Shown piece by piece: positions 1 to 64,000 of a DNA stretch of 64,000 bases. The notes under the pieces are model-generated. The model had not been told where the DNA came from and did no database searches. It saw only the letters and a list, made by a program, of their open reading frames with translations. A program made the translations under genes and the position numbers. Position 1 is the stretch's first letter, and each line of letters opens with the position of its first letter. The stretch is taken from the NCBI RefSeq assembly GCF_003856975.1, contig NZ_CP033107.1, positions 1,054,001 through 1,118,000 on the forward strand, written 5' to 3'. The DNA is from Plantibacter sp. PA-3-X8 (GTDB taxonomy: Bacteria; Actinomycetota; Actinomycetes; Actinomycetales; Microbacteriaceae).

Positions 1-184
1 TGAAGGCGACTTCCTTCGCGGCGTCGAGCACCCGCTGACGGGTCTTCGGGGCGACCTCGCTCCGTCCGTTGATGGCTTTCGAGGCGGTGGCCATCGAGAC
101 GCCTGCGATCCGGGCGACGTCGCCCAAGGTCGCCGCTCGGCCGGGGGTACCGGTTGCCGACGCACTGACGTCACTGTCTGGCAT
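1..184 (-). CDS. LacI-family regulator, N-terminal part
   Basis: Only the first 61 codons lie inside the window; the gene runs off the left edge. The visible part holds a LacI-type helix-turn-helix at about residues 19-40 (LGDVARIAGVS followed by TASKAINGRSEV), the usual position for DNA binding in this family. The ATG at 184 is close to the promoter of the divergent sugar transport operon, and three CGAAA/TTTCG-type sites lie in the gap. By family knowledge it should repress that operon and release on binding a sugar, here perhaps L-arabinose or an arabino-oligosaccharide (inferred from the GH127 gene). Confidence 0.9.
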   Translation of the reverse strand, partial: MPDSDVSASATGTPGRAATLGDVARIAGVSMATASKAINGRSEVAPKTRQRVLDAAKEVAF

Positions 185-200
185 TGCTCCCCCTCTTCGT

Positions 201-287
201 TTCCGAAACGTTACCGGACTTCGCTCTTGACGCTACACCGATCCCAGGCTAGCTTTACCGAAAGGCGTTTCGACAGTTTCGAAAACC
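201..287. promoter_or_regulatory. Probable LacI-family operator cluster
   Basis: Three related sites built from CGAAA/TTTCG half-sites: CCGAAACGTTACC near 204-216, an inverted pair CGAAA-GGCG-TTTCG at 259-272, and the perfect palindrome TTTCGAAA at 277-284. The last two lie just downstream of the predicted -10, where a bound repressor would block transcription. Similar CGAAAC/GTTTCG sites flank the second LacI gene near 60.6 kb. Confidence 0.55.
227..255 (+). promoter_or_regulatory. Sigma-70 type promoter of the sugar transport/GH127 operon
   Basis: TTGACG at 227-232 and TAGCTT at 250-255 are separated by 17 bp. This is the best -35/-10 pair upstream of the solute-binding protein gene, and LacI-like sites follow directly after the -10. 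Confidence 0.6.
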
Positions 288-343
288 TCCCATGCACCGC
301 CGGACCCGACCGGTCCGCTCAACGATGAGTCAGAGGAGTCACC

Positions 344-1639
344 ATGCGCAGCACGCACACCAGACGGATGCAGCGGGTCGGAGGGGTGTTGGCCGCCAGC
401 GCCCTCCTCGTCGGCCTCGCCGCCTGTTCCTCCGGGGGCGGCGGCAGTTCCCCGCTCGCCAGCGCCGGGCCCGAGGGCGTCGACGACGGCTCCGAGCTCA
501 CGCTCTGGACCCGCGCCCCACTCGAGAAGCAGGCGAAGCTGCTCGTCGAGGCCTACAACGCCTCGCACGAGAACCAGGTCAAGCTCACCGTGGTCCCGAA
601 CGACGACTACGTCGCGAAGGTGGGTGCGGCGGCCGGTTCCGACAGTCTCCCCGACCTGTTCGCCGCCGACATCGTGTACGTCCCGAACTGGGTCGAGCAG
701 GGCCTCTTCCAGGACCTCACCGCGAACATCGACGGCCTCGACTTCAAGGACGAGATCAACCAGGGCCACCTCGCCGCCGGCACGTCCGACGGCAAGGAGC
801 ACGTGCTCCCGTTCGTGCTCGACCTGTCGATGCTCTTCTGGAACAAGGAGCTCTACAAGGAGGCCGGCCTCGACCCCGAGCAGGGTCCGACGACCCTCGC
901 CGAGTTCGCCGAGGACGCGAAGGCGGTGCAGGCGCTCAACAAGCCGGACACCTACGGCACCGCCACTGGCCTCAACTGCGGCGGCTGCCTCGTCTTCACG
1001 TGGTTCCCCAGTGTGTGGGCCGACGGTGAGCAGGTCATGAACAAGGAGGGCACCGAGTCGCTCCTCGCTGAGGACGGCGCGAAGGAGGTCTACAGCACGT
1101 GGGCCGACCTGTGGAAGTCGGGCGCCGTGCTCCCCTCCTCGAAGGACGAGGCCGGACCCACCTGGACCGCCGGCTTCACCGAGGGCAAGGTCGGCGTCAT
1201 GCCGTACCCGGCGACGCTGCTCTCCTCCACTCCCTTCGACGTGGGCGTGTCCGGCATCCCCGGCCCGAAGGGCGGCGACTCGACCTTCGTCGGTGGCGAC
1301 GGCATCGGCGTCTCGAAGGACAGCAAGAAGGCCGCACAGTCGTGGAACTTCCTCAGCTGGCTGATGTCCGAGGACGCGCAGGTCGGTGTCCTCGCGAAGG
1401 ACAACGACGTCGTCTCCCGCTCCGACCTCGCCGAGAACGAGTACTCGAGCAAGGACCCGCGCCTCGTCACGATCAACGAGGTCGCCTCGAAGGGTGACAC
1501 CCCGTACTCGCTGAACTTCCAGGAGGCCTTCAACTCGCCGACCAGCCCGTGGCTGACCCTCGTGCGGAACGCGGTCCTCGAGGGCACCGACACGGTCGAC
1601 GCCGACAGCGACGCGATCACGGACGTGCTCTCGCAGTAG
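344..1639 (+). CDS. Carbohydrate ABC transporter substrate-binding lipoprotein
   Basis: 431 aa extracellular sugar-binding protein (SBP family 1 type). The N-terminus has an arginine-rich start, a hydrophobic stretch and a lipobox LAAC with the lipidated Cys at residue 28, so it should be anchored to the outer face of the membrane. The rest reads as a typical solute-binding fold (ELTLWTRAPLEKQAKL near residue 50; DLFAADIVYVPNW near 104). AGGAG at 331-335 supports the ATG at 344. It is the first gene of an operon with two permeases and a GH127 enzyme; the sugar is inferred to be arabinofuranose-containing. Confidence 0.9.
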   Translation: MRSTHTRRMQRVGGVLAASALLVGLAACSSGGGGSSPLASAGPEGVDDGSELTLWTRAPLEKQAKLLVEAYNASHENQVKLTVVPNDDYVAKVGAAAGSDSLPDLFAADIVYVPNWVEQGLFQDLTANIDGLDFKDEINQGHLAAGTSDGKEHVLPFVLDLSMLFWNKELYKEAGLDPEQGPTTLAEFAEDAKAVQALNKPDTYGTATGLNCGGCLVFTWFPSVWADGEQVMNKEGTESLLAEDGAKEVYSTWADLWKSGAVLPSSKDEAGPTWTAGFTEGKVGVMPYPATLLSSTPFDVGVSGIPGPKGGDSTFVGGDGIGVSKDSKKAAQSWNFLSWLMSEDAQVGVLAKDNDVVSRSDLAENEYSSKDPRLVTINEVASKGDTPYSLNFQEAFNSPTSPWLTLVRNAVLEGTDTVDADSDAITDVLSQ

Positions 1640-1717
1640 CCCGATCCGCCGGTGCGCCGCCGTGATCCCCCCATCGCGACGGCGCACCGGCGCCCACCCG
1701 TTCGAAAGGTCCCACCC

Positions 1718-2635
1718 ATGAGTACCACCCTCGCCAGACGAGGCCCGACGGACTCGGTCGGCGCCCGGAAGCGTCGAGCCGTGCACGCCCGCACCGGCTG
1801 GTTGTTCGCGCTCCCCACCGCCGTGTTCGTCATCTTGCTGTTCCTCGTCCCACTGGGCCTCGTGTTCCAGATGGCGGCCTCCGACTGGCCGCTCCTCGGT
1901 GGCAACCAGGGTGTGAACTTCCCCGAGAACTTCCCGAAGGCGATCGACAACCGCTTCTTCCTCGACTCGGTGGTCTTCACGCTGAAGTACACCGTCATCG
2001 CGACGGTCCTCCTCATCGGCCTCGGGCTCGGCCTCGCGCTCCTCGTCCAGGAGTCCAGCCGATGGAAGGGCTTCCTCCGCACCGCCTTCCTCATCCCGAG
2101 CGCCCTCGGCCTCGCCTCGGCGTCGCTCCTGTTCTACGTCCTGTACTCGCCGATCGCGGGTCCGTTCGCCGACCTCACGAAGGCCATGGGCTTCACCTTC
2201 CTCGGGACCCCGGACGCGGCGCTCTGGTCGACGGTCTTCCTCATCGTCTGGCGCTTCGCCGGCTTCTACATGCTGCTCATGCTCGTGGGCCTGCAGGGGA
2301 TCCCGGAGGAGGTCTACGAGGCGGCGCGCATCGACGGCGCGTCACGCTGGCAGACCTTCCGCGACATCACGGTCCCGCTGCTGAAGCCGACGCTCGCGCT
2401 GACGACGGTGATGTGCGTCACCGGCTCACTCCTCGCGTTCGAGCAGTTCTACATCCTCACCAAGGGCGGGCCGGACAACAGCACCATCACCGTCGTCCAG
2501 CTCATCTACAACGTGGCGTTCCAGGGCCCGAACAACCTCGGCGTCGCCGGTGCGCTGTCGGTCATCGTGCTCGCCGCGCTCATCGTCATCAACATCGTGC
2601 AGATCCGCGCGTTCAGCAAGAAGGTCGAGGACTGA
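1718..2635 (+). CDS. Sugar ABC transporter permease (MalF/LacF type)
   Basis: 305 aa integral membrane protein with about six membrane segments. The cytoplasmic EAA loop that docks the ATPase is visible at residues ~197-212 (EVYEAARIDGASRW). GAAAGG at 1704-1709 places the start at ATG 1718 rather than at upstream GTG codons. It forms the transmembrane channel together with the next gene, two bases downstream. No ATPase gene is present, so a shared MsiK-type ATPase encoded elsewhere is expected, as is usual for this transporter class in actinobacteria. Confidence 0.9.
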   Translation: MSTTLARRGPTDSVGARKRRAVHARTGWLFALPTAVFVILLFLVPLGLVFQMAASDWPLLGGNQGVNFPENFPKAIDNRFFLDSVVFTLKYTVIATVLLIGLGLGLALLVQESSRWKGFLRTAFLIPSALGLASASLLFYVLYSPIAGPFADLTKAMGFTFLGTPDAALWSTVFLIVWRFAGFYMLLMLVGLQGIPEEVYEAARIDGASRWQTFRDITVPLLKPTLALTTVMCVTGSLLAFEQFYILTKGGPDNSTITVVQLIYNVAFQGPNNLGVAGALSVIVLAALIVINIVQIRAFSKKVED

Positions 2636-2637
2636 GC

Positions 2638-3561
2638 ATGACCATCACCCGAAAGGAACCGGCCACCGTCACCTCGACGATGCCCGACGTCCGTGGTCAC
2701 GGACGCAATCGCGGCCGCGGACGCGACGGGAAACCGACGAACTTCTTCGGTATCGCCATCCGGATGCCGTTCTGGATCTTCACGGCGGCGCTCGCCGTGA
2801 TCTTCCTCTACCCGCTCGTCTGGACCGCCGTGCGATCGGTCTCCCCGCTCGCCGGCACGAACCAGACCGAGGGCTGGGGGCTCGGCAACTACATCACCCT
2901 CGCCGGCTACCAGGACGGCATCCTGCAGTACATCGGCAACTCGGCGTTCGTCTCGCTGCTGACCGTGGTCCTGACGCTCGTGATCTCGTTGTTCGGCGGC
3001 TACGCCTTCGCGCGGTTCCAGTTCCGCGGCAAGAACGCCCTGTTCCTCGCGACCATCGCGATCCTCATGGTCCCGTACGCCACGTTGCTCATCCCGCTCT
3101 ACGTGCTCCTCAACCTGGTCGGGCTGTCGAACTCGCTCGTCGGCGTGGCGCTCGTGCTCACCATGTTCCAGCTGCCGTTCTCGACCTTCATGATGCGCAT
3201 CGCCTTCGAGTCGATCCCGAAGGAGCTCGATGAGGCGGCGATGGTCGACGGCTGCAACTCCTGGACCGTGCTCTGGAAGGTGCTCGTCCCGGCGGTCAAG
3301 CCCGGCCTCATCACCGTGGGACTGTTCGCGTTCCTCGCGGCCTGGAACGACTTCATGGCGCCGCTGATCCTCATCAACGACTCGGCGAAGATGACCCTGC
3401 CGCTCGCGGTCTCGAACCTGCGCGGCCAGGTCCAGGGCGTCGTCGACTACGGCGCGACCGAAGCCGGCGTCGTGGTCCTCGCGCTGCCGTGCATCCTCCT
3501 CTTCCTCATCCTCCAACGTCACTACGTGCGCGGCTTCATGTCCGGCGCCTTCAAGGGGTAA
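2638..3561 (+). CDS. Sugar ABC transporter permease (MalG type)
   Basis: 307 aa second permease of the sugar importer. It has an N-terminal Arg-rich cytoplasmic segment, about six membrane helices and an EAA loop at residues ~194-210 (KELDEAAMVDGCNSW), matching the MalG branch of binding-protein-dependent permeases. The start follows the previous stop by two bases, indicating translational coupling in the operon. It pairs with the MalF-type permease to move the sugar delivered by the lipoprotein. Confidence 0.9.
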   Translation: MTITRKEPATVTSTMPDVRGHGRNRGRGRDGKPTNFFGIAIRMPFWIFTAALAVIFLYPLVWTAVRSVSPLAGTNQTEGWGLGNYITLAGYQDGILQYIGNSAFVSLLTVVLTLVISLFGGYAFARFQFRGKNALFLATIAILMVPYATLLIPLYVLLNLVGLSNSLVGVALVLTMFQLPFSTFMMRIAFESIPKELDEAAMVDGCNSWTVLWKVLVPAVKPGLITVGLFAFLAAWNDFMAPLILINDSAKMTLPLAVSNLRGQVQGVVDYGATEAGVVVLALPCILLFLILQRHYVRGFMSGAFKG

Positions 3562-3563
3562 CC

Positions 3564-5549
3564 ATGAGCACCACCACCAGCACCACGCCCACGATGTCCA
3601 CTACGCCAACTCCGTCGGTGACCGTGGCAGCCCCGGTCGTCCCTACCACCGGCGCGCTCACACCGCTCGGCCTCGACGAGGTGCGCATCACCGACGGCTT
3701 CTGGGCCGACCGCCAGCGGGTCAACGGCACGGCGACGCTGCCGCACGTCGAACACTGGCTCGAGCGGGAGGGCTGGCTCCGCAACTTCGACCTCGCCGCC
3801 GCCGGCACGCTTCCCGAGGGTCGCCGCGGACGCGAGTTCGCCGACTCCGAGGTCTACAAGTACCTCGAGGCCGTCGCGTGGGAGCTCGGACGGCTCGGCG
3901 GTGACGAAGCGCTCGAGTCGCGGTTCCGCGCGATCGTCGACCGGGTCGCCGCCGCACAGGAGGCCGACGGCTATCTGAACACCCGCTTCGGTCGCCCGGG
4001 TCAGGGTGAGCGCTGGTCGGATCTCGAGTGGGGGCACGAGCTGTACTGCCTCGGCCACCTCTTCCAGGCGGCCGTCGCCCGGGAGCGGACGAGCCCTGGC
4101 TCCGACGACGGGCTCCTCGGGATCGCGACGCGGGCCGCCGACCTCATCTGCGAGGTCTTCGGCACCGACGGCATCCAGTCCGTGTGCGGGCACGCCGAGG
4201 TCGAGGTGGGCCTCGCGGAGCTGTCACGGGTGACGGGCGAGCCGCGCTACCTCGAACTCGCGTCGCTGTTCGTCGAGCGTCGCGGCACCGGCGTGCTCCA
4301 GGACATCGAGTGGGGCCGCGCCTACTTCCAGGACGACGTGCCGATCCGCGAGGCCGAGGCGTTGCGGGGTCATGCGGTCCGCGCGAACTACCTCGCGGCC
4401 GGCGCGACCGACATCGCGGTCGAGCAGAGTGACGCCGGCTTGCTCGACGCCCTCCGCGGCCAGTGGGACCGGACGATCGCGCGCCGCACCTACCTCACCG
4501 GCGGGCAGGGCTCGCACCACCAGGACGAGGCGTTCGGTGAGGACTTCGAGTTGCCGTCCGATCGCGCGTACTCCGAGACCTGCGCCGGCATCGCCTCCAT
4601 CATGTTCAGCTGGCGGCTCCTCCTCGAGGACCGCGACGTCCGGTACGCGGACCACATCGAGCGGGTGTTGTACAACGTCGTCGCGACCTCGCCGTCGGCC
4701 GCCGGCACCGCGTTCTTCTACGCCAACACGCTGCACCAGCGGACGCCGGGGGAGTCGAGCCCGGACGACGAGGTGTCGCCCCGAGCGTCGTCCTCCGAGC
4801 GTGCGCCCTGGTTCGACGTCTCCTGCTGCCCACCGAACGTCGCCCGCACGCTCGCGAGCCTCGCGGCCTTCATCGCCACGAGCGACGACCGCGGCGTGCA
4901 GATCCATCAGTTCGCATCGGCGACGATCGACACGGTCATCGGCGGCGAGCATGGCGGGCGGTTCCGGGCCGAGCTCGTGACCGACTACCCGCGCTCCGGT
5001 GTCGTCACCATGCGGATCGTGGAGGCGCCGAGTGGACCGGTGACCGTCTCGCTCCGCGTGCCGTCGTGGGCTGATGACGCGGTGGTGACCGTCCGACCCG
5101 TCGACGGGGAGCCCACCGATCGCGCCGTCACCCCGGGCTACGCCGACGTCGAGCGGTCCTTCGTCCCCGGTGACGTCGTGGAGCTCGCGTTCAGCGTCCG
5201 TCCGCGGGTCACCCTGCCGGATCCCCGCGTGGACGCCATCCGTGGCAGCGTCGCGATCGAGCGCGGACCCGAGGTCTACTGCGTCGAGTCGGTGGACCTC
5301 CCGGGCGGTGACGAGGCGATCGCGCGTATCGAGGTGGGGGAGGGTGTCGTGCCCGTCGAGGACGCGGACGGTCGGCTGTCGATCGAGCTGCGTACCCGGA
5401 GTCTCGCCGACACCGCCTGGCCGTACGGCGATGCGTTCGCCGGGTCGGGACCCGATGAGACCTTCACCGCGAGCATCGCGCCGTACCATTCGTGGGCCGA
5501 GCGCGGGCCGTCCACGATGCGTGTCTGGATCCCGATCGCCCGGGCGTGA
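3564..5549 (+). CDS. GH127 beta-L-arabinofuranosidase (DUF1680 family)
   Basis: 661 aa cytoplasmic glycosidase; no signal peptide. A Thr/Pro-rich N-terminal tail (~35 aa) precedes an (alpha/alpha)6-barrel region with [16 protein letters not shown] near residue 313. The zinc/cysteine centre of GH127 is visible: Glu338 and Cys340 in SETCA and Cys421-Cys422 in SCCPPN, closely matching the Glu338/Cys340/Cys417/Cys418 set of Bifidobacterium HypBA1, where Cys417 is the nucleophile. The start ATG is two bases after the permease stop. It likely removes beta-L-arabinofuranose from imported oligosaccharides; a GH146-like specificity cannot be excluded. Confidence 0.9.
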
Positions 5550-5601
5550 GGGCGGAGCGCGTCATACTGGTGTCCTGTCGACCAGCGATCCGGAAGCAGC
5601 C

Positions 5602-6306
5602 ATGACGTATCCTCCGAACCCCGAGGTCCCCTCCGGCCAGCCGCAGGGCGGCCAGCCACAGTCCGGCCAGGCACCCTACGGGCAACCGTACGGGCAGCCG
5701 CAGTACGGCCAAGCACCCTACGGCCAGCCGCAGTACGGCCAGGCACCGTACGGTCAGCCGCAGTACATCGCGCCCCCGCTCCGGGGTGCCAGCTCGCCGG
5801 ACGACCTGACCCTGCCGCTCTACGGGGCCACGTTCCGCCAGGCCACCAAGCGGTTCTTCAAGCAGTACGCGAACTTCTCGGGGCGCGCGTCGCTCAGCGA
5901 GTACTGGTGGAGTTCGCTGCTCACGACGATCCTGATCCTCATCCCGACGCTGCTCGTCATGGTCGGTGCCATCATGACCGGCGTCGCAGCAGCGACGGCT
6001 GCGCAGGAAGAAGACCTGTCCGGGGGTGGCTATGACTTCGCGGAGCCTGGGCCCATGGAGTTCGGCATGCGTGTGCTCCTCATCCTCGGCGTGATCCTGC
6101 TGTTGGTGGTGTGGTTCGCCCTCATCGTGCCGAGCCTGGCGATCACCTGGCGGCGCCTGCACGACGCGAACTTCCCCGGCCCGTACTACTTCTTCACACT
6201 CGTCCCCTCGATCGGAAGCGTCATCATCCTGGTCCTCGTGCTGCTTCCGTCGAAGCCCGAAGGGCAGCGCTTCGATCGTCCGGCTCAGGTGTCGTCCGGG
6301 CGCTGA
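5602..6306 (+). CDS. DUF805 family membrane protein with Gln/Pro/Gly/Tyr-rich N-terminus
   Basis: 234 aa. The first ~60 residues are a low-complexity cytoplasmic tail of repeated [14 protein letters not shown] units; the DNA shows the matching 24-27 bp repeats at 5670-5765. A DUF805 core follows: [19 protein letters not shown] near residue 90, then three hydrophobic segments and a [11 protein letters not shown] motif near 185, all typical of this family. The function of DUF805 proteins is unknown; disordered tails of this type are common in Microbacteriaceae members. It appears to be a single gene. Confidence 0.85.
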
Positions 6307-6324
6307 GGTCGCAGGAGACGCGGT

Positions 6325-7599
6325 TCACTGCGGCAGCCCGGCGGCCTTCCGCAGCAGCACGTCGCGCTCCCGGTCGTTCGCTGCGAGGTGCGCGGCGGTC
6401 AGGAGTTCCGAGCGTGCCTCCTCGATGCGCCCCAGCCGTGCGAGCAGCTCGCCGCGGACGCTCGGGATGAGGTGCGACCCCCGGAGCGACGCATCGTCGG
6501 CGAGACCGTCGACGATGCGGAGCGCCGTCGCCGGGCCGGTCGCCATCGACACCGCGATCGCGCGGTTGAGTTCGACGACCGGGTTCGGGGCGATCCGTCC
6601 GAGCGCCTCGTAGAGGATCACGATCTGCTCCCAGTCCGTCGCCTCCACGCTCGGAGCGACCGAGTGGCACTGCGCGATGGCCGCCTGGAGCGCGTAAGCG
6701 CCGCGTCCCCGTCCGAGGGCGTCGGCGCGGCTGAGCGCGGCCGTCCCTCGGACGATCTGCGCCCGGTCCCAACGCTCGCGGTGCTGGTCGGCGAGCAGGA
6801 TCGCGGAGCCGTCGGGTGCGACGCGGGCGGCGAAGCGTGAGGCCTGGAACTCCATGAGGGCGACGAGCGCGTGCGCCTCCGGCTCGCGGGGGACGAGCGC
6901 GACGAGGCGTCGGCCCAGCCGCAGGGCCTCGTTCGCGAGGTCGGCACGGATCCAGGTCGGTCCGCTCGTCGCCGCGAACCCCTCGGTGAAGAGCAGGTAG
7001 ACGACGCCGAGGACGGCCGACAGGCGCCGGGGCCACTCGGCAGGGTCCGGCGCCTCGAAGTGGACGTTCGCCGCGGCGAGCGTCTTCTTCGCACGGGTGA
7101 TCCTCGCCTGCACCGTCGGCACCGGGACGAGGAGCATCCGGGCGATCTCCTGGGTGGTGAGGCCGCTGACGACCCGCAGCGTCAGCGCCACCTGCGACTC
7201 CCGCGAGAGCGCCGGGTGGCAGGCGGTGAAGACGAGCCGCAGCACGTCGTCCCCGATCGGCTCCCAGTCGAGGTCGCTCGCCTGCTCAAGATCCCGGGCG
7301 AGCGACCGGTACCGCTCATCGAGGGCTGCCCGACGTCGCCACCCGTCGATCGCGCGACGTTTGGCCACCATCGTCAGCCACGCACCCGGGGTGCGCGGCA
7401 CGCCGTCGCGCGGCCAGTGTTCGAGGGCCTCCAGCAGAGCCTTCTGAGCGAGGTCCTCCGCCAGGCCGAGGTCGCCGGTCAGCTTCGTGAGGGTCGCGAC
7501 GATCCGCGCGCTCTCGATCCGCCAGACGCTGTCGACCACGCGCCGGGCGGCCTCATCGCCGTCCGCCGCGCCGGTGTCGGTCATGTCGGCGTCGGTCAT
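6325..7599 (-). CDS. ECF-type sigma factor, ECF42-like with long C-terminal extension
   Basis: 424 aa. Region 2 begins near residue 17 (VDSVWRIESARIVATLTKLTGD, here broken: RIESARIVATL and DLGLAEDLAQKALLEAL), and region 4 contains LTTQEIARMLLVPVPTVQARI. The remaining ~230 residues are the TPR-like/DUF6596 extension (LLFTEGFAAT motif) that defines ECF42-type sigma factors. No anti-sigma gene is adjacent. The gene directly follows a YCII/DGPF protein, the usual ECF42 partner, and overlaps the partner's intergenic sequence by a few bases. ATG 7599 is chosen; ATG 7584 is an alternative. Target genes are unknown. Confidence 0.85.
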   Translation of the reverse strand: MTDADMTDTGAADGDEAARRVVDSVWRIESARIVATLTKLTGDLGLAEDLAQKALLEALEHWPRDGVPRTPGAWLTMVAKRRAIDGWRRRAALDERYRSLARDLEQASDLDWEPIGDDVLRLVFTACHPALSRESQVALTLRVVSGLTTQEIARMLLVPVPTVQARITRAKKTLAAANVHFEAPDPAEWPRRLSAVLGVVYLLFTEGFAATSGPTWIRADLANEALRLGRRLVALVPREPEAHALVALMEFQASRFAARVAPDGSAILLADQHRERWDRAQIVRGTAALSRADALGRGRGAYALQAAIAQCHSVAPSVEATDWEQIVILYEALGRIAPNPVVELNRAIAVSMATGPATALRIVDGLADDASLRGSHLIPSVRGELLARLGRIEEARSELLTAAHLAANDRERDVLLRKAAGLPQ

Positions 7600-7621
7600 G
7601 TCCGTCTCGCGTCGGTCGTGC

Positions 7622-8065
7622 TCAGGCCGGGCCGGCCGCCGGCTTCGCCACACCTTCCTGCGCCCGCCACTCCTGCTCCTTCTGGAGGTACTCGTTGTCG
7701 GCGTGGTCGGCGAAGTCCGTCTCGTCGGTCACACGGCGCACCTCGATCTTGTTGCCGGGGCCGAGCGGCGCACGGCCGGCCCATTCGATGGCCTCCTCGC
7801 GGGTGGCGACCTCGATTGTCCAGAACCCGTTGAAGAGCTCGTGGAGTTCGCCGTAGGGGCCGTCGGTGACGATCGGCGCCTCGGTCGTGAACTCGACGAC
7901 GGCGCCCTGTGCGGCGTCGGTGAGACCGTCACCGCCGACCATCACGCCGGCGTTGATCATCGACTCGTTGTAGGCGCCCATCGCGTTGATGACCGCTTCG
8001 AAGTCCATGTCCTCGAGCTTCTCGACGGACCCGCTGTTGCGCATGATGAGCATGTACTTCGACAT
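7622..8065 (-). CDS. YCII/DGPF-motif protein, partner of the ECF42 sigma factor
   Basis: 147 aa. It has the YCII-related fold signature MSKYMLIMRNSG at the N-terminus and the hallmark DGP motif (VTDGPYGE, near residue 75), with GFWTIEVATREEAIEWA after it. Such proteins are consistently encoded beside ECF42 sigma factors; the sigma factor usually drives its own DGPF gene. A GGAGAA ribosome site precedes ATG 8065. The biochemical role is unknown; it may act as a sensor or ligand-binding partner of the sigma factor (inference). Confidence 0.85.
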   Translation of the reverse strand: MSKYMLIMRNSGSVEKLEDMDFEAVINAMGAYNESMINAGVMVGGDGLTDAAQGAVVEFTTEAPIVTDGPYGELHELFNGFWTIEVATREEAIEWAGRAPLGPGNKIEVRRVTDETDFADHADNEYLQKEQEWRAQEGVAKPAAGPA

Positions 8066-8279
8066 CGTTTTCTCCTGTCGTCAGGGGCGCTGATCGCCCG
8101 CCTCACTCTGACGTCGAACGGCGAACACGGAAATCGACATCGCGGTCAGAATATCCTCGGCGGGTGCCCGATGGGGAGGGTGAACGGATCGCGGCGGCCA
8201 GGTGTCCGGCGGGAGAACAGCGGCGGACGGAAGTCGCGATTCACAGCCCAGGCAACAACTGTGGGTTGATACTGAGTCC

Positions 8280-8483
8280 ATGGCAACTGAGATCGACCAC
8301 GAAGAGATCATCCGTCAGCTCACTGCGAAGCTGAGCGAGAAGTACTCGGGGGTCGATTCCGCTCGGATCGGCGAGCTCGTGCGCGAAGAGGTCAGCGCGC
8401 TCGCCGAACGTCCGGTCCAGGATTACGTGACCGTCCTCGCCGAGCGTGCGGTCAAGAAGTCCCTCAAGCGCGCCGAGAAGTAA
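8280..8483 (+). CDS. Small helical protein, probable three-helix-bundle family
   Basis: 67 aa, entirely charged and helical by composition (EIDHEEIIRQLTAKLSEKY near the start). It resembles the short three-helix-bundle dimerization proteins common in actinobacteria, often next to phosphotransferases or regulators; no such neighbour is present here. GATACT lies 6 nt before the ATG and no Shine-Dalgarno is seen, which suggests a leaderless message. Function is not known. Confidence 0.65.
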   Translation: MATEIDHEEIIRQLTAKLSEKYSGVDSARIGELVREEVSALAERPVQDYVTVLAERAVKKSLKRAEK

Positions 8484-8506
8484 CGGTCCCGTCGCCGGGC
8501 GGATCG

Positions 8507-8692
8507 CTACCGGTCAGGTCTGCTCGTCAGCGCCTCGATCGAGACCACGATGACGATGCAGACGACGAGCAGGATGAACACGTTCGGGTTCAGGGTCAGC
8601 GCGTAGAGGACGACGGCGATCAGCACGAGGACGCCGATGATGACGATCGCGCGGCGTGGTGATCTCCGCCTCGTCCGGTTCAGGTCTGCCAT
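8507..8692 (-). CDS. Small membrane protein, unknown function
   Basis: 61 aa. An Arg-rich cytoplasmic N-terminus (NRTRRRSPRRA) is followed by two hydrophobic segments at about residues 15-32 and 37-52. GAGGGGG upstream of ATG 8692 is a good ribosome site, which argues for a real gene. It is convergent with the preceding small helical protein. No family is recognised. Confidence 0.6.
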   Translation of the reverse strand: MADLNRTRRRSPRRAIVIIGVLVLIAVVLYALTLNPNVFILLVVCIVIVVSIEALTSRPDR

Positions 8693-8789
8693 GGTGCCCC
8701 CTCGCTGATGGTCGGTCGAATCTCCAGACTATGAGTGCCCGGCCACCCGCGCGCCCAGTCTCTGTCGATAGACTCGGCTCGGGTACTTT

Positions 8790-8805
8790 TGTCGATGAGT
8801 CGACA
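8790..8805. promoter_or_regulatory. Inverted repeat, possible operator
   Basis: TGTCGA-tgag-TCGACA is a perfect 6-bp-arm inverted repeat 76 bp before the sugar isomerase start, with a related half-site (TGTCGATAGACTCGG) near 8763. A regulator site is plausible; none is adjacent. Confidence 0.35.
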
Positions 8806-8880
8806 GAAGCGGTCCGGCTCGGTGTCCGTCACCGATCCGATCGCCCGTCGGTGCCCGCCCGAAGCTACGAAGGAGTACCC

Positions 8881-9681
8881 ATGAGCGCACCGTCCGTGCA
8901 GCTGTACACCGTCCGCGACGCCATCGCCGAGGACCTGCAGGGCGCCGTCGCCCGCATCGCCGAGATCGGCTTCACGAAGGTCGAGCCATACGCGTTCGTC
9001 GAGCGCGCTGCCGAGTTCGAGACCGCTTTCGCCGCCGCTGGTGTCACGGCCCCGTCCGGCCACGCGCCCGTCATCGACGCCGCCGACCCGGCGGTCGCGT
9101 TCGACGCGGCATCGCGGCTCGGGATCGGGACGGTCATCGACCCCTTCATCCCCACCGATCGCTGGCAGACCGCCGACGACGCGGCACGTCTCGCCGAGCG
9201 CGTCAACGAGCTCGCCGTCCAAGCAGCGGGGTCCGGCCTGAAGTTCGGTTACCACAACCACAACTGGGAGTTCTCGACCCACGTCGACGGGCGCCCGATC
9301 TTCGAGCTGTTCGTCGAGCAGCTGTCGCCCGAGGTCGTCCTCGAGATCGACACCTTCTGGTCGACGGTCGGCGGTGCCGACACCCCGGCGTTCCTCCGTT
9401 CGCTCGGTGACCGCGTGCAGTTCCTGCACATCAAGGACGGCATCATCTCCGGTGACATCGCCACCGCACTGCCGAGCAGCGAGAGTGCGCTCGTCGTGCC
9501 CGACGCGCTCGCTCAGGCGTTCGCGAACCAGCAGCCCGCGGGTCAGGGCCAGGTCGACATCCCGGCGATCCTCGCTGCCGCACCGCATGCGACCCGCGTC
9601 GTGGAGTTCGACGGCTACAGCAAGGAGATCTTCGGCGGCGTCGCCGAGTCCTACGCCTGGCTCGCCGAGAACGACAAGTAG
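8881..9681 (+). CDS. Sugar phosphate isomerase/epimerase (xylose-isomerase-like TIM barrel)
   Basis: 266 aa AP-endonuclease-2-like TIM barrel. Visible metal-site features include KFGYHNHNWEF near residue 121 (conserved His), EIDTFWS near 157, FLHIKDG near 182 and RVVEFDGY near 240. The family isomerises or epimerises sugars or inositol intermediates; substrate cannot be told from sequence. GGAG at 8871 supports ATG 8881. No sugar operon is attached; a repeat-rich gap follows. Confidence 0.85.
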   Translation: MSAPSVQLYTVRDAIAEDLQGAVARIAEIGFTKVEPYAFVERAAEFETAFAAAGVTAPSGHAPVIDAADPAVAFDAASRLGIGTVIDPFIPTDRWQTADDAARLAERVNELAVQAAGSGLKFGYHNHNWEFSTHVDGRPIFELFVEQLSPEVVLEIDTFWSTVGGADTPAFLRSLGDRVQFLHIKDGIISGDIATALPSSESALVVPDALAQAFANQQPAGQGQVDIPAILAAAPHATRVVEFDGYSKEIFGGVAESYAWLAENDK

Positions 9682-9689
9682 GCGCGCAC

Positions 9690-10037
9690 CTCGACAGGCT
9701 CGGTGAGCGGGGCGCCCGTTCCCCGAGCTGCGCCGCACTGAGCCTGTCGAGGTGTCGAAGGGCCCACGGGGAGTCGTTCTGTGGCTGTGGACGTGTGCTC
9801 GGGGGCACTTCGACAAGCTCAGTGACCGAAGTTGGCTCAGTCACCGAGGTCGGCTCAGTCACCGAGGTCGGCTCAGTGACCGAGGTCGGCTCGGTGAGCG
9901 GGGCGCCCGTTCCCTGAGCCTGTCGAAGGGCCTACGGGGAGTCGTTCTGTGGCCGTGGACGTGTGCTCGGGGGCACTTCGACAAGCTCAGTGACCGAAGT
10001 TAGCTCAGTGGCCGAAGTTGGCTCAGTGACCGGGGCG
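9690..10037. repeat. Composite repeat region: 88-bp direct repeat plus 18-bp tandem array
   Basis: This gap holds no convincing gene. An 88-bp direct repeat (9753-9840 and 9921-10008, three mismatches) is separated by tandem 18-bp units of the form GGCTCAGTGACCGAGGTC (about five units at 9816-9905, three at 9984-10037). A shared block GGTGAGCGGGGCGCCCGTTC occurs at 9702 and 9893. Within it, CTTCGACAAGCTCAG and CTGAGCCTGTCGAAG form inverted pairs, the core of a dispersed repeat seen in many bacterial genomes. On the minus strand the 18-bp unit could be read as repeated TEPTSV-like codons, but no start or conserved protein supports translation. Confidence 0.8.
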
Positions 10038-10089
10038 CGGGCGTGCGCAACCCCACGACGATCGGCCGCGGCTCGGTCAGGATGGAATC

Positions 10090-11526
10090 ATGAGCGACCA
10101 GTCCGACACCACCACCCAGCCCGATCCCGACACCGTACCCGGCATCCCGGACGCGGAGTCGCTGGAGCCGACGAAGCGCACCATCGCCATCCTCGGCGCC
10201 AACGGCGACCTGGCCAAGCGGCTCCTGATCCCCGGCCTCGGCGAGGTCGTCGACGCCGCACGCGACATCTCGCTGCAGATCATCGGCGCCGCCCGCACGC
10301 CGCAGCCGAACGAGGAGTGGCGTGCGACCGTCCGCGCCAGTCTCGAGGACGCCGGCATCGGAGCCCGGGCCGTCGACGCGCTGGTGTCGACGACGGAGTT
10401 CATCCCGACCGACGCCTCCGACCCCGACGAACTGCGTGCACTGCTCGACGCCTGCACCGGCTCGCCGATCCTCTACATCGCGCTCCCACCGTCCGCCGGG
10501 CGCAAGGTCGCCGAGGCGCTCGCGCAGATCGACCTGCCCGACGACCTCCTCATCGCCATCGAGAAGCCGTTCGGCGACGACCTCGCCGACGCCCAGGCGC
10601 TCAACGCGGCGCTCGCCGACGTCGTGCCGGAGGAGCGTCTGTGGCGCATCGACCACTTCCTCGGCAACGCGACCGTCCTCGGGATGCTCGGCCTCCGCTT
10701 CGGCAACCGACTCCTCGAGGCGGGCTGGAACGCGGAACAGATCGAGAAGGTGGAGATCCTCTACGACGAGGAGCTGGGGCTCGAGGGGCGTGCAGCGTTC
10801 TACGACCAGACCGGCGCTCTGCGCGACATGTTGCAGAGCCACCTGCTCATGGTCCTCGCCCTCACGGCGATGGAGCGTCCAGACGCGGTGACGCCGACCG
10901 ACGTCCACGACCGCATCGCCGAGGTCCTCGGCGCCGTGCGACTGTGGAAGGACGACCCGTCCACCGCCCGTCGCGCCCGCTACACCGAGGGCCGGGTCGG
11001 CGACCGGCTCTTCCCCTCCTATGTGGACGAGCCCGACGTCGACGCCTCCCGCGAGGCGGAGACGCTCGCACAGCTCCTGCTCCAGGTCGACACCCCGCGT
11101 TGGCAGGGCGTGCCGTTCGTCCTGCGCTCCGGCAAGGGCATCGGTGACCCGCGCCGCGAGGTCGCCGTGCACTTCCGCCGCTCGGCTGCGCCGACCGGAC
11201 TGGACGCTCCGGACGGACACTCCGACACCGTCCTCCGCATGTCGCTCAAGGGCGGTGCAGTGCACCTCGACCTCATCGTGACCGGAGCCGATGACGTCGA
11301 CGGCCTGCGCCGGGTCGAGCTCGAGGCCGATCCCGGAGCTGCGACCCTCAGCGCCTACGCGCAGGTGCTCGCCGGCCTCCTGCAGGAGAACACGCTGCTG
11401 TCGGTGCGCGGCGACATCGCCGAGCAGTGCTGGCGCATCGTCACCCCGGTCCTCACCGCCTGGTCCGCTGGTGAGACGCCGCTCGAGGAGTACGAGGCGG
11501 GGAGCGCCGGTCCGACGGACTGGTGA
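10090..11526 (+). CDS. zwf: Glucose-6-phosphate dehydrogenase family protein, divergent
   Basis: 478 aa. An acidic ~28 aa leader precedes a dinucleotide-binding motif GANGDLAKRLLIPGL (residues ~37-51). EKPFG near 158 and RIDHFLGN at 186-193 mark the substrate site. In most G6PD enzymes the last motif ends in Lys (RIDHYLGK), which contacts the phosphate; here it is Asn193. The protein is near usual length, so it is probably folded, but the change raises doubt about glucose-6-phosphate as substrate. No pentose-phosphate genes are adjacent. It ends at a strong shared terminator. Confidence 0.85.
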   Translation: MSDQSDTTTQPDPDTVPGIPDAESLEPTKRTIAILGANGDLAKRLLIPGLGEVVDAARDISLQIIGAARTPQPNEEWRATVRASLEDAGIGARAVDALVSTTEFIPTDASDPDELRALLDACTGSPILYIALPPSAGRKVAEALAQIDLPDDLLIAIEKPFGDDLADAQALNAALADVVPEERLWRIDHFLGNATVLGMLGLRFGNRLLEAGWNAEQIEKVEILYDEELGLEGRAAFYDQTGALRDMLQSHLLMVLALTAMERPDAVTPTDVHDRIAEVLGAVRLWKDDPSTARRARYTEGRVGDRLFPSYVDEPDVDASREAETLAQLLLQVDTPRWQGVPFVLRSGKGIGDPRREVAVHFRRSAAPTGLDAPDGHSDTVLRMSLKGGAVHLDLIVTGADDVDGLRRVELEADPGAATLSAYAQVLAGLLQENTLLSVRGDIAEQCWRIVTPVLTAWSAGETPLEEYEAGSAGPTDW

Positions 11527-11556
11527 CCGGGCTCTGACGCACTGCTGAGCGCCTGA

Positions 11557-11600
11557 CACGAAACGACCCGCGCCGAATGATCGGCGCGGGTCGTTTCGTG
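11557..11600. terminator. Bidirectional intrinsic terminator
   Basis: A perfect 20-bp stem (left arm 11557-11576, right arm 11581-11600) with a four-base loop ATGA lies between the convergent G6PD-like and alcohol dehydrogenase genes. The stem ends read CACGAAACGA and TCGTTTCGTG. Confidence 0.85.
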
Positions 11601-11610
11601 CTGTGGGCGG

Positions 11611-12792
11611 TTACGCCGACGGCTTCAGGACGACCTTGATGCAGCCGTCCTCCTTCTTCTGGAACGTCTCGTACATCGCCGGTGCTTCGGCGAGCGGCAC
11701 GCGGTGGGTCGCGAGGTCGAGCACGCCGAGCGGGTCGGTGCTGTCCTCGACGAGGGGGAGCAGCGTCGGGATCCAGCGGGCGACGTTGCACTGACCCATC
11801 CGGAGCGACACCTGCTTGTCGAACATCGACTTCATCGGCATGATGTCCGCCTCACCGGCGTAGACGCCGCTCAGGGACACGACGCCGCCACGGCGGACGA
11901 GCTCGAGCGCGGTGTGCAGGGCGGCGAGCCGGTCGATGCCGGCGTGCTCCATGGCCGGTCGCGCGATCGCGTCGGGCAGCACGCCGACGGCCGTCTGTGC
12001 CGCAGCCGCGATCGGTGACCCGTGGGCCTCCATGCCGACGGCGTCGACGACCCCGTCCGGGCCGCGTCCGCCGGTGGCGTCGCGGAGCTCCGCGACCACG
12101 TCGTCCGAGAGGTCGAGCGCACGGATGCCGTAGCGCCCGGCGAGGGCACGGCGCTCCGGCACCGGGTCCACGGCGAAGACCTCGAGACCGCGGTGCTTGG
12201 CGATGCGAGCCGCGAGCTGACCGACCGGGCCGAGGCCGAGCACGGTGATCGAGCCGCCGTCCGGCACCTCGGCGTACTCGACGCCCTGCCAGGCGGTCGG
12301 GAGGATGTCGCTCAGGTAGAGGTAGGACTCGTCGGGCAGGTCGCGACCGACGACGATGCAGTTCGCGTCGGCGAGTCGGACCTGCAGGAACTCGGCCTGT
12401 CCGCCCGGCACCTGCCCGTAGAGCTTCGTGTAGCCGTAGAGGGAGGCGCCGCTGCCGTGCTCGGTGACCTGGGTCGTCTCGCACTGCGACTGCAGCCCGT
12501 TGCGACACATGAAGCACTCGCCGCACGCGATGGTGAACGGGATGACGACCCGGTCGCCGACCGCGACGCGGGTGACCTCCGAGCCGACGGCTTCGACGAC
12601 ACCCATCGTCTCGTGGCCGAGGACGTCGCCGCGGTCGAGGAACGGGCCGAACAGTTCGTAGAGGTGGAGGTCGGAGCCGCAGATGGCTGCCGAGGTGACA
12701 CGGATGATCGCATCGGTGGGGGCGGTGATCGCGGGGTCCGGGACGGTCTCGACCGACACCGAACGGCGACCCTGGTACGTGAGTGCGCGCAT
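11611..12792 (-). CDS. Zinc-dependent alcohol dehydrogenase (formaldehyde-dehydrogenase-like MDR)
   Basis: 393 aa medium-chain dehydrogenase. The catalytic zinc site shows CGSDLH (Cys ~38) and GHETMG (His ~60); the structural zinc loop shows CGECFMCRNGLQSQC near residues 91-105. The Rossmann glycine motif GLGPVGQLAAR lies near 187. The insert ASLYGYTKLYGQVPGGQAE resembles the glutathione-independent formaldehyde dehydrogenase branch. AAGGAG precedes ATG 12792. Likely NAD(P)-dependent oxidation of an alcohol or aldehyde; the substrate is not defined by context. Confidence 0.88.
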   Translation of the reverse strand: MRALTYQGRRSVSVETVPDPAITAPTDAIIRVTSAAICGSDLHLYELFGPFLDRGDVLGHETMGVVEAVGSEVTRVAVGDRVVIPFTIACGECFMCRNGLQSQCETTQVTEHGSGASLYGYTKLYGQVPGGQAEFLQVRLADANCIVVGRDLPDESYLYLSDILPTAWQGVEYAEVPDGGSITVLGLGPVGQLAARIAKHRGLEVFAVDPVPERRALAGRYGIRALDLSDDVVAELRDATGGRGPDGVVDAVGMEAHGSPIAAAAQTAVGVLPDAIARPAMEHAGIDRLAALHTALELVRRGGVVSLSGVYAGEADIMPMKSMFDKQVSLRMGQCNVARWIPTLLPLVEDSTDPLGVLDLATHRVPLAEAPAMYETFQKKEDGCIKVVLKPSA

Positions 12793-12882
12793 GGATGCTC
12801 CTTCGTCGTTGTCCTTCCACCCTGCGCCTCCTGGACGTCGGGCGACTGGGGGTGGACGTCTCGTCGGAGGGCTGATACGAGC

Positions 12883-13806
12883 TCAGCGTGCTGCGTCGGC
12901 GGCCACGCGCTGGAGGCTGGCGAGCACCGACCGGACCGCGGATCGCGCCATCGCCTCCGGTCTCGCCAGGACGTCGACGTGCCGGACGAGGACCGCGCCG
13001 GCGACCGGTCGGAGGACCATGCCGTCGACGGCCAACGGTGCCGCCGTGGTGCGCGGCATGACGGCGATCGCCGCCCCCGTGCGGACGACCTGGGCGGCGA
13101 CCGAGAACTCGTTGATACGGTGGTCGATCCGCGGCGCCCGGCCACTCAGCGCGCCCAGGTGATGGAGGACGCCGGCGAGCGGGAACCCCTCGTGCGTGGA
13201 GATCCAGCGTTCGTCGCGCAGATCCTCCGGTCGCAGCTCCGACCGCGCCGCGAGTGGATGCGCCTCGTGCATCGCGATGTCGAGGGGTTCGACGAGCAGC
13301 GGCGTCACGACGAGGCGGTCGAGCGGCCACGCCGGCTCGTGCGGGAGCCGGTGGGCGATGACGAGGTCGTAGTCCGCCGTGAGCCCGGCGAACCGGTCCT
13401 GCGCGACGTCGGCATCGGCGAGGATGAGCCGCGGAACCGGACCGGTCGCGTCGACTCCGGGGATAGGGCCGCCCGCGAGCAGCGGTCCGAAGAACGCCAG
13501 CCCCGCGCTGTGGAACGCGGAGACGCTCACGGGGCGCTGCTCGTGTTGGAGGAAGGAGTCCACGGCGTCCCTGGCCTCGGCGAGAGCCTCCTCGACGCGC
13601 GCGGCGGCGACGGCCAGGGCTTCGCCGGCCTCGGTGAGGACGAGCCGGCGTCCATGCTTCTCGGTGAGTGGCACCGGCATGGTGGCCTGCAGCGTGGCGA
13701 GCTGCTGCGACACGGCCGAGGCGCTGACGTGCATGGCTGCGGCGACCGCGGCGACGCTGCCACGGTCACCGAGTTCGCGGAGGAGGCGGAGGCGAGCGGG
13801 ATCCAT
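12883..13806 (-). CDS. LysR-family transcriptional regulator
   Basis: 307 aa. The N-terminal winged helix reads LRLLRELGDRGSVAAVA then ASAVSQQLATL, followed by a LysR substrate domain. ATG 13806 is preferred over 13821 because AAGGA lies at the right distance and the family normally starts just before the first helix. It is divergent from an EamA exporter 72 bp away, so regulation of that exporter is the simplest reading. Confidence 0.88.
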   Translation of the reverse strand: MDPARLRLLRELGDRGSVAAVAAAMHVSASAVSQQLATLQATMPVPLTEKHGRRLVLTEAGEALAVAAARVEEALAEARDAVDSFLQHEQRPVSVSAFHSAGLAFFGPLLAGGPIPGVDATGPVPRLILADADVAQDRFAGLTADYDLVIAHRLPHEPAWPLDRLVVTPLLVEPLDIAMHEAHPLAARSELRPEDLRDERWISTHEGFPLAGVLHHLGALSGRAPRIDHRINEFSVAAQVVRTGAAIAVMPRTTAAPLAVDGMVLRPVAGAVLVRHVDVLARPEAMARSAVRSVLASLQRVAADAAR

Positions 13807-13878
13807 AAGTAATTCCTTCATCGTCGATCCAGAAACTGCCTGTTGTTCTGTCGTGTCCGTCTCCAGGAGAGTAGCGGC

Positions 13879-14817
13879 ATGGCCCGCCGCGCACCCTCCG
13901 AACTCATCATCGACGTGCTGCTCGTCGGGGTCGCAGCGGTGTGGGGCGCCAGCTTCCTCGCGGCGAAGGACCTCGCCGCCGTCACCGGTGTGCCGGCCGC
14001 GGTCGCCCTGCGGTTCCTCGTGGCGGTGATCGCCATCGGGCTCATCTGCCTCGTGCGGCGGGAGCGGCTCCCTCGCGGACGGGGCCTGCTGATCGCGGCG
14101 GCACTCGGCTGCTCGCAGGCCGCGATCATCGGCCTCGAGACGTGGGGCGTGCACCTGACCTCGGCGACGAACGCCGGGCTGCTCATCAGCCTCGCGCTCG
14201 TCATGACGCCGGTGCTCGACGGTGTCGCGTCGCGGTCCTGGCTCCCGAGGTCTTACTTCGTCGCCGCGGTCGCAGCCGTGGTCGGTGTCGCGCTGCTCGT
14301 GTCGGACGGCGGTCTCCGCGCACCCACCGCGGGCGACGCGCTCGTGATCGCCGCCGCCGTCGTCCGTGCGGTGCACGTGACGTCGAGTGCGCACCTGACG
14401 CGAGGTCGTACGGACAGCACGCTCGGCGTCGTCTTCGTCCAGATGCTCGTGTGCGCCGGGGCGTTCAGTCTCATCGCCGGTGACGGGCTCGCTGCGGCTT
14501 TCACGCTGCTCGATCTGCGCGGTTGGCTGGACGTGCTCTTCCTCGGGCTGCTGTGCTCGGTGTTCGCCTTCGTCGTCCAGCTGTGGGCGGTCCGGCGGAC
14601 CTCCGCGTCCCGGGCGAGCATCCTCATGGGGACGGAACCCGTCTGGGCGCTCCTCGTCGGTGTGCTCATCGCGGGGGAGGCGATCGGGCCGCTGGGCGCA
14701 CTCGGTGCGGCGCTGATCATCGTGGCGAGCTATGTGGGCCAGGCGATCGAACGCCGCCACCGTGCGCGGACGACGGGCACGGCGCCCACGGTGCAGCAGG
14801 AGCCGGCGCCCGTCTGA
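13879..14817 (+). CDS. EamA/DMT-family transporter
   Basis: 312 aa with about ten hydrophobic segments in two EamA repeats. Typical signatures are WGASFLAAKDL near residue 23 and the second-half motif LMGTEPVWALLVG near 253. AGGAG at 13864 supports ATG 13879. The gene is divergent from a LysR regulator, a common arrangement for metabolite exporters. The transported molecule is unknown. Confidence 0.88.
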   Translation: MARRAPSELIIDVLLVGVAAVWGASFLAAKDLAAVTGVPAAVALRFLVAVIAIGLICLVRRERLPRGRGLLIAAALGCSQAAIIGLETWGVHLTSATNAGLLISLALVMTPVLDGVASRSWLPRSYFVAAVAAVVGVALLVSDGGLRAPTAGDALVIAAAVVRAVHVTSSAHLTRGRTDSTLGVVFVQMLVCAGAFSLIAGDGLAAAFTLLDLRGWLDVLFLGLLCSVFAFVVQLWAVRRTSASRASILMGTEPVWALLVGVLIAGEAIGPLGALGAALIIVASYVGQAIERRHRARTTGTAPTVQQEPAPV

Positions 14818-14823
14818 CGGGGT

Positions 14824-15207
14824 CTACAGCGTGGTCGCCGCGCCCGTGAGCGGCGTTCCCAGCGGCGCTGCGTCCTCGATCCGGCACACGCGGACGTCGA
14901 TCTCATGGATCGGCGTCCCCTCCCTCGACGTCGCGAGTACCCCACGGATCGCATCGCCGACGAGACGGAGGGTCGCCGGGACCGGAGCCCCGTCGGTCAC
15001 GCCGATGGTCACGCCGATCGTCAGCGCGCCGTCGGCTCCGCGACCGATGGCCACCTTCGTCGGCTTGTCGTCGTCACGCCCGACCGCGTCGGCGACGGTC
15101 CGCAGGACGGCACGGATCGGCGACCCGGACGCGTAGACCGTCGTGACCCCCGGTGTCGCGGCGACGACGGCGGTGAGCTGCTGCGAGAGTGCGGCATCGG
15201 TGTCCAT
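14824..15207 (-). CDS. Asp23/Gls24-related small protein
   Basis: 127 aa, last gene of the ECF/Asp23 operon; its ATG overlaps the preceding stop (TGATG). The sequence is soluble, with PTKVAIGRGADGALTI and LRLVGDAIRGVL-like elements resembling a reduced Asp23 domain. Its coupling to the upstream Asp23 gene points to a shared role in envelope stress. The family assignment is tentative. Confidence 0.6.
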   Translation of the reverse strand: MDTDAALSQQLTAVVAATPGVTTVYASGSPIRAVLRTVADAVGRDDDKPTKVAIGRGADGALTIGVTIGVTDGAPVPATLRLVGDAIRGVLATSREGTPIHEIDVRVCRIEDAAPLGTPLTGAATTL

Positions 15208-15824
15208 CAGGAGTCCTCCGGGCGGGCGACGCGCTGCGTGTGGATGTCGATGATCGTGACGTCGACGGCGACCACGTTGAGCTCGGTGTGCGTGGCCAGT
15301 TCCGCGACGACGCGATCCCGGATGAGCTGCGACAGCCGTTCGAGGTTGTTGCCGAACGCGGCCGAGGCGGTGATCGCCACCGTGATGGGCGCGTCCAGGG
15401 TCGTCACATCGCCGTCGAGCCGGACCCGACCGACGATGACCCCGCCGACGCTGTCGCCCACCCCGCGGATCAGGGTACGGACGGAGCCCTCCGTGATACG
15501 GAGGTGCACCTCGGGGTCCGGGTGCCTGAGCGGGATGTCCCGACCGGCGTGCGCCTCGAGTGAGATGTTCTGGAGGACCGCGTGCATCCAGGAGCGGTCC
15601 TGCTCGGAGTGCGTCGCCGCCTCCGACTTGAGCAGCGCCCAGGTCTGGGTGCGCAGCCGGAGCAGGGCGTCGAGGGCGAGTTGGCAACCGGGGGAGGCTT
15701 CGATGTCGGGGTCGAGGGGCTCGCGGCCGCTGTCGAGGTAGTCGGAGAGCTCGTCGATGGTGTGCCCGTCGAGGTCGGCGCCGGCCAGGCCGTCGAGCAT
15801 GGACTCGTGGTCGTCGTCGTTCAT
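15207..15824 (-). CDS. Asp23/Gls24 family envelope stress protein with anti-sigma-like N-terminus
   Basis: 205 aa. The first ~60 residues (HTIDELSDYLDSGREPLDP, then CQLALDALLRLR) resemble the short helical N-termini of ECF anti-sigma factors, though the HxxxCxxC zinc motif is absent. The C-terminal ~110 residues are Asp23-like (EVHLRITEGSVRTLIRG, then VAITASAAFGNNLERL). The start overlaps the sigma factor stop by 4 bp. The arrangement suggests it may restrain or report to the sigma factor encoded just upstream (inference). Confidence 0.75.
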   Translation of the reverse strand: MNDDDHESMLDGLAGADLDGHTIDELSDYLDSGREPLDPDIEASPGCQLALDALLRLRTQTWALLKSEAATHSEQDRSWMHAVLQNISLEAHAGRDIPLRHPDPEVHLRITEGSVRTLIRGVGDSVGGVIVGRVRLDGDVTTLDAPITVAITASAAFGNNLERLSQLIRDRVVAELATHTELNVVAVDVTIIDIHTQRVARPEDS

Positions 15825-16360
15825 CGCCACACCTCCATCTCCCGCAGGACGGTCTGTCTGGCCCGCGCGAGCTGGCCGCGCACCGTCGACGTCGGGACCC
15901 CGAGCGATTCGGCGATCTCGACGTACGACAGCCCGCCCGTCTCCTTGAGCATCCAGCACTCGCGCTGCATGGCGGGCAGTCGGTCGAGGACCGAAGCGAG
16001 TGCGCTCATCTGCATGCGCACCTCGACGACCCGTTCCGGGGACTGATGGGACGGGGCGGGGGCATTCCAATCCTCGATCTCGCTGTGTTCGCGGCGGCGT
16101 CTGATGCGGTCGATCGCCCGGTTCGAGACCATGCGCATCAGCCAGGACTTCACCGCGTTCGGGTCGTTCAGCCGGTCCAGCTGGCCCCACGCCTGGATGA
16201 GGACGTCCTGCACGACGTCCTCCGCCTCCGACTGGTTGCCCAGCACGCGGACGGCGTAGGCGCGCATGAGCGAACCGTGCCGGAAGACGAGGACCTCGAA
16301 GGCGGTGGCGGCGCGCTCGGCGAGGATTCCGTCCGGGAGCACCTCGAGCGAGCGCTTCAC
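15821..16360 (-). CDS. ECF sigma-70 family RNA polymerase sigma factor
   Basis: 179 aa, usual ECF length. Region 2 (FRHGSLMRAYAVRVLGNQ, then EAEDVVQDVLIQAW) and region 4 (RLPAMQRECWMLKE, GLSYVEIAESLGVPTSTV) are complete. The start appears to be GTG 16360, 7 bp after the preceding gene, with a weak ribosome site. It overlaps the downstream Asp23 gene. No classical anti-sigma gene is adjacent; the Asp23 protein with a helical N-terminus is the obvious candidate partner. Confidence 0.88.
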   Translation of the reverse strand: MKRSLEVLPDGILAERAATAFEVLVFRHGSLMRAYAVRVLGNQSEAEDVVQDVLIQAWGQLDRLNDPNAVKSWLMRMVSNRAIDRIRRRREHSEIEDWNAPAPSHQSPERVVEVRMQMSALASVLDRLPAMQRECWMLKETGGLSYVEIAESLGVPTSTVRGQLARARQTVLREMEVWR

Positions 16361-16367
16361 GGAGTGG

Positions 16368-16670
16368 TTAGAGGACGGCGAAAGCGGTGAAGGCGACGGC
16401 GGTCGCGGACACGATCGCGGACGCGGCGACAGCGGCGACGTACGGAAACTGGAGCGTCTTCGCCGGGCCGTTCTCCACCGCCTCCTTGGCGCGGAGCAGG
16501 GAGACGAAGACCCCGAGGTCCTTGCCGGTGCTCGAGGCGGCGACGAAGCGGCCGTCCCGGAACTCGACCATGCCGGCGTACTCGCCGTCGACCGAGGCGA
16601 CCCAGAGGGTCGCGTCCGGCTCAGCCCAGGCGACCGTGGTCCCCGTGCCTCGCTCCAACACCGTGCTCAT
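16368..16670 (-). CDS. Small C-tail-anchored protein heading the ECF/Asp23 operon
   Basis: 100 aa. Residues 1-70 look soluble (GTTVAWAEPDATLWVASVDG, then EYAGMVEFRDGRFVAAS); a single hydrophobic segment lies at ~78-99 at the C-terminus. AAGGAG precedes ATG 16670. It is the first gene of the ECF/Asp23 transcription unit. No family recognised; a membrane-linked sensor for the sigma factor is possible but unproven. Confidence 0.65.
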   Translation of the reverse strand: MSTVLERGTGTTVAWAEPDATLWVASVDGEYAGMVEFRDGRFVAASSTGKDLGVFVSLLRAKEAVENGPAKTLQFPYVAAVAASAIVSATAVAFTAFAVL

Positions 16671-16738
16671 GACTGCTCCTTGCTCAACGTTCGTGTTGTT
16701 AGAGAATCTAGCTATTCATGCGTCTGCATGTACCCCAC

Positions 16739-16768
16739 TTGACATCGCGATCCAGACTCCGCTAGGCA
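16739..16768 (+). promoter_or_regulatory. Promoter of the MarR gene
   Basis: TTGACA at 16739-16744 and TAGGCA at 16763-16768, 18 bp apart. This would start transcription about 27 bp before the MarR ATG. Confidence 0.5.
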
Positions 16769-16801
16769 ATCTCGTTACGAGAACCACTACTGTTGGACTT
16801 C

Positions 16802-17323
16802 ATGACCGCCCAAGCCGTTGACGCGCAGCACTACTGGTACGAACAGGACGAGCACGAGCGCGGCCGCCGCATGCTCGAGGCCATGCGTCTGTACCGTGCT
16901 GCCGAGGCCGCCATGCGTCGTCGGACCCGCGACGAGATGCACATGGGCGAGAACGACCTCCTCGCGCTGCGGTTCATGCTGCGCGCCAAGCAGGAGCACC
17001 GCCTCGTCAGCCCCACGGATCTCGGTGCCTACCTCGGCATCAAGACCTCATCGGTCACGGTCATGCTCGACCGCCTGGAGGCGGCGGGTCACGTCGTCCG
17101 TCGGCCGAGCGAGACCGACCGTCGCCGCGTCACCGTCTCGACCACCGACTTCGCCGACTCGGAGGTCCGCAAGACCCTGAGCCACATGCACCACCGCATG
17201 ATGGAGGCGACCACCGGGATCGAACCGGAGATCGCGGCCGGCATCGTCGACTTCCTCGACCGCATGCGCGAGGCCGTCGACTCGATCGACCGCACCGAGC
17301 CCGAGGGGCAGCCGCAGCACTGA
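16802..17323 (+). CDS. MarR-family transcriptional regulator
   Basis: 173 aa. The winged helix is clear: ENDLLALRFMLRAKQEH, SPTDLGAYLGIKTSSVTVML, then GHVVRRPSETDRRR, the usual wing. ATG 16802 is chosen; a TTG nine bases upstream is less likely. No Shine-Dalgarno is obvious. It is divergent from the ECF/Asp23 operon across a 130-bp gap, so it may control that operon, itself, or neither. Confidence 0.85.
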   Translation: MTAQAVDAQHYWYEQDEHERGRRMLEAMRLYRAAEAAMRRRTRDEMHMGENDLLALRFMLRAKQEHRLVSPTDLGAYLGIKTSSVTVMLDRLEAAGHVVRRPSETDRRRVTVSTTDFADSEVRKTLSHMHHRMMEATTGIEPEIAAGIVDFLDRMREAVDSIDRTEPEGQPQH

Positions 17324-17427
17324 GCCGCCCCGGCACTTGCCGCGAGCGGCACAGGCGCAGGCCGCCACCGGCAGAGCGAGAGTCTTCGGCCTACCCAGCG
17401 TGGACTGGTCACTTGTATGGTCAACAT

Positions 17428-18054
17428 ATGGAATATCGTGCCCTCATCGACCATGTCGAGAGTCATTCGCAGCAGACGGCGCATCCCATCACTGTCGGCA
17501 TCTCGGGCTACTGCGGCTCAGGGAAGTCGACACTCGCGCGAAGTCTGGTCGCGGAACTCCCACGGGCGGCGCGCATCAGGGGCGACGACTTCCTCGACCC
17601 GGCTCGCTCGCACAGGCGGTCATCCGACTGGGACGGGGTGGATCGTCGACGCCTCGTGACCACCGTGTTGGATCCGTTCCGGGCGCGTCAAGAGAGCGAG
17701 TTCCGTCGGTATGACTGGTCGGCACGGGCCCTCGGCGCGCCGGAGTCGCTCCCGAAGGCGGAGATCCTCGTGGTCGACCTCATCGGGCTCCTGCACCCTG
17801 AGGCGCTTCCCAGTCTCGACGTGACCGTGTGGTGTGATGTCGACCTGAACACCGCCGCCGAGCGCGGAATGGCTCGCGATCAACGACTCGGCCGCGACCA
17901 CGAATCGTTGTGGCGCGATGTCTGGCTCCCGAATGAGATCGACTTCGCCGAGCGTTTCGGCCCGCGTGCGTCCGCGACCATCCTGCTCGACGCGTCGTCG
18001 AGCGCCGTTGCATCAAGCGGCGATCGCAGATACGAGGCGGGCCGCACGGTCTGA
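17428..18054 (+). CDS. Uridine-kinase-like P-loop phosphotransferase
   Basis: 208 aa. A clear Walker A, GISGYCGSGKST (residues ~28-39), is followed by RGDDFLDPARS near 52, the position of the uridine-kinase substrate Asp, and a Walker-B-like ILVVDLIGL near 114. The family phosphorylates nucleosides or related small molecules; the actual substrate is unknown. TATGGT sits 6 nt before ATG 17428 with no ribosome site, indicating a leaderless message. Confidence 0.8.
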   Translation: MEYRALIDHVESHSQQTAHPITVGISGYCGSGKSTLARSLVAELPRAARIRGDDFLDPARSHRRSSDWDGVDRRRLVTTVLDPFRARQESEFRRYDWSARALGAPESLPKAEILVVDLIGLLHPEALPSLDVTVWCDVDLNTAAERGMARDQRLGRDHESLWRDVWLPNEIDFAERFGPRASATILLDASSSAVASSGDRRYEAGRTV

Positions 18055-18246
18055 TCCGTGTGACCCGCCTCCGAATGTCTTCGACGATTTCGACCGCGCG
18101 CTGCGGGCCCTCCAGGCACCGCTCGAGCCGACTCTCAGAAGTCCCCGACCTTCGATGATCCGATGGTAATCGAGCACGTGTCGGACGACCGATGCTTGAA
18201 CGGTCGGATCGCTTGTGCTACTTGGGATCGTGCTGGTGGCGGTGCC

Positions 18247-18564
18247 TCAGTTGTCGGCGGACAGCTCCGGGTAGTCGGTCTCCGGCATGAGCTCGAGCCC
18301 CGCCGGCGTGTAGGTGCGGTCGAGCATGGCCTGCAACCAGGTGCGGTTGAGTGCGACCGGGCGTGAGCCGGTGAACCGGAAGACGATGGGGACGCCGGTC
18401 TCGATCCAGATGGCGTAGCGGCCCGAGCCGTGTGCGGGGTCGATCGTCCAGGAGAGGAGGAACGCCTCGCCCTTGCGGAGCTTGGAGACGACGACCATCT
18501 GCACATGGGCGAGGGTCCGATCCTCGAGTTCGAGTGCTTCGTTCCCGTACCGCAGCGTTCCCAT
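18247..18564 (-). CDS. DUF7882-type small protein
   Basis: 105 aa. The N-terminus MGTLRYGNEALELEDRTLAH and the following VVVSKLRKGEAFLLSW match a small protein family very common in Microbacteriaceae, now DUF7882 and often mislabelled as ATP-dependent DNA ligase. A GGGG-rich ribosome site precedes ATG 18564. There is no ligase motif (no KxDG), so a ligase role is not supported. Function unknown. Confidence 0.7.
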   Translation of the reverse strand: MGTLRYGNEALELEDRTLAHVQMVVVSKLRKGEAFLLSWTIDPAHGSGRYAIWIETGVPIVFRFTGSRPVALNRTWLQAMLDRTYTPAGLELMPETDYPELSADN

Positions 18565-18665
18565 GTTCCCCAGCCCCCTGTCATCGTCTGCGCGGTCGAT
18601 CACCGCGCCGACAATTCTGGCAGCTCCCGTCGATGCGGCGCGAATGCCAGGGGCGGGATTGCTGG

Positions 18666-18980
18666 TCAGTCGGCGTCGAGGACGGCGTCGAGCAGGCCCG
18701 GGAACCGGGTGTCGAGGTCGTCACGCCGCAGGGTGAGCGTGCGGTGGCGACCGTTCGGCTCGTTCCGGATGACGCCGGCCTCGCGGAGCACCTTCATGAG
18801 GTGGGACTTCGTCGACTTCGGGATCGTGGGGTCGAGGGCGGTGCAGTTCGCGGCGTCCATCGGTCCGTCCCGGAGCTGCCGCACCATCTCGAGTCGGTCC
18901 GGATCGCTGAGCGCGAAGAGGACGGCCGGCAGCTCGATCGCCTCGCGGTCGGGGTGCGTGAGATCGGCTGGTGCGGGCAT
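18666..18980 (-). CDS. ArsR-type winged-helix repressor
   Basis: 104 aa. LFALSDPDRLEMVRQL, then TIPKSTKSHLMKVLREAGV and GRHRTLTLRRDDL form a standard ArsR fold. No metal-binding Cys pair of the ELCVCDL type is present; the single Cys lies in NCTALD. TATTAT lies 6 nt before ATG 18980, so the transcript is probably leaderless. It is divergent from the MFS exporter gene and is the likely repressor of it. Confidence 0.85.
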   Translation of the reverse strand: MPAPADLTHPDREAIELPAVLFALSDPDRLEMVRQLRDGPMDAANCTALDPTIPKSTKSHLMKVLREAGVIRNEPNGRHRTLTLRRDDLDTRFPGLLDAVLDAD

Positions 18981-18993
18981 GGTTCGATAATAG

Positions 18994-19022
18994 TTGAACA
19001 ATGAGCGGAAAGCGCGTATCGT
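18994..19022 (+). promoter_or_regulatory. Promoter of the MFS transporter gene
   Basis: TTGAAC at 18994-18999 and TATCGT at 19017-19022, 17 bp apart. The in-frame ATG at 19001 lies between the two boxes, so translation must begin further down, at GTG 19064. Confidence 0.55.
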
Positions 19023-19063
19023 CCAATCGTTCGACATTTTTGGAACCGAAGGATGCCCGCCCC

Positions 19064-20299
19064 GTGCAGACGACGACCCCGTCACCCCCGACCCGACCCG
19101 TGCCCACCGCGGCTGACGGCGCGCCCGTGCTGCCGCGCCGTCGCTTCGGTTTCGTCCTCGCGGGGCTCGGCAGCACACTCATGCTCGCCGGTGCCAGCGC
19201 TCCGTCACCGTTCTACCCGGAGCTCCAGGAGCGGCTCGGCATCGGCCCGATCGGCGTCACCATCGCCTTCTCGGCCTACGCGCTCGCCCTGCTGGTCGCG
19301 CTCCTCACGATCGGCTCGGTCTCGGACCACCTCGGACGCCGCCCGGTGATCACCGCCGGGTTCGTCGTGCTCGCCGCGAGCATGCTGCTCCTCTGGCACG
19401 TCGACTCCGGAGCGCTGCTGTACCTCGCCCGCGTGCTCCAAGGCCTCGCCAGCGGGGCACTGCTCTCCACGCTGTCGGCGACGATCATCGATCTGGCCCC
19501 GCCCGAGCGGCCACGAGCGGCGACCCTGCTGAACGCCATCGCCCCGATGATCGGTCTCGCCTCCGGCACGATCCTCGCGGGCGTCCTGCTGCAGACGGTC
19601 GCCGACCCGTCGAGCTGGACGTTCCTGCCGCTGGCGGTCGCGTACCTGCTCATCGCGGTGTCCATCTGGAACGTGCCGGAGACCGCAGCCCGCACCCCCG
19701 GGTGGGCGCGCGCCATCCGACCCCGCGCAGCCGTCCCCGTCGATGCCCGACGGTTGTTCGTCGTGAGCATCCCGATCGTCCTCGGCGGTTGGGCGACCGG
19801 CGGGCTGTTCCTCTCCCTCGGGCCGAGCATCATGCACACGGAGCTCGGCGTGGACGGCCAGCTCGGAGGGGCACTCCTCATCGGGCTGCTGCCGGCCGCC
19901 GGGGCCGTCGCGGCCGCGGTGCTCCACCGCCGCCGACCCGTCGTCGCGGCCGTTTACGGGGCGTCCGCGCTGTCCGCCGGTACCGTGCTCCTGCTCGTCG
20001 CCCTGATCCTCGGGTCGCTCCCGGTCGCGGTGGTCGCCGTCGTGATCGCCGGAACCGGGTTCGGCACGGCGTTCATGGGCACGATCGCCTCGCTCGTCCC
20101 GCTCGCGCCGGCCGACGAACGCGCTGAGCTCTTCGCCGCGCTGTACATCGTCGCGTACCTGTCCTTCGGCGTGCCGGCCGTCATCGCCGGCCTGCTCGCC
20201 TCGGCCATCGGGCTCCACGCCACGGTGCTCGGCTACGGCACGGTCGTCGCGATCGCCGCGGGCACGGCCGCTGTGGTGCGTGCCCGGTCGGCGCGCTGA
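19064..20299 (+). CDS. MFS transporter (drug/metabolite exporter type)
   Basis: 411 aa with about twelve hydrophobic segments. The loop 2-3 motif reads GSVSDHLGRRPVI, and RVLQGLASGALLSTL marks helix 4. GTG 19064 is preferred because AAGGA at 19049 suits it and the predicted promoter overlaps the upstream ATG. Its divergent ArsR-type neighbour probably controls it. Substrate not known. Confidence 0.87.
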   Translation: MQTTTPSPPTRPVPTAADGAPVLPRRRFGFVLAGLGSTLMLAGASAPSPFYPELQERLGIGPIGVTIAFSAYALALLVALLTIGSVSDHLGRRPVITAGFVVLAASMLLLWHVDSGALLYLARVLQGLASGALLSTLSATIIDLAPPERPRAATLLNAIAPMIGLASGTILAGVLLQTVADPSSWTFLPLAVAYLLIAVSIWNVPETAARTPGWARAIRPRAAVPVDARRLFVVSIPIVLGGWATGGLFLSLGPSIMHTELGVDGQLGGALLIGLLPAAGAVAAAVLHRRRPVVAAVYGASALSAGTVLLLVALILGSLPVAVVAVVIAGTGFGTAFMGTIASLVPLAPADERAELFAALYIVAYLSFGVPAVIAGLLASAIGLHATVLGYGTVVAIAAGTAAVVRARSAR

Positions 20300-20310
20300 C
20301 GGTTCGAGCC

Positions 20311-20353
20311 CGCTGACGACCTCAGCGCGCTGACGACCTCAGCGCGCTGACGG
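20311..20353. terminator. Tandem palindromic units between convergent genes
   Basis: Two tandem 17-bp units CGCTGA-CGACC-TCAGCG (20311-20327, 20328-20344) and a partial third. Each unit is itself an inverted repeat. The Lrp stop codon is inside the second unit, and the MFS stop (20297-20299) lies in a matching CGCTGACGG. Bidirectional termination is plausible. Confidence 0.55.
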
Positions 20354-20830
20354 CTCCTCGGCGAGGCGGTCGAGGAGGCTCGACGATCGGTACGGGATGA
20401 CCTCGATCAGGGAGACCTTGGTGTTCGTCCGGACCACGCCAGGGGCAGCGAGGAGGACGCCCGCGATGCGGTGCAGGTCCTCCGTGTCGTGTGCCACGAC
20501 CTTCGCGAAGAGGTCGGCGTCGCCGGTGGTCGCGTGCACCTCGACGATCTCCGGGATCGACTCGAGGGCCGCGTAGGCCTCGGTCGCGAGGTCCTGCCGG
20601 ATGGAGATCTCGATGAACGCGGTGAGGGGATAGCCCAGCGCCGACAGTCGCACCCGGCGACTCGGGGCGCCGAGTGCGCCGCTCGTCTCGAGTCGACGCA
20701 GGCGGGCGTGGACGGTGTTCCTCGCGACGCCGAGGGTGCGTGCAAGGGCGAGCGCCGTCATGGACGGGTCGTCGTCGAGCGCGGTCAGGATGCGCGCGTC
20801 GAGGTGGTCGATGGTCGCAGGATGAGGCAT
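20339..20830 (-). CDS. Lrp/AsnC-family transcriptional regulator
   Basis: 163 aa. The N-terminal helix-turn-helix (LDARILTALDDDPSM, ARTLGVARNTVHARLRRLE) is followed by a RAM ligand domain (EIVEVHATTGDADLFAKVVA). It lies divergent from the YitT-family gene. Regulation of amino-acid metabolism or transport is usual for this family, and an AlaA-type aminotransferase lies nearby, but a direct link is inferred only. Confidence 0.88.
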   Translation of the reverse strand: MPHPATIDHLDARILTALDDDPSMTALALARTLGVARNTVHARLRRLETSGALGAPSRRVRLSALGYPLTAFIEISIRQDLATEAYAALESIPEIVEVHATTGDADLFAKVVAHDTEDLHRIAGVLLAAPGVVRTNTKVSLIEVIPYRSSSLLDRLAEEPSAR

Positions 20831-20921
20831 GTTGCTCACTCTCGGGCTGGGAATCGAGCACGATGACCACTGCATTCTACTCGTGTTGCGCAAGACGACG
20901 AGCTGACGCATCGTTGGCGGA

Positions 20922-21590
20922 ATGAGTACCCAGCAGCCGAGCGCCGCGACGTCGAGCGCGCAGCAGGCTCCCTCCACACCTGCCCCGGCGCCGTCTCCAG
21001 TCCGACACGGGGCGGTCGAGGACATCCTCGGGCTGCTCGTCGGCGTCACGGTCGTGTCGTTCGGCCTCTTCATCCTGAAAGCCGGTTCGGCGGTGACCGG
21101 CGGGACGGCAGGCCTGTCGCTCCTCGTCAGCTACCTCGCGCCCGTGCCGTTCCCGGTGCTGTTCATCGCGATCAACCTGCCGTTCTTCCTGCTCGCGATC
21201 CGCGGCAAGGGCTGGGTGTTCACGCTGCGGAGCGGCGGCGCGATCGTGCTCGTGTCCGTCCTGTCCGGGGTGCACCCGCTGTTCCTGCCGGTCGGACACA
21301 TCGACCCGTTCTACGCGGCCGTCGTCGGTAACGTGCTCTGCGGCGTCGGCATCCTGATCCTGTTCCGACACCGGGCGAGCCTCGGCGGGTTCAACATCGT
21401 CGCGCTCATCCTGCAGGACCGCTTCGGCATCCGTGCCGGCTACGTCCTCATGGCCGTCGACACCGTGGTGGTGCTCGTGTCGCTCGTCGCCGTGCCGCCG
21501 CTCAACGTGCTCGTCTCGGCGCTCGGTGCGGTCCTCCTGAACCTCATCCTCGCGCTCAACCACCGGCCGGGCCGCTACCTCGGCGTCTAG
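20922..21590 (+). CDS. YitT/YczE-family membrane protein
   Basis: 222 aa. A Ser/Ala/Pro-rich N-terminal tail (~28 aa) precedes about five to six hydrophobic segments. The signature GSAVTGGTAGLSLLVSY lies near residue 55 and GFNIVALILQDRFGI near 157. The family is widespread and its transported substrate is not settled. It is divergent from Lrp/AsnC and convergent with the aminotransferase. Confidence 0.8.
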   Translation: MSTQQPSAATSSAQQAPSTPAPAPSPVRHGAVEDILGLLVGVTVVSFGLFILKAGSAVTGGTAGLSLLVSYLAPVPFPVLFIAINLPFFLLAIRGKGWVFTLRSGGAIVLVSVLSGVHPLFLPVGHIDPFYAAVVGNVLCGVGILILFRHRASLGGFNIVALILQDRFGIRAGYVLMAVDTVVVLVSLVAVPPLNVLVSALGAVLLNLILALNHRPGRYLGV

Positions 21591-21608
21591 GGCAGGAGAT
21601 CCGCCCGG

Positions 21609-21660
21609 CAGCAGGACGTGCTGCTCGACAACATCCTGCTACCGCGCTGATGTCCTGCTG
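21609..21660. terminator. Inverted repeat between convergent YitT and aminotransferase genes
   Basis: CAGCAGGAC at 21609-21617 pairs with GTCCTGCTG at 21652-21660; an inner CCTGCT gives an alternative pairing. It lies between the two stop codons and could act as a weak bidirectional terminator. Confidence 0.4.
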
Positions 21661-21668
21661 TCGCGCGC

Positions 21669-22895
21669 CTACTGCTTGTAGGACGACAGGAAGTTCCCGA
21701 GCCGCTCGATCGCGTCCGTCAGCACGCGCTCCTCGGGCAGGGTCACGACCCGCAGGTGGTCGGGGTCCGGCCAGTTGAAGCCCGTGCCCTGGACGAGCAG
21801 GATGTGCTCCGCCACGAGCAGATCGTGGACGAGCTGCTCGTCGTCGTGGATCTCGTGGACCTCGGGGTCGAGGCGCGGGAAGGCGTAGAGCGCACCCATC
21901 GGCTTGGTGCAGGAGACGCCCGGGATGGAGTTGAGGCCGGCCCAGGTGGCGTCGCGCTGCTCGAGCAGGCGACCACTCGGTGCGATGAGGGCGTCGATCG
22001 ACTGCACACCGGAGAGCGCCGCCTGCACCGCGTGCTGCGCGGGCACGTTCGGGCACAGGCGCGTGGACGCCAGGAGGGTGATGCCCTCGAGGAAGCCCTT
22101 GGCGTGGTCGCGGGGCCCCGTGATGACGAGCCAGCCGGACCGGTAGCCGGCGACGCGGTACGTCTTCGACAGGCCGTTGAACGTCAGGCAGAGGAGGTCG
22201 GGGGCGACGGTCGCCATCGGGATGTGGACGGCGTCGTCGTACAGGATGCGGTCGTAGATCTCGTCGGCGAGCAGCAGCAGCCCGTGCTCGCGTGCGACCC
22301 CGGCGATCTGCTCCAGCACTTCGCGGGAGTACACCGCGCCCGTGGGGTTGTTCGGGTTGATGACGACGATCGCCTTGGTGTTCGGCGTGATCTTGGAGCG
22401 GATGTCCTCGATGTCGGGCGCCCAGTCCGCCTCCTCATCGCAGCGGTAGTGCACCGGCGTGCCACCCGCGAGGCTCGTCATCGCGGTCCACAGCGGGTAG
22501 TCGGGCGCGGGAATGAGGACCTCGTCGCCGTCGTCGAGGAGGGCCTGCATCGTCATCGTGATGAGTTCGGAGACGCCGTTGCCGAGGAACACCCACTCCG
22601 GATCGACCCGGGGGAACCCCTCCATCTCCTCGTAGCGGTAGGAGACGGCCTGACGCGCGGAGAGGATGCCGCGGCTGTCGCTGTACCCGTGGGAGTGGGG
22701 GAGTGCGGCGATCATGTCGCGCACGATCTGGTGCGGTGCCTCGAAGTCGAAGATCGCGGGGTTGCCGGTGTTGAGCTTCAGGATGCGGTGCCCGTCGGCC
22801 TCGAGACGCACGGCCTCGACGAGGGCCTTCCCCCGGATCTCATAGAGGACGCTTTTCAGCTTGGAGGATTGGTCGAGGGTGCGGCGGGTGGTCAT
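21669..22895 (-). CDS. alaA: AlaA-type pyridoxal-phosphate aminotransferase
   Basis: 408 aa fold-type I aminotransferase. Recognisable parts are LNTGNPAIFDFEAP near residue 40, NPNNPTGAVYS near 180 (Asn ring), DEIYDRILYD near 210 (Asp to pyridine N) and the PLP lysine in NGLSKTYRVAGYRSGW near 246. The sequence matches the actinobacterial AlaA/AspC-like group that makes alanine from pyruvate and glutamate. TAGCCT lies 6 nt before ATG 22895 and no ribosome site is seen, so it is probably leaderless. Confidence 0.88.
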   Translation of the reverse strand: MTTRRTLDQSSKLKSVLYEIRGKALVEAVRLEADGHRILKLNTGNPAIFDFEAPHQIVRDMIAALPHSHGYSDSRGILSARQAVSYRYEEMEGFPRVDPEWVFLGNGVSELITMTMQALLDDGDEVLIPAPDYPLWTAMTSLAGGTPVHYRCDEEADWAPDIEDIRSKITPNTKAIVVINPNNPTGAVYSREVLEQIAGVAREHGLLLLADEIYDRILYDDAVHIPMATVAPDLLCLTFNGLSKTYRVAGYRSGWLVITGPRDHAKGFLEGITLLASTRLCPNVPAQHAVQAALSGVQSIDALIAPSGRLLEQRDATWAGLNSIPGVSCTKPMGALYAFPRLDPEVHEIHDDEQLVHDLLVAEHILLVQGTGFNWPDPDHLRVVTLPEERVLTDAIERLGNFLSSYKQ

Positions 22896-22977
22896 CCCCA
22901 CAGGCTACTGCGGGGATGTGAGCGCACGACAATGCCGATTCAGGGATCGCGGCTCCCACGGTCGGTCGGCTCCGGTG

Positions 22978-24051
22978 TCAGACGGCAAGGGCCTCGAGGC
23001 GGGCGAGGAGCACCGGACGAGGAGGCCGCGCCGTGCGGACGACGTCGAGCGCGGTCCGGCCGTCAGCGAGGACGACGGCCGGGTCGAGGCCAGGCGCGGC
23101 GAGGAGCACGTCGTACAGCGGTTCGAGTCGGTTCTCGGGGAAGTTGCCCTGCCCGGCGAGTGCGGTCAGCGGGAAACCGTTCGCCGGTGACGACGCGTTG
23201 ACGTCGGCACCCGCGGTGATGAGTGCGCCGAGCACCCGGGCGTCCTGTTCGGCGTCCCGCGCGCCGGAGCGGTCGAGCGCGAGGTGGAGGACGCTGTCGC
23301 CCTCGGCGGTGCGCAGGGCGACGTCGGCACCGTCGGCCAGCAGCTGCGGGACGAACGTGGAGCGGACGGTGAGGTCGGGATTGCGCAGGACGGCGTGGAG
23401 CAGGCTGTCGCCGTTCTCGTCGACCGCGGACGCGAGGCCTGGGGTGTAGACGGCTCGGAGCTCGTCGAGGTTCTGCCAGGTAGCCGTGCGGGTCACCGCC
23501 TCGGTGGCGGGGGCGAGTCCGGCCGCATCCAGATACGCCGTCACCAGGTCGAACAGCTGCGGCCGCCGGAAGCGACTCGAGCGGGCCCGGTCGAGCACCG
23601 AGTGCCCGTGCGGGTCGGGCGCGAGGAGCTCGAGGCCCGGCTGGTCGAAGAACGCACGGTAGTAGGGTTCGAGCTCCGCTTCGGACAGCTTCGGGTGGTC
23701 GACCTCCTCCACCGGGCGGCGCTGGTGTCGTCCGGCGGGCCGGTTCACGTCGGCACCGGCGGCGATGAGGCGACGGACGAGCGGAGGGTCGACCTCGGGG
23801 TCCCGGGCGCGCTGCGCCAGCAGGACGTGCAGCAGCGTGTACCCCTCGTCGAGGACGACCGTCGCATCCGCCCCGTCGTCAAGGAGCCGCCCGGCGATGA
23901 ACGCGCGCGTCGCCGGATCCTGGTTGGACATCGCCTCGGCCAACAGCGGCAGCCCGGTCGAATCGGTGTACGAGGGCCAGGTCTCGGGGTCGTAGGCCGC
24001 CTCAAAGTCCTCGATGCTCGCACGCTTCAACCAGTAGGGCCGGACCACCAT
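22978..24051 (-). CDS. Ankyrin-repeat protein
   Basis: 357 aa soluble protein with about six degenerate ankyrin repeats. Clear units include DEGYTLLHVLLAQRARDPEV, LVRRLIAAGADVNRP, ENGDSLLHAVLRNPDL, EGDSVLHLALDRSG and ALITAGADVNASS. No signal peptide or enzyme domain. GGAGG upstream supports ATG 24051. Such proteins bind partner proteins; no partner is evident here, and the gene is divergent from the ole cluster. Confidence 0.85.
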   Translation of the reverse strand: MVVRPYWLKRASIEDFEAAYDPETWPSYTDSTGLPLLAEAMSNQDPATRAFIAGRLLDDGADATVVLDEGYTLLHVLLAQRARDPEVDPPLVRRLIAAGADVNRPAGRHQRRPVEEVDHPKLSEAELEPYYRAFFDQPGLELLAPDPHGHSVLDRARSSRFRRPQLFDLVTAYLDAAGLAPATEAVTRTATWQNLDELRAVYTPGLASAVDENGDSLLHAVLRNPDLTVRSTFVPQLLADGADVALRTAEGDSVLHLALDRSGARDAEQDARVLGALITAGADVNASSPANGFPLTALAGQGNFPENRLEPLYDVLLAAPGLDPAVVLADGRTALDVVRTARPPRPVLLARLEALAV

Positions 24052-24240
24052 CGTGACATCCTCCGATCGGGCGGCACCGGCGGAATGGGCCGCGCCCACC
24101 AGCCTAGGCGGACGCCCCGCGCGCTGTCCGGCTGGACGCCCGCTGTCAACGTCGGGGACACGATTCGTCCACGTTCAGGGTAGAGGAGTACCGTCAGACG
24201 CTGGCGGTCAAGACTGCCTGGTCAGAGGCACGGAGGAATC

Positions 24241-25266
24241 GTGACCGGAAACGCAACTACCCGATTCGACAATGTGGCCATGTTGTCGGTGGCGAGCACG
24301 CTGCCGTCCGCAGTGGTGACCTCGGTCGAGATCGAAGAGGGCCTCGCGGCCGCGATGAAACGCGCCCGCCTCCCGAAGGGCATCCTGCGACGCGTCGCCG
24401 GTGTGGTCGAGCGACGACACTGGGGCCCCGGTGAGAACTCGGATGACGCCACCGTGTCGGCCGGACGCCGTGCGCTGGCCGAGGCCGGCATCTCGCCGTC
24501 GCAGATCGGCCTCATGATCAACACTTCGGTCACGAGACAGCACCTCGAGCCCTCCGTCGCCGTCCGCATCCACGACGGCCTCGGCTTGCCGAGCTCGGCC
24601 ATCAACTTCGACATCGCCAACGCCTGCCTCGGGTTCGTCACCGGTATGACGATGGCGGCCGCCATGATCGAGTCCGGACAGATCGAGTACGCGCTCATCG
24701 TCAACGGTGAGGACGCGAGCGAGGTCCACGCCAACACGATCGAGCGCCTGAGCGGCAGTACCATCGACCGCGACGACTTCATGAGCGAGTTCGCCTCTCT
24801 CACGCTCGGCTCCGGAGCGGCCGCCGCCGTCATCGGCCCGGCGGACCGCCACCCGGAGGGGCACCGCATCCTCGGCGGCGTCACCCGCGCCGCGACCGAG
24901 TTCAACCACCTCTGCGTCGGCAGCGTCGACGGCATGTTCACGGACGCCCGAGCACTCCTCAAGGGCGGGCTCGACCTCGTCGTCTCCGCGTGGAAGGAGG
25001 CCGCCGGCGACTCGTGGCGGTGGTCGAAGATGGACCGCTACATCACCCACCAGGTGTCGTCCATCCACACGGACTCCATGGTGAAGGCCGCGTCACTCGA
25101 CCGCAGCCGGGTGCCGGTCACCTATCCCTACCTCGGCAACGTCGGGCCGGCCTCCATCCCGATCACCCTCGCCGACCAGCAGTCGACCCTGAACAAGGGC
25201 GACCGCGTCCTCCTCATGGGCGTCGGCTCGGGGTTGAACACCGGCCTCATGGAACTCGCGTGGTAG
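24241..25266 (+). CDS. oleA: OleA, acyl-CoA head-to-head condensing enzyme
   Basis: 341 aa thiolase-fold KAS III relative. The nucleophile is Cys in IANACLGFVTG (residue ~124); His lies in YITHQVSSIH (~264) and Asn in YLGNVGPAS (~300). The NTSVTRQHLEPS segment carries the Glu typical of OleA, which deprotonates the second acyl chain. It condenses two fatty acyl-CoAs to a 2-alkyl-3-ketoacid. GGAGGA precedes the GTG start. It is followed by oleBC and oleD in the same order as in Micrococcus-type clusters, which gives strong support to the call. Confidence 0.9.
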   Translation: MTGNATTRFDNVAMLSVASTLPSAVVTSVEIEEGLAAAMKRARLPKGILRRVAGVVERRHWGPGENSDDATVSAGRRALAEAGISPSQIGLMINTSVTRQHLEPSVAVRIHDGLGLPSSAINFDIANACLGFVTGMTMAAAMIESGQIEYALIVNGEDASEVHANTIERLSGSTIDRDDFMSEFASLTLGSGAAAAVIGPADRHPEGHRILGGVTRAATEFNHLCVGSVDGMFTDARALLKGGLDLVVSAWKEAAGDSWRWSKMDRYITHQVSSIHTDSMVKAASLDRSRVPVTYPYLGNVGPASIPITLADQQSTLNKGDRVLLMGVGSGLNTGLMELAW

Positions 25267-27938
25267 CGGGCACCGTCGCCGCGAACGTCGGTCTGCGGAC
25301 CATGGGGGTGCGCGCCGCAGGTCTGCCCGGCCTGCCCGCCGCCTTCTCCCACCGCATCGACGTCCCCGGCCGCCTGGCCGACGACGGCACGACGCGCAAC
25401 TGGCACTACCTCGACACCGCCTCGGCGCTCGCCGAAGCCGGCGCGACACCGGTCGGCACCGTGCTCGCCGTCCACGGGAACCCGACGTGGTCGTACCTGT
25501 GGCGTTCGCTCGTCACGCAGTCGGTCGAGCAGGCGTCCTCCGGTGGCGACGCCTGGCGCGTCGTCGCGGTGGACCAGCTGGAGATGGGCTGGTCGGAGCG
25601 CACCGAGACCACCCGGACCCTGGAACAGCGCATCGCCGACCTCGCCGCCTTCACCGAGGCGCTCGGCATCACCGGTCCCGTCGTCACGCTCGGCCACGAC
25701 TGGGGCGGCGTCATCTCCCTCGGCTGGGCGACGGAGCACCCGGAGGAGCTCGTCGGCTCGATGCTCCTCAACACCGCCGTGCACCACCCGGAGGGCACTG
25801 CGATCCCCGCGCCGCTGCGTCTCGCAGGCGCTCGAGGCATGCTCGGTGCCGGATCGGTCCAGACCACGGCGTTCCTCGACACGACGCTCTCCCTCGCGTC
25901 ACCGCCGCTCGACCGCGACGTCCGCGACGCCTACCGGAGCCCGTACGGGTCGCCGGCCCGTCGTCGGGGGATCGGTGCGTTCGTCGCCGACATCCCCGCG
26001 ACGCCCGACCACGTCAGCTTCGCGCGCCTCGAGCGCCTCGCCGACGACGTCGCCCAGCTCCGCGTCCCGGCCGTCATGCTCTGGGGCCCGCGCGATCCGA
26101 TCTTCAGCGACCGCTACCTCGACGACCTCGCCGACCGCCTTCCGCACGCCGAGGTCCACCGCTTCGAGGGCGCCGGCCACCTCGTCATCGACGACGCCCC
26201 CGTCGCCGAATCGCTGCTCACCTGGCTCGGCGACCGCCTGCCGCAGGGTGCGACCGCGAAGACCGTGCCGACTGCTCCCGCCGAGGCGTCCGCGTCCGAC
26301 GGCGGCTTCGAGCCGCTGTGGCGTCGGCTCGACCAGCGTCGCACCGACGACGGCGACGCCATCGTCGAGCAGCGCGGGTCCGGAACCGCACGTCGCGTCA
26401 GCTGGCGGCAGCTCGACGACCGCGTGACCCGCCTGGCCGCCGGCCTGCACCGCATCGGTGTGCGACGGGGCGACCGCGTCTCGCTACTCGTCACGCCTGG
26501 CGCCACGCTCACCGCCGTCATCTACGCCTGCCTGCGCATCGGCGCGGTCGTGGTCGTCGCCGACGCCGGTCTCGGCGTCAAGGGACTCCACCGAGCCGTG
26601 CGCGGTGCCTGGCCCGCCTACGTCATCGGTGAGACCAAGGGGCTCGCCGCAGCCCGGGCGCTCGGCTGGCCCGGCGTGAAGGTCTCAGCCGCCCGCCTCC
26701 CCGGTGCGACAGCAGCAGCTCTCGGCGTCTCGTACAGCCTCAAGGACCTGCTCGACACCCGCACGACGCCTGAGCTGCCCAGCGAACCCGGCCCGACCGA
26801 CCTCGCGGCGATCCTGTACACCTCTGGATCGACCGGCCCGGCGAAGGGCGTGAAGTACACCCACGCCCAGCTGTCGTCGCTCCGTGACGTCCTCTCGGAG
26901 CACTTCGCGATCACCGCCGATTCGGGACTCGTCACCGGCTTCGCTCCGTTCGCCCTCCTCGGTCCGGCGCTCGGTGCCCGTTCCTCGACGCCGGAGATGG
27001 ACATCTCGGCGCCCCGGACGCTCACCGCCCGGGCGGTCGCTGCCGCCGTGGCCGAGACGGACGCCGACATCGTGTTCCTCTCGCCGGCCGCCATCCTGAA
27101 CGTGGTCGCGACGGCCGACGCGCTCGACGCAGCGGACCGACAAGCGCTCCAGGGCGTCAGGACAGTGCTCTCGACGGGCGCGCCCGTCAGTCGCCAGCTC
27201 CTCACGGCACTCGTGGGCGTCCTGCCCAACGCGTCCGCGCACGCGGTGTACGGCATGACCGAGTGCCTGCTCGTTGCGGACATCACCCTCGACACGCTGC
27301 CCGACGAGGACACCGAGCACACGGGTGTGTGCGTCGGGACGCCCATCGGCGGCGTCGACGTGCGCATCAGCCCACTCGATGAGGCCGGACGCGCCACGGG
27401 TGCGCCGACGCAGGACGCGGATCGCCTCGGCGAGGTCATCATCTCGGCGGAGCACCTCAAATCGCAGTACGACCGGCTCTGGCTGACCGACCGTGCCGCT
27501 GTCCGCGACGTCGCCGATGACGGACGCTGGCACCGCACCGGCGATGTCGGGCATCTCGACACCGATGGCCGCCTCTGGATCGAGGGCCGTCTGCCGCACG
27601 TGATCGCGACCCAGGACGGACCGATCGCTCCGGTCGGACCGGAGCAGGCGATCGAGACCGTGTCGCTCGTTCGCCGCGCCGCCGTCGTCGGCGTCGGCCC
27701 CGCGGGTCTCCGCCAGTGCGTCGCGATCGTCGAGACGACCACGGGTACGAAGCGGGTCCAGCTCGCCGATGCGGAGCTCGCCGCGCAGGTGCGGGACGCT
27801 TCGACGCAGCCGCTCGTCGCGGTGTTCGTCGTACCCGAGCTGCCGACGGACATCCGCCACAACTCCAAGATCGACCGCACCCGCCTGTCGGTGTGGGCGG
27901 AAGGCATCCTGGCCGGTGAACGGCTGAGCACCCCGTGA
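25260..27938 (+). CDS. oleBC: OleBC fusion: beta-lactone decarboxylase and beta-lactone synthetase
   Basis: 892 aa two-domain enzyme. Residues ~25-335 form an alpha/beta hydrolase of haloalkane-dehalogenase type, with HGNPTWSYLWRSL and the nucleophile elbow GHDWGG (Asp147); this is OleB, which decarboxylates the beta-lactone to the alkene. Residues ~345-890 form an AMP-ligase-like OleC with YTSGSTGPAKG at 520-530 and GDVGHLDTDGRLW near 760; it makes the beta-lactone from the beta-hydroxyacid. The fusion is typical of actinobacteria. GTG 25260 overlaps the oleA stop; ATG 25302 is an alternative start. Confidence 0.9.
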   Translation: MVAGTVAANVGLRTMGVRAAGLPGLPAAFSHRIDVPGRLADDGTTRNWHYLDTASALAEAGATPVGTVLAVHGNPTWSYLWRSLVTQSVEQASSGGDAWRVVAVDQLEMGWSERTETTRTLEQRIADLAAFTEALGITGPVVTLGHDWGGVISLGWATEHPEELVGSMLLNTAVHHPEGTAIPAPLRLAGARGMLGAGSVQTTAFLDTTLSLASPPLDRDVRDAYRSPYGSPARRRGIGAFVADIPATPDHVSFARLERLADDVAQLRVPAVMLWGPRDPIFSDRYLDDLADRLPHAEVHRFEGAGHLVIDDAPVAESLLTWLGDRLPQGATAKTVPTAPAEASASDGGFEPLWRRLDQRRTDDGDAIVEQRGSGTARRVSWRQLDDRVTRLAAGLHRIGVRRGDRVSLLVTPGATLTAVIYACLRIGAVVVVADAGLGVKGLHRAVRGAWPAYVIGETKGLAAARALGWPGVKVSAARLPGATAAALGVSYSLKDLLDTRTTPELPSEPGPTDLAAILYTSGSTGPAKGVKYTHAQLSSLRDVLSEHFAITADSGLVTGFAPFALLGPALGARSSTPEMDISAPRTLTARAVAAAVAETDADIVFLSPAAILNVVATADALDAADRQALQGVRTVLSTGAPVSRQLLTALVGVLPNASAHAVYGMTECLLVADITLDTLPDEDTEHTGVCVGTPIGGVDVRISPLDEAGRATGAPTQDADRLGEVIISAEHLKSQYDRLWLTDRAAVRDVADDGRWHRTGDVGHLDTDGRLWIEGRLPHVIATQDGPIAPVGPEQAIETVSLVRRAAVVGVGPAGLRQCVAIVETTTGTKRVQLADAELAAQVRDASTQPLVAVFVVPELPTDIRHNSKIDRTRLSVWAEGILAGERLSTP

Positions 27939-28903
27939 CGGTCCTCGTGACCGGCGCGAGCGGCATGCTCGGCCGCGAGGTCGCGTTGGAGCTGCTCCGC
28001 GCCGGCCACCACGTCCGCGTCCTGCAGCGCGGCCCGTCGGCGCTCGCCGATGTCGAGGAAGTGCGCGGGTCGATCACCGACGCGGCGGTCGTCGAGACGG
28101 CCATGGTCGGTGTCGACGCCGTCGTCCACCTGGCCGCGAAGGTCTCGTTGGCGGGTGACCCGGCGGAGTTCGAGCGCGTCAACGTCGCCGGGGCCGAGGT
28201 CGTCCTCGACGCCGCCGAGACCGCGGGCGTCTCACGATTCGTCCACATCTCCTCGCCGTCCGTCGCGCACGGTGGCTCGGCGCTCGTGGGTGTCGGTGCG
28301 GAACCGGCCGACCCGGACGCAGCACGCGGGGAGTACGCGCGGACGAAGGCGAAGGGTGAGCTGCTCGCCCTCGAACGTGACCGTCGCGGGTTCGCGGTCG
28401 TCGTCGTGCGGCCTCACCTCGTCTGGGGTCCGGGCGACCCGCAGCTCGTCGAGCGCATCGTCGACCGCGCACGCCGCGGCCGGTTGCCGTTGCTCGACGA
28501 CGGAACCGCCCTCATCGACAGCACGTATGTCGCGAACGCGGCGTCGGCGATCGCGGCGGCACTCGAGCATGCGGAGACGGCACACGGTCGTGCGTTCGTG
28601 GTGACGAACGGGGAGCCGCGTCCGGTCGGTGAGCTGCTCGCGGGCATCTGCCGTGCCGCCGGTGTCAAGCCGCCCGCCTTCAGTGTCCCCGCCGGCGTCG
28701 CCCGGGCCGCAGGTGGGCTCGTCGAGCGCCTGTGGAGCATCCGCCCCGGCGCCGATGAGCCGCCGATGACGCGCTTCCTCGCGGAACAGCTGTCGACCGC
28801 CCACTGGTTCGACCAGCGTCAGACCCGCGCGGCCTTGCACTGGACGCCGGCGGTCTCGATCGACGAGGGACTCGAACGCCTGGCGGAGCACTACCGCGCC
28901 TGA
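27935..28903 (+). CDS. oleD: OleD, NADPH-dependent 2-alkyl-3-ketoacid reductase
   Basis: 322 aa extended short-chain dehydrogenase. The Rossmann motif TGASGMLGREV is at residues ~6-16; the 3-beta-HSD-like catalytic pair Tyr/Lys lies in GEYARTKAKGE (~130-140), preceded by VHISSPSV. It reduces the OleA product to a beta-hydroxyacid. The GTG start overlaps the oleBC stop (GTGA), so the three ole genes are translationally coupled. Confidence 0.88.
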   Translation: MTVLVTGASGMLGREVALELLRAGHHVRVLQRGPSALADVEEVRGSITDAAVVETAMVGVDAVVHLAAKVSLAGDPAEFERVNVAGAEVVLDAAETAGVSRFVHISSPSVAHGGSALVGVGAEPADPDAARGEYARTKAKGELLALERDRRGFAVVVVRPHLVWGPGDPQLVERIVDRARRGRLPLLDDGTALIDSTYVANAASAIAAALEHAETAHGRAFVVTNGEPRPVGELLAGICRAAGVKPPAFSVPAGVARAAGGLVERLWSIRPGADEPPMTRFLAEQLSTAHWFDQRQTRAALHWTPAVSIDEGLERLAEHYRA

Positions 28904-28944
28904 GGTCTTCTCCTCCCGTTCATGCGCTCAGGGGGTAGCGTCGG

Positions 28945-29502
28945 TCAGCCCGTTGAGCGCTTGGCAGCGGCCAACACGTCCACGGCCAGGCGGTACACGT
29001 CTTCTCGGCTGTCCGTCAGACTCATCGATTCCTCGCCATAGATGTCGAAGGCGATGTCGACGAGGGTTTCCGCAGCGGTGATCCCCAGGTGTCTCACCAG
29101 CAAGACGAGGTCACTGAGATCCTGTTCCCGAGCGCTCGCGAGCTTCATCGCGACGAGCACCTTCGGATCTGCAAGAGCGACGACGAAGCCTTCGGAGTGT
29201 GCCCTGACGTCTCCTCGGCCGTCCGGGATGAACGGCTTTGCATTCGAGTTCAACCAGGTCGGCGAAAGCGAATAGCGCTCCGCCAGCCTCGCTGCTTCTT
29301 CTCGCACTTCAACGTCTGGCCAGAAGACCGCGTCGACATCGGTCGTCACACGTATGTCGTGATCGTCCGGGTACTGCAGAGCCAGTGCAGCCCCTCCGAC
29401 CACGTACATTCGTCCGTTCACCTTCCGCTCGGTCAAAGCGCCTTCGAGCTCCCGCATCAACTGGCGGACGAAACCCGGATCCAACTGCGGCTCACGGTTC
29501 AC
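28945..29502 (-). CDS. Nucleotidyltransferase-fold protein (DUF6036-like), second gene of an XRE pair
   Basis: 185 aa. MYVVGGAALALQYPDDHD followed by TTDVDAVFWPD gives the nucleotidyltransferase signature GG-Ax-...-D-D (Asp pair near residues 54-56). Its GTG start overlaps the stop of the XRE gene (GTGA), so expression is coupled. The pair looks like a toxin-antitoxin or stress module of the nucleotidyltransferase type, but no member of this exact arrangement is known to me to be tested. ATG 29457 is an alternative start. Confidence 0.7.
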   Translation of the reverse strand: MNREPQLDPGFVRQLMRELEGALTERKVNGRMYVVGGAALALQYPDDHDIRVTTDVDAVFWPDVEVREEAARLAERYSLSPTWLNSNAKPFIPDGRGDVRAHSEGFVVALADPKVLVAMKLASAREQDLSDLVLLVRHLGITAAETLVDIAFDIYGEESMSLTDSREDVYRLAVDVLAAAKRSTG

Positions 29503-30080
29503 GCGCGGCTCAGGCTCTGCTCGTCGATGAAGATGTTGAGGCGCCGCAAGTGCTCCGGCGAGCGGGTGCGCGCACGCTCCCGCAGGCTGTCGAACTGGGA
29601 GACGAACCATGGCTCGGGCAGCGGCGTCAGCTCGGGCCATCGTGCGGTGAGCGCATCAGGCAGTGCTCGGCCGTAATGGGCACGGAACAGGGTGTCCCAT
29701 CCGGTATCCGGGAGTTGCTCTGGAGGTCTGGCGAACAGCGGATCAGTCGCAAGGTCGGGCTCGACTGCGACCTTCTGCGCCGCTTGCGTCAGCAGGCGGA
29801 GGGCGAACGTGCGATCTCCCTCGAGGAGTGCGTCGCTCATCGCCTGGGAGACTCCGGCGGGCGAGAACCGAGCGGCGGGTGATGACGACTCGACCGCGTT
29901 GATGACGATGTCCTTCCCCAGGGCGCGCAGTGCCCGCTCGAGCGATGCCAGCTTGATCGTCGCGTCCTCCTCGGACTTCAAGAGCTGCGAGATCGCCCCA
30001 GGCGTGACGTGCAGGCGCCGAGCCAGTTCGGCCCCGCTCGTCCCCGCCGCGCTCATCGTGTCCCGAATCAGCGTACTCAT
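29499..30080 (-). CDS. XRE-family regulator with C-terminal extension, partner of the nucleotidyltransferase
   Basis: 193 aa. The N-terminal Xre helix-turn-helix reads SGAELARRLHVTPGAISQLL and continues into LASLERALRALGKD. The last ~110 residues (RTFALRLLTQAAQ, DTLFRAHYGRALPDAL, EPWFVSQFDSL) are of no known domain. GGGGAG precedes ATG 30080; ATG 30095 is possible but begins inside the palindrome. A perfect 14-bp palindrome at the start suggests autoregulation, as expected of an antitoxin-like repressor. Confidence 0.72.
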   Translation of the reverse strand: MSTLIRDTMSAAGTSGAELARRLHVTPGAISQLLKSEEDATIKLASLERALRALGKDIVINAVESSSPAARFSPAGVSQAMSDALLEGDRTFALRLLTQAAQKVAVEPDLATDPLFARPPEQLPDTGWDTLFRAHYGRALPDALTARWPELTPLPEPWFVSQFDSLRERARTRSPEHLRRLNIFIDEQSLSRA

Positions 30081-30094
30081 CGACTCCCCGATCA

Positions 30095-30108
30095 TTAGCT
30101 ATAGCTAA
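30095..30108. promoter_or_regulatory. Palindromic operator at the XRE gene start
   Basis: TTAGCTATAGCTAA is a perfect palindrome, extended by ATCA/TGAT flanks (30091-30112). A -10-like TATCAT (minus strand) lies immediately upstream, so a bound repressor would cover the transcription start. Confidence 0.6.
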
Positions 30109-30187
30109 ATGATACCCGAACATCGTGATCGAACACCGTCGCTGCGCATCTTCATCCCTGTCGGACGTCTGCCCTAGCGTCGAGCGC

Positions 30188-31318
30188 ATGCGTTCGTTCC
30201 GGATCCAGGTGCCCGATGCCGACCTCGAGGACCTGCGGCGGCGACTCGACACGGTTCGCCTCCCCGCCGCGATCGGTGACGCCGGCGAGGAAAGCGCCCT
30301 CTCGCTCGACCGGTTACGTACGCTCGTCGGCCACTGGCGGGACGGCTTCGACTGGCGACGCATCGAACGCGAGCTGCAGGAGGTGTCGCAGTTCGAGGCG
30401 GAGGTCGACGGGCAGCGGCTGCATGTCGCGCGGCTACCGGCTCCGGACGGCGTCACGGTGACGATCCCGGTGATCGCGTTCCACGGCTGGCCGTACTCCT
30501 TCGTCGAGATGCTGCCGCTGGCGAGGGAACTCGCAGGACGCACGGTCGACCTCGGCGACGGCCGGACACTCGGCTTCGAGGTCGTCGTCCCCTCGCTGCC
30601 CGGGTACGGGTTCTCGGCGCCTCTCGTGGACCGGCCGTTCACCGGCCCGGTGGTCGCCGAACTCATGCACGCACTCATGACCGAGGTGCTGGGGCACGCG
30701 AGCTACCTCACCTACGGCGAGGACGTCGGGTCGACGACGAGCGACTGGCTCGCGGCCCTGTATCCCCAATCGGTCATCGGCCAGTTCGCGACGCACGCCG
30801 CCTTCCCATCTGCGTCCCGAGCGCGCGACCTCACCGCCGAGGAGCAGGACTGGCTCGACCGACACGACCAGGAGTGGGCTCGCGGTCTCGCCTATGCCCG
30901 AGTGCAGGCCACCAGGCCCGAGATCCTCGCGACGGCCCTCAACGACTCGCCGGTGGGCCTCGCCGCGTGGATCGTGGAGAAGCTCCTCGCGTGGGCGGGC
31001 GAGGGGGACTGGTGGACCGACGATGAGCTGCTGACCACGGTCTCGCTGTACTGGTTCACGCAGAGCGTCGGGTCATCGTTCCGGCCGTATCGCGACCACC
31101 CGAAGCAGCCTGAACTCCCACTGATCGAGGTGCCCGTAGCCGTCGCCGTGCAGACGGGCGAACGCGGACTCCCACGCTCCTACGCGGCGCGGACGTACAC
31201 CGACATCCGGAGCTGGGAGGAGCTGGACCGCGGCGCGCACTTCACGGCCTGGCAGGTGCCGGACGTGGTGGCGGACCGGATCGAGGCGTTCGTGGAGACA
31301 CTGCCGATCGCCGACTGA
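30188..31318 (+). CDS. Epoxide hydrolase (EHN-domain alpha/beta hydrolase)
   Basis: 376 aa. The EHN N-terminal cap (VPDADLEDLRRRLDTVRLP, then WRDGFDWRRIERELQ) precedes the hydrolase core with oxyanion HGWPYS (~98), nucleophile elbow GEDVGS (Asp ~180) and a final His in GAHFTAWQVPD (~354). The family opens epoxides to diols. TAGCGT lies 7 nt before ATG 30188, with no ribosome site. No pathway neighbours are evident. Confidence 0.87.
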   Translation: MRSFRIQVPDADLEDLRRRLDTVRLPAAIGDAGEESALSLDRLRTLVGHWRDGFDWRRIERELQEVSQFEAEVDGQRLHVARLPAPDGVTVTIPVIAFHGWPYSFVEMLPLARELAGRTVDLGDGRTLGFEVVVPSLPGYGFSAPLVDRPFTGPVVAELMHALMTEVLGHASYLTYGEDVGSTTSDWLAALYPQSVIGQFATHAAFPSASRARDLTAEEQDWLDRHDQEWARGLAYARVQATRPEILATALNDSPVGLAAWIVEKLLAWAGEGDWWTDDELLTTVSLYWFTQSVGSSFRPYRDHPKQPELPLIEVPVAVAVQTGERGLPRSYAARTYTDIRSWEELDRGAHFTAWQVPDVVADRIEAFVETLPIAD

Positions 31319-31331
31319 CCGGCCGGACGCC

Positions 31332-31778
31332 TCAGCGCTCGTCGTCGCGAAGTGACCCGATCATGCTGCGCAGGATGACGAGCGCCTCACGCTGCTGATC
31401 GGTGGTCAGGCCCCCGAGCATCCTGACCTCCACTGACCGCACGGCAGCGGTCGCCTGCCCGAGATGCTCGCGGCCGAGCGGTGTGAGCCTAGTCGGCAGT
31501 GCCTTGCCGATGGGAGCCTGTTCCGGTCGACTGACGAAGCCGTCGCGCTCGAGGGCCTGCAGGAGCACGTTCATGGACTGTCGGGTGACGAAGGCGCCGC
31601 GAGCCAGTTCCGAGTTCGACAGCCCGGGTCGCTGGGCGAGGAGTTCGAGGCAGGAGTAGTGCGTGATCGTCATGCCGAGTGGCCGCAGCACCGCCTCCAT
31701 GGCTGAGCGGAGTGCGCTCGAAGCCTCCTTCAGGAGGTACCCGAGCGAGGTGTCCAGTTCGATCCCGCGTTGACTCAT
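31332..31778 (-). CDS. MarR-family regulator
   Basis: 148 aa. LGYLLKEASSALRSAM, NSELARGAFVTRQSMNVLLQAL and FVSRPEQAPIGKALP form a MarR winged helix. Two matching GTCAG-N4-CTGAC palindromes lie between it and the divergent VOC gene, and the first touches its own ATG, so it probably represses both genes. Confidence 0.87.
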   Translation of the reverse strand: MSQRGIELDTSLGYLLKEASSALRSAMEAVLRPLGMTITHYSCLELLAQRPGLSNSELARGAFVTRQSMNVLLQALERDGFVSRPEQAPIGKALPTRLTPLGREHLGQATAAVRSVEVRMLGGLTTDQQREALVILRSMIGSLRDDER

Positions 31779-31820
31779 GTCAGTATTCTGACATAGGCTG
31801 AGTGCGTCAGGTAACTGACA
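31778..31820. promoter_or_regulatory. Twin MarR operators
   Basis: TGTCAG-TATT-CTGACA (31778-31793) and CGTCAG-GTAA-CTGACA (31805-31820) share arms and spacing and are 27 bp apart. They fill the gap between the divergent MarR and VOC genes. A related site with a 6-bp spacer occurs at 32844-32859. Confidence 0.7.
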
Positions 31821-31841
31821 CAAGAGAAATGGACGCACATC

Positions 31842-32210
31842 ATGCCCGTCACCGGACCCGACTTCATCTCCCTCCAGGTCACCGACCTCGACGCCTCGCA
31901 GGCCTTCTACGAGCAGTACCTCGGCCTCGTCCGCTCGCAGGCCGGCCCGCCGCACGCGGTCGTCTTCGAGACGACGCCGACGGCCTTCGCCCTGCGCGAC
32001 ATCGTCCCCGGAACCGATCTCGCCTCGGTGAACCAGCCCGGGATCGGCGCGGCGATCTGGCTGCACGCCACGGACGTCCAGGAGATCCACGACACCCTCG
32101 TCGCCGACGGCCACACGATCGTCTCGGCGCCGATCGACGGCCCGTTCGGTCGCACCTTCACCTTCGCCGACCCCGACGGCTACCAGCTGACCCTCCACGA
32201 CCGCGCCTGA
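31842..32210 (+). CDS. VOC/glyoxalase-family protein
   Basis: 122 aa. Two beta-alpha-beta-beta-beta halves: ISLQVTDLDASQAFYEQYLG at the start and GRTFTFADPDGYQLTLHD at the end. The family includes glyoxalases, dioxygenases and antibiotic-binding proteins; the metal ligands are not complete enough to choose. Twin MarR operators in its promoter suggest induction by a small toxic compound. Confidence 0.82.
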   Translation: MPVTGPDFISLQVTDLDASQAFYEQYLGLVRSQAGPPHAVVFETTPTAFALRDIVPGTDLASVNQPGIGAAIWLHATDVQEIHDTLVADGHTIVSAPIDGPFGRTFTFADPDGYQLTLHDRA

Positions 32211-32243
32211 GCTCGTTCTCGTTCGACGCGTCAGAATGGACGG

Positions 32244-32777
32244 ATGCGACGATCGAGAGTGCACCTGATGGGCGCCAGTGGTAGTGGCGTGACGACGCTC
32301 GGGCGGGCGCTCGCCGACCACTGGTCCGTCCCGCACGCCGACGTCGACGACTACTTCTGGGTGCCGACGGACCCGCCTTACGTCACCAAGCGCTCCGATG
32401 CGGAGCGGGTGCGGCTCATGCGCGAGCTGTTCGTGCCGCGCGAGGCGTGGGTTCTATCGGGCTCGATGCCCGGCTGGGGCGACGAGATCGTGGCCGAGTG
32501 CGACGCGATCGTCTTCGTGACCCTCGACCCGGCGGAGCGGCTGCGGCGTCTGGAGGCCCGAGAGGTCGAGCGGCGGGCCGGCGAACCGCACGACGAGCGC
32601 GCGTGGCAGGAGTTCCGGGAGTGGGCGTCCGGCTACGGCGACCCCGCGTTCGACGGCCGGAGTCGGGCGTCGCACGAGGCCTGGCTCGCGACCCTGCCGC
32701 AGCCGGTCCTCCAGGTCAACAGCGGGCTGTCGCGAGCTGAGCTCCTCGAGGTCGTCCTGGCCTGGGAACCGCGCTGA
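32244..32777 (+). CDS. P-loop adenylate-kinase-like protein lacking the Walker Lys
   Basis: 177 aa. The Walker A position reads GASGSGVTTLG (residues ~10-20), with Val where Lys is normally required. The rest fits a small-molecule kinase: HADVDDYFW near 32, VLSGSMPGWGDE near 70, and lid residues RLRRLEAREVERR near 97. Related proteins often carry Thr at the Lys position, so this may be a family trait rather than decay. Catalysis is uncertain. Confidence 0.7.
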   Translation: MRRSRVHLMGASGSGVTTLGRALADHWSVPHADVDDYFWVPTDPPYVTKRSDAERVRLMRELFVPREAWVLSGSMPGWGDEIVAECDAIVFVTLDPAERLRRLEAREVERRAGEPHDERAWQEFREWASGYGDPAFDGRSRASHEAWLATLPQPVLQVNSGLSRAELLEVVLAWEPR

Positions 32778-32843
32778 CGGGTGTCGGTGTCAGAGCGCTG
32801 TCAACGGGGTGCCGGCCGCCGGATCGAGGCGCATACTGGAATG

Positions 32844-32859
32844 GTCAGACTTATCTGAC
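32844..32859. promoter_or_regulatory. Inverted repeat upstream of the alcohol dehydrogenase
   Basis: GTCAGA-CTTA-TCTGAC is perfect and shares GTCAG/CTGAC arms with the MarR operators 1 kb away, though with a 6-bp gap between those arms. A second hairpin, GTCGCT-TAGTG-AGCGAC, follows at 32864-32880. Confidence 0.5.
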
Positions 32860-32920
32860 ACACGTCGCTTAGTGAGCGACTGCGGCGTGCGGTTCCGACG
32901 CTCGAGGAGGATGTCCCACC

Positions 32921-33967
32921 ATGAAGGCACTGCGGTACACGAAGATCGGTTCGGCCCCTGAGGTCGTCGAGATCGAGAAGCCGACGCCGGGGCCGGGTGA
33001 GATCCTCCTGAAGGTCACCGCCGCCGGTGTCTGCCACTCGGACGACTACGTCATGAGCCTGCCGGAGCAGGACTACCTGGAGCAGCAGTACCCGCTCCCG
33101 CTCACGCTGGGCCACGAGGGCGCCGGCGTCATCGAGGAGTTCGGCCCCGGGGTCGAGACCAGCCTGCAGATCGGTGACGCGGTCGCCGTCTACGGGCCGT
33201 GGGGCTGTGGTCACTGCCTCAACTGCTCCCAGGGCAAGGAGAACTACTGCACGAACGCCGCCGCCGAGGGCATCCGTCCTCCCGGGCTCGGCGCGCAGGG
33301 TTCCATGGCCGAGTACATGATCGTCGACGACGTCCGCCACCTCGTGCCGATCGGCGACCTCGACCCCGTGAAGAACGTGTCCCTCACCGATGCCGGCCTC
33401 ACGCCGTACCACGCGATCAAGCGCAGCCTGCCGAAGCTCGGTGCCGGCACCTTCGCCGTCGTCATCGGTTCCGGTGGCCTCGGCCACGTCGGCATCCAGA
33501 TGCTCAAGGCGCTCTCCGGAGCGACGGTCATCGTCCTCGACGTGAGCGACGAGAAGCTCGAGCTGGCGAAGCACGTCGGCGCCGACGTCACGCTCATCAG
33601 TGACGAGTCGGCCGCGGGCAGGATCCGCGAGCTCACCGGCGGGGTCGGTGTCGACGCCGTGTTCGACTTCGTCGGCGCGAACCCGACGATCGCCACGGCC
33701 ACCGCGGTCGCCGCCATGGAGGCCGACGTGACGATCGTGGGTATCGGCGGCGGTTCGGCCACCATCGGCTTCGGCTCGATCGCCTACGACGCCGCCGTCC
33801 GCGTGCCGTACTGGGGTTCGCGGAGCGAGTTGATCGAGGTCTTCGAGCTCGCGAAGGCGGGCAAGGTCGACGTCGAGGTGCAGCCGTACTCGCTCGACGA
33901 CGCCCCGAAGGCCTACGAGGACCTGCACGCGGGCACGATCCGCGGGCGTGCGGTCATCGTTCCGTAA
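32921..33967 (+). CDS. Zinc-dependent alcohol dehydrogenase (NAD-dependent MDR)
   Basis: 348 aa. Catalytic zinc ligands are in GVCHSDD (Cys ~38) and GHEGAG (His ~64); the structural zinc loop reads CGHCLNCSQGKENYC (~92-106). The cofactor motif GSGGLGHVG lies near 183 and an acidic residue follows in VIVLDVSDEK, indicating NAD. GAGGAGG upstream gives a strong start. Substrate not evident; its promoter has a MarR-like palindrome. Confidence 0.88.
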   Translation: MKALRYTKIGSAPEVVEIEKPTPGPGEILLKVTAAGVCHSDDYVMSLPEQDYLEQQYPLPLTLGHEGAGVIEEFGPGVETSLQIGDAVAVYGPWGCGHCLNCSQGKENYCTNAAAEGIRPPGLGAQGSMAEYMIVDDVRHLVPIGDLDPVKNVSLTDAGLTPYHAIKRSLPKLGAGTFAVVIGSGGLGHVGIQMLKALSGATVIVLDVSDEKLELAKHVGADVTLISDESAAGRIRELTGGVGVDAVFDFVGANPTIATATAVAAMEADVTIVGIGGGSATIGFGSIAYDAAVRVPYWGSRSELIEVFELAKAGKVDVEVQPYSLDDAPKAYEDLHAGTIRGRAVIVP

Positions 33968-33977
33968 CCACGACTCC

Positions 33978-34019
33978 CGGAACCGGCGTCCGTCGCACTC
34001 GCGGCGGGCGCCGGTTCCG
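33978..34019 (+). terminator. Intrinsic terminator after the alcohol dehydrogenase
   Basis: CGGAACCGGCG (33978-33988) pairs perfectly with CGCCGGTTCCG (34009-34019), followed by TGTTTTC. Confidence 0.8.
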
Positions 34020-34063
34020 TGTTTTCAGTGCACCTGGGCGCAGGGTTCACACCCCGGAAACAC

Positions 34064-34117
34064 TTTCGACACTGCATCGAAACTCCACCCACGCATACTT
34101 TCAATACAGTATCGAAA
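34064..34117. promoter_or_regulatory. Two AmtR-like operators before glnT
   Basis: Two 19-bp palindromes, TTTCGAcactgcaTCGAAA (34064-34082) and TTTCaATACaGTATcGAAA (34099-34117), lie 35 bp apart, 43-96 bp before the ATG. A third copy precedes amt. The layout resembles the AmtR box of corynebacteria (TTTCTAT-N6-ATAGA-like), and an AmtR-like TetR gene is in the same cluster. Confidence 0.7.
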
Positions 34118-34159
34118 TGAGTCGCGGCGAGGGCAGCGACGTAACCGGAGGAGCATCCA

Positions 34160-35521
34160 ATGACCGTCGTCGAGACCGTTACCACCGTGGAGTCCGTCCG
34201 CGGCCGCCTGCAGGAGGCCGGCGTCAAGTACGCGATGGCGAGCTTCGTGGACATGCACGGCAGCATCAAGACCAAGTTCGTCCCGCTGTCGCACCTCGAG
34301 CGCATGGCCGGGGGATCGGAGCTCTTCACGGGGGCCGCGCTCGACGGCCTCCCGCAGGCGATCAGCGACGAGGAGCTCTCCGCTCGCCCCGACCTCGACA
34401 GCGCCGTGCAGTTGCCGTGGCGGAAGGACGTCGCCTTCTTCGCGAGCGACCTCTACACGAAGGGCGAGCCGTTCGAGGCGGCGTCGCGGAACATCCTCAA
34501 GCGTCAGCTCGATGCGGCGGCTGAGATGGGCTTCACCTTCAACCTCGGGATCGAGACCGAGTTCTTCGTCCTGAAGGACACCCCGGAGGGTGTGACCGAG
34601 GTCAGCGACCGCGACGACCTCGCGAAGCCCTGCTACACGGCGACCGCGGCGCTCGACAACCTCGATTGGCTCACCGAGCTGGTCGAGGCGATGACCGAGA
34701 TGGGCTGGGGCGTGTACTCGTTCGACCACGAGGACGCCCCGGGGCAGTTCGAGATCGACTTCAACTACTCAGACGCGCTCACCATGGCGGACCGCGCCGT
34801 CTTCTTCCGGCTCATGGCCAACGAGATCGTCCGCAAGCACGGCTACTTCGCGACCTTCATGCCGAAGCCCTTCGCCGACCGCAGCGGCTCGGGTGCGCAC
34901 TTCAACATGTCGCTCGCCGACATCGAGACCGGTGAGAACCTGTTCGAGACCGACGACGACCCACGTGGTTGCGGTATCTCGGAGCTCGGCTACAAGTTCA
35001 TCGCCGGTGTCCTCAAGCACGCGCCGGCGCTCTCTGCGGTCATCGCGCCGACGGTCAACAGCTACAAGCGCCTCGTGCGTCAGGGCAGCATGTCGGGCTC
35101 GACCTGGGCGCCGGTGTTCGTGAGCTACGGCAACAACAACCGCACCAACATGCTCCGCGTGCCCCTGCAGGGTGGCCGCGTGGAGTGCCGTGCGGCCGAC
35201 ATCAGCTGCAACCCGTACCTCGGTGCCGCCCTCATCCTCGCTGCTGGCCTCGAGGGCATCCGTGAGGACCTCGACCCGGGTGCGCCGCACACCGAGAACA
35301 TGTACGACTACACCGAGGCGGAGGTCGCGCAGCTCGGCATCGGCATGCTGCCCCGCAGCCTCGGCGAGGCCGTCGACGAGTTCGCGACCGACTCGCTGTC
35401 GCGCTCGGTGTTCGGTGACGCGATGTACGACGCGTTCATCGACTACAAGCGCCAGGAGTGGAACGAGTACCAGGCGCACGTGTCGGACTGGGAGACCGCC
35501 CGCTACCTGAAGTTCTTCTGA
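34160..35521 (+). CDS. glnT: Glutamine synthetase family, GlnT type
   Basis: 453 aa, about the size of GlnT (TIGR03105-like) and shorter than GlnA. Metal and active-site features visible: GIETEFFVL near residue 131, QFEIDFNYSDAL near 197, GSGAHFNMSL near 246, and NNNRTNMLRVP near 324. It lacks the adenylylation-tyrosine context of GSI-beta. The enzyme joins ammonia or an amine to glutamate. GGAGG supports ATG 34160. Paired AmtR-like operators point to induction under nitrogen limitation; gamma-glutamyl-amide synthesis is an alternative role. Confidence 0.82.
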   Translation: MTVVETVTTVESVRGRLQEAGVKYAMASFVDMHGSIKTKFVPLSHLERMAGGSELFTGAALDGLPQAISDEELSARPDLDSAVQLPWRKDVAFFASDLYTKGEPFEAASRNILKRQLDAAAEMGFTFNLGIETEFFVLKDTPEGVTEVSDRDDLAKPCYTATAALDNLDWLTELVEAMTEMGWGVYSFDHEDAPGQFEIDFNYSDALTMADRAVFFRLMANEIVRKHGYFATFMPKPFADRSGSGAHFNMSLADIETGENLFETDDDPRGCGISELGYKFIAGVLKHAPALSAVIAPTVNSYKRLVRQGSMSGSTWAPVFVSYGNNNRTNMLRVPLQGGRVECRAADISCNPYLGAALILAAGLEGIREDLDPGAPHTENMYDYTEAEVAQLGIGMLPRSLGEAVDEFATDSLSRSVFGDAMYDAFIDYKRQEWNEYQAHVSDWETARYLKFF

Positions 35522-35526
35522 TCCCG

Positions 35527-36525
35527 ATGCACCAGGTCCTCGACCTCGGGAGGTTCGCGCTGGAGTCCGGCGCGGACCTCCCGGAGGCGCGGCTCGCGTA
35601 CACGACGCAGGGCGCGCTGAACGCCGACGGCGACAACGCCGTCCTGCTCCCGAGCTACTACACCGGGACGCACGCGAGCTACGAGCCGTGGATCGGTCCG
35701 GGTCGGGCGCTCGACCCCGCGGACTGGTTCATCGTCTCGGTGGACCTGTTCGGCAACGGGGTGTCGACCTCGCCGTCGAACGCGGCTGAGGAGGTGCGCG
35801 GGGCCGCGTTCCCCGAGGTCTCGATCGGCGACAACGTGCGCGCGCAGCGGCAGCTCGCCGAACACCTCGGTGTCCGCCGCTGGCGGCTGGTCGCCGGCTG
35901 GTCGATGGGCGCGTTGCAGGCCTACGAGTGGGCGGTGCGGTACCCGGAGTCCGTCGACGCGTTCCTCCCCGTCGCCGGTGCCGCCCGCTGCTCGCCGCAC
36001 AACGCGGTCTTCCTGGCCGGCGTCGAGGCGGCGCTCCGAGCCGACCCGGCGTTCGACGACGGGCGCTACACGACACCGCCGCGGGCCGGACTCCGCGCAT
36101 TCGGGACGGTGTATGCGGGGTGGGCCTACTCGCAGGCGTTCTTCCGCGACGGCACCTACCGTGAGCTCGGGTACGCCGACGTCGCCGACCTCCTCGAGGA
36201 CTGGGCGGCCGACCACGAGCGGTGGGACGCGAACGACCTGCTCGCGATGCTGCGCACCTGGCAGCGGGCGGATCCCGGGCGAGGGGTCGAGGGCGGGTTG
36301 GCCCTGGCGCTCGGGGGAGTGCGCGCGCGGAGCATCGTCATGCCGTCGTCGGCCGACCTCTACTTCACCGTCGAGGACAACGTCCTGGAGTCGGCGATGA
36401 TGCGTCGGAGCGAGGTGCGGGTCATCGAGTCCGACCTCGGCCATGTGGCGGGGCGGCCTGGGGTGCGTGCCGCCGAGACGGCCGTGATCGAGGCCGCGAT
36501 GCGCGAGCTGCTGGGCGAGGGCTGA
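35527..36525 (+). CDS. MetX/E22-like alpha/beta hydrolase in the glnT operon
   Basis: 332 aa. The fold matches homoserine acetyltransferase-like hydrolases: LPSYYTGTHASYEPW near residue 40, nucleophile elbow AGWSMGALQA (Ser ~123), and a C-terminal ESDLGHVAGRPG with the catalytic His. The strict MetX signature is not complete, so acyl transfer to homoserine is not claimed. It starts 5 bp after glnT and is followed by the AmtR-like gene; a nitrogen-scavenging amide or ester hydrolase is a reasonable guess. Confidence 0.75.
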   Translation: MHQVLDLGRFALESGADLPEARLAYTTQGALNADGDNAVLLPSYYTGTHASYEPWIGPGRALDPADWFIVSVDLFGNGVSTSPSNAAEEVRGAAFPEVSIGDNVRAQRQLAEHLGVRRWRLVAGWSMGALQAYEWAVRYPESVDAFLPVAGAARCSPHNAVFLAGVEAALRADPAFDDGRYTTPPRAGLRAFGTVYAGWAYSQAFFRDGTYRELGYADVADLLEDWAADHERWDANDLLAMLRTWQRADPGRGVEGGLALALGGVRARSIVMPSSADLYFTVEDNVLESAMMRRSEVRVIESDLGHVAGRPGVRAAETAVIEAAMRELLGEG

Positions 36526-36583
36526 GCTGCCGTGCCCGCCCGTAGGATTGGCGGAGGTGTCCGCGAGCAGGGAGTGGTGATCG

Positions 36584-37321
36584 ATGGCCGGCCGCACAGG
36601 AGCATCGCCCGGTCGTCCTCGCGCGAGCGGCATCGCCGCCGAGGATCCTCGTGAGGAGATCATCCAGGTCGCGACCAGGCTGTTCGCCGAGCGCGGGTAC
36701 GAGCGCACGAGTATGACGATGCTGGCCGAGGCGTGCGGGATGAAGCAGTCCTCGCTCTACTACTGGTTCGCGAACAAGCGCGAGGTGCTGCGGGCGACCG
36801 CCGCCTCGAACCGCCAGTCGGTCGGCGCCGCGGAAGCCCTCGGTCCGATCGAGGCTGATGTTCCCGCGAAGCTCTACCGCGTCCTCTACGAGGATGGCGT
36901 CGCGATCTGCGAGGCGCCCTTCGACTACAACGAGATCGAGCGGCTCGCAGCGGAGCATCCCGACGACCTCGCGTCGTTCTGGGACGACTACCGCACGTTG
37001 TTCACGTTCATCGCCGGACTCATCCGCGACGGGGTCGAGCAGGGGACCCTCGTCCTCGGCGGCAGCGAGACGCCGGAGTGGGCGGCAGCGGCGGCACTCC
37101 ACGCCAACGAGGGCATGCAGAAGGCCTACCGCTATGGCTCCGGCGACATCGCCGCCCAGTACCCACCGGTCGAGGCCGCCGAGGGTGCGAGCGAGACGGA
37201 CCGCATCCGGGCCTTCGCGCGGCGCACCGCCTCCGCCACCCTCCACAGCCTCCTCGTCGACCGCGCTGCGCTCGCCGACGTCGAACGGGCTGCACTCCAG
37301 CTCGACCTCGCGGCCGCCTAA
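36584..37321 (+). CDS. TetR-family regulator, AmtR-like
   Basis: 245 aa. After GRPRAS comes DPREEIIQVATRLFAERG and CGMKQSSLYYWFANKREVL, closely following the N-terminus of corynebacterial AmtR (GRPR, DPREEIL, RQASLYYHFPSK). The C-terminal ligand domain diverges. It lies just after glnT and its hydrolase. Together with the three matching operators before glnT and amt, this makes it the likely nitrogen regulator; GlnK contact is unproven. Confidence 0.78.
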   Translation: MAGRTGASPGRPRASGIAAEDPREEIIQVATRLFAERGYERTSMTMLAEACGMKQSSLYYWFANKREVLRATAASNRQSVGAAEALGPIEADVPAKLYRVLYEDGVAICEAPFDYNEIERLAAEHPDDLASFWDDYRTLFTFIAGLIRDGVEQGTLVLGGSETPEWAAAAALHANEGMQKAYRYGSGDIAAQYPPVEAAEGASETDRIRAFARRTASATLHSLLVDRAALADVERAALQLDLAAA

Positions 37322-37554
37322 CCCGCCGGAGACTCGTCCTCAGCCGGGGCGTCCGTCGAGTGGTTCCGACGTCCCGACCGCAGGCTTGAGGTGATGACGG
37401 TCAGCGCGAGCGAGACCTGCACTAGTGCGAGCACGATCTGGAACCAGTCTCGACTCGTCCCCGACCAGTTCGAGACGATGATCCAGAGCTGCACGGCCAC
37501 GAGCGCCAAGAAGAGGACGGCCGCCACGAGCCACAGCTTGCCAGAGCGGGTCAT
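37318..37554 (-). CDS. Small two-helix membrane protein
   Basis: 78 aa with hydrophobic segments at ~6-26 and ~40-56 and an acidic, hydrophilic C-terminus. Its ATG overlaps the stop of the gene before it, so the two form a small operon. Its own stop overlaps that of the convergent TetR gene. No family known. Confidence 0.6.
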   Translation of the reverse strand: MTRSGKLWLVAAVLFLALVAVQLWIIVSNWSGTSRDWFQIVLALVQVSLALTVITSSLRSGRRNHSTDAPAEDESPAG

Positions 37555-37799
37555 CGGCCGTCTCCGGTATCGGTCCGGGCGGCGTCGATGGGTGCGTGTT
37601 TCGGGAGCCGGCACGCCTGGATCAACACAACCGCGCCGAGGACGATCTGCGCGGCACCCAGGATGACCCAGAACAGATAGCCCTGACTGTCAGCGCCGGC
37701 GGGCAACCTGAACGCGAGTTGCACGACACCGAGGGTCGCCCACGTCCATCCCAGGATCAGCCGTGGCGTCCGGTACTGGGGATCGTTCGCCTTGATCAT
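37551..37799 (-). CDS. Small membrane protein, unknown function
   Basis: 82 aa, two hydrophobic segments (~13-30 and ~40-60: VILGAAQIVLGAVVLIQACR). A ~20-residue hydrophilic tail follows. It overlaps the next membrane gene by 4 bp. It may form a complex with that protein; nothing more can be said. Confidence 0.6.
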   Translation of the reverse strand: MIKANDPQYRTPRLILGWTWATLGVVQLAFRLPAGADSQGYLFWVILGAAQIVLGAVVLIQACRLPKHAPIDAARTDTGDGR

Positions 37800-37895
37800 G
37801 CGAGCAGCCTATGCTGCGCCTGACAAGCGCGCAGCGAGAGAACGCTGAGCGCTTGTGCGTCGCCTGTCCGGTCTCGGCCTCGATACCGTTGTTTC

Positions 37896-38432
37896 ATGAC
37901 GCGCGACGTGGTGGGGCAGGGGCGGTGGCACGCGTTGGAGCATCTCCGGTGGATCGATGGCGATGCGGACGTGTGGAGCATGCTGCAGGATCACGCGGCG
38001 CTCAGTGCGATCGTCACGGCACTGGCTGATCTCGCCGGGCGCGACCGGCCGGACTGCATCGTGGGTATCGAGTCACGCGGTTTCGTTCTGGCGCCAGCGG
38101 TGGCGGTCGCCTTGGGCATCGGGTTCGTGGCCGTCAGAAAGGATGGAGCCATGTTCCCCGGCTCGTTGATCAGCAGGCGGACCGAGGTCGACTACCGAGG
38201 GCAGCAACGCACGCTGTCGATGCGCCGTGATCACCTGCAGCCTGGGGCTCGACTCGTTCTGGTCGATGACTGGGTGGAAACCGGAAGCCAGGCTCTGGTC
38301 GTCGCGGAGCTCGCGAAGGAGGGTGGGGCCGAGGTCGTGTCAGTGGTCACCATCGTCGATGAGGCAAGTGACACTGCGCGGCACCGGCTTCCGCCGATCC
38401 ACTCGCTCGTGACGGGTGCCGATCTCCCATGA
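37896..38432 (+). CDS. Adenine-phosphoribosyltransferase-like protein
   Basis: 178 aa type I phosphoribosyltransferase. CIVGIESRGFVLAPAVA (~54-70) and the PRPP loop LVLVDDWVETGSQA (~120-133) are clear, with KDGAMFPGSLI as flexible loop. Several features fit Apt, but the sequence is divergent enough that the base it uses is unsure. TACCGT is exactly 6 nt before ATG 37896, so it is probably leaderless. Confidence 0.78.
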   Translation: MTRDVVGQGRWHALEHLRWIDGDADVWSMLQDHAALSAIVTALADLAGRDRPDCIVGIESRGFVLAPAVAVALGIGFVAVRKDGAMFPGSLISRRTEVDYRGQQRTLSMRRDHLQPGARLVLVDDWVETGSQALVVAELAKEGGAEVVSVVTIVDEASDTARHRLPPIHSLVTGADLP

Positions 38433-38529
38433 TCAGCTTCGGCCGATCACAGAGGAGACGCTCTCCGCGCCTGACCAGAAGGCTGGACACTCCGGCCGGT
38501 GTACTCGTGCTCCCGCATACAGTCGAGGA

Positions 38530-38916
38530 ATGTTCGTTCGCTTCCAGAGTGCCGTTCCGAATCGAAACGGCCGGTTCCCCGGTGTGTTCGCGATGGCGAA
38601 CGGGCTGCACGACACCGGGCGGCTGTCGGGGGAGGACGCAGCATGGTGGCGCCAGAGCAACGACCGGCTGAACGCCGCATACGCGAACCCGTCCGTTGCC
38701 TCACCGGGTAGTTTCGAACACCCTGGCGCACGATCGTGGTTCAAGGAGACGGCGATCGATCTCCTCACGCTCACTGGCGGCTATCTCGCACTCCTCGATC
38801 GATACGACATCCCCTGGGTCGAGCTCCGAACGATGATGCCGGGCCGCCTCACCTATGAGGACGACGTGCAGATCGTCGCCGTTCCGTTCCGGTACCCCGA
38901 CGACTGGCCTCTGTGA
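38530..38916 (+). CDS. Conserved hypothetical protein
   Basis: 128 aa soluble protein rich in aromatic residues (EDAAWWRQSNDRLN, ARSWFKETAIDLL, VPFRYPDDWPL). TACAGT lies 6 nt before ATG 38530 with no ribosome site, which supports this start over an in-frame upstream one. No recognised domain. Confidence 0.55.
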   Translation: MFVRFQSAVPNRNGRFPGVFAMANGLHDTGRLSGEDAAWWRQSNDRLNAAYANPSVASPGSFEHPGARSWFKETAIDLLTLTGGYLALLDRYDIPWVELRTMMPGRLTYEDDVQIVAVPFRYPDDWPL

Positions 38917-38944
38917 CGCCCATCGCCTTGCGTCGAGTGTCGGG

Positions 38945-39483
38945 TCAGGGAGATGGGTGCCTCGCGACAACCTCTCGGATGAACGACTCTTTGCCGCGGT
39001 TGTAGTCCGCGCGTTCTGAAACGGTCGTCGCCAATCCTCGTTTGATGCGCTCGTACTCGCGTGCCAGACCAGGATTCCCTCTCGAAGAGCGTCTCGGAAG
39101 GCGAGGTGTTCCGCGGCCCAGACCGAGCCCATTCCGCAGACGTGGATGTGCACATTCCGCGGGCGTCCCGCGGGCGGTCGCAGGAAGCGGAAATTCGCAC
39201 CGCGAGCGCGGAGAACCATCCCCAGTTCTTCCAGGGCGGGTAGGTAGGCGGGTTCATCTTCGATGTCCGGCACTTGGATCTGCATGTCGATGACCGGTTT
39301 GGCGGCAAGTCCGGGCACCGCGGTCGAACCGACGTGATCGACGTGGGCGGGGAGGGGGTGGAGCGAGTCCTTGAGCAGGTCTTCCCAGTGCCTGCCCATG
39401 TCGGCCCAATCGTCGGATGCGTCGTGGATCTCGACCGCTTCCTCGATGGGCTGGTCGAACCACTCAACGTCGACGTCGTCCAT
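38945..39483 (-). pseudogene. GrpB/UPF0157 family protein, frameshifted
   Basis: The GrpB nucleotidyltransferase-like domain reads well from ATG 39483 (LPAHVDHVGSTAVPGLAAKP, VIDMQIQVPD, NVHIHVCGMGS) up to HLAFRDALR. There the frame breaks near 39075-39090. Shifting by one base restores the expected end: NPGLAREYERIKRGLA, then ADYNRGKESFIREV and a TGA at 38945. The total of 539 bases equals 180 codons minus one base. So a single-base loss inactivates the gene, or the sequence has an error. Without correction it would read on into unrelated residues. Confidence 0.82.
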
Positions 39484-39552
39484 CTTTCAAGTCTGCCGAG
39501 GGGCAAAAGCCGACCGGACCTGACACGCGATCCCGTAACGAACACGAAACGG

Positions 39553-39571
39553 ATTCGATACTGCATTGAAA
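39553..39571. promoter_or_regulatory. AmtR-like operator before amt
   Basis: aTTCGATACTGCATTGAAA matches the 19-bp glnT operators (consensus TTTCGATACTGCATCGAAA) with two or three changes. It lies 80 bp before the amt ATG, between amt and the divergent GrpB gene. Confidence 0.65.
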
Positions 39572-39650
39572 CCGGTCGTCACGACAATTGGATGACCTAT
39601 TGAAAATGCGGTCGTCCGTTTCGGATCCCGCGCGAACCCTGGAGGTCCGA

Positions 39651-40970
39651 ATGGACACGGCTGCAATCGCGGGCAACACGGCATGGCTCCTGACGGCGGT
39701 GGTGGCCGTGGCGCTCATGCTGCCCGGCCTGGCGATGTTCTACGGCGGGATGGTCAGCCGTCGCGTCACCATGAACATGATGATGATGATCTTCGCGTCG
39801 TTCTGTCTCGTCGGGATCCTCTGGGTGGCCTTCGGCTACTCGATGGTGTTCGGGGACAGCCTCGGCGGCCTCGGACTCGTCGGCGACCCGACCGAGTACC
39901 CGGGTCTCGGCCAACTGCTCGTCGCGCCGGAGGGGAGTGCACTGCCGCCGCTCGCGCTCGCCGCACTCCACCTGATGTTCGCCGGTCTCACGATCGGGAT
40001 CGTCGCCGGAGCGGCCGCCGGTCGGATGAAGTTCAGCGCGTGGATGGTCTTCGCCGGCGTCTGGTCGACGCTCGTCTACTTCCCGGTCGCGCACTGGGTC
40101 TTCGCCTTCGACTCCGCTGACGGCAGCGTGCAGGGCGGGTGGCTCGCCAACACCATCGGCTCGATCGACTACGCCGGCAGTACCGCGATCCACGTCAACT
40201 CCGGGGTCGCCGCCCTCGCACTCGCCATCGTCCTCGGCAAGCGCAACGGCTTCCCGTCGCAGCCCAAGGCGCACAGCCTCCCGCTCACCCTGCTCGGCGC
40301 CGGACTCCTCTTCGTCGGGTGGATCGGCTTCGACGGCAGCGCCCTCGGTGCGGCCGACAACAACGCCGCCGTCGCGGTCTTCAACACCGTCGCCGCCACC
40401 TGCGCCGGCGTCATCGTCTGGCTCGTCGTCGAGAAGCTGCGCGACGGTCACCCGACCACGCTGGGCGCCTGCTCGGGTGCGATCGCCGCACTCGTCGCCA
40501 TCACGCCCTCCTGCGGCGCGGTCACCCCGCTCGGCTCGCTCGCGATCGGCGCCGCCGCCGCGGTCGTCTGCTACTTCGCCGTCAGCCTCAAGGTCCGCTT
40601 CGGCTTCGACGACGCCCTCGACGTCACCGCCCTCCACTTCGTCGGCGGCGTCGTCGGGGGTCTCCTCATCGGTGTCCTCGCGGTGCCGCTCGCGCCCAGC
40701 GGCGGCGAGGGACTCCTCGCGGGCGGCGGCTTCCTCCTCCTCGGCAAGCAGGCGCTCGCGATCGTGGCCGTCTTCGCCTACACCTTCACCATCACCTGGG
40801 TGCTCGCCAAGGTCCTCGACAAGACGATGGGCATCCGAGTGTCGGCCGAGACCGAGGCGCAGGGGCTCGACGTCGCCCTCCACGCGGAGAACGCGTACGA
40901 GATCAGCACGCACGAGGCGCTCGCCCCGCGCGGGCACGCCGAGCCGAAGGTCCCGGCCGTCGTCGAGTAG
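39651..40970 (+). CDS. amt: Ammonium transporter (Amt)
   Basis: 439 aa with about eleven membrane segments. AMFYGGMVSRRVTMNMM (~31-47) is the family signature after helix 1; later DSADGSVQGGW and the pore-lining SGVAALALAIVLG are present, with His in TALHFVGGVVGG near 343. GGAGG supports ATG 39651. An AmtR-like palindrome in the promoter matches those before glnT, giving a two-site nitrogen regulon in this window. No glnK follows, unlike in many Amt operons. Confidence 0.92.
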   Translation: MDTAAIAGNTAWLLTAVVAVALMLPGLAMFYGGMVSRRVTMNMMMMIFASFCLVGILWVAFGYSMVFGDSLGGLGLVGDPTEYPGLGQLLVAPEGSALPPLALAALHLMFAGLTIGIVAGAAAGRMKFSAWMVFAGVWSTLVYFPVAHWVFAFDSADGSVQGGWLANTIGSIDYAGSTAIHVNSGVAALALAIVLGKRNGFPSQPKAHSLPLTLLGAGLLFVGWIGFDGSALGAADNNAAVAVFNTVAATCAGVIVWLVVEKLRDGHPTTLGACSGAIAALVAITPSCGAVTPLGSLAIGAAAAVVCYFAVSLKVRFGFDDALDVTALHFVGGVVGGLLIGVLAVPLAPSGGEGLLAGGGFLLLGKQALAIVAVFAYTFTITWVLAKVLDKTMGIRVSAETEAQGLDVALHAENAYEISTHEALAPRGHAEPKVPAVVE

Positions 40971-41035
40971 TCCCGGACGGCCCCCGCGGTCGACCGTCCC
41001 CTGCCGAGGACACCACCGCGGTAGGGGGTGGTCGA

Positions 41036-41048
41036 TACCCCAGGGTGA
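41036..41048. promoter_or_regulatory. Motif shared by the DedA/TCS operon and the acyltransferase gene
   Basis: TACCCCAGGGTGA at 41036-41048 and, on the other strand, TACCCAGGGGTGA at 43705-43717 agree at 11 of 13 positions. Both precede genes flanking the two-component system, so they are candidate response-regulator sites. Confidence 0.35.
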
Positions 41049-41082
41049 TGCCCGGCGTCCGTCCGCTTCGTAGCGTCGGAGC

Positions 41083-41763
41083 ATGGACGTCATCAACGAA
41101 CTCATCCTCGGCGCCGTGACCTCACCATGGCTCTACCTGGTGATGTTCGCAGCGGCCGTGATCGACGGCTTCTTCCCGCCGATCCCCAGCGAGACGGTGC
41201 TCGTCGCCGCCGCGGCGGTCGCCGTCTCGACCGGTGGGTCGAACCTCCTGCTGCTCTGCGCCGTCGCGGCGGTGGGAGCGGCGATCGGTGACAACCTCGC
41301 CTACCTCATCGGCCGTGGCGTCGGCACGACCCGCTTCGCCTGGATGCGGCGTCCGCGCATCGCCGCGGCCTTCGACCGGGCCGGGCGGACCCTCGGCCGG
41401 CGGGGCGCGCCGCTCATCCTGGGTGCGCGCTACATCCCCGTCGGACGGGTCGCCGTCAACATGTCGGCGGGTGCCCTCCGGTACCCGTGGCGTCGTTTCC
41501 TGCCTCTGAGCATCATCGGTGGCGTGACCTGGGCCGCCTACAGCGCGCTCATCGGCGTCGTGGCCGGGAAGCTCTTCGAGGACCAGCCGTTCCTCAGCTC
41601 CGTCATCGGGGTCGCCGTGGCGCTCGTCCTCGGTCTCGTCGTCGACCGGGTCGCAGCGGCGCGTCGTCGTCGTCGCGAGCGCTCGGAGGCCGCTGCCGGG
41701 GCGAGTGGGGCCGAGGAGGCGGAGGCGGACGACCACCCCGTCCTGGTGCTGGTGGGAGAATGA
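41083..41763 (+). CDS. DedA-family membrane protein
   Basis: 226 aa. The DedA signature is visible in FFPPIPSETVLVAAAA near residue 30, GDNLAYLIGRG near 70, and GARYIPVGRVAVNMSAGA near 112, with a WAAYSALIG motif near 150. DedA proteins are implicated in lipid-carrier or phospholipid scrambling across the membrane. TAGCGT lies 6 nt before ATG 41083, so the operon is probably leaderless. It overlaps the histidine kinase start (ATGA), linking it to the two-component system. Confidence 0.88.
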   Translation: MDVINELILGAVTSPWLYLVMFAAAVIDGFFPPIPSETVLVAAAAVAVSTGGSNLLLLCAVAAVGAAIGDNLAYLIGRGVGTTRFAWMRRPRIAAAFDRAGRTLGRRGAPLILGARYIPVGRVAVNMSAGALRYPWRRFLPLSIIGGVTWAAYSALIGVVAGKLFEDQPFLSSVIGVAVALVLGLVVDRVAAARRRRRERSEAAAGASGAEEAEADDHPVLVLVGE

Positions 41764-43016
41764 CGACCATGGATCGCACGTCGCCCGGCATCACTCGTCG
41801 GACCGTCATCCTCATCGTCCTCGCGGGCGTCGGAGTTGTCCTGCTCAGTGTCCTCGTGCCGATCCAGAGCCTCCTCTACGGCACCGTGCTCCCGGCGTCG
41901 TTCCTCCTCGGAGCCGCGATCTGCGGGGCACCGGTCCTCTCCGTGGTCCTTCCGCGCGTCGCGATCGCGCTGTTCGCCGCCGCCGCGTTCGTGCTCCCGC
42001 TCATCGCCTCGGCCGATCACGACCCGGTCTGGCCGTGGCCGTGGTCCGTACCCGCGCTCATCGCGTTCGCCGTCCTCGTCGGGGCCGTCACCTTCCTGCA
42101 CGGCTGGTTGCCGGGGCTCATCACCCTGCTCGTGAACATCGCCGGCTCGCTCGTCGCAGCGCTGCTCGTGCCGTCCGCCGCCGACCCGACCGCCATGGCC
42201 GCCGACCTCATCGTCGCGTCCTCCATTGCCGCCGTGGCGTTCCTCGTCGCGCTCCTCGTCTCCGGGCGCGTGCGCATCGGCGAGGAGCTCACCCGGGAGC
42301 GCCAGGTCTCGGCCACCGAGCAGTCGCGGCGGCTGCTCGTCGAGGAGCGCACGCGGATCGCCCGCGAGCTGCACGACGTCGTCGCACACAGCATGTCCGT
42401 GATCCAGGTGCAGGCCTCGACCGCCAAGTACCGGGTGCCCGGCCTCGCGGACGAAGCCACGGCGGAGTTCGACGACATCGCAGCGACCGCCCGGGCGTCG
42501 CTCGTGGAGATGCGTCGCCTGCTCGGCGTCCTGCGGACCGAGGACCAGGTGGCCGAGTTGACGCCGCAGCAGGGCATCGCCGATCTCCCGGCGCTCGCGG
42601 AGAGCCTGCGCCGGGTGGGCGCCGACATCACCCTCCAGGTGACCGACACCGACGGCGCCGAGGTCCCGCCGTCTGTGCAGATCGCCGCCTTCCGCATCGT
42701 CCAGGAGGGCATGAGCAACGCGGTACGGCACGCGCCCGGCGCACCGGTCGCCGTGGACGTCCGGGTCGACGACGCCGCGGTGCACCTGCGCATCCACAAC
42801 GGAGCGTCCCGGTCGGCTGGTGAACACGGAGCCGGACACGGCCTGCGTGGCATGCTGGAGCGCGCGGAACTCCTCGGCGGCGGCTTGAGCGCCGGGCCGG
42901 ACGGTGAGGGCGACTGGCTCGTCGTCGCCACGTTGCCGGTCGCCGTGTCGTCCGAGCCACGGACCTCGACACCCTCGTCCCCCTCCCGACCCGTCTCCAC
43001 GAAGGATCGCCCGTGA
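41760..43016 (+). CDS. Two-component sensor histidine kinase (NarL-type partner)
   Basis: 418 aa. Four to six hydrophobic segments occupy residues ~14-170, then a HisKA_3 dimerisation motif RIARELHDVVAHSMSV with His205, and a HATPase domain (EGMSNAVRHAPGA near 320; GLRGMLERAELLGG near 361). No periplasmic sensor domain is present, so it probably reads a membrane signal. It overlaps DedA and the response regulator, both by 4 bp. Confidence 0.9.
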   Translation: MTTMDRTSPGITRRTVILIVLAGVGVVLLSVLVPIQSLLYGTVLPASFLLGAAICGAPVLSVVLPRVAIALFAAAAFVLPLIASADHDPVWPWPWSVPALIAFAVLVGAVTFLHGWLPGLITLLVNIAGSLVAALLVPSAADPTAMAADLIVASSIAAVAFLVALLVSGRVRIGEELTRERQVSATEQSRRLLVEERTRIARELHDVVAHSMSVIQVQASTAKYRVPGLADEATAEFDDIAATARASLVEMRRLLGVLRTEDQVAELTPQQGIADLPALAESLRRVGADITLQVTDTDGAEVPPSVQIAAFRIVQEGMSNAVRHAPGAPVAVDVRVDDAAVHLRIHNGASRSAGEHGAGHGLRGMLERAELLGGGLSAGPDGEGDWLVVATLPVAVSSEPRTSTPSSPSRPVSTKDRP

Positions 43017-43681
43017 CCATCGACGTCCTCATCGCCGACGACCAGGCCATGGTCCGCGCCGGGTTCGGTGCCCTCCTCGACGCCCACGAGGGCATCCGGG
43101 TGACCGGTCAGGCGGCGAACGGCGCGGAAGCCGTGAAACTGTCCGCACGCCTCGACCCCGACGTGATCCTCATGGACGTCCGTATGCCCGAGCTCGACGG
43201 GATCGAGGCGACCAAGCGCATCCTCGGGCCGTCCTACCCCGCGGCGAAAGTCCCACGGATCATCATGCTCACCACCTTCGACATCGACGACTACGTCTAC
43301 GACGCGCTGCAGGCCGGGGCGAGCGGCTTCCTCCTCAAGGACGCGCTGCCCGAGGACCTGGTCCACGCCGTGCGGGTCGTGGCGGCGGGCGACGCCCTGC
43401 TCGCCCCGAGCGTGACCCGACGGATGATCGCGCAGTTCGCCGCGCAGAAGCCCCGCGCCTCGCATGGCGCCGCGCGGCTGGCGGAGCTCACCGAGCGCGA
43501 GCGAGAGGTGCTCGTCCTCATCGGCCATGGGCGGTCGAACAGCGAGATCGCCGCGACCCTGTTCATCGCGGAGCAGACCGTGAAGACCCATGTCGGCAAG
43601 GTCCTCGCCAAGGTCGGCGCGCGCGACCGCGTGCAGGCCGTGATCTTCGCCTACGACACCGGACTCGTCGCCCCGTCCTGA
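43013..43681 (+). CDS. NarL/LuxR-family response regulator
   Basis: 222 aa. The receiver domain has the phosphoacceptor Asp55 (VILMDVRMPE) with acidic pocket IADDQ at the start, Lys in LLKDALPED (~107), and a C-terminal LuxR helix-turn-helix (LTEREREVLVLIGHGRSN, then SEIAATLFIAEQTVKTHV). GTG start overlaps the kinase stop. It is cotranscribed with DedA and the kinase. The flanking TACCC-AGGG sites may be its targets. Confidence 0.9.
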   Translation: MTIDVLIADDQAMVRAGFGALLDAHEGIRVTGQAANGAEAVKLSARLDPDVILMDVRMPELDGIEATKRILGPSYPAAKVPRIIMLTTFDIDDYVYDALQAGASGFLLKDALPEDLVHAVRVVAAGDALLAPSVTRRMIAQFAAQKPRASHGAARLAELTEREREVLVLIGHGRSNSEIAATLFIAEQTVKTHVGKVLAKVGARDRVQAVIFAYDTGLVAPS

Positions 43682-43799
43682 CCCGGACTCCGCGCGTCGG
43701 CGCCTCACCCCTGGGTACGGGGCGCGACGACACCGCCGGGTGATGTGCCCTTCGGTACCGCGTTCATAACCTCCTCGGACATCACCGAGGAGGACCGTC

Positions 43800-45149
43800 A
43801 TGGCCATCACCCACACCCCGCACCGCCGCTCCAGACCCGCACCCGTGACCGGATCGTCGCCCGTCCCGTCCGGTTCGCGCGACACGGGCATCGACCTCGT
43901 CCGCGCCTGCTGCATTGTCGGGGTCGTCGTCCTGCACGCGATGATGGTCGGCGTGACGGTGACCTCCGCCGGTCCCATGTTCGAGAACGCGAGTGACGGC
44001 ACCGCCTGGATCGCCCCGCTCAGCTGGATCCTGCAGGTCATGCCGCTGTTCTTCGTGATCGGCGGCTTCGCCGGCCTGCTCGCGTATCGACGCCACCGGT
44101 CGCATGGTGCGCCGACCTCGGCGTTCGTCGCCGCGCGGCTCCATCGTCTGTTGCTCCCCGCGGTCGTCACCATCGGCTGTGTGGGAGCCGCCCTCGCGAC
44201 GCTGACGCTGGCCGGTGTCCCCGCCGACCTCGTCGCCATGGCCGGCTTCCGGTTCGGCCAGCCACTTTGGTTCCTCGGCGTCTTCCTGCTCTGCCAGGCA
44301 CTGCTGCCTGCGCTCGCCGCCGCTCATGAGCGCGCACCGCTCCGGTCGATCGCGTCACTCGCCATCGCCGCCGTGCTGGTCGACGTCCTGCGTGCTGCCA
44401 CTGGTGTCGACGCCCTCGGATTCATCAACCTCGCCCTCGTCTGGACCGCGCTCCAGCAACTCGGATTCTTCCTGGCGGACGGCTCGATCGGTGCGCTCAG
44501 CCGGCGCGTCCGGGCGCTCGCCGGTGTCGGGGCGGTCGTCGTCCTCGTACTCACCTGGTGGGCCGGCGTCTACTCCAGCGACCTCATCGCGAACATCAAC
44601 CCGCCCACCGCGGCGCTGCTCCTCGTCGGGGTCGCCCACACGGCACTGCTGTCGCTCGTCCGCGAGCGACTCACTCGGCTGAGCGCGCGTCGCCGGGTCG
44701 CGTTCGTGGTCGACTTCGTCACCCGTCGCGCCATGACGATCTACCTCTGGCACATGCCGGTACTCCTCACCATGGCCGGTGCGTCGGCAGTGTTCGCGCT
44801 TCTGACCGGCATCGCCCTCCCCGCGCCGGACAGCCTCGGGTGGTGGTTCGGACGGCCCCTCTGGCTGGCGGTGGCACTGACACTGACCGCACTGGTCGCG
44901 ACGGTGTTCGCCCGTGTCGAGGCGGTTCCGCCTCCGGTCGCGACCGGTGCACGACGGCGACTCGCGATCGCCGTCCTGCTGGGGCTGGGCGCGATCGTGG
45001 CGCTCCTCGTGATCGGTACGACGGTGCTCAGCGCGGCGCTCGCCGTGGTGCTGATCCTCGCCGCGTTACTCCTGAGTGCAGAGGCCGGCGCGGATCGTCG
45101 CGGCCAGTGCCGTGCGCCGACGCTGGTGGACCTCGGGTGCGTCCGCTGA
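43800..45149 (+). CDS. Acyltransferase-3 family membrane protein
   Basis: 449 aa with about ten membrane segments. The acyltransferase-3 start is typical: DTGIDLVRACCIVGVVVLHAM, then LQVMPLFFVIGGFAGLLAY. RRAMTIYLWHMPVLL near residue 310 carries the conserved His. The family acylates cell-surface glycans or lipids. AGGAGG precedes ATG 43800. The last ~28 residues are hydrophilic and overlap the convergent TetR gene by 84 bp, so the stop may have moved downstream. It follows the two-component system, which may control it. Confidence 0.85.
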   Translation: MAITHTPHRRSRPAPVTGSSPVPSGSRDTGIDLVRACCIVGVVVLHAMMVGVTVTSAGPMFENASDGTAWIAPLSWILQVMPLFFVIGGFAGLLAYRRHRSHGAPTSAFVAARLHRLLLPAVVTIGCVGAALATLTLAGVPADLVAMAGFRFGQPLWFLGVFLLCQALLPALAAAHERAPLRSIASLAIAAVLVDVLRAATGVDALGFINLALVWTALQQLGFFLADGSIGALSRRVRALAGVGAVVVLVLTWWAGVYSSDLIANINPPTAALLLVGVAHTALLSLVRERLTRLSARRRVAFVVDFVTRRAMTIYLWHMPVLLTMAGASAVFALLTGIALPAPDSLGWWFGRPLWLAVALTLTALVATVFARVEAVPPPVATGARRRLAIAVLLGLGAIVALLVIGTTVLSAALAVVLILAALLLSAEAGADRRGQCRAPTLVDLGCVR

Positions 45150-45641
45150 GGTCGCGACGACCGTCATCGACGCCTGTGCCCACGTCGCGGCGGTCGAGAT
45201 GAGCAGCGACCAGATGTCCGCCGGGTCGAGGTCGGGGCGGATCGACCCCGCTCGTTGCTCCGCCTCGATGTCCTGGATGTGGCGGACGTCGTGGTCTTCG
45301 AGGCTGGGGTACAGGTAGCCGGTGCTCTCGCGCTCGAGCCGCTTCCACAGCACCAGGCGAGCGAGCGCCGGATCGGCGAGGTAGTCGTCGTAGAGCCGGG
45401 CCGCGTACTCGGGGAGCTCGGCGGCGGTGAACGGCACGCGGTCGCCGTTCGCGATGACGTGGGCGTGGAAGACGGCGTCGAACAGCTGGTCCTTCGCGCC
45501 GTAGTACGCGTAGATCATCGGCTTGCTCATGCCGGAGCGCTTGGCGATGCGGTCCACCCGTGCGCCTGCGATGCCGTGGGTGGCGAACTCCTCGGTCGCG
45601 GCGTCGAGGATGCGCTGGCGAGTCTGTTCGGCAGTGGTCAT
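45066..45641 (-). CDS. TetR-family regulator
   Basis: 191 aa. TRQRILDAATEEFATHGIAG and AKRSGMSKPMIYAYYGAKDQL give the TetR helix-turn-helix; the C-terminal part matches TetR_C-type domains. TACACT lies 6 nt before ATG 45641 (leaderless). The long palindrome at 45656-45681 lies between it and the divergent ADH, so it should repress both genes. Confidence 0.87.
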   Translation of the reverse strand: MTTAEQTRQRILDAATEEFATHGIAGARVDRIAKRSGMSKPMIYAYYGAKDQLFDAVFHAHVIANGDRVPFTAAELPEYAARLYDDYLADPALARLVLWKRLERESTGYLYPSLEDHDVRHIQDIEAEQRAGSIRPDLDPADIWSLLISTAATWAQASMTVVATSADAPEVHQRRRTALAATIRAGLCTQE

Positions 45642-45655
45642 CGATCCAGTGTAGC

Positions 45656-45681
45656 GATACTACCAACTAGTAGGTAGTATC
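45656..45681. promoter_or_regulatory. TetR operator in the TetR/ADH gap
   Basis: A 26-bp near-perfect palindrome: GATACTACC, then A-ACTAGT-A, then GGTAGTATC. The ADH -10 box (TAGTAT, 45675-45680) lies inside its right arm and the TetR -35 region overlaps it, so one bound dimer could stop both genes. Confidence 0.75.
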
Positions 45682-45686
45682 GGCCC

Positions 45687-46733
45687 ATGCGCACAACCGC
45701 CCTCATGTCCACCGCTGCTCCCCGCTCCCTCCGACCGACCGTCATCGACCGCCGCGAACTCCGCCCGGACGATGTCGACGTACGGGTCACGCACTGCGGT
45801 GTCTGCCACAGCGACCTGCACGCCCTCGCCTCCGCGGGACCCGCGGCCGGACTCGTGCCCGGTCACGAGTTCGTCGGGGAGGTCGTCGCGGTCGGCTCGG
45901 ACGTGACGTCCTTCGCGCCCGGCGACGCCGTCGCCGTCGGCAACATCGTGGACTCGTGCGGAACCTGCACGATGTGTCTGCGCAGCCAGGAGAACTCCTG
46001 CTTGGAGTTCCCGACCCTCACCTACGGTGGCCGGGACCGCATCGACGGGAGCACGACGCTCGGCGGCTACTCCGGGCGCTATGTCGTCCGCGACAGCTTC
46101 GTCTACCACCGCCCGGCCTCCCTGGATCCGGCGGGTGTGGCACCCCTGATGTGCGCCGGCATCACCGTCTGGGAGCCGCTCCGCACCAACGGCGTGGGGG
46201 AGGGGACGCGGCTCGGCATTGTCGGCCTCGGCGGTCTGGGGCACCTCGCCGTCCGACTCGGCCACGCGCTCGGCGCCGACGTCACGGTCTTCACCACCTC
46301 CGAGGGCAAGGCGACCGACGCACTGCGGCTCGGCGCGTCCCGGGTCGTGGTCTCGACCGACCCCGAGGCGATGGCCGCAGCGGCCGGCAGTCTCGACCTC
46401 GTCATCGACACGGTCTCCGTGGAGCACGACCTCACGCCGTACCTCCGCGTCCTCGACCTCGACGGGACCCTGTGCTCGCTCGGCTACCTCGGACCGATCT
46501 CCATCCAGACGATGGACCTGCTCCTCGGCCGGAAGCGACTGACATCGTCGGGCAGTGGGGGTCACCGGTGGACGCAGGACCTGCTGGACTTCTGCGGCGC
46601 TCACGGTGTGACAGCCGACGTCGAGCTCGTCCCGGCAGCGGACGTGGACGTGGCGCTCGACCGGCTCGCCCGCAACGACGTCCGGTACCGCTTCGTCCTG
46701 GACCTCGCCGACATCGACGCCGAGCTCGCCTGA
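45687..46733 (+). CDS. Zinc-dependent alcohol dehydrogenase (CAD/YahK type)
   Basis: 348 aa. Catalytic zinc in CGVCHSDLHAL (Cys ~40) and GHEFVGEV (His ~61); structural cysteines in CGTCTMCLRSQENSC (~92-106). GLGGLGHLAVRL (~176-187) is the cofactor loop. The layout resembles cinnamyl-alcohol-dehydrogenase-like aldehyde reductases. TAGTAT is 6 nt before ATG 45687 and no ribosome site is seen. A divergent TetR and palindrome indicate induction by the substrate or a related aldehyde (inference). Confidence 0.88.
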   Translation: MRTTALMSTAAPRSLRPTVIDRRELRPDDVDVRVTHCGVCHSDLHALASAGPAAGLVPGHEFVGEVVAVGSDVTSFAPGDAVAVGNIVDSCGTCTMCLRSQENSCLEFPTLTYGGRDRIDGSTTLGGYSGRYVVRDSFVYHRPASLDPAGVAPLMCAGITVWEPLRTNGVGEGTRLGIVGLGGLGHLAVRLGHALGADVTVFTTSEGKATDALRLGASRVVVSTDPEAMAAAAGSLDLVIDTVSVEHDLTPYLRVLDLDGTLCSLGYLGPISIQTMDLLLGRKRLTSSGSGGHRWTQDLLDFCGAHGVTADVELVPAADVDVALDRLARNDVRYRFVLDLADIDAELA

Positions 46734-46736
46734 CGA

Positions 46737-48632
46737 TCAGGAGTGCGTCGTCTGCCGTCCCATCACGCCGTCGAAGAACGCCGCGAGCTCCGTGGTGGCC
46801 GTGAGTGGGAGCACGTGGGCGACGTACTGGTCCGGCCGCACGACGACGACGGCACCCGCGCGGTCGACGCCGCGGTCGGCGAAGATGTCGACGTCGGGAT
46901 GGCGGGCGTAGACCTTTTCGTAGTCGATGAGGTCGAACGGGCCGACGCGCGGCAGGAACACCGGCGGAACGGTGCCGAGGTCGATGTCGGTGTGGCGCTG
47001 CTGGTAGACGATCTTCACGTCGAACCAGTCGTCGGCCCGCACGCCGTCAGGCACCGCGCGGAGCGGTGACTCCGGGTCGTCCTGCAGCCAGGCGGCGAGC
47101 TCCGCTGATCGGCCAGACGCTGGCGAAGCGGCATCCGCGAAGACGTAGATCCGCCAGCGCCCGTCGGCCGTGGCGTGGTGTCCGAGATGGATGTGGTTGG
47201 CGTCCGCGACGCGCGAAGTGAGGGCGGACTTGAACCGCTTGCCGATCGGGAAGCCGCTCGCGAGGTGCTGGTGGGTCGCCTCGCCGACGATGGCCGACGG
47301 GGTGTACTCGGTCATGAAGCCCGCCGGGAACTCCGCCGTCCGCACGTAGAAGTCGGCGAGCTCGGAGGGGTCGTCGAACTCCTCCGGCCGCTTGGCCATG
47401 AGGCTCGACCACTCACGGTCGAAGTCGATGAGCTCCCGGGCCACGACCTGACGCTCGGCCGAGTACGTCGCCAGGAGGCTCTCGGGGCTCCGACCCTCGA
47501 GCACGTGGCCGAGCTTCCACGCCAGGTTGAAGCCGTCCTGCATCGACACATTCATCCCCTGCCCGGCCTTCGCGCTATGGGTGTGGCAGGCGTCGCCGGT
47601 GATGAAGACGCGCGGCGTGCGCGTGCCGAGTTCGTCGAGCGGGACGTCGTCGAAGCGGTCCGTCAGGCGATGGCCGACCTCGTAGACGCTGTGCCAGGCG
47701 ACGTGCTTCACGTCGAGCCGATACGGACTCAGGATGGTGTTCGCGTGGTCGATGATCTGCTCGATCGAGGTCGACCGCACGGCTTCGCTTCCGCCGGACG
47801 GCACCTCGCCGAGGTCGACGTACATGCGGAAGAGGTGCCCGCCCTCGCGGGGGATGAGCAGGATGCTGCCGCCGGAACCCGACTGGATGGCGCACTTCGT
47901 GCGGATGTCGGGGAAGTCGGTGACCGCGAGGGCGTCCATGACGCCCCACGCGTGGTTCGCCTGGTCGCCGGCCAAGGTGCAGCCGATCGCCTGGCGGACG
48001 GCACTCCGGGCGCCGTCGGCCCCGATGACGTACTTCGCGCGGACGGTCCTGGTCTCGCCGGAGGACTCATCGCTCGTGTCCAGCAGTGTGACCGCGACCG
48101 GGTACTCCGCGTCGTCGTCGATCTCGAGTCCCTGGAACGCCCACCCGTAGTCGGGGCGCATCCGGGTCGGGGCGTTCGCCATGTACTCGGCGAAGTAGTC
48201 GAGCACGCGAGCCTGGTTCACGATGAGGTGCGGGTACTCGCTGACGCCCGTCGTGTCGTCGAGCGGGCGTGCGCCGCGGACGATGCGGCTCGGGTCGTCG
48301 AGGTCGGGCTTCCAGAACGCCATCTCGGTGATCCGGTACGCCTCGGCGGTGATGCGCTCGGCGAAGCCGAAGGCGTCGAAGGTCTCGACGCTGCGCGCCT
48401 GGATACCGTCCGCCTGGCCGATCGCGAGGCGTCCCGGTCGGCGCTCCACGATCCGCGTGGTGATCGTCGGGAACCGGGACAGCTGGGCGGCGGCGATCAT
48501 GCCGGCCGGGCCGCTGCCGACGATGAGGACGTCCATCTCCTCCGGGAGGTCATCGGGCCGGTCGATGCCGACGCCCGCTGCGGGCAGGACCCGCGGATCA
48601 CCGGAGACATAGCCGTGGTGGTGGAACTGCAT
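46737..48632 (-). CDS. FAD-dependent aromatic hydroxylase (3-hydroxybenzoate 4-monooxygenase/phenol hydroxylase type)
   Basis: 631 aa, the length of MobA-like hydroxylases. The FAD Rossmann motif VLIVGSGPAGMIAAAQL (~36-52) is followed by the DG motif YVIGADGARSAVRQAI (~201-216) and GDACHTHSAKAGQGMNVSMQ (~345), then a C-terminal thioredoxin-like domain. It adds a hydroxyl group to an aromatic ring using NADPH and oxygen. GAGGAA precedes ATG 48632 and a long palindrome covers the promoter. No ring-cleavage genes are adjacent. Confidence 0.88.
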   Translation of the reverse strand: MQFHHHGYVSGDPRVLPAAGVGIDRPDDLPEEMDVLIVGSGPAGMIAAAQLSRFPTITTRIVERRPGRLAIGQADGIQARSVETFDAFGFAERITAEAYRITEMAFWKPDLDDPSRIVRGARPLDDTTGVSEYPHLIVNQARVLDYFAEYMANAPTRMRPDYGWAFQGLEIDDDAEYPVAVTLLDTSDESSGETRTVRAKYVIGADGARSAVRQAIGCTLAGDQANHAWGVMDALAVTDFPDIRTKCAIQSGSGGSILLIPREGGHLFRMYVDLGEVPSGGSEAVRSTSIEQIIDHANTILSPYRLDVKHVAWHSVYEVGHRLTDRFDDVPLDELGTRTPRVFITGDACHTHSAKAGQGMNVSMQDGFNLAWKLGHVLEGRSPESLLATYSAERQVVARELIDFDREWSSLMAKRPEEFDDPSELADFYVRTAEFPAGFMTEYTPSAIVGEATHQHLASGFPIGKRFKSALTSRVADANHIHLGHHATADGRWRIYVFADAASPASGRSAELAAWLQDDPESPLRAVPDGVRADDWFDVKIVYQQRHTDIDLGTVPPVFLPRVGPFDLIDYEKVYARHPDVDIFADRGVDRAGAVVVVRPDQYVAHVLPLTATTELAAFFDGVMGRQTTHS

Positions 48633-48660
48633 CGATTCCTCACTTCATCGTCAAGAATTC

Positions 48661-48687
48661 GATAATGGAACACGGTGTTCGCTTATC
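48661..48687. promoter_or_regulatory. Operator before the aromatic hydroxylase
   Basis: A 27-bp inverted repeat: GATAA-TG-GAACA-CGG-TGTTC-GC-TTATC. It overlaps a minus-strand CATTAT box (likely -10). The regulator is not encoded next to it; an IclR-type protein would be a reasonable candidate. Confidence 0.5.
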
Positions 48688-48765
48688 GCACGGCAGACAC
48701 TACCCTGCACCGGCGCACGGTGGAAGACCGTTCGCCGGTGCAGGTGCAGCTCGAGTCGCGGGAGT

Positions 48766-49299
48766 TCAGTCCTTCGTCGCCCAGGTGCCGAGGTCCTTGA
48801 CCTCGATGACCGTGGGCAGGGCGTCCTTGTCGCCGAGGAAGGCCTGGCAGGCGACGAGCGGGGCGTCGGGGGACACTCCGGCCGTCGCGTTGCCGTCCGG
48901 GGTGCAGTCGAACTGGCCCAGGACCTTGATGGGCTGGTAGGTGCCCGTGCCGCTGAGCTTCCATTCGTCCGTCGTCGGCACGGGGAGTGCGGAGCGGTCG
49001 GCGTCCTTGATGTCGCCGTCCGTCAGCGTGACCGAGTAGGTGACGAAGTACGGGGTCTTCCCCTCGTCCGACGGCGTCGACTGCGCGCCCATCTCGGCGA
49101 GGTCGCTGAGCTTCCCCTCCCGGACGTCGTCGATGGCGAACGACATCTCGACGCCCGTCCCGACCTCGACGGCCACACCCGTGCCGAGTGCCAGGGCGTC
49201 GTCGGGTGCCTCCTGTGGGCTCGAGCACCCGGTCAGGGCGATCCCGGCGGTCACTGCGACGAGGGCGGTCAGGGCGAGGGTGCGGTGCATGCGGATCAT
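48766..49299 (-). CDS. Secreted lipoprotein, unknown function
   Basis: 177 aa. A short signal peptide ends in the lipobox LTGC with Cys25, so the protein is anchored outside the membrane. The rest is a beta-rich domain (EMSFAIDDVREGKLSDLAEM, then PYFVTYSVTLTDGD) with two further cysteines near 134 and 153 that may form a disulfide. TACCGT lies 7 nt before ATG 49299. It resembles small telokin-like or DUF4352-type ligand-binding lipoproteins only in outline. Confidence 0.7.
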   Translation of the reverse strand: MIRMHRTLALTALVAVTAGIALTGCSSPQEAPDDALALGTGVAVEVGTGVEMSFAIDDVREGKLSDLAEMGAQSTPSDEGKTPYFVTYSVTLTDGDIKDADRSALPVPTTDEWKLSGTGTYQPIKVLGQFDCTPDGNATAGVSPDAPLVACQAFLGDKDALPTVIEVKDLGTWATKD

Positions 49300-49333
49300 G
49301 TCATCGACGGTATCGGGGACGGCCGCCCGAGGC

Positions 49334-50233
49334 CTACGGGGACAACTCCCCATCTGTCGGGGAGGAAGCGCGACTCGCCGTCGTCCAGTGCCCCGGTCGG
49401 TCGAGGGTGGTCGGCAAGAGCGCCGCCTCGTCACCTCGTGCCGCGTTGAGCTGCATCTGGGTGAGGAACAGGGCGGCCGAGAGGTCGGCCCCGTCGAGTC
49501 GTGTATCGCGGAGATCGGCTCCGAGCAGGTCGACGCCCGCCAGGTCCGCCCCACGCAGGTCCGCGCCGATCAGGATCGCCCCGCGTAGATCGGCTCCGCA
49601 CAGCCGACGAGCGCGCAGGTCGCGGCCGGCGAGATCCGCCGAGGGGTGGAGGTCGTCGCCTGGCTCGGTGTCGGCGCCGGCCAGGTACCCGCCCCGCGCC
49701 TCCTCGCTGACGTCGATCAGCAGGTGCCGGACGTCGGCGCGGAGGGACTCGACGTCGCAGGCGAGGATCTCGGAGGTGCCGCCGTCGAGGATCCGCTGGA
49801 TCCCAATACGGAGGCGGCTGATGTGCGCCATCAGGTCTGTCGCGGCCGTCCGCTCGGCGGCTTCGACGAGGTACCAACTCATCTCCTGCAGCTGGCGCAC
49901 GACGGAGAACGTGGCGAACATCTCGGCGCTCGTGTCGGGGCGTTCCCGCCAGCTCGTGCCGCTGAAGAGCTCCTGCGACACGAGCTGGCCAGCGCCGAAG
50001 CAGTCGAAGACGGTGCACCCGCGGAACCCTCTCGGACGCAGGGATTCGTGGATGGCGCAGGAGAAGTCGTCCGCCAGATTGAGGCAGGGCGTGCCTGCCG
50101 GTTTGTCGATCGGGAAGTCGGTTGATCGTTGGAACCCGAAGGCGGTGCAGCAGAGCGCGAAGCAGTCAGCGCAGTTCGCGCGGAGGGCGGAGCGGTCGTC
50201 GGACGGGACGGAGGAAGCGTCGATGGAGGTCAT
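49334..50233 (-). CDS. Cys-cluster (YkgJ-like) plus pentapeptide-repeat protein
   Basis: 299 aa. The N-terminal ~75 residues hold CADCFALCC, CLNLADDFSCAIH and RGCTVFDCFG, a metal- or Fe-S-binding pattern like that of YkgJ/CxxCxxCC proteins. A helical middle follows, then about eight pentapeptide repeats (LAGRDLRARRLCGADLRGAI, LIGADLRGADLAGVDLLGAD) near residues 200-245. Pentapeptide coils often mimic DNA. The combination occurs in a group of actinobacterial proteins of unknown role. Confidence 0.75.
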   Translation of the reverse strand: MTSIDASSVPSDDRSALRANCADCFALCCTAFGFQRSTDFPIDKPAGTPCLNLADDFSCAIHESLRPRGFRGCTVFDCFGAGQLVSQELFSGTSWRERPDTSAEMFATFSVVRQLQEMSWYLVEAAERTAATDLMAHISRLRIGIQRILDGGTSEILACDVESLRADVRHLLIDVSEEARGGYLAGADTEPGDDLHPSADLAGRDLRARRLCGADLRGAILIGADLRGADLAGVDLLGADLRDTRLDGADLSAALFLTQMQLNAARGDEAALLPTTLDRPGHWTTASRASSPTDGELSP

Positions 50234-50441
50234 GCGTGAGTGGTCTTTCCGGAGTGGTTTCGAGAGAGGGCCGGGGTGCGGGGGAACTCCGCAGGGAGCT
50301 CCCCTTCCGGGCGCACGAAATCACCGCCCCTCGACGGAGGAGCGAACGGGTGTCGCTGGAGGGGCTCTGGGTCACAGAGGGAGAGAACGGTTCACTGCCC
50401 TCAGGGTATCGGAGGGTGCCGAATCGGCATGCTCGATCGGA

Positions 50442-50470
50442 TTGCATTCAGAACCCAAGGGTTCTAAGGT
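50442..50470 (+). promoter_or_regulatory. Promoter with operator in the spacer, HTH gene
   Basis: TTGCAT (50442-50447) and TAAGGT (50465-50470) are 17 bp apart. The perfect palindrome AGAACCC-AA-GGGTTCT (50450-50465) fills the spacer, so a repressor, probably the HTH protein itself, would block RNA polymerase. Confidence 0.65.
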
Positions 50471-50507
50471 GAACAGCGATTTCGTGAATGGCAGAAGGGT
50501 GATGACG

Positions 50508-50825
50508 ATGAGTGAGAAGCCAGTGAGTTGGGGGAGCGCGCGTGCGAAGTTGGGCCGAGATCCGGAGCGCGTCGCCGCCGCTCGCCATGCCGCCGAGGCA
50601 GAAGTGCTCGCCTATCAACTGGTCACGCTGCGGAAGGAAGCTGATCTGACGCAGACGGAGCTCAGTAAGACGATGGGCGTATCGCAGCGTCGTGTGTCGG
50701 CCATCGAACACGGGCAGCTTGAGTCGTTCGAACTCGACACCATCAGGAAGTACGTCGCCGCGTTGGGGGGTCAGGTCCGGGTTGTCGCCGACTTCGGGGA
50801 TCGCAGCGTCACCCTTGCGAGTTGA
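50508..50825 (+). CDS. HigA-like XRE-family regulator
   Basis: 105 aa. A helical N-terminus precedes the HTH: LRKEADLTQTELSKTMGVSQ and RRVSAIEHGQLESFELD. This shape is that of HigA-type antitoxins, but no RelE/HigB toxin gene precedes it. AAGGG eight bases before ATG 50508 fixes the start; an ATG six bases earlier is possible. The palindromic promoter suggests autoregulation. The next gene is a P-loop kinase. Confidence 0.78.
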   Translation: MSEKPVSWGSARAKLGRDPERVAAARHAAEAEVLAYQLVTLRKEADLTQTELSKTMGVSQRRVSAIEHGQLESFELDTIRKYVAALGGQVRVVADFGDRSVTLAS

Positions 50826-50857
50826 CCTTCTCGCAGGCCTGTGATCGCATCGAGCAG

Positions 50858-51364
50858 ATGAGTATGCGTCCATTGGTGCTCTCGGGTGGTCCTGCGGTCG
50901 GGAAGTCGACCTGCGGCAGGCGCCTCGCCGGAGAGCGTGAACGAGCGGCGTTCATCGATGCCGACGACGTTCGGCAGTTGATCGTGGCCGGTGACGCGAC
51001 GCTCTGGAGCGGTCCTGAGGGGCGAGCACAGCACCTGCTCGCGGTCCGGAACGCCGCGGCGCTCGCTCGCAATCTCGGTGACGCCGGCTTCGACGTGGTC
51101 ATCGCGGATGTCGTGCCGGCTGACGCGCTCGCGGCCTACCGTGCGGAACTCCCCGACTGCCTCGTGGTCCATCTCACGCTCCCGGTGGATGAGGCGCGAG
51201 AGCGTGCAGCGACGCGCCCCGCGTATCTGACGGACGCCGAGTTCGATCTGCTGCACGACCTGCTCGCATCGCCGCCGGAGGTCGACGTCGTCCTGGACAT
51301 CTCCGGCTTCACGATCGACCGACAGCTCGAGGCGATCCGCGACGTGTGGTCGTCGTACCGCTGA
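50858..51364 (+). CDS. AAA/zeta-like P-loop kinase
   Basis: 168 aa. Walker A GGPAVGKST (residues ~9-17) is complete; AAFIDADDVRQLIVAGD near 32 and VVIADVVPAD near 82 follow. The fold resembles small-molecule or protein kinases including zeta toxins, without clear zeta substrate motifs. It begins ~30 bp after an antitoxin-like HTH gene, so a two-gene module is possible. The next ATG, 6 bp on, may be the true start. Confidence 0.68.
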   Translation: MSMRPLVLSGGPAVGKSTCGRRLAGERERAAFIDADDVRQLIVAGDATLWSGPEGRAQHLLAVRNAAALARNLGDAGFDVVIADVVPADALAAYRAELPDCLVVHLTLPVDEARERAATRPAYLTDAEFDLLHDLLASPPEVDVVLDISGFTIDRQLEAIRDVWSSYR

Positions 51365-51377
51365 CCCCGTCGGGGGT

Positions 51378-52190
51378 TCAGTCCCGGATGAGCTGGTTCA
51401 GTGCGGCCCAGCCGAGCGTGGGCGGTGATGCGGGAGCTGCATCGGGCGTATCGAGCATCGCCGTCGCCCACTGCTGCGCGAGGCTGTAAGCGGCTTCCGC
51501 GATCGACGAACCAGCGCTGATGCGACTCGCGCCGGCTCTCGCGAGCTCGCTGATCGTCAGCGTTCCCGGACCGAAGGCGACGTTGAGTGGCAGGGTCGTC
51601 GCATCGGCGAGCCGCTCGATCGTGTCGGCTCGGAGGGCACCGAGCACGAAGATCCCGCTCGCGCCGGCCCGTGCATACGCAGCGGCACGCGTCACCGTCT
51701 CGTCGAACCAACGGTCGTCTCCGATGTCGCCGAGTCGATGCGTGTCGATCCGGGCATTGATGAAGAGGGGGATCCCGGCCTGGTCAGCGGCAGACCGTGC
51801 TGCCTCGATCCGTCGTTCCTGTTCCGCGATCGGGCGGAGCGAGTCCTCGAGGTTCACGCCGGAGGCGCCCGCGTCGATACAGGAGGCGATCGTGCGGGCG
51901 ACCTCGTCCGGTGTCTCGCCGTAGCCGCCCTCGATGTCCGCGGTGACCGGGACGGACACCGACGATGCGATCCGTCGCACGGTGTCGAGGGCGACGTCGC
52001 GGTTCAGCTCGTTCCCGTCGCGGTGCCCGAGCGACCAGGCGACCCCGGCACTCGTCGTCGCGATTGCGCGGGCGCCGGACGCCAGGACGGCGCGGGCGGA
52101 GGCGACGTCCCAGGCGTTCGGCAGGATCAGCGGGTCTCCGGGGACGTGCATGGCCTGCAGGGCGAGCGCGCGTTCGAGCGGTGTGGTCAT
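51378..52190 (-). CDS. Isocitrate lyase/PEP mutase family protein
   Basis: 270 aa TIM barrel. Visible signatures: LPNAWDVASARAVLASGA near 23, ATTSAGVAWSLGHRDGN near 43, DIEGGYGETPDEV near 84 and VNLEDSL near 112. The family includes 2-methylisocitrate lyase, oxaloacetate hydrolases and PEP mutase; the KKCGH lyase motif is absent, so a C-C lyase of isocitrate type is unlikely. Substrate unknown. Confidence 0.85.
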   Translation of the reverse strand: MTTPLERALALQAMHVPGDPLILPNAWDVASARAVLASGARAIATTSAGVAWSLGHRDGNELNRDVALDTVRRIASSVSVPVTADIEGGYGETPDEVARTIASCIDAGASGVNLEDSLRPIAEQERRIEAARSAADQAGIPLFINARIDTHRLGDIGDDRWFDETVTRAAAYARAGASGIFVLGALRADTIERLADATTLPLNVAFGPGTLTISELARAGASRISAGSSIAEAAYSLAQQWATAMLDTPDAAPASPPTLGWAALNQLIRD

Positions 52191-52252
52191 CAGGCAAGTC
52201 CAGCACATCTCGCCTGGCCGTTCGACCGCGTGGGTGGCTGAGACCCAGGGAG

Positions 52253-52822
52253 TCAGCGGACCGAAGGGGTAAAGGCTGAGCTCGAGCGTGACATCGGAAT
52301 CGCGCCGGGGAACGGCTCGCGTTTCGGCTCCCAGCCCGGGTTGGCCGCCCGCAGCTCTGCGATCTTCCTCGTCTGCCCGTCCCAGATCCTTGTGAGGACG
52401 TTGCCGGTGCGTCGGCTCAGCATCGTGGTGATCAGGTTGAGTGGCGAGATCGGGACGGGCATCTCGACGTCGAGCAGGATGCAGAGCCGACCCGAGTACA
52501 GGAAACTCGGATCGTGGTTCACGAACCACCCGCCGCCGCCGATCCGCAGGTAGGTCTCGCCGATGTATCGCGTGGCGCCATCGGTGAAATCGGTGTCCTG
52601 CTCCTGCGCGAAGACATGGCGGTCCGGCCAACGGTCGATGATGAGCTGCTCGAGGGACACGAGCGAGTCCCGCGTGTAGTCGGTGACGACCTCGCGCGGT
52701 GTGAGGAAGTCCTCGAATCGCGCGAGGCGTGGTTGCATGATCTCCAGCCACTCGATCAGCAGCTTGTCCTGCTCTGGTGTGTGTGACTGCTCGCCGGTCT
52801 CGGTGCGTCCGTCGTCGCTCAT
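52253..52822 (-). CDS. Conserved hypothetical protein
   Basis: 189 aa soluble protein. EWLEIMQPRLARFEDFLTPR and YIGETYLRIGGGGWFVNHD are conserved-looking stretches, similar in flavour to SMI1/immunity-type or DUF folds, but no family is certain. TACGTT lies 6 nt before ATG 52822, suggesting a leaderless message and supporting this start. Confidence 0.55.
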   Translation of the reverse strand: MSDDGRTETGEQSHTPEQDKLLIEWLEIMQPRLARFEDFLTPREVVTDYTRDSLVSLEQLIIDRWPDRHVFAQEQDTDFTDGATRYIGETYLRIGGGGWFVNHDPSFLYSGRLCILLDVEMPVPISPLNLITTMLSRRTGNVLTRIWDGQTRKIAELRAANPGWEPKREPFPGAIPMSRSSSAFTPSVR

Positions 52823-52927
52823 CCCTCGAACGTACGCGGTGCGCGAGGGGCAGGGAATGGGGACATCTCCCCTCGGTGTGGTTGGCTGGGCCACACCTGA
52901 TCGAATTCGTGACCCTAGGAGGTAGCC

Positions 52928-53341
52928 GTGCGTGTCTTCGGTGTCTTTGCCCTCGTACTCGCCGCTCTCGGCCTCGTGGTCGCCTCGCTGGTCGTGATCG
53001 GCAACCCGGATCTGGCCGCACCCGGTCCGCAACTCCTGCCGTACCAGGCGTACGACTCCTGGCGCTTCACCCTCGGCCTCCTGCTGTGGGGTGCGGGTGT
53101 CTGGCTCGCGGTCGGCGTCCTCGCGGTGTCGCGTCAGCCGGGGCTCGCATGGCTCGTGCTGCTCGCGTTCATCCCGCTACTCGTGGTCGACCTGATCGGC
53201 GGCGGGCTGATGCCGAGCTTCGTCCTGGCACTCCTCGCGGTCGTCGTTCTCGGGCTCGTCGTCCCGGTGATCGTCGGGGTCGTCGGCGTCGCGATCGGCG
53301 GGGCTGTCCGGCGTCGCCGGAAGATCGCTGCAACTGCCTGA
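52928..53341 (+). CDS. Small polytopic membrane protein
   Basis: 137 aa with four hydrophobic segments (~5-25, 48-68, 73-93, 96-125) and a short Arg-rich C-terminus. AGGAGGT four bases before GTG 52928 is an excellent ribosome site. Function unknown; it stands alone. Confidence 0.65.
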   Translation: MRVFGVFALVLAALGLVVASLVVIGNPDLAAPGPQLLPYQAYDSWRFTLGLLLWGAGVWLAVGVLAVSRQPGLAWLVLLAFIPLLVVDLIGGGLMPSFVLALLAVVVLGLVVPVIVGVVGVAIGGAVRRRRKIAATA

Positions 53342-53463
53342 CGACAGCGCTCCACAGGATCACTGGGCCGGAGCATTTTGCGAACAGCTCCCCACGAGAT
53401 GGACCCGGTTCAGGTCGTCTGGAACGCTATATCCGGGGGTGCGGATTGTGTTCACTGAACGAG

Positions 53464-53970
53464 GTGGCGTCGCGAGAGCCGCTCGGCAGCGCAGCGCTGA
53501 GCGCATGGCAGGTCGGTGTCGTATTCACCGGAGTGGGATGTCTGATCGGCTCGATTGTCGGACGCCTGTTCCCGCCATTCATCGTCGACGGTGGGTTCTG
53601 GCGAACCGTCTTGTCCGGGCCGCCGATGGCAGGTGGAATCGCTGGTGTCCTCGCCGTCGTCGCCGCCTGGATCGCGTTACTCGCGGCAGATCGTCAGGCT
53701 CGTGTGACTCGAAAGGCTGCCGAACGCGAGCAGTGGTGGCACAGAGCGGAATGGGCGCTGACGCTGGCACGGTCGGATCATCGGGTGGACAGGCTGATCG
53801 GCATTCGAGCACTCGAGCCGCTCCGTACGGAAGCGACCGCAACCGAGTACGAGATGATCCTCGCCGTCACCCACGCCGTCTCGGGAGGGGCCGTGGACAC
53901 CGGGGAGGGAGCGATGGACAATAGGAGTTCCGTCAGAAGGAGGTTCCCGTGGCAGAAGACGATCGCATGA
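53464..53970 (+). CDS. Membrane protein with cytoplasmic helical tail, unknown function
   Basis: About 168 aa from GTG 53464; TTG 53446 is another possible start. Two hydrophobic segments (VGVVFTGVGCLIGSIVG and AGGIAGVLAVVAAWIALL) are followed by a charged helix with ARSDHRVDRLIGIRALEPL. The last part overlaps the start of the next small gene. Codon-position GC looks weaker than in neighbours, so some doubt remains. Confidence 0.5.
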   Translation: MASREPLGSAALSAWQVGVVFTGVGCLIGSIVGRLFPPFIVDGGFWRTVLSGPPMAGGIAGVLAVVAAWIALLAADRQARVTRKAAEREQWWHRAEWALTLARSDHRVDRLIGIRALEPLRTEATATEYEMILAVTHAVSGGAVDTGEGAMDNRSSVRRRFPWQKTIA

Positions 53971-54122
53971 AGAGCGTTCTTTCCGAGCGGATCGCTGCAG
54001 GGAAGGCCGACCCGATCAGCGATGAAGAGCGAGCCCTTGTTGCTGAGATGGAAGCGGATTTCCAGCGGAGATTCGGACGGCCTTCTCGGAGCGTCCTCCG
54101 CTCGTCCTCCAAGACGGCCTGA
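53949..54122 (+). CDS. Small acidic/basic protein, 57 aa
   Basis: GTG start with a strong AAGGAGG site 5-6 bases before it. The protein begins MAEDDRMKSVLSERIAAGK and has ERALVAEMEADFQRRFGR in the middle, with a basic end. It overlaps the membrane gene before it by 22 bp, so the two may be coupled. It is too short for most gene finders. No family known. Confidence 0.55.
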   Translation: MAEDDRMKSVLSERIAAGKADPISDEERALVAEMEADFQRRFGRPSRSVLRSSSKTA

Positions 54123-54143
54123 ACCGCTCGGCCGGCGCTTCCG

Positions 54144-54989
54144 CTACCGCGCACCCTCGAAGGTCTGGGTACCGAGGACGGCGAGGAGTTTGAGCTTGCT
54201 TGCGGCCTCGGTGTGCGGCGCGGCCGTGAGGACGAGGAGTGCCTGCGACTGGTCCTCGGTGAACAGGGCCTGACAGTCCAGCTCGATGGGGCCGATCTCG
54301 GGGTGGATGAGCACCTTGTGGTCCTCGAACCGCCGCCCGACCTCGTGCGTCGCCCACAGTCGCCGGAAGTCCTCACTGTGCGCGGTGAGCGCCTCGACGA
54401 TCTCGCCAGCCGGCGACTGCGCCCCCAACGAGCCGTAGGCCGCACGCAGCGACGCGACCTGCGCTCGACTCTGCCGGTCCTGGTCCTCGGCGGGGTATCG
54501 CTCGCGTTCCTCCGGGTGCAGGAACCAGCGGTAGATCGCGCTGCGTTCCAGGCCCCGGTACCGGTTCGCATCGCCGAACAGCGCCCGGGCCGGGTCGTTC
54601 TGGACGAGCGTCTCGCCGAGCGCCGACAGGACGAGCGCGGGTGCGTCGGTGAGCCGGTCGAGGACGCGCAGAAGCGCCGGCGCGACGTAGTCGGTCGCTG
54701 CGAGGCGGGTCGGCGCGTTGTGTCCGGCGATCCGATACAGGTAGTCGCGTTCCTCTGCACTCAATCGGAGCGCCCGCGCGAGCGAACCCAGCATCTGCGT
54801 GCTCGGCTGCGGAGCCCGCTGCTGCTCGAGCCGCGCGTAGTAGTCGGTCGACATCGCTGCGAGCTGCGCGACCTCCTCGCGTCGGAGCCCGGCCGTCCGT
54901 CGCCGAGGTCCGCTGCTCAGACCGACGTCCGCGGGCTGCAACGCCGATCGGTGTCGGAGGAGGAAGTCGGCGAGCGCTGGGCGATCCAT
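54144..54989 (-). CDS. XRE regulator with MmyB-like ligand domain
   Basis: 281 aa. The Xre HTH (RTAGLRREEVAQLAAMST, then DYYARLEQQRAPQPS) is followed by the MmyB-like PAS-type ligand domain (LVLSALGETLVQNDPARALFG, then IYRWFLHPEERERYP). GATACT lies 6 nt before ATG 54989. Three tandem palindromes at 55018-55061 lie between it and the divergent SDR gene. Regulation of the SDR by a hydrophobic ligand is typical of this pairing. Confidence 0.88.
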   Translation of the reverse strand: MDRPALADFLLRHRSALQPADVGLSSGPRRRTAGLRREEVAQLAAMSTDYYARLEQQRAPQPSTQMLGSLARALRLSAEERDYLYRIAGHNAPTRLAATDYVAPALLRVLDRLTDAPALVLSALGETLVQNDPARALFGDANRYRGLERSAIYRWFLHPEERERYPAEDQDRQSRAQVASLRAAYGSLGAQSPAGEIVEALTAHSEDFRRLWATHEVGRRFEDHKVLIHPEIGPIELDCQALFTEDQSQALLVLTAAPHTEAASKLKLLAVLGTQTFEGAR

Positions 54990-55017
54990 CCCGCCAGTAT
55001 CCGCCTCCGCGGCCAGG

Positions 55018-55061
55018 CGATCCAGGGATCGCCGATCCATGGATCGCCGATCCATGGATCG
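55018..55061. promoter_or_regulatory. Three tandem palindromes, regulator operator
   Basis: CGATCC-AG-GGATCG (55018-55031), CGATCCATGGATCG (55033-55046) and CGATCCATGGATCG (55048-55061) repeat every 15 bp. They fill the gap between the XRE/MmyB gene and the SDR gene. Confidence 0.75.
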
Positions 55062-55104
55062 CCGCACCCTGGTGCGGCCGTCGTCACCGACGGAGACTCG
55101 ATGC

Positions 55105-55860
55105 ATGCAGATCACCGGAAACACCGTCTTCATCCCCGGCGCGACGAGCGGCATCGGCCTCGCTCTCGCACGACGCCTCCACGCAGCCGGCAACACCGTC
55201 ATCATCGGCGGGCGACGCACCGAACTCCTCGAGTCGATCGCCGCCGACGAGCCCGGCCTCCACACCGTGCGGATCGACACAGCCGATCCTGCGAGCATCG
55301 AAGCCGCGGCGAAGCAGGTCATCGCGGAGCACCCGGAGATGAACGTGCTCATCACGATGGCCGGCGTCATGCGCGGCGAGGACTGGACCGGTTCCGACTT
55401 CGTCGCGACCGCCGAGGAGATCATCACGACGAACGTCCTCGGGCCCATCCGGCTCATCGGCGCGTTCATCGAGCAGCTCCGCAGCCGACCGGACGCCACG
55501 ATCATGACCGTCTCCTCGGGCCTCGCTTTCACCCCGCTGCGGGTGACGCCGACCTACAACGCGAGCAAGGCGGCCATCCACATGCTGAGCGAGTCGATCC
55601 GCCTCCAGCTGGCGGACACGGGCGTCCGTATCGTCGAGCTCGTCCCGCCGGCCGTCCGCACCTCGCTCATGCCCGGCCAGGAGGAGAGCGACTTCGCGAT
55701 GCCACTCGACGCGTTCGCCGACGAGGTCATGGGCCTCATCGAGTCGCAGCCCGACGCCACGGAGATCCAGGTCGAGAACGTCAAGTTCCTGCGCTACGCC
55801 GAGGTCCGCGGCGAGTACGACCAGACCGTCGCGATGCTCAACCGCCTCGACCCGCACTAG
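55105..55860 (+). CDS. Short-chain dehydrogenase/reductase (DltE-like)
   Basis: 251 aa. TGxxxGIG appears as GATSGIGLALA (~12-22), NVLITMAG near 78, Ser in TVSSGLAF near 136 and YNASKAA near 150 (Tyr/Lys pair). The sequence is of the DltE-like SDR branch, often encoded beside MmyB-type regulators. It reduces or oxidises an unknown carbonyl or alcohol with NAD(P). Confidence 0.87.
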   Translation: MQITGNTVFIPGATSGIGLALARRLHAAGNTVIIGGRRTELLESIAADEPGLHTVRIDTADPASIEAAAKQVIAEHPEMNVLITMAGVMRGEDWTGSDFVATAEEIITTNVLGPIRLIGAFIEQLRSRPDATIMTVSSGLAFTPLRVTPTYNASKAAIHMLSESIRLQLADTGVRIVELVPPAVRTSLMPGQEESDFAMPLDAFADEVMGLIESQPDATEIQVENVKFLRYAEVRGEYDQTVAMLNRLDPH

Positions 55861-55867
55861 GCGCGTT

Positions 55868-55923
55868 CGTTCGCCCGAATCTGCACGAATCAGGCTGAGA
55901 TCGTGCAGAATCGGGCGACTCAG
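55868..55923. repeat. Palindromic intergenic element, copy 1
   Basis: TTCGCCCGAATCTGCACGA (left) pairs with TCGTGCAGAATCGGGCGA (right) around AATCAGGCTGAG-like loop sequence. It ends in CTCAGCG like the other three copies. It lies after the SDR gene. Confidence 0.75.
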
Positions 55924-56048
55924 CGCGTCCGGAGCCCGCCAGATGGCGGTGCGATGCCGGGAAGACGGGCACGTTCGGCGGGTGAGTCGGGCCGTCGCGA
56001 GCAGCAGACTGGGGATACCGTCATCCGCTGTGGACATTGGAGTTCATC

Positions 56049-57017
56049 ATGACCGCGACCGCGAACCACCCGCCCTTCGATCCCGAGCTCGCCGCGGTCC
56101 TCGCCGCCGTCGGCGATCTGATGCCCTCGACCCTCACCGCCGACATGATCCCGATGCTGCGCCAGGCGTCGCCGGTCTCGCTCCCCGTGGACGAGATGCT
56201 CGCCGAAGCCGGGGTCGAGCGCCGCGATCTGAGCATCGCCGGGTACGAGGGTGCCGAGATCTCCGTCTCCGTGCTCGCGCGAGCCGGCAAGATCGGCACC
56301 GGCCCCGGAGTGTTCCACACCCACGGCGGCGGGATGATCATGGGCGACCGCTTCGTGGGGCTCGCCCAGTTCCTGCCGTGGATCGTCGAACTCGACGCCA
56401 CGGTCGTCACCGTCGAGTACCGACTCGCACCGGAGTTCCCCGACCCGTACCCGGTGGAGGACTGCTACGCCGCACTCGTCTGGACGGCGGAGCACGCGCA
56501 GGAACTCGGCATCGATCCGGCTCGGTTCATCATCGCGGGAGCGAGCGCCGGTGGAGGGCTCGCCGCTGGTGTCGCGCTCCTGGCCCGCGATCGGAGCGGT
56601 CCGGAGCTCGCCGGCCAGGTCCTCATCTACCCGATGCTCGACGATCGCGACGCCACCGTCTCGACCACGCAGATCGACGGGGTCGGCGTCTGGGACCGGG
56701 GCAGCAACATCACCGGCTGGACCGCACTGCTCGGCGACCGTGTCGGAGGCGACGACGTCTCCATCTATGCCGCCCCGGCACGCGCAACCGATCTGACCGG
56801 CCTGCCACCCGCTTTCATCGACTGCGGCAGTGCAGAGGTCTTCCGTGACGAGGACGTCGCCTACGCGACGTCGCTCTGGCAGGCCGGCGTCCAAGCCGAG
56901 CTCCACGTGTGGCCGGGTGGGTTCCACGGATTCGACATGCTCGCGCCGCACGCCGAACTCGCCCGGGCCATGACCGCCGCCCGGAACGCCTGGGTCGCTC
57001 GCCTGCTCGCGCCCTGA
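56049..57017 (+). CDS. Alpha/beta hydrolase, hormone-sensitive-lipase (HSL) family
   Basis: 322 aa. The HGG oxyanion motif is HTHGGGMIMGD (~91-101), the nucleophile elbow GASAGGGLAAG (Ser ~164), then LPPAFIDCGSAEVFRDED (Asp ~264) and GGFHGFDM (His ~298). This is a complete HSL catalytic set; it hydrolyses esters of short or medium acyl chains. GGAG precedes ATG 56049. Confidence 0.87.
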   Translation: MTATANHPPFDPELAAVLAAVGDLMPSTLTADMIPMLRQASPVSLPVDEMLAEAGVERRDLSIAGYEGAEISVSVLARAGKIGTGPGVFHTHGGGMIMGDRFVGLAQFLPWIVELDATVVTVEYRLAPEFPDPYPVEDCYAALVWTAEHAQELGIDPARFIIAGASAGGGLAAGVALLARDRSGPELAGQVLIYPMLDDRDATVSTTQIDGVGVWDRGSNITGWTALLGDRVGGDDVSIYAAPARATDLTGLPPAFIDCGSAEVFRDEDVAYATSLWQAGVQAELHVWPGGFHGFDMLAPHAELARAMTAARNAWVARLLAP

Positions 57018-57081
57018 GGTCATCGCCTGTGACGGCCCGGTTCCCTATGCTGGGTCGTCACAGGCACATCGGAGTGACGCC

Positions 57082-58068
57082 ATGCAGGAACTCGTCGGCC
57101 GCCTCACCGCCTTGGATCCCGAGGCGAGTGAAGGTCTGAAGGTCATCGCCTACTTCGACGCGCTCGTCGCGGGCGGGGTGAACACCGAAGCGCTCACCCG
57201 CGGAGCAGCCGTTCTGGCCGGGGTGCCAGCAGGAGCGCGTACCCCGGAGGCTGCCGTCCGCGTCGATCCTGCCGGCCACCGGCTGCCCGTCGAATCCGCG
57301 GACTGGCCGACGCGCACGGTCGCCGGTGACGGGTCCGTCTGGTTGGAACGCGTCGGAGTCGCCCACGCCAACGACGCGATCGTGCTCGAACGGTTCGCGC
57401 TCGCCGTGGCCCTGCTGCGGTCGCGGCGTCACCCGCAGGCGGACTCGTCGGTGCAGGTCCTGCTCGATGCCGACCGTTCCGAGTCGGAACGATCGCAGGC
57501 CGCCGAACGACTGTCCCTCTCCGGCTCCGCCCTGCGGGTGATCGCGACGTCACCGTCGGTGCACCCGCAGGGCGGTCCGTCGGCCCTCACGGTCGGCACC
57601 GGTGGCGTGCTGCGGGCGACGATCATCAGCGGTCCCGACTCGGTGCCGGGACCGTCTACTGTCGACGGCGTCGCCGGGATCGGACGCCCGGGCGTCGCGA
57701 CCCAGCTGGTGCGATCGTGGGCGGACGCGCAGTTGGCCATCAGCATGACGGACGCCTCCCACCGGGTCGTCGACATCGCGGACCTCGGTATTCTCGCTGA
57801 CGCGGTCCGGGAGTTGGCCGCCACCGCCGCTGGGGTGCCGGACGTCTCGGCGCTCGCCGCACTCGACGATCGTGCCGTGCGGGTGCTCGACGCGCTGGTG
57901 CGAGGCGACAGTGTGCGGTCAGCAGCGCAGGAGCTCGGCATGCACCACTCGACGTTGCAGGGCAAGCACGAGCACTTCACCCGGATCCTGGGATACGACC
58001 CTCGTGAGCCGGTCGGCCGGGCGCGCTACGAACTCGCCTCGCTGCTGCTCAGATCCATGGGGCGTTGA
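57082..58068 (+). CDS. PucR-like helix-turn-helix regulator
   Basis: 328 aa. A long, poorly conserved N-terminal region precedes LDDRAVRVLDALVRGDSVR and AAQELGMHHSTLQGKHEHF, then DPREPVGRARYELASLLL, the pattern of PucR-type C-terminal HTH domains. GGAG precedes ATG 57082. Its stop codon TGA (58066-58068) is part of a palindromic repeat. The neighbouring HSL hydrolase could be its target; this is a guess. Confidence 0.78.
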   Translation: MQELVGRLTALDPEASEGLKVIAYFDALVAGGVNTEALTRGAAVLAGVPAGARTPEAAVRVDPAGHRLPVESADWPTRTVAGDGSVWLERVGVAHANDAIVLERFALAVALLRSRRHPQADSSVQVLLDADRSESERSQAAERLSLSGSALRVIATSPSVHPQGGPSALTVGTGGVLRATIISGPDSVPGPSTVDGVAGIGRPGVATQLVRSWADAQLAISMTDASHRVVDIADLGILADAVRELAATAAGVPDVSALAALDDRAVRVLDALVRGDSVRSAAQELGMHHSTLQGKHEHFTRILGYDPREPVGRARYELASLLLRSMGR

Positions 58069-58122
58069 GTCGCCCCGTTCTGCACGGAATACGGCGATAT
58101 CCGTGCAGAATCGGGCGACTCA
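58066..58122. repeat. Palindromic intergenic element, copy 2, with two stop codons
   Basis: TGAGTCGCCCCGTTCTGC-ACGGA at 58066 pairs with TCCGT-GCAGAATCGGGCGACTCA ending 58122; the arms match at 21 of 23 positions. The first TGA ends the PucR-like gene and the last TCA (minus-strand TGA) ends the GH2 gene. The hairpin should also act as a terminator. Confidence 0.85.
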
Positions 58123-60555
58123 GCGAGCCGCTGCCTCCAGATCCAAGACGACGTCGTCGAGGCCGGCACCGCTCACCGTCACCGTGATGGCACCGGGCCC
58201 GCTCGGCCGGACGATCGCCAGCGCCCGTCCGTCGAAGGTGGTGCGCGTGGTCGCGTCGAAGCGCTCGGTCGTCTTCGGGGTGCCGGTTCCGAAGCCCGCG
58301 AGCCGACCCTCGCCCGCGACGCTGACCGAGACCTCGCGGTCGGCGCCGGTGACCAGGACGCCGGCCGCGTCCCGCAGCTCGATCGCGATGAAGGCGAGAT
58401 CGGTGTCGTCGGCGCGGAGCGTCGTCCGGTCGGCGGTCGCCACGAGCCTGGTCGGGCCGGTGGCGGAGACGAGCGCGGTGCGTCCGACCTCCGCGCCCGA
58501 GCGGAACGCGACCGCCTCGAGCGTGCCCGGCCGGTAGACGGTCTCGAACTCGGCGAGCTTCGGCCGGCGTCCACCCACCGGCCCACGCGCCACCTCCACA
58601 CCGTCGAGCAGTAGAGCCACCTCGTCGGCATCGGCGGCGACCTCGACCGTCACCGGCGCGCCCTCGAAACCGGGCCATGTCCACGAGTCGACCGAGTCGC
58701 TCCATGCCCACGGCGACTGCATCGTGATCGTCTGCCCGTGCCGTTCCGGTCGGAGCACCGCGATGGCCGGCTCGGACCGCAGACCGAAGACGATCTCCCG
58801 GTAGTACGACACCGGCCGCCGCCAGCCGGTGATGTCGAAGTCGCCGCACCACGCGGTGAGGTAGGGGAACTCGCGCTCGAGTGCGCCGTTCGCCTCCGGG
58901 TCCTCAGCGTAGGAGGTCGCACCGATGCCGACCTCGCCGAGGTAGTCCCAGCCGGTCCAGGTGAAGTCGCCGATCACGTTCGGGTTCGCCTCGACGAGCG
59001 GCCAGAGGTCGCCGATCTGCGTCGGGAAGGTCTCCGAGCCGACGATCACGCGGTGCGGGAACCGCTCGGCATCGCTCGCGTAGCGGCCGTCCGCGTAATT
59101 GAGACCGAGGACGTCGAGGGCTGCACTGGACTCCTCGGTGCGCGTCGTGACGGCGTCGGAGGATCCGATGAGGCTCATCATGTTCGCGCCCGCTTCGCCC
59201 ATCAGCTCGTTCAACCCCTGGTCCGACGCCATGATGTCGTCCAGATCGTCGAGCACGGCCAGGGTCGCGTTCACGCCGTTCGTCACGAGTCGTGTCGGAT
59301 CCAACGCGCGCACGTGCTCGGCGAGTTCCCGCGCCTGGATCGCACCGTGCGGGGTGCCGACCTCGACGACCTCGTTGCCGATCGAGTACATGATCACGCT
59401 CGGATGGTTCATGTCCTTCGCCACCATCGACTCCAGATCGGCCCGCCACCACTGCGCGAAGTCGAGGGAGTAGTCGTGGTCCGTCTTGCCCCGGCCCCAC
59501 ATGTCGAAGGCCTCGTCCATGACGAGCATGCCGATGCGGTCGCAGGCGTCGAGCATGGCGGGCGACGCCGGATTGTGGGCCGCGCGGATCGCGTTGAAGC
59601 CGGCGTCCTTGAGGAGCTGGATACGCCGTTCCTCGGCGCGCGCGATCGACGCTGCACCGAGCGGACCGTTGTCGCCGTGGACACAGGCGCCGCGCAGGAG
59701 CACCGGCTCGCCGTTGATGCGGAGACCCTTCCGAGGGTCGACGGTGACCGTGCGGATGCCGTGGACCGTGTGGACGACGGCCGCCTCGTCGGGTCGGTCG
59801 TCGACCTCGAGCGAGGTCCTCGCCGAGTACAGTGCCGGCGAGTCGACGCTCCACAGGGCTGCGTCCGGCACGTACAGGCGCTGGCGGATGAGCGCGCTAC
59901 CGCCTGGCGCGACGGTGACCGGCGTGCGCTCGCCCTCGACCACCCTCCCGTCTGGGCCGGCGAGTTCCGTCGCGAGGACGCGCGCGCTCCTGGTGAGACC
60001 CCGGTTGACGATGGTCGTCGCCACTTCGAGCACCGCCTGGTCATCCTCGATCCGGATCGTCGTGATGCGGACACCGTCGGGTTCGACGTGCGTGGGTTCG
60101 TCGACGTGCAGGAGGACCGGGCGGTGCAGCCCGGCTCCGGCGTACCAGCGGGAGTCCTGCCCTGCGCGGGTCTCGATGCGCAGCGTGTTCGTCTCGCCGA
60201 AATGGAGGAACGGGGTGAGCTCGACGAAGAAGCGCGCGAAGCCGTCGGCACGATTGCCGGCGAACTCGTCGTTGAGGTACACCATCGCGTGACGGAACGC
60301 GCCCTGGATCTCGAGCCGGACGATGCGACCGGACCACTCGGCGGGGACCTCGAAGGTCTTCACCTGGCTGAACGCGCCGGCGGGGAAGTAGGCGGCCCCG
60401 CCCTTCGCGACTGCGTCCGGCGAGCGCTCGGTATCGCGCAGCGCGTCGTGCGGGAGGGTCACGGCCAGCGAGTCGTCGGCACCGCCCTGGACGGCGGCGA
60501 ACGGGCCTCGGGGTGCGCGGACGATCCAGTCGCCGGTGAACGGGATGGTGGTCAT
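58120..60555 (-). CDS. Glycoside hydrolase family 2 (beta-galactosidase-like)
   Basis: 811 aa intracellular GH2 enzyme. Order: sugar-binding beta-sandwich (~1-165), Ig-like domain (~165-275), TIM barrel (~275-590) and a C-terminal DUF4982/Ig part. The acid/base Glu is in YSIGNEV (~395) and the nucleophile Glu in VIVGSETFPT (~501). These support beta-galactosidase or a related exo-glycosidase. A divergent LacI gene with two operators flanks it. No transporter adjoins. Its stop codon is inside a palindromic repeat. Confidence 0.88.
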   Translation of the reverse strand: MTTIPFTGDWIVRAPRGPFAAVQGGADDSLAVTLPHDALRDTERSPDAVAKGGAAYFPAGAFSQVKTFEVPAEWSGRIVRLEIQGAFRHAMVYLNDEFAGNRADGFARFFVELTPFLHFGETNTLRIETRAGQDSRWYAGAGLHRPVLLHVDEPTHVEPDGVRITTIRIEDDQAVLEVATTIVNRGLTRSARVLATELAGPDGRVVEGERTPVTVAPGGSALIRQRLYVPDAALWSVDSPALYSARTSLEVDDRPDEAAVVHTVHGIRTVTVDPRKGLRINGEPVLLRGACVHGDNGPLGAASIARAEERRIQLLKDAGFNAIRAAHNPASPAMLDACDRIGMLVMDEAFDMWGRGKTDHDYSLDFAQWWRADLESMVAKDMNHPSVIMYSIGNEVVEVGTPHGAIQARELAEHVRALDPTRLVTNGVNATLAVLDDLDDIMASDQGLNELMGEAGANMMSLIGSSDAVTTRTEESSAALDVLGLNYADGRYASDAERFPHRVIVGSETFPTQIGDLWPLVEANPNVIGDFTWTGWDYLGEVGIGATSYAEDPEANGALEREFPYLTAWCGDFDITGWRRPVSYYREIVFGLRSEPAIAVLRPERHGQTITMQSPWAWSDSVDSWTWPGFEGAPVTVEVAADADEVALLLDGVEVARGPVGGRRPKLAEFETVYRPGTLEAVAFRSGAEVGRTALVSATGPTRLVATADRTTLRADDTDLAFIAIELRDAAGVLVTGADREVSVSVAGEGRLAGFGTGTPKTTERFDATTRTTFDGRALAIVRPSGPGAITVTVSGAGLDDVVLDLEAAAR

Positions 60556-60582
60556 GACGTGCTCCAGTGCAGATCGGGATGA

Positions 60583-60669
60583 CGAAAGTCTTTCGGCGTC
60601 GTGCGCCCTGACCCCGAAGGTAGGCTGAGCGGCCAGGCGTCGTCAACGCCTCGATTCGAAACTGTTTCG
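60583..60669. promoter_or_regulatory. Two LacI operators between GH2 and LacI genes
   Basis: CGAAAG-T-CTTTCG (60583-60595) and CGAAAC-T-GTTTCG (60657-60669) are perfect odd palindromes. The first lies just upstream of the GH2 start, the second before the LacI -10 (TATGCT at ~60672). Autoregulation and GH2 repression are both expected. Confidence 0.75.
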
Positions 60670-60721
60670 CTATGCTGGGCGCGACCGACGGCTGCCCGCT
60701 GCGGGACGAGGGAGGGGCTCC

Positions 60722-61780
60722 ATGGCACGCACACCCATGACGGGTCCGACGCTGGCGTCGATCGCAGAGCGCGCCGGTGTCTCGATCGCGACCGTCTCGA
60801 AGGTGATCAACGGTCGTTCGGGCATGTCCGAGGCGACCCGTGCCCGGGTCGAGACGGCCGTCCGCGAGCTCGGGTACCGCCCGACACCCCGGTCGATCCC
60901 CGGTGCTCCACGAAGCATCCACGTCGTGTTCGACACCTTGCACAGCGTCTACTCCCTCCGTGTCCTCGACGGCATGGTCGCCGCGGCACAGCGGTCGGAC
61001 GTCGATCTCGTGACGCGGGTGCTGTCGCCCGGTTCCGGCTTCGGTTCCACGGATGCGACCGGAGACGAGGTGGCGCTCGACCGCAGCTTCGTCGACGGCG
61101 TCGCGGCGCGAGGTGCGATCGGCATGATCGTCGTCACGACCCCCATCGCCGCCGACGTCGTCGATGCCTGCCTCGACGCGGGCATCGCGCTCGTCGCGGT
61201 CGACTCGCCGGATCCGCTCGACCGCTCGGTCGCGAGTATCGGCTCGAGCCACGCCGCCGGCGGGCAGCAGGCGGTCGAGCACCTCGTCGGCCTCGGGCAT
61301 CGGCGGATCGCCTTCGTGGGCGGACATCCGGCGAATCCCGGCCTCCATGCGCGGGCGATCGGCTATCGAGAGGCGCTCTTGTCGGCCGGTGTCAGGCTCG
61401 ACCCAGAGCTCGTCTCAGAGGAGGGGATGGGCACCTCGGCGCGGGCGGTCGAGCGCATGCTCGCACTCGACGACCCGCCGACCGCCGTGTTCGCGACCAA
61501 CGACGCCGACGCCTTCGCCGTCATCCGCACGGTCGTCCAGGCCGGTCTCCGCGTGCCGGAGGACGTGAGCGTGGTCGGCTACGACGACACGTACTCGGCG
61601 ATGCTGACCGTTCCGCTCCTGACGACCGTCCACACCTCGATGCACGACATCGGCCGGGCGGCGGTCGACACCGTCCTCCGCTTGCATGCCGGCGAGCGGC
61701 CGTTCTCCCATCACCTCGAGCTCGCGACGACGCTCATCGCGCGGGAGTCGACGGGGCCGGTCCCGCCCTCGACGCCCTGA
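60722..61780 (+). CDS. LacI-family repressor of the GH2 gene
   Basis: 352 aa, full length. The HTH reads LASIAERAGVSIATVSKVIN, followed by the hinge and a PBP1-like sugar domain (HHLELATTLIARESTG at the end). GGGAGGGG precedes ATG 60722. It is divergent from the GH2 gene with a clear operator pair. Its TGA stop is inside palindromic element copy 3. Confidence 0.92.
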   Translation: MARTPMTGPTLASIAERAGVSIATVSKVINGRSGMSEATRARVETAVRELGYRPTPRSIPGAPRSIHVVFDTLHSVYSLRVLDGMVAAAQRSDVDLVTRVLSPGSGFGSTDATGDEVALDRSFVDGVAARGAIGMIVVTTPIAADVVDACLDAGIALVAVDSPDPLDRSVASIGSSHAAGGQQAVEHLVGLGHRRIAFVGGHPANPGLHARAIGYREALLSAGVRLDPELVSEEGMGTSARAVERMLALDDPPTAVFATNDADAFAVIRTVVQAGLRVPEDVSVVGYDDTYSAMLTVPLLTTVHTSMHDIGRAAVDTVLRLHAGERPFSHHLELATTLIARESTGPVPPSTP

Positions 61781-61834
61781 GTTGCCCGAATCTGTGCGTT
61801 TCAGCCCGAATTTCGAGCAGTTTCGGGCGACTCA
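61778..61834. repeat. Palindromic intergenic element, copy 3, with two stop codons
   Basis: TGAGTTGCCCGAATCTGTGC at 61778 faces GAGCAGTTTCGGGCGACTCA ending at 61834. The first TGA stops the LacI gene; the last TCA is the stop of the convergent epimerase gene. Confidence 0.82.
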
Positions 61835-62731
61835 GCGGGACGAGCGCGGCAGGCGGAGGTCGTGGAGCGTGAAGCGGCCGACGGGGAGCGCGGCACGGAT
61901 CCGGGACTCGTCGAAGCGGCGTGAGGGACGGAGGTCCGCGGGGAGTTCCGGTGCCGCTGGGGCCGCCTCGCTCACTCCTTCCGCCAGCATCTGCGCCTGC
62001 GCCTTCGCCACCAACGGCGTCTTCATGAGGCGTTCCGTCGCGCGCGCGAGCAGGCGGATCGTCCACACGGGGACCGGGACGTACAGCGGGCGGCGTCCGG
62101 CCACGTGCGCGATCCGGCGCACGGCCGCACCCAGCTCGAGCTCCTCGGCGCCCATGACCGCGACGGTCGGCTCCGACACCCGGCCCTCGAGTGCTGCGAC
62201 GAGGACGTCGACGGCGTCCGCGACCGGCACCGGACGCACGCGGCGCTCGCGGTAGCCGACGGTCGCGAACACCGGGAAGGTGCGGACGGCCTTGGTGACG
62301 TGATCGACCATGTGGTCGCCTGCGCCGTAGATCATGCCGAACTTGAGGACGGTGTGCGCGATGCCCGAGCCCCGCACGATCTCCTCGGCCGCCCACTTCG
62401 TCTCGTGGTACCCGGAGCCGCAGTCGGGGCGCGCGCGGAGGAAGCTCACCAGCACGATGCGACCGACGCCGGCGCGACGGGCCGCGTCCACGACCGCCCG
62501 GGTGCCGTCGACGTGCACGCGCTGGAAGGTCTGGTCGCCGAGCTCTCGGTTGATCCCGGCGCAGTGCGCGACCGCGTCGCAGTCGGCGAACGCGGCGGTC
62601 AACGCCTCGACGTCGTCGATCTCCACGCCGGTGCGTCGGGAGACGACGACGATCTCGTGCCCGTCGTGCTGCAGTCGCTCGGCCAGGTGTCGTCCGACGA
62701 ACCCGGTCCCACCGGTGATGGCCACTCGCAT
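61832..62731 (-). CDS. NAD(P)-binding epimerase/NmrA-like protein
   Basis: 299 aa. The Rossmann motif is ITGGTGFVGRHLAERL (~5-20). A variant catalytic region CGSGYHETKWAAEE (~103-117) has the Tyr/Lys pair. Related proteins include complex I NDUFA9-like and nucleoside-diphosphate-sugar epimerases. Divergent from ArsR with operator-like repeats in the gap, so it may be the ArsR target. The reaction is not known. Confidence 0.8.
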   Translation of the reverse strand: MRVAITGGTGFVGRHLAERLQHDGHEIVVVSRRTGVEIDDVEALTAAFADCDAVAHCAGINRELGDQTFQRVHVDGTRAVVDAARRAGVGRIVLVSFLRARPDCGSGYHETKWAAEEIVRGSGIAHTVLKFGMIYGAGDHMVDHVTKAVRTFPVFATVGYRERRVRPVPVADAVDVLVAALEGRVSEPTVAVMGAEELELGAAVRRIAHVAGRRPLYVPVPVWTIRLLARATERLMKTPLVAKAQAQMLAEGVSEAAPAAPELPADLRPSRRFDESRIRAALPVGRFTLHDLRLPRSSR

Positions 62732-62755
62732 GCTGTCTCCTTCGCTTGTTAGCAA

Positions 62756-62781
62756 TATAGCGAAACTGTATATCGCAATTG
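62756..62781. promoter_or_regulatory. Direct repeat, possible ArsR operator
   Basis: TATAGCGAAACTG (62756-62768) and TATATCGCAATTG (62769-62781) are adjacent 13-bp direct repeats (10 of 13 identical) in the epimerase/ArsR gap. TAGATT (62785-62790) then lies 6 nt before the ArsR ATG. Confidence 0.45.
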
Positions 62782-62796
62782 TGCTAGATTGCAAAC

Positions 62797-63108
62797 ATGG
62801 CAGATACAGCGTCGGACATCTTCGCCGCGCTCGCTCATCCGACGCGGCGGCAGATCCTGCAGGACCTCAAAGACGGCGAGCTCGCCGCGGGGGAGATCGC
62901 CGCACGCTTCGACGCCACCGGTCCGACCATCTCGCGGCACCTGAGCGTCCTGCGCCAGGCCGGCCTCGTCTCCGAGCGCCGCGATGCGAACCGCATCCTC
63001 TACTCACTCGTCGGTGAGCGCCTCGCGCTGTCGGTGGGCGACTTCCTGTCCACCGTGTGCCCGGAGCAGATGGTCCTGCGTGAGGTCCGCAAGCGCCGGA
63101 CCGCGTAG
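62797..63108 (+). CDS. ArsR-family repressor
   Basis: 103 aa. FAALAHPTRRQILQDLKDG, AAGEIAARFDATGPTISRHL and GLVSERRDANRILYSL form a compact ArsR winged helix without metal-binding Cys pairs. It appears leaderless (TAGATT, 6 nt). Divergent from the epimerase-like gene, which it probably controls. Confidence 0.88.
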   Translation: MADTASDIFAALAHPTRRQILQDLKDGELAAGEIAARFDATGPTISRHLSVLRQAGLVSERRDANRILYSLVGERLALSVGDFLSTVCPEQMVLREVRKRRTA

Positions 63109-63127
63109 CTCGGTCTCGATACGGCGC

Positions 63128-63184
63128 TGAGTCGCCCGAAGATGTCCGATTCCGCCGCGATCTCGAGCCGTTTCGCGCGACTCA
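63128..63184. repeat. Palindromic intergenic element, copy 4
   Basis: TGAGTCGCCCGAAGATGTCC at 63128 faces GAGCCGTTTCGCGCGACTCA ending at 63184. The last TCA is the stop of the hydrolase gene. The arms match least well of the four copies. Confidence 0.75.
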
Positions 63185-64000
63185 GCGCAGCCCGCGCGTG
63201 ACGCTGCGGACGATCGTCTGCGTGGCGGCCTCTCCGGCGCGGGTCGGCAGTAGTGCCCAGACGTGGAACTGTCCGGTGCCCTCGTGGTAGTCGACGGTGA
63301 CGCCGGCCGCTTCGGCTCGGTCGACGAGCAGCTCTGCGTCGGGGTTGAGGACGTCGCGGGTCCCGCTCAAGAGCGTGAGTGGTCCGAGCCCGGCGAAGTC
63401 GCCGAAGAGGGGGCTCACGGTCGGATCGGTGATGTCCAGATCGCCGCGCCAGTGCTCCGCGAACACGCGCCCACCGGGCGTCGCCAGCCAGGGGTCGCTC
63501 GGCTGCACGAGGGGGATCCGCGGGTTGCTCCAGGTGAGGTCGAGCGCCGGTGACAGCAGGGTGGTCATCGGCAGGACGACGCCCTCGTCCCGGAGTCGGA
63601 GCGCAGCCGACAGGGCGATCTGACCGCCGGCCGAGTCGCCCGCGAGGACGGTCGGCCCGTGCCGCTCGATGCTGCGCCGCACCAGCTCGACGACGCCGTT
63701 CTGCGCCACCGCCGCGGTGCCGTAGGGCACGAGCGGGTAGATCGGGAGTGTGACCACGGCGCCGGTCTCCGCGGCGATGGTGGCCGCCAGCGTCCAGTGC
63801 TGCGGTGCGATCTCGCCGACCCAGCCGCCGCCGTGCGCGTACACGACCCCGCCGATCGCCGGTCGTCGCGTGGGGGACACGGTGTACACCGGCCAGTCTG
63901 CGAAACGTTCGACGTCGACCCGGACGTCGCTGCGGAGGGTGCTGGGTGGACCGTAGGACGCCGGCCGGAGGGTGCGTTCCCGGATCCGGCGGCGCGCGCC
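63182..64000 (-). CDS. Alpha/beta hydrolase, HSL/alpha-beta-hydrolase-3 type, 5'-truncated by window edge
   Basis: The reading frame continues from a possible GTG at 63889 to the window edge with RRIRERTLRP-like sequence, so the true start lies outside. Within the window: oxyanion VVYAHGGGWVGE, nucleophile LAGDSAGGQIALS (Ser in GDSAG), Asp in LLSGTRDVLNPDAE, His in GTGQFHVWALLP. This is a complete HSL-type serine hydrolase site. The stop is in palindromic element copy 4. Confidence 0.85.
   Translation of the reverse strand, partial: GARRRIRERTLRPASYGPPSTLRSDVRVDVERFADWPVYTVSPTRRPAIGGVVYAHGGGWVGEIAPQHWTLAATIAAETGAVVTLPIYPLVPYGTAAVAQNGVVELVRRSIERHGPTVLAGDSAGGQIALSAALRLRDEGVVLPMTTLLSPALDLTWSNPRIPLVQPSDPWLATPGGRVFAEHWRGDLDITDPTVSPLFGDFAGLGPLTLLSGTRDVLNPDAELLVDRAEAAGVTVDYHEGTGQFHVWALLPTRAGEAATQTIVRSVTRGLR

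Follow-up and report, generated by a model that had tools for sequence, protein, structure and literature searches.

A predicted composite promoter of GlnR boxes and AmtR-like TetR operators at glnT and amt in Plantibacter

The best described relatives of the regulatory system considered here are the AmtR and GlnR regulons of other Actinomycetota. AmtR of Corynebacterium glutamicum is a TetR-family protein with a CTAT-N6-ATAG box and is released by GlnK, according to the available text of two papers (PMC8864220, PMC9397018). In M. smegmatis, the accessible part of one study describes AmtR as subordinate to GlnR and in control of the urea carboxylase operon (PMC4222082). A transcriptome table of wild type and glnR mutant in the same source contains both amt1 (msmeg_6259) and glnT (msmeg_6260), and GlnR binding upstream of amt1 is reported there and in a second paper, also available in part (PMC4222082, PMC3662644). 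The sites of Streptomyces GlnR follow an a-b-a-b spacing with 6-bp gaps in the section available to us (PMC10704036). For the enzymes, a partly available source compares gamma-glutamylmethylamide synthetase (GmaS) with glutamine synthetase at residues of the ammonia site and the Glu-flap (PMC7948447).

We analyzed a window of 64 kb, meaning the whole stretch of DNA, from the 4.08-Mb genome of Plantibacter sp. PA-3-X8. Plantibacter is a plant-associated soil bacterium. As in the M. smegmatis text, where the locus numbers are adjacent, the window carries an amt gene and a gene of the type III glutamine synthetase family. In Plantibacter they are accompanied by a gene for a MetX-like hydrolase and by a TetR gene, whereas the M. 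smegmatis sources, as far as available, describe no TetR operator. The features are listed in Table 1. We propose, with a probability of roughly 0.74, that glnT and amt have a composite promoter, in which GlnR acts as activator and the AmtR-like TetR as repressor, and which would serve a rare module for the uptake and ligation of amines or ammonium.

Table 1. Positions of genes and predicted regulatory sites in the 64-kb window.
Feature	Position	Strand	Remarks
GlnR box (a1-b1) of glnT promoter, TTCACACCCCGGAAAC	34046-34061	+	9/9 of [GT]TNAC-N6-G[AC]AAC; predicted
Distal TetR operator of glnT, TTTCGACACTGCATCGAAA	34064-34082	.	19-bp palindrome; predicted
Second GlnR-like box (glnT), GACACTGCATCGAAAC	34068-34083		8/9; overlaps distal operator
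-10-like hexamer CATACT (glnT)	34094-34099	+	putative, from aligned position
Proximal TetR operator of glnT, TTTCAATACAGTATCGAAA	34099-34117	.	0 mismatches to TTTCRATANNNTATYGAAA; predicted
glnT, type III glutamate-ammonia ligase family	34160-35521	+	TIGR03105, 574 bits
MetX-like alpha/beta hydrolase, PRK07581 family	35527-36525	+	NF005757, 395 bits; 5d6o, E 5.9e-67
AmtR-like TetR-family regulator, presumed repressor	36584-37321	+	PF00440, 54.4 bits (cut-off 24)
GlnR box (a1-b1) of amt promoter, GTAACGAACACGAAAC	39535-39550	+	exact GTNAC-N6-GAAAC; predicted
Distal TetR operator of amt, ATTCGATACTGCATTGAAA	39553-39571	.	19-bp palindrome; predicted
Second GlnR-like box (amt), GATACTGCATTGAAAC	39557-39572		overlaps distal operator
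-10-like hexamer GACAAT (amt)	39583-39588	+	putative, from aligned position
Proximal TetR operator of amt, ATTGGATGACCTATTGAAA	39587-39605	.	3 mismatches; missing from the sequence-only reading; predicted
amt, Amt/MEP ammonium transporter	39651-40970	+	TIGR00836, 396 bits (ORF 39588-40970); 2b2f, E 8.2e-81

An earlier, sequence-only reading of this DNA had described three copies of a 19-bp palindrome, two before glnT and one before amt, and all three are present. Its 19-mer, even when 3 mismatches were allowed, matched only these three places in the 64 kb, and 100 shuffles gave no match (0 expected). The consensus derived from relatives, TTTCRATANNNTATYGAAA, adds a fourth site, the proximal amt operator, and nothing beyond the four sites within the window. 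Before amt, the single copy is joined by this weaker second one. Each promoter carries a tandem pair, spaced by 35 bp (sites 1 and 2) or 34 bp (sites 3 and 4), and the seven Plantibacter-type genomes, the window's own counted, all retain the four operators.

The whole-genome scan with TTTCGATACNGTATCGAAA (up to 3 mismatches) matched just four places in 4.08 Mb, while the reversed control pattern matched none. The strict scan thereby places the operator at two target promoters, those of glnT and amt, and at one unlinked place. This last match, at 667653 in the gap between two genes identified by eye as dnaB and rplI, was treated as a chance match without a nitrogen link. The looser pattern TTTCGATN5ATCGAAA, which lacks the central bases, was found with up to 2 mismatches in 133 of 149 family genomes and at 6 places in the genome itself. 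Such a pattern is common by chance, and specificity therefore depends on the full 19-mer. Short relaxed versions being common in genomes, the palindromes could in principle be chance occurrences in promoters, which we consider hardly credible: none is expected in the window, and the conservation of the sites at matching positions across several genera and families contradicts this reading.

The operator also follows the TetR gene among relatives. Of the 20 loci of this TetR subfamily, 19 contain it with up to 3 mismatches, with 52 sites in a total of 384 kb; seven of the 20 are near-identical Plantibacter loci, and without these the operator occurs in 12 loci of 13, with 24 sites in 241 kb. 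Locus L134, a 3.2-kb contig, has no operator. Some of the 52 sites are far from both the TetR gene and the studied promoter (for example L098 6341, L135 7582, L136 10528) and may be chance matches. None of the 17 control loci (330 kb), whose regulator genes are canonical AmtRs or other TetRs, contains the operator; this set is mixed, with L103, L111, L112 and L114 falling outside the AmtR clade, and only part of it is in the tree. Among 47 further loci, a biased control, the operator was found in seven, all of them among the 30 that had been picked for matching a similar pattern. The TetR gene is present in all seven genomes of the genus Plantibacter, and the family scan found TetR and glnT together in 4 of 149 genomes and neither of them alone in any other.

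The sequence-only reading had reported that no GlnR site was seen, which is refuted by the boxes in both promoters. The amt box is exact, the glnT box has one mismatch to GTNAC-N6-GAAAC, and they lie 52 and 53 bp, respectively, before the proximal operators. The genome also encodes GlnR (L137, selected by eye from 17 PF00486 matches), which among proteins of solved structure is related to 4o1h, "Transcription regulator GlnR" (E 1.7e-25), the top matches being 8hih (E 1.4e-77) and 8hig, which we take to be GlnR complexes. The stricter pattern GTNAC-N6-GMAACA had no match in the window, and neither window box fits it. An exact GlnR-like match at 199-214 (minus strand) was set aside, with no obvious nitrogen gene downstream of it.

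In 12 of 13 promoters, drawn from eight genomes, a GlnR box of at least 8/9 lies 52 to 54 bp before the proximal operator, as compared to a mean of 0.02 and a maximum of 1 in shuffled upstream DNA, the offset having been spotted in the same promoters prior to its test. The background of the box is 1.3e-4 per position. The count of 13 includes one Plantibacter-type genome for the genus, the other six showing the same layout; L098-L101, L136 and L134 are outside it, as is L132, whose contig has the same length as that of L063. L097 reaches only 6/9 at the GlnR position. None of L098, L099, L100, L101 and L136 (from R. opacus) has a box at -53 from an operator, although the glnT promoters of L100 and L101 contain a 9/9 box in another position. 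With boxes missing or weak in these loci (L097-L101, L136), the composite layout is therefore confined to a subset. The order of GlnR box and operator at fixed spacing is common to several actinobacterial families. By our reading, 6 of the 13 promoters have a clear distal operator, 2 have a degenerate one and 5 have none.

The operator itself holds a GlnR-like GAYAC-N6-GAAAC, and the GlnR and TetR signals are therefore partly confounded. Accordingly, the palindromes might be GlnR sites only, arranged as an a-b-a-b array, with the TetR protein controlling something else. The operators do contain GlnR-like half sites, and boxes 1 and 2 of the window fit the spacing with 6-bp gaps known from Streptomyces. 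However, the left arm TTTC is mostly kept though it falls within the unspecified spacer of GlnR, and the proximal sites are located at or downstream of the -10-like element. In addition, exact operators without a GlnR box adjoin subfamily TetR genes in L098 and L099, where the operator precedes a Creatininase-family gene in a cluster without glnT. We regard a GlnR-only array as unlikely.

The TetR gene is located where the sequence-only reading had placed it, and its PF00440 match corresponds to an N-terminal TetR_N helix-turn-helix. The protein resembles AmtR: the best solved sequence relatives are AmtR proteins (5dxz, 5dy0, 5dy1), the top Foldseek match of the predicted structural model is an AmtR structure, and a canonical AmtR probe of the same family had this TetR as its best match in the genome (E 5e-11). 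These matches would suit a true regulon of the corynebacterial type, with the TetR protein as global, GlnK-released AmtR and the sites as AmtR boxes. In the tree, however, the canonical AmtRs, including 5mqq and 5e57, form a group of 10 with 100/100 support that excludes this TetR; its own subfamily did not come out as a single clade (2 changes; 9% of bootstrap trees). For the canonical AmtR box, CTAT-N6-ATAG or the TTTCTGTCG/CGACAGAAA type that adjoins canonical AmtR genes, two patterns were compared with the window, and their 20-bp forms had no match with up to 3 mismatches; sites of the TTTCTGTCG/CGACAGAAA type are instead found near the TetR gene in 7 of 20 loci of AmtR-like matches. A true AmtR regulon is also at odds with the few places of the strict scan and the presence of GlnR, and we judge it slightly less probable still than the GlnR-only array. 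Judged by sequence comparison, this TetR is a distant relative of AmtR outside the AmtR clade.

The system thus shares with C. glutamicum AmtR the TetR-family fold, a related helix-turn-helix, amt as target and a likely repressor role, but differs in clade, in the 19-bp operator, in having two strict-scan targets and in the additional GlnR. With M. smegmatis AmtR, as far as the available text describes it, it shares a small TetR regulon nested within the GlnR network, the target there being the urea carboxylase operon. Of the small AmtR-type regulon suggested earlier, the shared operator, the two targets and an AmtR-related TetR travelling with the operator remain, but not a canonical AmtR, and GlnR boxes are present as well.

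The product of glnT resembles a gamma-glutamylmethylamide synthetase rather than an ordinary ammonium-assimilating glutamine synthetase. Its best solved relative is the glutamate--methylamine ligase 9qur (E 5.8e-124). Like the GmaS structures 9qur and 7cql, to the extent that the available source covers them, it carries Trp in place of the flap Glu of glutamine synthetase and has no counterpart of that enzyme's ammonia-site Asp. T57 and W316 are invariant in 7 of 7 aligned GlnTs. No glnK is found directly downstream of amt, where the next ORF, at 41083, is DedA-like by eye.

For the composite promoter, we infer a mechanism that extends to the pairing of protein and site, the direction of control, the start sites, the effector and the physiology. 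Under nitrogen starvation, GlnR would activate transcription from its box, located some 50 bp ahead of the start, and the 19-bp operators would be occupied by the cluster's own AmtR-like TetR. The proximal operator appears to overlap the -10-like element as well as the presumed start (the final T of CATACT is the first base of the proximal glnT operator), and TetR binding would therefore block initiation. The distal operator, where present, sits on the second GlnR-like box, and GlnR and TetR may therefore compete there. The repressor would probably be released by a signal from the module's substrates, such as a small amine, ammonium or a gamma-glutamyl product; by analogy to AmtR, a PII protein may release it instead. 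Thus, glnT and amt are probably on only when both regulators agree. The more specific logic gate, GlnR (starvation) AND NOT TetR (released by an amine or gamma-glutamyl product) in a rare, patchy module, is tentative, with odds somewhat below even. If true, amine uptake by Amt and GmaS-like ligation would occur only in starved, amine-supplied cells.

The analysis yields a candidate operator, open to testing, for a TetR subfamily close to AmtR, and a clean case for studying how a general activator of the starvation response and a local repressor act on one promoter. It also cautions that a "glnT" beside amt may indicate the metabolism of amines rather than ammonium. Our search of largely open-access literature found no description of the operator or the TetR subfamily and no paper joining AmtR, nitrogen and Microbacteriaceae. 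A search of viral contigs with one peptide pattern yielded no relatives. As a TetR-less control, 28 plasmid records with a GlnT relative (E <= 1e-100) were discarded, all being proteobacterial. Plasmids yielded one TetR relative at E <= 1e-20, on pR1CP1 of R. opacus.

All three palindromes recognized in the sequence-only reading are present, and chance does not account for them. A fourth site, the proximal one of amt, was revealed by the consensus TTTCRATANNNTATYGAAA. The host genome is a single contig of 4.08 Mb, and a scan of it for the 19-mer, allowing three mismatches, returned the three places in the window and one more; the small regulon that had been proposed is supported. Plantibacter-type genomes differ in how long the tetR–amt interval is and in what it contains, whereas the module around it is conserved.

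Table. Features of the module in the window and relatives of its TetR in other genomes.
Feature	Position or locus	Remark
GlnR box, glnT promoter	34046-34061	
Operator, glnT distal	34064-34082	
Operator, glnT proximal	34099-34117	
glnT	34160-35521	first gene of module
MetX-like hydrolase gene	35527-36525	after glnT
tetR	36584-37321	after hydrolase gene; several other small genes before amt
tetR–amt interval	37322-39500	phosphoribosyltransferase, GrpB-like, 166-aa ORF
GlnR box, amt promoter	39535-39550	exact match
Operator, amt distal	39553-39571	
Operator, amt proximal	39587-39605	
amt	39651-40970	last gene of module
TetR relative	L020	Planctomonas (name inferred)
TetR relative	L063	Prescottella equi
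TetR relative	L133	G1026
TetR relative	L096	G621
TetR relative	L055	Litorihabitans (name inferred)
TetR relative	L097	G613
TetR relative	L135	Aeromicrobium (name inferred)
TetR relatives	L098-L101	G666 and G539, two per genome
TetR relative	L134	small contig
TetR relative	L136	Rhodococcus opacus plasmid

With up to three mismatches, the operator was found in 19 of the 20 loci of the TetR subfamily (52 sites), or in 12 of 13 (24 sites) when Plantibacter was left out, and in none of the 17 loci carrying canonical AmtR or other TetR genes. A few matches far from any studied promoter may be due to chance. Seven of the 20 loci with AmtR-like hits (L102, L104-L108 and L110) instead have sites of the TTTCTGTCG..CGACAGAAA kind near the TetR gene. 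That the operator goes with the TetR rather than with glnT is best supported by loci L098 and L099, in which an exact operator lies upstream of a Creatininase-family gene in a cluster with a TetR of this subfamily, and glnT is absent from the 20 kb examined. The cluster, at 3.2-10.4 kb, also contains two Arginase-family genes. On the R. opacus plasmid pR1CP1 (L136), an operator-like TATCAATACACTATTGAAA at 3816-3834 precedes a helix-turn-helix gene, and genes of the glutamine synthetase and gamma-glutamyl-GABA hydrolase families are found near the TetR gene.

The TetR carries a TetR_N domain, and the five solved structures closest to it in sequence are AmtR chains. AmtR was also the top Foldseek match of the TetR model (pLDDT 87.5), and was tied with other TetRs in VIA-align. 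A canonical AmtR from the same family as the host (L108; 5e57, E 6.9e-41) matched no protein of the host genome better than the window TetR (E 5e-11). The AmtR membership previously suggested was nevertheless not upheld by a tree of 31 rows, in which the AmtR clade (100/100) excluded the window TetR; the subfamily was not recovered as a single clade in this tree.

Nor did the reported absence of a GlnR site hold. Alignment of 13 glnT and amt promoters from eight genomes, one of which stands for Plantibacter, revealed a GlnR-type box at a constant distance upstream of the proximal operator. Scored over nine positions as [GT]TNAC-N6-G[AC]AAC, based on consensus forms given in a section of the review PMC10704036, the box reached at least 8/9 at -54 to -52 in 12 of the 13 promoters, the sole exception being G613 (6/9). 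When up to 90 bp of upstream DNA was shuffled in 2000 rounds, the box appeared in 0.02 promoters on average and never in more than 1. The pattern was noticed in these promoters before its test, and the effect far exceeds what choosing the pattern beforehand could yield. At one mismatch, the window contains about as many boxes (7) as expected from shuffled sequence (6.06), so the evidence for GlnR lies in fixed position and conservation rather than in counts. Outside the 13 promoters, the glnT promoters of L100 and L101 carry a 9/9 box at another spacing, and no box at 8/9 was seen in the stretches read of L098, L099 and L136. GlnR is encoded in the host genome. An exact GTNAC-N6-GAAAC match at 199-214 (minus strand) is probably due to chance; beside it, on the opposite strand, there is by eye an apparent sugar ABC transporter operon.

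In 11 of the 13 promoters, the last base of a hexamer xANNNT coincides with the first T of the proximal operator, and the remaining two fit after a 1-bp shift, as read by eye. Should this hexamer act as the -10 element, transcription would start within the proximal operator, with the GlnR box centred near -52. The distal operator, which is clear in six promoters, degenerate in two and absent in five, begins in the window 34-35 bp before the proximal operator and overlaps a second GlnR-like box (8/9 in both promoters). The two boxes share the a-b-a-b order with 6-bp gaps that part of PMC10704036 describes for GlnR sites in Streptomyces. The second box, scoring 7 to 8 of 9, is retained in L055, in L135 and in the glnT promoter of L063, where the palindrome is absent, and is therefore not necessarily a by-product of the operator alone.

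GlnR would activate the module promoters under nitrogen starvation. The TetR would act as a repressor at the proximal operator and might compete with GlnR for the distal one; it would also control its own gene, which in Plantibacter lies downstream of glnT. A precedent is M. smegmatis, in which AmtR is subordinate to GlnR according to a passage in PMC4222082, one table of which lists amt1 and glnT in the transcriptome of a glnR mutant. New here are the TetR subfamily, its operator and the composite promoter layout.

GlnT is nearest to glutamate--methylamine ligase 9qur. As described in part of PMC7948447, GmaS has Trp in place of the Glu-flap Glu and Ala in place of the Asp50-loop Asp. All seven aligned GlnTs share the flap Trp (Trp316) and have Thr (Thr57) at the Asp position. 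The nearest relative and these two residues suggest that an amine is a more likely substrate than ammonium.

The TetR and the four operator sites, identically spaced, are present in 7/7 Plantibacter-type genomes, including that of the window. In wider scans the TetR is rare, being found in 4/149 genomes and 2/78 genera of the family (E <= 1e-20), and a glnT query (E <= 1e-140) returned the same four genomes. It was detected in 5/396 genomes in the order scan (E <= 1e-15), in 5/251 genomes in the family of G666 and in 2/196 in the order of G621; a class scan with alignment gave 46/393, the majority being weaker, AmtR-like matches. The same four genes occur together in L020, L063, L133 and L096, with tetR-amt divergent from glnT-hydrolase. 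In two Plantibacter-type genomes (L016 and L018), the hydrolase gene and tetR are approximately 1.3 kb apart. In L018 the stretch, judged by its size, lies between ~7886 and 9220, and that of L016 (3854-4974) contains a RES-domain gene (PF08808) behind a 129-aa ORF with no Pfam match, which by layout looks like a toxin-antitoxin pair.
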